Shown one piece after another: positions 1-14,158 of a DNA stretch of 14,158 nt (its first letter is position 1; every line of letters begins with the position of its first letter). Below the pieces are notes generated by a model. That model did no database searches and had not been told where the DNA came from. It saw only the letters and a list, made by a program, of their open reading frames with translations. Made by a program: the position numbers and the translations under genes. Location of the stretch: contig JAPLSP010000032.1 in assembly GCA_026398575.1 (NCBI GenBank), positions 1 to 14,158 on the forward strand, written 5' to 3'. This stretch comes from Candidatus Sumerlaeota bacterium (lineage in GTDB: Bacteria; Sumerlaeota; Sumerlaeia; JADFCT01).

Positions 1-57
1 TTGCTGCCGCTTTAGCTACGCCAATCTTGTAGATCATGGAAGCTACAGCGGCAGCAA
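1..57. repeat. Palindrome (REP-like hairpin) at window edge
   Basis: Bases 1-17 and 41-57 are reverse complements at 16 of 17 positions, leaving a 23-base loop. The left arm starts at the first base, so the palindrome may extend out of the window. It lies directly upstream of a RAYT transposase remnant. RAYT enzymes are known to be linked to REP palindromes, so a REP-like role is plausible but inferred. There is no T-run to make it a convincing terminator. Confidence 0.6.
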
Positions 58-64
58 GCAACCG

Positions 65-82
65 CACTCCAAATGCTGGCGC
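65..82 (+). repeat. 18-bp repeat, inverted copy at right window end
   Basis: The sequence CACTCCAAATGCTGGCGC at this site is the exact reverse complement of the last 18 bases of the window (14141-14158). The match stops abruptly at 83 on the inner side. On the outer side the right copy is cut by the window end. It looks like one unit of a dispersed repeat family. Confidence 0.7.
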
Positions 83-123
83 TGTTTCCGAGTGCATTGT
101 TTTCATCCCTTATGCATTAATAC

Positions 124-417
124 GTGATCGTAGTTCCGAGGCAGAGTACTAAAGCTCACACGCAAGGCGCCAAAGACGAGTTGCTGAGTCCCAAACGTCC
201 CTTTCCAGCGCCGGAGCGGGTGGGCGATTGGTCAGCGTGGTTGATGCAAGGTCTGAGCGAGGAAGAGCTGGATCGAATCCGCCAAAACACGCGCACAGGC
301 CGGCCAAGCGGGGAGGAGTCTTTCATAGAAAAACTGGAGCGGCTACTAAAACGCCTCCTGCGCCCCATGAAACGAGGCCCCAAGACAAAGCAAAATGAAG
401 AAAACCAATTATTTTAA
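124..417 (+). pseudogene. C-terminal remnant of a REP-associated tyrosine transposase (RAYT, Y1/IS200-like)
   Basis: This 97-codon frame opens with GTG and has no clear ribosome binding site. Residues about 33-90 match what I know of the C-terminal tail of RAYT-type transposases: VGDWSAWLMQGLSEEELDRI, then the NTRTGRP motif, then a basic stretch ending in KRGPKTK. Family members are roughly 200-240 residues, and the catalytic part (HUH histidine pair and the tyrosine helix) is missing. Upstream in the same frame there are stops at 118-120 and 13-15 and no transposase-like residues, so the gene is a 5'-deleted relic. A palindrome (1-57) and the TGTCCCCG motifs just downstream fit a RAYT/REP setting. 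The family call rests on motif memory; translation of the remnant is doubtful. Confidence 0.7.
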
Positions 418-430
418 TAACTTGTCCCCG
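415..430 (+). repeat. TAATAACTTGTCCCCG motif, inverted near-copy at 4232-4247
   Basis: The motif overlaps the stop codon of the transposase remnant. Its reverse complement with one change (TAATAACCTGTCCCCG) occurs at 4232-4247. A shorter relative, GATGTCCCCGAAATTCC, lies at 463-479. I recall CTGTCCCCG-type motifs near RAYT genes in related genomes, but that is memory only. Confidence 0.5.
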
Positions 431-613
431 TAATTATTTTCCCTTGACGAAAACTTATCATGGATGTCCCCGAAATTCCGAAATTGCAAAGCGACAAAAG
501 AGGCCGAAGACTAAACTTTTTGAATTCAAGATTAAAGGGCTTAGTTAGCGCCATTCAGGTCTGATCCTTTCGGCACTTTCGGCAAGGCTTATGTTTCAAC
601 CTCTGGTGGCAGC
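431..613. other. Spacer upstream of the beta-helix gene
   Basis: No coding signal is visible here. The stretch is more AT-rich than the genes around it. It contains a TTGACG hexamer at 444-449, but no well-spaced -10 box follows, so I do not call a promoter. The start at 614 has only a weak GGTGG purine stretch in front of it (605-609). Confidence 0.5.
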
Positions 614-2323
614 ATGAAAACATTAACGCAGTGGTTCACAGGCCGTGCTTATTCAACGACGCTCTTGATGTGTTGCGTCTTGAGTCTTGTTTCGCCGGGG
701 GCTGAGGAGGGAAGTCCCAGGCCGGCTGTCCTGCCAACGAGCGGCGCGCCTCAATCGGCGCCGCCGCGCGCGGTGTGCACTTTTGAAAGCATCGGCCTGT
801 ATTGGACTCCTGCCGATGGCGCGGAAGACAGGAAGTGCCGCGTTCAGTATCGCATCGCCGGAAGCCAGGCATGGCGTGAAGCTTTGCCGATGTGGTTCGA
901 CAAGCGTATCGGCGAGTATCGCGGCAGCATCGTGCAACTGCGCAGCGGAACCCAGTATGAAGTGCGGCTCGAACTCACGGGCAGCGGAACATCGGCTGAA
1001 TTGAAAGCGACGACGTGGAACGAATCGTTCCCGATTGCCATGACTGTCGAAGTCGGGGACATGAAAGGCAGGACGTTGGTGGTGGATCAATCGGGCGCCG
1101 CCGGCGGCTATGTGCTCTACACGCATCGCGCGGGCGCGCCCACCGCGATGCTCGATGGCGCGGATTCTGTGGATCAGTGCGTGGAAGTGAAAGCTTCGTT
1201 CGTGATTCTGCGTGAACTCACGATCCGCGCGCCGAAGATCCATGGCATCGTGCTTGGCCAGGATTCGCACGACGTAGTCATCGAAGGCTGCGACATCAGC
1301 GGCTGGGGGCGCATCGAAAAGGATGGCTGGGGTGTGGACTACGATTCGGCGGTGTTCTCCAGGTTCCAGCCGTTGAAGCGCGTGATCATCCAGCGCAATC
1401 GCATGCACGATCCCCGCTCGAATGCGAATTGCTGGCAGGAGTTCCGGGAAGGCGGCGAGCGCTACCATCCCAAAGGACCGCAGGCGATCTTCTTCAGCAA
1501 TTCCGAAGGGAACAATGTGCTTCGCTACAACGAATTCACCACGGATGATCGGCATTTCTGCAACGATATCTTCGGGGGCGAGAACAACAAAAGTTTGCGC
1601 GGTTATCCGGGCACGGATTCCGACGTTTACGGCAATCGCGTCGAAGGCTGCTGGGACGATGGTCTGGAGATCGAAGGCGGGGGCTGCAACGTGCGCGTGT
1701 GGGGCAACTACATAGACCGGACGATGGTGAAAATCGCCATCGCGGGAATGTCCGTCGGCCCGGCGTATCTCTTCCGCAATGTCGCCGGAACCAGCCGCTT
1801 CGGGCGCCAGGGATGGGGCGGCGGAACCTTCATCAAGATGGGCCACGCGCCGCTCACGGGCGGTGGCCGCGCTTACATTTTCCACAACACCATCCTGCAA
1901 CCCAAGGGTCCGCCGCAGGCGCCCGATACGATCGGCTGCGACGAAGGCTTCGCTCAAAGCGGCGGCCCCGAATTGCTCGGCGTCGTGTCGCGCAACAACA
2001 TCCTGCACATCCGCAAAGTCGGCGGCAGCTCCATTCGCGACGCATCGAAAGCGCCGGCGCACGACTACGACTATGACTTGTTGTCGGGCAAAGTGGTATC
2101 GGCCGGTTCACCCGAACCGCATGGCATAAAGGGCGTGCCGATCTACGCGCCGAATCGTGTGGCGGGCGACTTTTCGCTTGATCCGGGCAGTCCGGGCTTC
2201 GATGCCGGCGAGGTGATTCCGAACTTCAACGATGGATTCGCGGGCAAAGCTCCCGACGTGGGCGCCTTCGAAGCGGGAGCGCCGCCAATGGAGTTCGGCG
2301 TCAAGGCGTATATGCGTCATTGA
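614..2323 (+). CDS. Secreted FN3-like plus right-handed parallel beta-helix protein
   Basis: This 569-residue protein starts with a Sec-type signal: basic start, hydrophobic core at about residues 15-28, likely cleavage near 30. Residues about 50-135 resemble a fibronectin type III-like domain (VQYRIAGSQAWREAL, then GTQYEVRLEL). From about 150 to 450, short strands recur with Asn/Gly turns (SHDVVIEGCDISGWG, LKRVIIQRNRM, GNNVLRYNEF, DVYGNRVEG, NVRVWGNYI), the pattern of a right-handed beta-helix as in pectate-lyase-like and polysaccharide-lyase folds. The tail SPGFDAGEVIPNFNDGFAGK with a final PDVGAFE is common in such proteins. No catalytic residues can be assigned, so enzyme and glycan-binding roles are both open. 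It lies upstream, in plus orientation, of the isomerase-like gene and points away from the sulfatase cluster's start. The long minus-strand frame over it is a shadow. Confidence 0.85.
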   Translation: MKTLTQWFTGRAYSTTLLMCCVLSLVSPGAEEGSPRPAVLPTSGAPQSAPPRAVCTFESIGLYWTPADGAEDRKCRVQYRIAGSQAWREALPMWFDKRIGEYRGSIVQLRSGTQYEVRLELTGSGTSAELKATTWNESFPIAMTVEVGDMKGRTLVVDQSGAAGGYVLYTHRAGAPTAMLDGADSVDQCVEVKASFVILRELTIRAPKIHGIVLGQDSHDVVIEGCDISGWGRIEKDGWGVDYDSAVFSRFQPLKRVIIQRNRMHDPRSNANCWQEFREGGERYHPKGPQAIFFSNSEGNNVLRYNEFTTDDRHFCNDIFGGENNKSLRGYPGTDSDVYGNRVEGCWDDGLEIEGGGCNVRVWGNYIDRTMVKIAIAGMSVGPAYLFRNVAGTSRFGRQGWGGGTFIKMGHAPLTGGGRAYIFHNTILQPKGPPQAPDTIGCDEGFAQSGGPELLGVVSRNNILHIRKVGGSSIRDASKAPAHDYDYDLLSGKVVSAGSPEPHGIKGVPIYAPNRVAGDFSLDPGSPGFDAGEVIPNFNDGFAGKAPDVGAFEAGAPPMEFGVKAYMRH

Positions 2324-2390
2324 GTGAAGGTCAGGGGTCAGGTGGTTGAGGGGGTTAAGGGGCTAACCGATCCACTTGGAATTTTATTCG

Positions 2391-2419
2391 TTGACGCGAT
2401 TTCAACGCTGCACAATATT
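2391..2419 (+). promoter_or_regulatory. Candidate sigma70-type promoter for the isomerase-like gene
   Basis: TTGACG at 2391-2396 is followed after 17 bases by AATATT at 2414-2419, about 33 bases before the start codon. CACAAT at 2411-2416 is an alternative -10 with poor spacing. The fit is modest and no other evidence supports it. Confidence 0.3.
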
Positions 2420-2436
2420 GCCGCCGTTCGATTGCG

Positions 2437-2442
2437 AAAGGA
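2437..2442 (+). promoter_or_regulatory. Ribosome binding site of the isomerase-like gene
   Basis: AAAGGA lies nine bases before the ATG at 2452 and supports that start, which also places the Tat motif at residues 10-15. Confidence 0.6.
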
Positions 2443-2451
2443 CGAACTCAC

Positions 2452-3492
2452 ATGAGACAAGAAGGAATGCCGGGGCTTTCAAGACGGGGATATCTGGCGG
2501 CGCAGGCGGCGATGCTGGCCGGGCTGGCCGCGCCCGCGGGCGCGCTCTTTGCGGCGGAAGAAAAGTCGGCGCAAGACAAGCCGCGAACGCAGGATGAGAA
2601 AGCGTCAGGTGGCAAGCCTGCAAACGCCACTGCGCCAGGCGACAAGCCGGCAAACGTCCATGCGCCGGGCGATAAGCCGTCGCGGCAGCTGCGGATCGGC
2701 GTTGCCACGCTGGGCTTTGCCGACCGCACGAATGCGGCGCTCGCCAAGGAATTGTCCGCGGCGGGCATCCGCCTCATCCAACTCTTCCTCGCCCAAACCG
2801 ACAGCAAATTCTGGAAGTACAACGGCTACTCGGACGTTTCGAGCCTGACGCCCGCGCGCTGCCGCGAGATCGCCGCGCCCTACCGCGGCGCCGGAATCGA
2901 GATTCACAGCATCGCCGTCTATACGAACCTCATCCATCCCGATGAAGCCGAGCGCAAGGCCGCCCTCGACTACTTCGCCGCGATGATGGACATCGGCGGT
3001 CACATGGGCGTCCGCGCGTTCATCACCGAGGCGGGGCACTACCAGGACCCCAAGGCGCCCGCGCCCCCCATCGCGCTCGAGTTTCAGGACGCCGTCTGGC
3101 CGCGCATGATCGCCACGGCCCGCCAGCTCGCCGCGCTCGCCGGGCAGCGCGACGCCAAAGTTTTGTTCGAGCCGTTCTATCGCGGCTTCCTCGCCAGCGC
3201 CAAGCGGCTGCGCCTCGCCGCCGGTTCGCCGCCGGCGCCGCCGGGGTCAGACCTTGATTCCATTACTTCTAGAAATGTAGCTGTCACAGCCGACTCACGC
3301 ATTACCCAATCCTTTGATCTTCTTCACATTTCCCGGAGGCAGGTAGTTCTGCCCGGTTACGACGCTTTGTCCGGTCTTCTGTTCCAACTCAAGGCGGGCG
3401 CCCTTGGCGATGGCGCCGCCGGACTTGGCGGCATCCTTGTTTTCGTCCATGCCGGTAGCGTTATGTCTTTCGGCGATCTGACGTGTGGATAA
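2452..3492 (+). CDS. Tat-exported sugar isomerase/epimerase-like TIM-barrel protein, C-terminally truncated
   Basis: The 346-residue frame begins with a twin-arginine signal (SRRGYL at residues 10-15, then an Ala/Leu-rich core to about 35). Residues 53-76 form a low-complexity linker with 10-residue repeats (GGKPANATAP, GDKPANVHAP, GDKPS). Residues 79 to about 264 look like the xylose-isomerase-like TIM-barrel family (sugar phosphate isomerase/epimerase): RIGVATLGFA, then AGIEIHSIAVYTNLIHP, FITEAGHYQD, and LFEPFYRG with a likely metal-binding Glu at 240. After residue 264, base 3244, the protein changes to unrelated residues because the frame enters foreign DNA starting GGGGTCAGACCTTGATT. The last barrel strands, normally carrying further Asp, His and Glu ligands, are missing, so activity is unlikely. 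The rest of the frame antisenses a BRO-gene relic. It may be annotated as a gene, but I regard it as broken. Confidence 0.75.
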   Translation: MRQEGMPGLSRRGYLAAQAAMLAGLAAPAGALFAAEEKSAQDKPRTQDEKASGGKPANATAPGDKPANVHAPGDKPSRQLRIGVATLGFADRTNAALAKELSAAGIRLIQLFLAQTDSKFWKYNGYSDVSSLTPARCREIAAPYRGAGIEIHSIAVYTNLIHPDEAERKAALDYFAAMMDIGGHMGVRAFITEAGHYQDPKAPAPPIALEFQDAVWPRMIATARQLAALAGQRDAKVLFEPFYRGFLASAKRLRLAAGSPPAPPGSDLDSITSRNVAVTADSRITQSFDLLHISRRQVVLPGYDALSGLLFQLKAGALGDGAAGLGGILVFVHAGSVMSFGDLTCG

Positions 3493-3644
3493 TTCAGCCA
3501 ACGCAGTGAAAATCTGTTCCACTTTTCGCTGCGCCCATGCTTCTGCCAAAGCTCGCGGGCGCGATCTATTGCCCGAGCCGGGTCGGACATTTCCTGCATG
3601 CGCTCGTAGCCGACTTTGGCAAGCCAGAGCTTGATCGGCTCGGC
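3295..3644 (-). pseudogene. Decayed BRO-family (phage antirepressor-like, Bro-N) gene fragment
   Basis: Two minus-strand frames each hold half of what I recognise as the C-terminal part of BRO/antirepressor-type proteins. From 3644 to about 3522 the frame reads AEPIKLWLAKVGYERMQEMS, then DPARAIDRARELWQKHGRSE. From about 3522 to 3295 a different frame reads IFTALAELSTRQIAERHNAT, then GMDENKDAAKSGGAIAKGAR and a tail with VVTGQNYLPP, ending at TGA 3297-3295. In intact relatives these blocks lie in one frame and are separated by roughly 60 residues (my recollection). So this copy lacks its N-terminal DNA-binding-type domain, has an internal deletion, and is frameshifted near 3522. It sits at the broken 3' end of the isomerase-like gene, in the opposite direction. 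It is not a working gene. Confidence 0.75.
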
Positions 3645-3723
3645 AAGATTTTCATGGCAGGTCCTTGATATTGGCCAATGCTTGTAAGACATACGAAAAA
3701 CTCGAGTACAAAAGGTGAAGTCC

Positions 3724-3732
3724 GAAGCGCCG
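3724..3732 (+). repeat. Left 9-bp direct repeat (target-site-duplication-like)
   Basis: GAAGCGCCG here is repeated exactly at 4103-4111, directly outside the two ends of the inverted-repeat element 3733-4102. This is the arrangement a transposition event leaves. Confidence 0.6.
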
Positions 3733-3756
3733 GGGTGCAATCCAGAATTCCGATGC

Positions 3757-3797
3757 CCGCCGCCACCACCGGGCCTTGTGCCGGTGGAGCGATGATT
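3757..3797 (+). repeat. Palindromic repeat copy a
   Basis: CCACCGG and CCGGTGG arms surround GCCTTGTG, inside a longer unit that starts CCGCCGCCACCACC and ends GAGCGATGATT. The same unit occurs at 3826-3866. Together with its 3' flank it is mirrored by the reverse copy e at 4029-4062. Confidence 0.75.
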
Positions 3798-3825
3798 CTG
3801 CGCTAGAAACGCGTGCCCCTATCAT

Positions 3826-3866
3826 CCGCCGCCACCACCGGGCCTTGTGCCGGTGGAGCGATGATT
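3826..3866 (+). repeat. Palindromic repeat copy b
   Basis: This is identical to copy a over the 41-base unit, with the same 7-bp arms. The following bases differ from copy a and belong to the 61-bp tandem duplication. Confidence 0.75.
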
Positions 3867-3960
3867 ATCTTTGCAGGCTGTGATTTTAGCCTTCAATCAC
3901 GGGCCTTGTGCCGGTGGAGCGATGATTATCTTTGCAGGCTGTGATTTTAGCCTTCAATCA
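3839..3960 (+). repeat. 61-bp perfect tandem duplication
   Basis: Bases 3839-3899 and 3900-3960 are identical. Each unit starts CGGGCCTTGTGCCGGTGGAG and ends TTTTAGCCTTCAATCA. The second unit carries palindrome copy c, whose left arm is degraded because the duplication breakpoint lies inside the palindrome. Confidence 0.9.
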
Positions 3961-3962
3961 TA

Positions 3963-3992
3963 GCTCCACTGGCACAAGGCCCAGTGGTGGCG
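3963..3992 (-). repeat. Palindromic repeat copy d (reverse, covarying)
   Basis: Read on the minus strand, the arms are CCACTGG and CCAGTGG around the same GCCTTGTG loop. Both arms changed relative to copies a and b (C to T and G to A) so that pairing is kept. Confidence 0.75.
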
Positions 3993-4028
3993 ACGAGAGA
4001 AAAGCGGTCATTTCTAGCGCAAAATCAC

Positions 4029-4062
4029 CGCTCCACCGGCACAAGGCCCGGTGGTGGTGGCG
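4029..4062 (-). repeat. Palindromic repeat copy e (reverse)
   Basis: Read on the minus strand this has the same arms and loop as copies a and b. With the preceding TTTCTAGCGC (4011-4020) it mirrors copy a and its flank, forming the inner part of the large inverted repeat. Confidence 0.75.
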
Positions 4063-4102
4063 AATTTCGGCGAATACAGGTCCGGAATTCTGGAGTGCAC
4101 CC

Positions 4103-4111
4103 GAAGCGCCG
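4103..4111 (+). repeat. Right 9-bp direct repeat (target-site-duplication-like)
   Basis: This is an exact copy of 3724-3732, directly adjoining the right terminal repeat of the element. Confidence 0.6.
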
Positions 4112-4340
4112 AATTACAACTGCGAGGTCATGGCATGGTCCCGGCAGATTCCACGCAAACGTTTCCTAATTGGGCCGATTGGATGCGAATGTCAAGAGCT
4201 TTTTCGCGCCAACCTGTCGCAAATTTCATTTCGGGGACAGGTTATTAAATTCACCTCCTTTGTTGTGCGATCATTGGGTTCTTTTCAGTTTCGCGATTCT
4301 CCCCGGCAATTATCCGGCGAATGCCTGGCGATGAGATTCT
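4112..4340. other. Non-coding stretch downstream of sulfatase D
   Basis: I see no supported gene. It contains a hairpin with arms AACCTGTC (4211-4218) and GACAGGTT (4236-4243), and the reverse TAATAACCTGTCCCCG motif at 4232-4247. No strong stem followed by a T-run appears just after the sulfatase D stop on the minus strand, so the transcript end is not obvious. Confidence 0.5.
4232..4247 (-). repeat. Inverted near-copy of the 415-430 motif
   Basis: On the minus strand it reads TAATAACCTGTCCCCG, one base different from 415-430. It marks the right side of the repeat-rich scar between the plus-strand genes and the sulfatase cluster. Confidence 0.5.
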
Positions 4341-5936
4341 TCACTTTCCTTTCTTCGTTTTGGCCGCGTTCATGTGATGCCGAATGACTTTGATATCGTT
4401 CTTCTGCGGCGCGCCGGGCGTGCTGCGGCCGTCGGTGATTACTTTCTCCAGTTGAGCGCTCATCTCTTCCACGCGCTTGGGCTCGGCGGCGGCGAGGTTC
4501 TTCGTTTCGCCGATGTCGGTGTCGAGGTTGTAGAGTTGCGCGTCGGTCTTGGCTGCCGGATCGGCGGCAAGGATGAGTTTCCACGGACCGGAGCGGAAGC
4601 CCGGGACACCGCTGGCGGCGCAGCTGACGGCGTGTTGGCGGATCGGCTTATCTTCACCTTTCAGGAGCGAAACGAAACTGAAACTGTCTTCGCCCGCGTT
4701 GTCAGGAAGTTTGGCGCCGAAAATATCGGCGAGCGTGGCCATGATGTCGGCCTGATGTACGAGCTGGCCGCACACGCTGCCGGGCTTCACCACGCCGGGC
4801 CAGCGGACGATGAAAGGCTCGCGATGGCCGCCCTCATAAACCGACGTCTTGTATCCCCGCAGCGGGCCGCTGGGATAGTGGCCCTGCTTTTCGAGTTCGG
4901 CGGCGCCGGTATAGGCCGCCTTCCCGTTGTCGCCGGTGAAGAGGACCAGCGTGTTGTCCGCCATGCCGCTCTTATCGAGCGCCTCCAGGACACGGCCAAC
5001 GACGGCGTCCGTTTCCATCAGGAAGTCGGCATAGACCCCGAGTCCGCTTTTCCCCTTCCATGCTTCGTTCACCGCCAATGGCTCATGCGGCGAGGTGAGC
5101 GGCATGTAAAGCAGGAAAGGCGCCTTTTGCTCCGCGCAACGCTGGATGCATGCGCACGCCCGGTCGCCGAGCGTGGGCAGGATTGCTTCGAGTTTCCAGT
5201 CCTTCAACGCCGGGCCGGGCAGACTGGCGAGCTGGGGGTTCCTCGTCAACAGGCGGGCCGGCAGGAATTCCGAAGGGATGCCGACGGTGCGGTTGTTCTC
5301 GATGAAGCAATACGGCGGCCAGTTCGGCACGTCGGTCCCAAAGTAGCTGTCGAACCCGCGCGTGGTCGGTCCGCCCGGGATGGGCTTGGAAAAGATCTCG
5401 CGCCAGGCGGCCAGATTTTCCGGCGGGGTGACGCGCGCTTCGTCGTCCTTGCCATCTTTGGGCGGACCTTGCAGGAGTTTGCGTTGGCCGGGTTCGACGG
5501 GCCAGTCCCAGCCGAGATGCCACTTGCCGATGCAGGCGGTTTGATAGCCTTGCTGTTTTGCCAGACTGGCGATGGTGAGCCGGTCGGAGGCGATCAACGG
5601 CTCGCCGAAGACGCCCACGATGCCTTGCTGCAGCCGCGAGCGCCAATGATAGCGCCCGGTCAGCAAGGCATAGCGCGACGGCGAGCAGACGCCGGAGGAC
5701 GAATGCCCGTCGGTGAAGCGCATGCCCTGTTTGGCGAGGCGGTCAATGCAGGGCGTGGGAATTTTCCCACGCTGAGGATTATAGCATTGCACGTCTCCGT
5801 AGCCGATGTCGTCAGCGAGGATGATGATGATGTTGGGCTTGCCAGCGGGCTTCGGGGCATCGGCGGCGTGTAGCGCGGTCAGCGGCGCCAGCAGCAGGAC
5901 GGTGAGGAGGAGGGTGATTGCTGATTGTTGCCTCAT
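4341..5936 (-). CDS. Secreted sulfatase D (formylglycine-dependent, S1-type)
   Basis: This 531-residue protein should hydrolyse sulfate esters outside the cytoplasm. Residues 1-25 are a Sec signal ending LHAADA. The active-site core is complete: NIIIILADDIGYGD with metal-binding Asp42 and Asp43, CSPSR at 84-88 with Cys84 as the residue converted to formylglycine, GKWHLG with Lys138 and His140, SPHEPL with His284, TGDNG with Asp336 and Asn337, and GYKTSVYEGG with Lys363. The C-terminal subdomain (PWKLI, then LYNLDTDIGETKNLA) is typical of arylsulfatase A/N-acetylgalactosamine-6-sulfatase-like members. Its length is normal. The start is set by AAAGGAG seven bases upstream. It follows the amidohydrolase-like gene by 73 bp and is probably the last gene of the transcript. 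Substrate position cannot be read from the sequence; a Cys-type maturase must come from elsewhere in the genome. Confidence 0.93.
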   Translation of the reverse strand: MRQQSAITLLLTVLLLAPLTALHAADAPKPAGKPNIIIILADDIGYGDVQCYNPQRGKIPTPCIDRLAKQGMRFTDGHSSSGVCSPSRYALLTGRYHWRSRLQQGIVGVFGEPLIASDRLTIASLAKQQGYQTACIGKWHLGWDWPVEPGQRKLLQGPPKDGKDDEARVTPPENLAAWREIFSKPIPGGPTTRGFDSYFGTDVPNWPPYCFIENNRTVGIPSEFLPARLLTRNPQLASLPGPALKDWKLEAILPTLGDRACACIQRCAEQKAPFLLYMPLTSPHEPLAVNEAWKGKSGLGVYADFLMETDAVVGRVLEALDKSGMADNTLVLFTGDNGKAAYTGAAELEKQGHYPSGPLRGYKTSVYEGGHREPFIVRWPGVVKPGSVCGQLVHQADIMATLADIFGAKLPDNAGEDSFSFVSLLKGEDKPIRQHAVSCAASGVPGFRSGPWKLILAADPAAKTDAQLYNLDTDIGETKNLAAAEPKRVEEMSAQLEKVITDGRSTPGAPQKNDIKVIRHHMNAAKTKKGK

Positions 5937-5943
5937 ACTCGGG

Positions 5944-5950
5944 CTCCTTT
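5944..5950 (-). promoter_or_regulatory. Ribosome binding site of sulfatase D
   Basis: AAAGGAG on the minus strand lies seven bases before the ATG at 5936 and fixes that start. Confidence 0.7.
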
Positions 5951-6009
5951 ATTATGCAAGCATTGGCTCAATGACTGAAATATCGTAACACTGCCATCCG
6001 TCCGCCGTG

Positions 6010-6978
6010 TCATCGTTTTGTCGAGGACATCGGTTGTGGGCGGATGGAGCTGTTCTCCTGCGCGGGCGTGGCTGTCGAGGCGGTCACGGCGCCCTGCGCC
6101 TCGCCGCCCTGGGCCGCCGCCCGTTTGCGCGGTTGATAAAGTCTGATGAATTCGGCGATGCCGTCGGCCAGTTTCGCGGCCGTGGCTTTGATGTTTGCGC
6201 TTTTTCGGAATTCGGAGCCAAATTCAAGCTGGATGGCGCCGATGCCTTCGCGCTCGCCGCAGGTTCGGACGATATAACCACCGCCGTATCCGGATTTCTC
6301 AGGATCGTTGTTGGTGGGGAAAACCTTGATCCCCTGCGCGGCCAGAAGACCGCACAGACTCTCCGGGCCCGAATGCGCCTTCTCCCCCCATTGCTTCACC
6401 AGCCAACGATCAGTCCGGCCGCCTTGCGTGCCTCGGAAAACAGTGTTGGACGAGGTTCCCTGGCCGTGGATATCGAGCGCCAGGCCATAGCCAAACTCGC
6501 GGACCGCTTCCGTGCAATAGTTACCGAGCGCGCCGTGGTAGCCATCATAAACAGTCCGGGCTTTCGCATCCTCGACCGCTATCTCCGCCGGGCGATTGGC
6601 ATCAATATACTTGCGGTGGAATTTGGCCACTACGTAGTAGGGCTTCTTGCCCAGCTTCCGTTCCAGCGCGGCCGACAGCTCGAATGCCAGTTGGTCAACA
6701 TTGCTATCCCGGCTGGCCACAAAGCCGCGCGGACCCTTCTCCAATCCCTCCCCTTTTCGCGGGTCAACCCCGGGAATATCCTTCTGCCCGCCGTGAGGCG
6801 CGGACAGAATGATCGGCAGATTTCCTTTCTGGACGGCGATGAAATCATTCGCGTCCAAGCGCTGGGCCGTTGCGCACGCCGGGACCGCCGACAATGCCAG
6901 GCAAAGCAACGCCCGGATCAAACACCGCAATTTCAGGGACTCCCATCGCGCTGCGGAAGCAGGGATAATGGTTTTCAT
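6010..6978 (-). CDS. Secreted N-formylglutamate amidohydrolase-like protein
   Basis: The 322-residue protein carries an N-terminal export signal (hydrophobic residues about 19-37). A Cys at 35 in VPAC makes a lipoprotein possible, although Pro at -2 is unusual. The body matches the N-formylglutamate amidohydrolase family, zinc-type hydrolases related to carboxypeptidases. Visible blocks are ILSAPHGG with His62, SRDSNVD with Asp91, FHRKYIDANR with His121, LALDIHGQGTS with Asp169 and His171, and IQLEFGSEFRK with Glu252. The tail after about 283 is low-complexity (Ala, Gln, Ser). The classic enzyme is cytoplasmic and ends histidine breakdown, so an exported member beside sulfatases probably acts on another amide or ester; this is inference. 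AGGAGAG six bases upstream supports the start at 6978. A plus-strand frame of nearly equal length over it is a shadow. Confidence 0.8.
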   Translation of the reverse strand: MKTIIPASAARWESLKLRCLIRALLCLALSAVPACATAQRLDANDFIAVQKGNLPIILSAPHGGQKDIPGVDPRKGEGLEKGPRGFVASRDSNVDQLAFELSAALERKLGKKPYYVVAKFHRKYIDANRPAEIAVEDAKARTVYDGYHGALGNYCTEAVREFGYGLALDIHGQGTSSNTVFRGTQGGRTDRWLVKQWGEKAHSGPESLCGLLAAQGIKVFPTNNDPEKSGYGGGYIVRTCGEREGIGAIQLEFGSEFRKSANIKATAAKLADGIAEFIRLYQPRKRAAAQGGEAQGAVTASTATPAQENSSIRPQPMSSTKR

Positions 6979-7208
6979 TGTGTGCTCTCCTGATCGGGGA
7001 TAGTTAAAAATTCCTTTCTTGCTTGGGCGCTGGCGTTGGCGTTGGCGGGGTCCGTTGGCGGGGTCACAATTGACCTTTTAGAAAGCCCTATTGCTGATCA
7101 TCCGTTACGATTGCCAAGCGTTTCGCCACGGCGGCGGCGGGAGACGCTTTGCCTGTTTGAAATTTCATGCGATCCTCAAGTTAAACACTCACCAACCAAC
7201 AACCATTA
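6979..7208. other. Intergenic region with 13-bp tandem repeat and hairpin
   Basis: CGTTGGCGGGGTC occurs twice in tandem at 7040-7052 and 7053-7065. AAGCGTTTC (7116-7124) can pair with GAGACGCTT (7141-7149), with one wobble and a 16-base GC-rich loop. It lies downstream of sulfatase C on the minus strand but no T-run follows, so a terminator is only weakly supported. No gene is visible. Confidence 0.5.
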
Positions 7209-8672
7209 TTATTTGGATTCAAATCCTTGCCGGACTTTGCCGTCGAAGCCGATGATGGGCTGGGCGTTTTCCACTTTCCCCAACTCGCGGGAACCGGGCG
7301 CCGGTCCGTCGAGGCCAAGGTCCTCTTTCATGGCGGCGACGAGGGCTTGGAGTTGCTTGACGGTCTCCGGATTCGCGGCGGCGACATCGCTCGCTTCGCC
7401 GATGTCGGTTTTGAGATTGTAGAGTTTGGGCTTGCCGCCCGGATTCTTTTCGGGAGGCAGCTGGAGTTTCCAGTCGCCGTGCCGGACGGCTTCAAGCCGC
7501 AGGCCGCGATAATAGTAGAACGTATCGTGGGCGGGCTTCGCGTTTGCATCGCCGGCGAGGTGCGGCCAGATGTTGGCGCCATCAATCTTGCGGTCCGTAG
7601 GCGCTTTTCCGCCGGACAGCACGGCGAAGGTAGGCAGGATGTCGAACATGCCGGTGATGGCGTCGCACTCCGTGCCGGCGGGGACTTTGCCCGGCCACCA
7701 CGCGATGGTGGGTTCGCGCATGCCGCCTTCGAGGGTGCTGCCCTTGAAGCCGCGCAGGGGCGCGTTCACTGCCCGCGGCGTGCCGCCGTTGTCGCTGGTG
7801 AAGATGACGAGGGTGCGCTCGGCCAGGCCGTGTTCGCGCAGAGCATCCAGGACGCGCCCGACGCTCCAGTCAACCTCCTCGACCCAATCCGAATAGATGC
7901 CGTGCGGCGATTTGCCCGCCCATTTCTTGCCGGGGTAGATCGGAAAATGAACGGCATTGTGCGCGAGATAGAGGAAGAAGGGCGCGGCCTTGCGCGCGGC
8001 GATGAACTGGAGAGCCTCATCGGTGTATAGCTCGACGAGCGATTGCTGGTCGTCGGGCAGGACGCGCTTGACCACAACGCCGTTGCGCAGGAGCGGAAGC
8101 GGCGGCTGTCCCTTCCCCGATCCCGGTCCCTTGGGGAGCGGCTTGCCCAGATCGCTTTTCACTCCGTCCTCCGCCGGCCCCATGTCGTTCGAGTACGGCA
8201 GGCCGAAGTGGCTGTCGAATCCCTGCCGCAGAGGGAGGAACTCGGGTTGGTCGCCCAGGTGCCATTTGCCGATGATGCCGGTGGCGTAGCCGGCGGCTTT
8301 GAGAACCTCGGCGACGGTGACCTCCTTGGGCGAGAGTCCGATGTCATTGCCCGGAAAGAGCACGTGCGGGATCGGCAGCGCGCGCTTCGGGTAGCAGCCG
8401 GTCATGAGCGCCGCGCGCGACGGAGAACAGACGGGCGCGGCGTAGAACGAAGTGAGTCTGCGTCCTTCTTTGGCCATGCGGTCTAGGTTCGGCGTGCGAT
8501 TGATCTTCGAGCCAAACGGCCCGATGTCGGCGTAGCCCATGTCATCAATGTTGATGACAATAAAGTTCGGCTTGGCCGGCAGCGTCGTCTCGGCGGCGTG
8601 GAGCCCCGCCAACGAGGCCAGCAGCGCCAGCAGCAGTACGGCGCCGGTGATGATGTTTTGGAACAGGTTCAT
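7209..8672 (-). CDS. Secreted sulfatase C (formylglycine-dependent, arylsulfatase A-like)
   Basis: This 487-residue exported sulfatase has a Sec signal at residues 1-27 (LLLALLASLAGLHAAE). Core residues are all present: NIDDMGYADIG with Asp43 and Asp44, CSPSRAALMTG with Cys82 as the formylglycine precursor and Arg86, GKWHLG with Lys136 and His138, NAVHFP with His242, TSDNGG with Asp294 and Asn295, and GFKGSTLEGGMREP with Lys310. The C-terminal part has HGDWKLQLPP and LYNLKTDIGEASD, typical of the family. Its ATG overlaps the stop of sulfatase B in an ATGA arrangement, so the two are almost certainly co-transcribed and may be translationally coupled. It differs clearly from sulfatases A, B and D in the variable loops, so it probably acts on another sulfate position. 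Specific substrate unknown. Confidence 0.93.
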   Translation of the reverse strand: MNLFQNIITGAVLLLALLASLAGLHAAETTLPAKPNFIVINIDDMGYADIGPFGSKINRTPNLDRMAKEGRRLTSFYAAPVCSPSRAALMTGCYPKRALPIPHVLFPGNDIGLSPKEVTVAEVLKAAGYATGIIGKWHLGDQPEFLPLRQGFDSHFGLPYSNDMGPAEDGVKSDLGKPLPKGPGSGKGQPPLPLLRNGVVVKRVLPDDQQSLVELYTDEALQFIAARKAAPFFLYLAHNAVHFPIYPGKKWAGKSPHGIYSDWVEEVDWSVGRVLDALREHGLAERTLVIFTSDNGGTPRAVNAPLRGFKGSTLEGGMREPTIAWWPGKVPAGTECDAITGMFDILPTFAVLSGGKAPTDRKIDGANIWPHLAGDANAKPAHDTFYYYRGLRLEAVRHGDWKLQLPPEKNPGGKPKLYNLKTDIGEASDVAAANPETVKQLQALVAAMKEDLGLDGPAPGSRELGKVENAQPIIGFDGKVRQGFESK

Positions 8673-10246
8673 TTTGACTTGCCTCCCATGTTGATGAATT
8701 CCTCGCGGCTGAGGAAACCGTCCTTGTCAACGTCCCATTTTTCAGCGCGCGTCTTCGCAGCTTCCATATCAGACTGGCCGGCAAGGAACTCCTCGCGGCT
8801 CAGTTTGCCGTCGCCATTCTTGTCTTTCGTCTGAAACAGGGCGGCGCGATCCTGCACTGGATTGGCGCCGGCTGCGGCTGGCTTGCCTTTGCCGGGCTTG
8901 GCAGGTTCGGGGTTGGCGCAGGGCGGCAGCGTCGCGCTCCAGTCGAGCCATGCCTTGCTCAACCGCCCGGTCAACTCCGGCTTATCAGAGGCGAGGTCGC
9001 GCTTTTCGCCGATGTCATCGGCAAGGTTGAACAGTTGCAGCTTCGGCTGCCACTGATTGACGAGCAGTTTCCAGTCGCCCTCGCGGACGGCGCCGTTCTC
9101 GCCGTTTTTCCAGAATAGAATCGGGTGTGGCGCTACGGGTTTTTCGTCGGTCAGGAAGGGCAGCAGATTGACGCCGTCAAGCGCGACGCCGGCAGGGATG
9201 GGGGCGCCGGCGGCGGCGCAAAATGTGGGATAGAGGTCCATCGTGCTGACCGGCTGGCGATAAAGGCTGCCAGGTTTGAGCTTGGCCGGCCAGCGCAGGA
9301 TGAACGGCTCGCGGATGCCGCCTTCGAGGAATTGTCCTTTGTGGCCGTTGAGCGGCCCGGCGCTGCCAGCGAGCGTACCGGACGTCCAATCTTTCGGCCA
9401 GAGGATAACCGGCATCTTGGCCGGGCCGTTGTCGCTTGTGAACACGACCAAGGTGTCTTCGGGCAGCGCAGCCAATACGCGGCCGATGTTTTCGTCCATC
9501 GAAGCGACCATGGCGGCGTAATAGTTCAGCGGCGGCGCCAGTTTATCGAAGCGCGCGGCGAGTTCTTTCTTCGCGTGGAACGGGCTGTGCACGGCGTTGA
9601 AGGCGAGGTAGAGGAAGAATGGCTTCGGGCCGCGCTTGTGTTTCTCGATGAATTCAACCGCGTGCCGGCCAATGCGGTCGGTCAGATATTCGTCGCCGGG
9701 TTGGTTCGGTCCCCAGACGCCCTGGACTTTGCCGGAGGCGTGCTCGGTGGCGCTGTCCACGCCGACGTAGTGGCCGCTCTTGTCCGGGAAATAATCCGCC
9801 TCCCAGTCAATCAGGTCGTGAATCTCGTCGAAGCAATCCTTCGCCTCCACGGGGATGTTCCATTTGCCAATGTGGCCGGTGAGGTAGCCAGCGGCTTTGA
9901 GCGCCTGCGGCAGCAGCTGGTGCTGGCCGAAGCCATACTTGGCGCGGTCGGTGTTCCACTGCATGCCGAAGCGCTGGTTGTAGGCGCCGGACATGATTCC
10001 GCAGCGGCTTGGCGCGCAGACGGGCGCGGTGACGTAACCCTCGGTGCAGCGGATGCCGTCCCGAGCGAGCGAGTCAATCGCCGGCGTCGGCGCGAGCGTG
10101 CCGCCGTAGCATCCAGGATCGCCATAGCCAAAGTCATCGGCAAGGATGAGAAGGATGTTGGGTCTGGCGTCTCTGGCTTCGGCGGCGGGGAGCGCGGCCA
10201 GCGGCGCCAGCAGCAGCAGGGCGGCAAGGGCAAGGGTGCGTTTCAT
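8669..10246 (-). CDS. Secreted sulfatase B with C-terminal EF-hand pair and variant GKWN motif
   Basis: I choose ATG 10246, giving 525 residues: it begins a clean Sec signal (MKRTLALAALLLLAPLAALP) and has AAAGGA eight bases upstream. An in-frame ATG at 10294 would add 16 residues but spoils the signal. The sulfatase domain has NILLILADDFGYGD with Asp37 and Asp38, CAPSR at 77-81, NAVHSP with His220, TSDNG with Asp272 and Asn273, and GHKGQFLEGG with Lys303. The usual GKWHLG is GKWNIP, so the conserved His is Asn130, although Lys128 remains. After a Pro/Lys/Gly/Ala linker (about 444-465), two EF-hand loops follow: DKNGDGKLSREE at 475-486 and DVDKDGFLSREE at 505-516, both with proper calcium ligands. 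Sulfatases with EF-hands are known in Planctomycetes and Verrucomicrobia. The stop overlaps the start of sulfatase C. Confidence 0.92.
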   Translation of the reverse strand: MKRTLALAALLLLAPLAALPAAEARDARPNILLILADDFGYGDPGCYGGTLAPTPAIDSLARDGIRCTEGYVTAPVCAPSRCGIMSGAYNQRFGMQWNTDRAKYGFGQHQLLPQALKAAGYLTGHIGKWNIPVEAKDCFDEIHDLIDWEADYFPDKSGHYVGVDSATEHASGKVQGVWGPNQPGDEYLTDRIGRHAVEFIEKHKRGPKPFFLYLAFNAVHSPFHAKKELAARFDKLAPPLNYYAAMVASMDENIGRVLAALPEDTLVVFTSDNGPAKMPVILWPKDWTSGTLAGSAGPLNGHKGQFLEGGIREPFILRWPAKLKPGSLYRQPVSTMDLYPTFCAAAGAPIPAGVALDGVNLLPFLTDEKPVAPHPILFWKNGENGAVREGDWKLLVNQWQPKLQLFNLADDIGEKRDLASDKPELTGRLSKAWLDWSATLPPCANPEPAKPGKGKPAAAGANPVQDRAALFQTKDKNGDGKLSREEFLAGQSDMEAAKTRAEKWDVDKDGFLSREEFINMGGKSK

Positions 10247-10254
10247 TTGCGTTA

Positions 10255-10260
10255 TCCTTT
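10255..10260 (-). promoter_or_regulatory. Ribosome binding site deciding the sulfatase B start
   Basis: AAAGGA on the minus strand lies eight bases before ATG 10246. This favours 10246 over the in-frame ATG at 10294. Confidence 0.65.
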
Positions 10261-10312
10261 GGGTATTATTCCCGGCTATTTGTCGTCTTCGCAATCTCTT
10301 TCCTCGTCGCCA

Positions 10313-10477
10313 TTGACAACACGCTATCGTCCGAACAAGCCGCGAAAAAATCCGTGATAATCCGCCCGATCCGCGTCATCCGTGTTCTATGCCAATCTGA
10401 ATTCTTAAATTGACAACACGCTATCGTCCGAACAAGCCGCAAAAAGATCCGTGTTCTATGCCAATCTGAATTCTTAA
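10313..10477 (+). repeat. Direct repeat pair, second copy with 28-bp internal deletion
   Basis: Copy 1 (10313-10408) and copy 2 (10410-10477) both begin TTGACAACACGCTATCGTCC and end CCAATCTGAATTCTTAA. Copy 2 lacks 28 bases lying between two ATCCGTG words of copy 1, so one word was kept, as in slippage or recombination between short direct repeats. The repeat is in the 281-bp gap between sulfatases A and B; no gene is supported here. Confidence 0.85.
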
Positions 10478-10527
10478 TCTGAAACATGGATGGAGAGATC
10501 GGGCGGCCTGCTTCGCATCGCTTGCGG

Positions 10528-12165
10528 CTATTTCTCATCTTCCTCCACGACGGGTCCTTTTTTAATCCGTTTGGGCGGAACATATTTATTGCTGTCGCCG
10601 GCGGCCCATGTAAGGTCAGCGCGAATGGCAGGGTCGTCGGCGTATATCTCCTTGCGCTGTTTTGCGTAGTCCACCAGGGCCTGCGCCAGATCCCGCACGA
10701 TCGGGCGCGAGGCGGGCGCGGCAAAAATATTCTTCATCTCGAATGGGTCCTGATCGAGGTCGAGCAGGCACGGATCCGAGTCGGGCGAGACGATGAACTT
10801 GTATCGGCTGGTCGCCGCCATCAGCCACAGGCCGTTTGCATTGCGCGAGATCGTCACATTCTTCCAGCTCGCGGGCGCCTTGCCGGTGAGAAACAGCGCC
10901 GAGGCGTCGCGCCCCTCGTCGCCGCGTTGGTCGTCGCCGTCGCGCGGCGCGCCCATCAAAGCAAGGATCGTCGGCTTGAAATCCGTGTTGTTCAACGCCT
11001 CGTGAATCACCGTGCCGGGCTTGATCCTGCCGGGATACGACATGAGGAATGGAATGCGCGCCGAGCCTTCCAGCGGGATGCCCTTGTTGACGCGTCCGTG
11101 TTCGCCGCACATGTCGCCGTGGTCGGAGGTGAAGACGACGATCGTTCGCTCCGCCACGCCCGCCGCGCGCAACGCGGCAAGAATCTTGCCCACGTTGTCG
11201 TCAATGCACTTCACCATGCCGAAGTAGTGGCTCATGTTTTCCAGATGCGGTTTGGCCGGCGGCACGGCGCACAACGGAAGTCCCGCGCCCGGCTCCAAGG
11301 CGGAACGCGGCTGCTGGAATTTCAGATCGGCAAACATCGTGTCATACGGAGGGCGGACGGTGTTCGGCCCGTGAGGGTCGGGAATGCTCGTCACGAAGCA
11401 GAAGGGCTTGTCCTTGTGTTCCTTGATAAACTCCGCCGTCTTATCGGCGAGGAAATCCGTGGTGAACGATTTCTCGTCGGCGCCTTTGATGTTGTAGTTG
11501 TTGCCGCCCTTCACGCGCGGGCTTGTGGGAGTGTCTTCGAGTTGTTTGTAGTGGCCGCGGTTGAACATGTACTTGTTGTCCTCGAAGCCAAACTTCCGCG
11601 CCGGCCCCCAGCCCGGCTTGGCGGGGCCATCGAGATGCCACTTGCCGGCGTAACCGGTCATATAGCCGTTGCGGCGCAGCGTTTCGGCAAACGTCACGAC
11701 GTTGTCGTTCATCGGCCGGTCGTTCACGTAGGCGTCGGTGTTCTGCGGATACCGCCCCGAGAAGAACGCCGCCCGCGACGGCGTGCAGACCGGCGACGCC
11801 GCATAGAACCGGTCGCAAAGCAGCCCGTTCTTAGCAATAGAATCAATGTGCGGCGTTTCAACCGCAATTCCCTCGCCCCAGACAAACGCCTGTTCCTTCG
11901 GCAGCAGCGCCCGATAGCAGCCCAGCGTGCGGAAGTTATGCTCATCCGTGACGATCACAACCAGATTCGGCTTCTCTCCGAGGTTTGGCTTATCCCCCGC
12001 CGCGGGCTTCGGCGCATCGGCGGCAAATGCGCCCGGCGCCAAAGCCAGCGCCCCGCCCGCAAGCGCAGACATGCGCAAGAAATCCAAGCGGTTGACGCGG
12101 GCGCCTGATCCTCCATTACCTTCTTCTGCTGCATGCTTCCCTGCATCGCGCATATTGTTCTCCAT
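10528..12165 (-). CDS. Exported sulfatase A (formylglycine-dependent, choline-/iduronate-sulfatase-like)
   Basis: I prefer ATG 12165 (545 residues), which has AAAGGAAGG six bases upstream. ATG 12153 is an alternative with GGAGAA before it; the longest frame from 12270 is less likely. The N-terminus has RVNRLDFLRMSALAGGALAL, which resembles a Tat signal with only one of the two arginines, followed by AFAADA. Core residues: IVTDEHN with Asp74 and Glu75, CTPSRAAFFSGRYP with Cys127 and Arg131, GKWHLDG with Lys175 and His177, PDPHGP with His265, TSDHGD with Asp348 and His349, and NKGIPLEG with Lys361. The TDEHN and SDHGD forms set it apart from the other three and resemble choline-sulfatase or iduronate-2-sulfatase-type members. 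It follows the fucosidase by 108 bp in the same direction. Substrate not assignable. Confidence 0.92.
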   Translation of the reverse strand: MENNMRDAGKHAAEEGNGGSGARVNRLDFLRMSALAGGALALAPGAFAADAPKPAAGDKPNLGEKPNLVVIVTDEHNFRTLGCYRALLPKEQAFVWGEGIAVETPHIDSIAKNGLLCDRFYAASPVCTPSRAAFFSGRYPQNTDAYVNDRPMNDNVVTFAETLRRNGYMTGYAGKWHLDGPAKPGWGPARKFGFEDNKYMFNRGHYKQLEDTPTSPRVKGGNNYNIKGADEKSFTTDFLADKTAEFIKEHKDKPFCFVTSIPDPHGPNTVRPPYDTMFADLKFQQPRSALEPGAGLPLCAVPPAKPHLENMSHYFGMVKCIDDNVGKILAALRAAGVAERTIVVFTSDHGDMCGEHGRVNKGIPLEGSARIPFLMSYPGRIKPGTVIHEALNNTDFKPTILALMGAPRDGDDQRGDEGRDASALFLTGKAPASWKNVTISRNANGLWLMAATSRYKFIVSPDSDPCLLDLDQDPFEMKNIFAAPASRPIVRDLAQALVDYAKQRKEIYADDPAIRADLTWAAGDSNKYVPPKRIKKGPVVEEDEK

Positions 12166-12171
12166 CGCTTG

Positions 12172-12180
12172 CCTTCCTTT
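12172..12180 (-). promoter_or_regulatory. Ribosome binding site deciding the sulfatase A start
   Basis: AAAGGAAGG on the minus strand lies six bases before ATG 12165. A second purine stretch, GGAGAA at 12159-12164, could serve ATG 12153. Confidence 0.55.
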
Positions 12181-12223
12181 CCTATCTAAGTTTAGCGCTG
12201 CATTATTTGCCTGCCAATCCCCA

Positions 12224-12237
12224 AAATTCCTAAATTC
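12224..12237 (+). repeat. 14-bp direct repeat flanking the fucosidase gene (copy 1)
   Basis: AAATTCCTAAATTC occurs here and at 13910-13923, on either side of the fucosidase gene and in the same orientation. Similarity continues (TGATCCCG versus GATTCCG). Just after this copy, CCGACAAC occurs three times (12243, 12252, 12264). Confidence 0.6.
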
Positions 12238-12273
12238 TGATCCCGACAACGCCGACAACGACCCCGACAACCG

Positions 12274-13803
12274 TTATGGTTGGCTTCCTGTGATTTTGAA
12301 CACCCACGCATGTTCGCCGGAGAGGTTCGGCGGCGGTTCCAGGCGGAGGCCCGCATCCGTCATGGTCCACGCCACCTTGTCCGGGCTGCCGAGGAGGCTA
12401 ACCGCGCTCACTTTCATGCCTTTGGTTTCCGTCAGCCTCAGCGGCATCGCCGGCTTGTTGAGCGAGATGGCATAGAGAACGCCGCCTTTTTGCGTGTAAC
12501 GTATCTCGACGGGGCGCAGCGGAATCGCATGAGCGCGGGTTGGCATGGCCGCCTTGCCCTCGCCCTCGCCGGATGCTTTCCAGGGATGAGTCCCATAGAT
12601 GGCCTCGCCGTTGATCCGCAGCCATTCGCCCACCGCCAGCAGGCGTTTCTGCATGCCCTCGGGTATGGTCCCATCGGGGCGCGGCCCGATGTTCAGTAGC
12701 AGGTTTCCATTCTTGCTGACGATGTCGCAGAGCAGGTGAATCAGTTCGGGGGGCGTCTTGTAGGAATCCCGCTGTTCTTCGGCGACGCTATAGAACCAAC
12801 TGCCCGCCAGCGTCATCGGGCATTGCCATTTCTGCCCGGCGGCTTCCTCCGCGTTCATGCGGTCTTTCTCATAGCACCCCACCCCATCCGGCCAGTTGCG
12901 GACCTTGCCCTTGTTGTTGAAGTATGTCTCTTTGCCCCATTGCCGGGACGCGTTCAGGTATTCGCAGATCAAGCGGCAACAGGCGTCCTGGTATTTCGCC
13001 ACCTGGGGGCTTTTGTCGCCAACTTGGAAGAAGGGGCAATTGTCAATCCATAGGAAGTCCGGCTGGTATCTCCGCTCCCATTCTTTCCAACGGGCGACGA
13101 AGCTCGCGATGAACGCGTCGCTGTATTCGAACGGACCGTAAAGGCCTTCTGCCTTGGGGAAGCGCCGTATCTCTTCCGCAATGTCTTTGCACGGTGGGCT
13201 TTTCTCGACGAATTTCTTTTGGGAGAACATGCCGGCATGGCGTTCGCGATGAAACGAGGGGGCATACATGATCCCCCGGGCGCGAACGGCCTTGCCGAGG
13301 TCGCCAATCAGGTCCCGCTTCGGGCCCATCTTGGCGGCGCACCAATCGGTCAACTCGGAATCTCCGAGCATGAATCCATCGTGATGCTCGCCGGTCAGGA
13401 TCACGTATCGGGCGCCGGCTTTCTGAAACAATTCCGCCCACGCCTCGGGGTCCCATTTTTCCGCCTTGAACATGGCGACGGCGTCCTTGTATCCGAAATC
13501 CGGCGGGGTTGCGCCGAATTGCTTCTTCAACGCGGGATAGGCCCTTTCCGGATTCTGATAATCTGCCCAGGGAGAATCCCAGATGCTTTGGGGCCCCCAA
13601 TGAATGAAGATGCCGAACTTGGCGTCGTCGAACCATCGGGGGACGGGAACCGTTTTAAGAGATTCCCAGGTGGGTTGATACGGGCCGGCTGCCTCTCCTG
13701 CTTTCTCACTTGCAGGCTTATCAGCCGCATTCGACATCCCGGCGCTCAACACCAAGGCGAAGGCGCAAAACAGATTTGTCATGCGAAGTCTTGGGATAAT
13801 CAT
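12274..13803 (-). CDS. Secreted alpha-L-fucosidase (GH29)
   Basis: The 509-residue enzyme should release alpha-linked L-fucose from glycans by a retaining mechanism. A Sec signal covers residues 1-27 (LFCAFALVLSAGMSNAADK). GH29 blocks appear in order: RWFDDAKFGIFIHWG at 56-70, TGEHHDGF at 137-144 with His140 and His141 in the fucose pocket, RDLIGDLGKAVRARGI at 163-178, PDFLWIDN at 248-255 with Asp254 as the likely nucleophile, SWFYS near 335, and the SKNGNLLLNIGPRPDG block at 363-378. The acid/base residue is variable in GH29 and I do not assign it. A C-terminal beta-sandwich follows, ending near HAWVFKIT. The start has GGGAGA six to seven bases upstream; Met8 lacks such a site. As the most upstream minus-strand gene it may head the transcript, and with the sulfatases it points to a sulfated fucose-rich substrate. 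Exo or endo mode and linkage cannot be read. Confidence 0.93.
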   Translation of the reverse strand: MIIPRLRMTNLFCAFALVLSAGMSNAADKPASEKAGEAAGPYQPTWESLKTVPVPRWFDDAKFGIFIHWGPQSIWDSPWADYQNPERAYPALKKQFGATPPDFGYKDAVAMFKAEKWDPEAWAELFQKAGARYVILTGEHHDGFMLGDSELTDWCAAKMGPKRDLIGDLGKAVRARGIMYAPSFHRERHAGMFSQKKFVEKSPPCKDIAEEIRRFPKAEGLYGPFEYSDAFIASFVARWKEWERRYQPDFLWIDNCPFFQVGDKSPQVAKYQDACCRLICEYLNASRQWGKETYFNNKGKVRNWPDGVGCYEKDRMNAEEAAGQKWQCPMTLAGSWFYSVAEEQRDSYKTPPELIHLLCDIVSKNGNLLLNIGPRPDGTIPEGMQKRLLAVGEWLRINGEAIYGTHPWKASGEGEGKAAMPTRAHAIPLRPVEIRYTQKGGVLYAISLNKPAMPLRLTETKGMKVSAVSLLGSPDKVAWTMTDAGLRLEPPPNLSGEHAWVFKITGSQP

Positions 13804-13909
13804 GGTAATCTCCCGATGGGTTAATGGAAATATTGCCGCGATTTCGTAATTCGGTTGTTACCCCGCCGACTCAGTGTTGAATTATCCACCTAACGAACTG
13901 TAAATTCTT

Positions 13910-13923
13910 AAATTCCTAAATTC
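13910..13923 (+). repeat. 14-bp direct repeat flanking the fucosidase gene (copy 2)
   Basis: This AAATTCCTAAATTC is the exact partner of 12224-12237. It directly abuts the left arm of the 17-bp inverted repeat. Confidence 0.6.
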
Positions 13924-14019
13924 GATTCCGCTGAAAAACCTTTCCGCTGGCTCGCTTCCAATCACGGCCTTCAGCCGGGAACAAAGGCTAACAGGTTCTC
14001 AGGGTTTTTCAGCGGAATC
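13924..14019. repeat. 17-bp perfect inverted repeat with 62-bp interior
   Basis: GATTCCGCTGAAAAACC (13924-13940) is the exact reverse complement of 14003-14019. The interior carries smaller complementary words such as CCTTT (13939-13943) and AAAGG (13984-13988). It could be a small repeat element or a structured upstream signal. Confidence 0.7.
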
Positions 14020-14063
14020 CAAATTCCAAGTCTAACCCTCCCGGGACCCTCCCGGCTAAGTAC

Positions 14064-14081
14064 TCGTATTCGCAAATACGA
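14064..14081. repeat. Short perfect hairpin
   Basis: TCGTATT and AATACGA are 7-bp arms around CGCA. No T-run follows on either strand. It could be a protein binding palindrome, but no function can be shown. Confidence 0.4.
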
Positions 14082-14140
14082 TCACGTAAAATCATCGCGA
14101 ATATTTATACTGGAAGCAAAGATTCATGCGGATAGGAGCG

Positions 14141-14158
14141 GCGCCAGCATTTGGAGTG
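14141..14158 (-). repeat. 18-bp repeat, inverted partner of 65-82
   Basis: GCGCCAGCATTTGGAGTG is the exact reverse complement of 65-82 and runs to the last base, so the repeat may continue beyond the window. Confidence 0.7.

Follow-up and report, generated by a model that had tools for sequence, protein, structure and literature searches.

We found that a 370-bp element at positions 3733-4102 of a 14,158-nucleotide stretch of Candidatus Sumerlaeota DNA, hereafter the window, is probably (at a rough probability of 0.85) a non-autonomous MITE that is mobilised through its terminal repeats and has REP modules as its core. An earlier note on this DNA had claimed inverted ends of 20 bp, and these were confirmed: the left terminal inverted repeat (TIR), GGGTGCAATCCAGAATTCCG (3733-3752, plus strand), agrees with the reverse complement of the right TIR (4083-4102, minus strand) at 19 of 20 positions, and the window TIRs end in CCC. 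Matches to the left end at up to three mismatches averaged 0.01 in dinucleotide shuffles of the window, and two matches were seen in 0 of 200 shuffles. A 9-bp duplication, also claimed, sits exactly outside both ends, with GAAGCGCCG at 3724-3732 and again at 4103-4111 (unstranded). When we scanned the window for 20-bp inverted pairs matching at 18 of 20 positions or better and spaced 100-1999 bp apart, the 9-bp flanking repeat was unique to this pair; the other pairs had at most 4 bp, and the sole further exception was the same pair shifted by one base, with a flanking repeat of 7 bp. An exact 9-bp repeat at fixed boundaries is expected by chance about four times in a million. The window ORFs and their translations contained no credible reading frame in the 370 bp, in keeping with the claim that no protein is encoded. 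The element thus has the size of a MITE (about 70-400 bp, without coding capacity), together with the TIRs and target-site duplication. Folded as DNA it reached -145.2 kcal/mol, against a shuffled mean of -62.8 kcal/mol (z = -19.1), a foldback of the whole element. As RNA it gave a very stable fold on both strands, and no Rfam family reached its gathering score in a scan of the window.

The interior is made up of REP-type hairpins, four intact and one half-copy, with their tails pointing inward. Units 1 (3766-3805) and 2 (3835-3874, whose tail has lost its CTA) lie on the plus strand, and units 4 (3948-3987) and 5 (4015-4054) are inverted on the minus strand. Unit 3 (3900-3935, plus strand) is the half-copy and derives from a perfect 61-bp tandem duplication on the plus strand (3839-3960, comprising 3839-3899 and 3900-3960); subtracting this duplication leaves an element of 309 bp. 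Of the five palindromes that had been claimed, four have intact stems, whereas the middle one (about 3900-3927) is part of the tandem duplication and has no outer stem arm; our structural scan missed it. The tails of the window units read CTAG, CTAA or are lost, and all four intact units have a non-standard pair at stem position 8.

The window has several other features. On the minus strand at about 3298-3646 is the remnant of a Bro-N domain gene, which we take to be DinD-like, in two pieces in different frames and with its N-terminal part missing; an isomerase-like ORF (2452-3492) runs into it. Compared with the Bro-N protein encoded on plasmid pHALHY02, the two pieces (51 and 60 residues aligned) showed 47% identity; they gave no matches to Pfam or NCBIfam and, in a tblastn search of plasmids with one of them, returned nothing at 1e-5. 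Inspection by eye of the joined flanks revealed no Bro-N-like frame continuing across the element site. The sole plasmid match of the element with its flanks was 45 bp long and fell in the flanking pseudogene. On the minus strand from 4341 to 13803 are four sulfatases, an alpha-L-fucosidase and an N-formylglutamate amidohydrolase-like gene, perhaps a locus for degradation of sulfated polysaccharides. The best relative of the amidohydrolase-like protein (6010-6978) comes from a Candidatus Sumerlaeota MAG (NTX50_26070), with 79% identity over 91%; its other relatives with organism names are from the Verrucomicrobiae or the Planctomycetes group, at lower identity. A second small inverted repeat at 13918-14025 (22/28 over the outer arms, 14/15 at 13923/14020, with AAATT on both sides) has ends unlike those of the main element and is possibly another miniature element.

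To find relatives among predicted proteins, we searched with composite translations of the element. These queries held the peptides of the ends, and REPs without these ends are therefore under-detected. Three proteins matched at E ≤ 10, all from Candidatus Sumerlaeota: P0121 (E = 5.9, weak alone), P0122 (3.5e-6) and P0123 (3.0e-5); tblastn back to the element, in a tiny database, gave 4e-28, 7e-25 and 1e-20, respectively. Residues 10-54 of P0121 match window positions 3735-3869 on the minus strand at 89% over 45 columns, a part that comprises two REPs, a spacer and the terminal repeat and that contains two stops on the window side; past residue 54 the protein is an unrelated nucleotidyltransferase. 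Such elements can therefore create spurious protein predictions, of which the N terminus of P0121 is an example. In P0122 a left end is followed by a single REP, by two REPs in inverted orientation and by a right end that has diverged, and the partial P0123 holds two inverted REPs and the right end. P0121 and P0123 repeat the translation of the left TIR, which P0122 has in altered form, and ends and hairpins in the order seen in the window are common to the translated relatives in the three proteins. The translated end finishes in L in P0121 and P0123, against P in the window; either their outermost base is different or the end is shifted inward by one base. NTX50 locus tags are carried by two of the copies, P0122 and P0123. 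Because the Sumerlaeota copies are known here as proteins only, target duplications cannot be read there; the codons beside the two ends of P0122 showed no obvious fit to a 9-bp repeat by eye. The element was found in none of 13 genomes of FGase relatives (80 loci fetched).

A Planctomycetota genome (G544) contains a family of elements with similar ends. Here, REP pairs at two loci (L168 and L169) are bounded by GGGTGCARTAACGSATTTG and by the exact 9-bp duplications CAAGCGCGT and CGGCCCCTG, and a third exact duplication, CGGTCTCTT, was found at L170; the REP pair thus occupies three sites with three different exact duplications. The GGGTGCARTAACGSATTTG terminal repeat matched this genome 125 times at up to three mismatches, against 7 matches for the control. 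Among the matches listed were 31 element pairs, of which we read 30 and omitted one that begins at a contig end (C273). Most of the 30 are 152-153 bp long (22), with four of 180 bp, one of 159 bp and three of 249-256 bp; the last three hold the REP pair and the other 27 carry other cores. Comparison of the 9-bp flanks showed no mismatch in 17 elements, one in 7 and at least four in 6, the last group including one exact 8-bp repeat, one exact 10-bp repeat and four elements without a duplication. A further pair, at L295 and outside the count of 30, has an exact 9-bp repeat. Copies with shared flanks, or copies that never show duplications, had been named in the earlier note as grounds for abandoning the mobile element; what we found in G544 was at most one mismatch in 24 of 30 flank pairs, as compared with 0 of 870 control pairs taken from different elements. 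This family also provides multiple dispersed copies in one genome, as expected of a MITE.

One set of ends in G544 carries four core types, one of which is the REP pair of the window. Outside the ends the four types are mutually dissimilar at E = 1e-3, and one member of each folds much better than its mononucleotide shuffles. The G544 REP core aligned with the window core at a best E of 3.7e-6 (80% over 45 bp). The window TIR agrees with the G544 TIRs at 12-13 of 20 positions, including GGGTGCA; the commonest G544 TIR agrees at 12, a level reached in about 0.1% of shuffles. The family is therefore like the window element in its outer GGGTGCA, its 9-bp duplication, its foldback and, in 3 of 30 members, its REP core, but unlike it in the inner half of the TIR and in the other cores of the remaining 27. 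When the REP-cored element was used as a query, it had 63 matches in G544; by our own count, three places span both ends and 16 others match the paired-REP part alone, and REPs therefore occur outside the MITE too. The elements at L265-L291 are MITEs with identical ends and three core types (152-153, 159 and 180 bp) that do not contain the REP of the window and are rich in other hairpins. In the family (2 genomes) and class (9 genomes) of G544, no genome other than G544 itself yielded this TIR.

A second type of end surrounds REP pairs in a Verrucomicrobiota genome (G298). At L191, a REP pair lies between GTAACTTCTCA ends with an exact 8-bp repeat, GATGAACT, and two further loci of this genome (L177 and L181) have similar GTAACTTC-type ends with one mismatch in 8 bp. 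We tested 11 REP-pair loci, 9 in G298 and 2 in G544, for ends with an 8-10-bp duplication; three were positive, all in G298, and none was found at the other eight (6 in G298, 2 in G544). These data raise the possibility that the terminal repeats are an exchangeable vehicle for palindromic cores, and that REP pairs have been captured more than once by TIR elements that duplicate 8 or 9 bp, by GGGTGCA ends in Sumerlaeota and Planctomycetota and by GTAACTTC ends with 8-bp duplications in G298; we regard the case for this as evenly balanced.

Other searches for copies gave little. An exact 24-bp hairpin pattern had no matches in genome contigs, and the exact window TIR had none in viral contigs. 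Two other hairpin patterns gave one match and none in viral contigs; the match (L001), at a contig edge and unlike the element beyond the pattern, was rejected as chance. A lone G544-type TIR in viral contigs with no good partner (L313) was likewise judged to be chance. A window-type TIR pattern matched 8 times in 7 of 392 Planctomycetota genomes, against 2 control matches, and none of these matches had an inverted partner above 13/20.

The hairpin units themselves are more widespread. In blastn searches with the element, 9 of 387 Verrucomicrobiota and 8 of 392 Planctomycetota genomes matched; the convincing cross-phylum matches comprised hairpin units only, and in none of the matches that we read did the ends of the element follow a convincing REP. 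Seven loci among the 17 matched genomes (L088, L089, L090, L093, L096, L098 and L099) were coincidence-like alignments and were excluded as REPs; L098 was also rejected as a relative of the right end, as it had no terminal repeat beyond the match. A hairpin-flank pattern matched 29 times in G298, 15 times in G544 and 10 times each in G513 and G319, as compared with 0, 1, 0 and 1 matches for the reversed pattern, and remained at control level in many of the other 15 genomes searched. Using a filter of at most one stem mismatch and at least 9 of 13 tail positions, we collected 52 distinct units from seven sources, which align as stem-loop-stem-AGCGATGATT-N5-CTA. In this set, preselected for at most one stem mismatch, there were paired changes at stem positions 4, 5, 7 and 8, and a few units had non-standard stem pairs. 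A similar filter applied to 1.15 Mb of loci selected without regard to REPs returned two weak matches. The units have no GTAG tag at one end; their cross-phylum consensus, CTAC, is GTAG reversed and in many of them is separated from the stem by 15 bases. Because the tag is absent, we refer to the units as REP-type, outside the described GTAG families.

In one place such units surround a transposase gene. At L092, in G513, an ORF with a Y1_Tnp match (PF01797, E = 9.7e-12) lies between REP units with their tails inward; against the NCBIfam IS200 model it scored 50.1 bits, below the cut-off of 55. Its product (L092:701-1483) is a 260-residue Y1 transposase-like protein with a permuted or double profile arrangement: residues 42-121 match the C-terminal portion of the Y1 profile, and further along residues 152-221 match the N-terminal portion of an IS200 model. 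None of 30 other Y1 loci, from 45 Y1 places in eight genomes, had a REP unit of the window kind, and the window has no Y1 or RAYT gene.

Together, these data argue for a MITE whose movement depends on its ends: matched ends, a fixed duplication length and different sites support this reading, because such traces are expected from an enzyme that works on the terminal repeats. This transposase would be encoded elsewhere, recognise the GGGTGCA-type repeats and move the element in trans. The most likely class is a DDE enzyme, which would make 9-bp staggered cuts and so produce the 9-bp duplication, and the gene of an autonomous partner would be framed by GGGTGCANTCCAGAATTCCG. The earlier note had proposed looking for a transposase gene within the same ends; our search, run in part, found none. 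In G544, PF00872 had no matches, none of eight PF01609 loci was framed by GGGTGCA, and GGGTGCA ends plus a 9-bp repeat surrounded none of the 6 Y1 places examined, out of 19. As no DDE family and none of these Y1 loci could be tied to the ends, the REP units look like cargo. The interior is a tail-to-tail array of REP-type hairpins rather than a decayed transposase gene, and this array was probably captured by the element and travels along. The best reading of the order in G544 is that a MITE captured a REP pair and the composite then spread; we place capture first because REP pairs also occur without these ends.

We considered whether a RAYT (HUH/Y1) transposase alone could have moved the element as a REPIN cluster, with TIRs that are no more than elongated REP sequence and a 9-bp repeat that arose by chance. 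The REP-type units of the core, and their position around the Y1_Tnp gene of G513, would suit this explanation, which we consider unlikely given the rarity of an exact 9-bp repeat and the recurrence of duplications in G544, where three further core types, free of this REP, share those ends. The convincing REP matches in other phyla that are not followed by the ends of the element, and the 30 other Y1 loci without such a REP, also count against it. Y1 enzymes are not known to leave a target duplication. It is also conceivable that the structure serves the host as a regulator or terminator between convergent genes and is not mobile. It does have a very stable fold on both strands, with a plus-strand ORF on one side and a minus-strand sulfatase gene on the other, but this would leave the duplication, the terminal repeats and the relatives at unrelated sites unexplained, and no Rfam family was found at gathering score; we think this highly improbable.

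Closer to the MITE reading is a type I MITE, an insertion sequence that has lost its interior and kept its ends alone, with REPs inserted later. MITEs are often regarded as deleted insertion sequences, according to the available part of PMC10969869, and the ends, the 9-bp duplication and the length are as expected of one. However, the interior consists of hairpins with no transposase remnant, and the four core types in G544 are hairpin-rich and mutually unrelated outside the ends. We therefore consider later insertion into a deleted element very unlikely, although at the level of origin it is compatible with a MITE that carries REPs and is only partly a rival to it.

MITEs and REP hairpins have generally been regarded as distinct classes served by different enzymes. 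The related hairpins described in this work occur on their own, on either side of a single Y1 transposase gene and within TIR elements that have target duplications, in genomes of two phyla in addition to the Sumerlaeota window. This offers a route by which REPs could spread without a transposase of their own, and a case in which the exchange of cores between constant ends can be tested. If REP pairs have indeed been captured repeatedly by TIR elements, two unrelated transposition systems would disseminate the same hairpins; elsewhere, REP pairs are thought to be spread by single-strand HUH enzymes.

Among known systems, REPINs and GTAG REPs with their RAYTs, as far as the accessible portions of PMC3116915 and PMC3733652 describe them, resemble the window element in their inverted pairs of tagged hairpins, a likeness that at one locus, L092, extends to hairpins flanking a Y1 transposase gene. 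Unlike these REPINs, the window element is enclosed by 20-bp TIRs and a 9-bp duplication, and whereas the REPIN tag in those descriptions adjoins the stem, here it lies 15 bases away (AGCGATGATT-N5-CTAC in the consensus). GTAG REPs have been reported in O. terrae and R. baltica (PMC3733652). PMC3733652 also reports REP dimers nested inside palindromes in Anabaena variabilis and Halothiobacillus neapolitanus. In the latter species the frame opens with GGG and closes with CCC, as here, but the frames otherwise differ in sequence, and that section of PMC3733652 mentions no target duplication for either species. The p-MULT group (IS256, ISKra4 and others) is described in the accessible text of PMC3942029 as having terminal repeats 18-39 bp long whose terminal C is conserved, as leaving 8- or 9-bp target duplications and as occurring in Planctomycetes among others. 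The 9-bp duplication and 20-bp repeats ending in CCC are compatible with these features as far as that description goes, but no such transposase is linked to the ends of the element, PF00872 having had no match in G544. Other DDE families share p-MULT-like duplication and repeat features.

The earlier note had suggested an undescribed non-autonomous element. That it is a MITE is supported by the window and, more strongly, by the G544 family, but the kind, a MITE holding a REP, is already known from QMITE2 of Coxiella burnetii, so that the word 'undescribed' can apply to this particular family only. The literature searched, with partial coverage, contained no description of this family or of a core with several REPs tail to tail, nor of different cores under one set of ends or recurrence in other phyla. 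QMITE2, in the available parts of PMC5896051 and PMC10969869, is a MITE with TIRs of 23-29 bp, variable direct repeats of 7-11 nt, a GTAG REP inside and a stable fold. Judged by its description it is the closest known element, and it resembles the window element in its TIRs, duplications and internal REP. It differs, as described there, in having one REP and a length of 150-190 bp, whereas the window element, from another phylum, has five tail-to-tail units (one a half-copy) in 370 bp.
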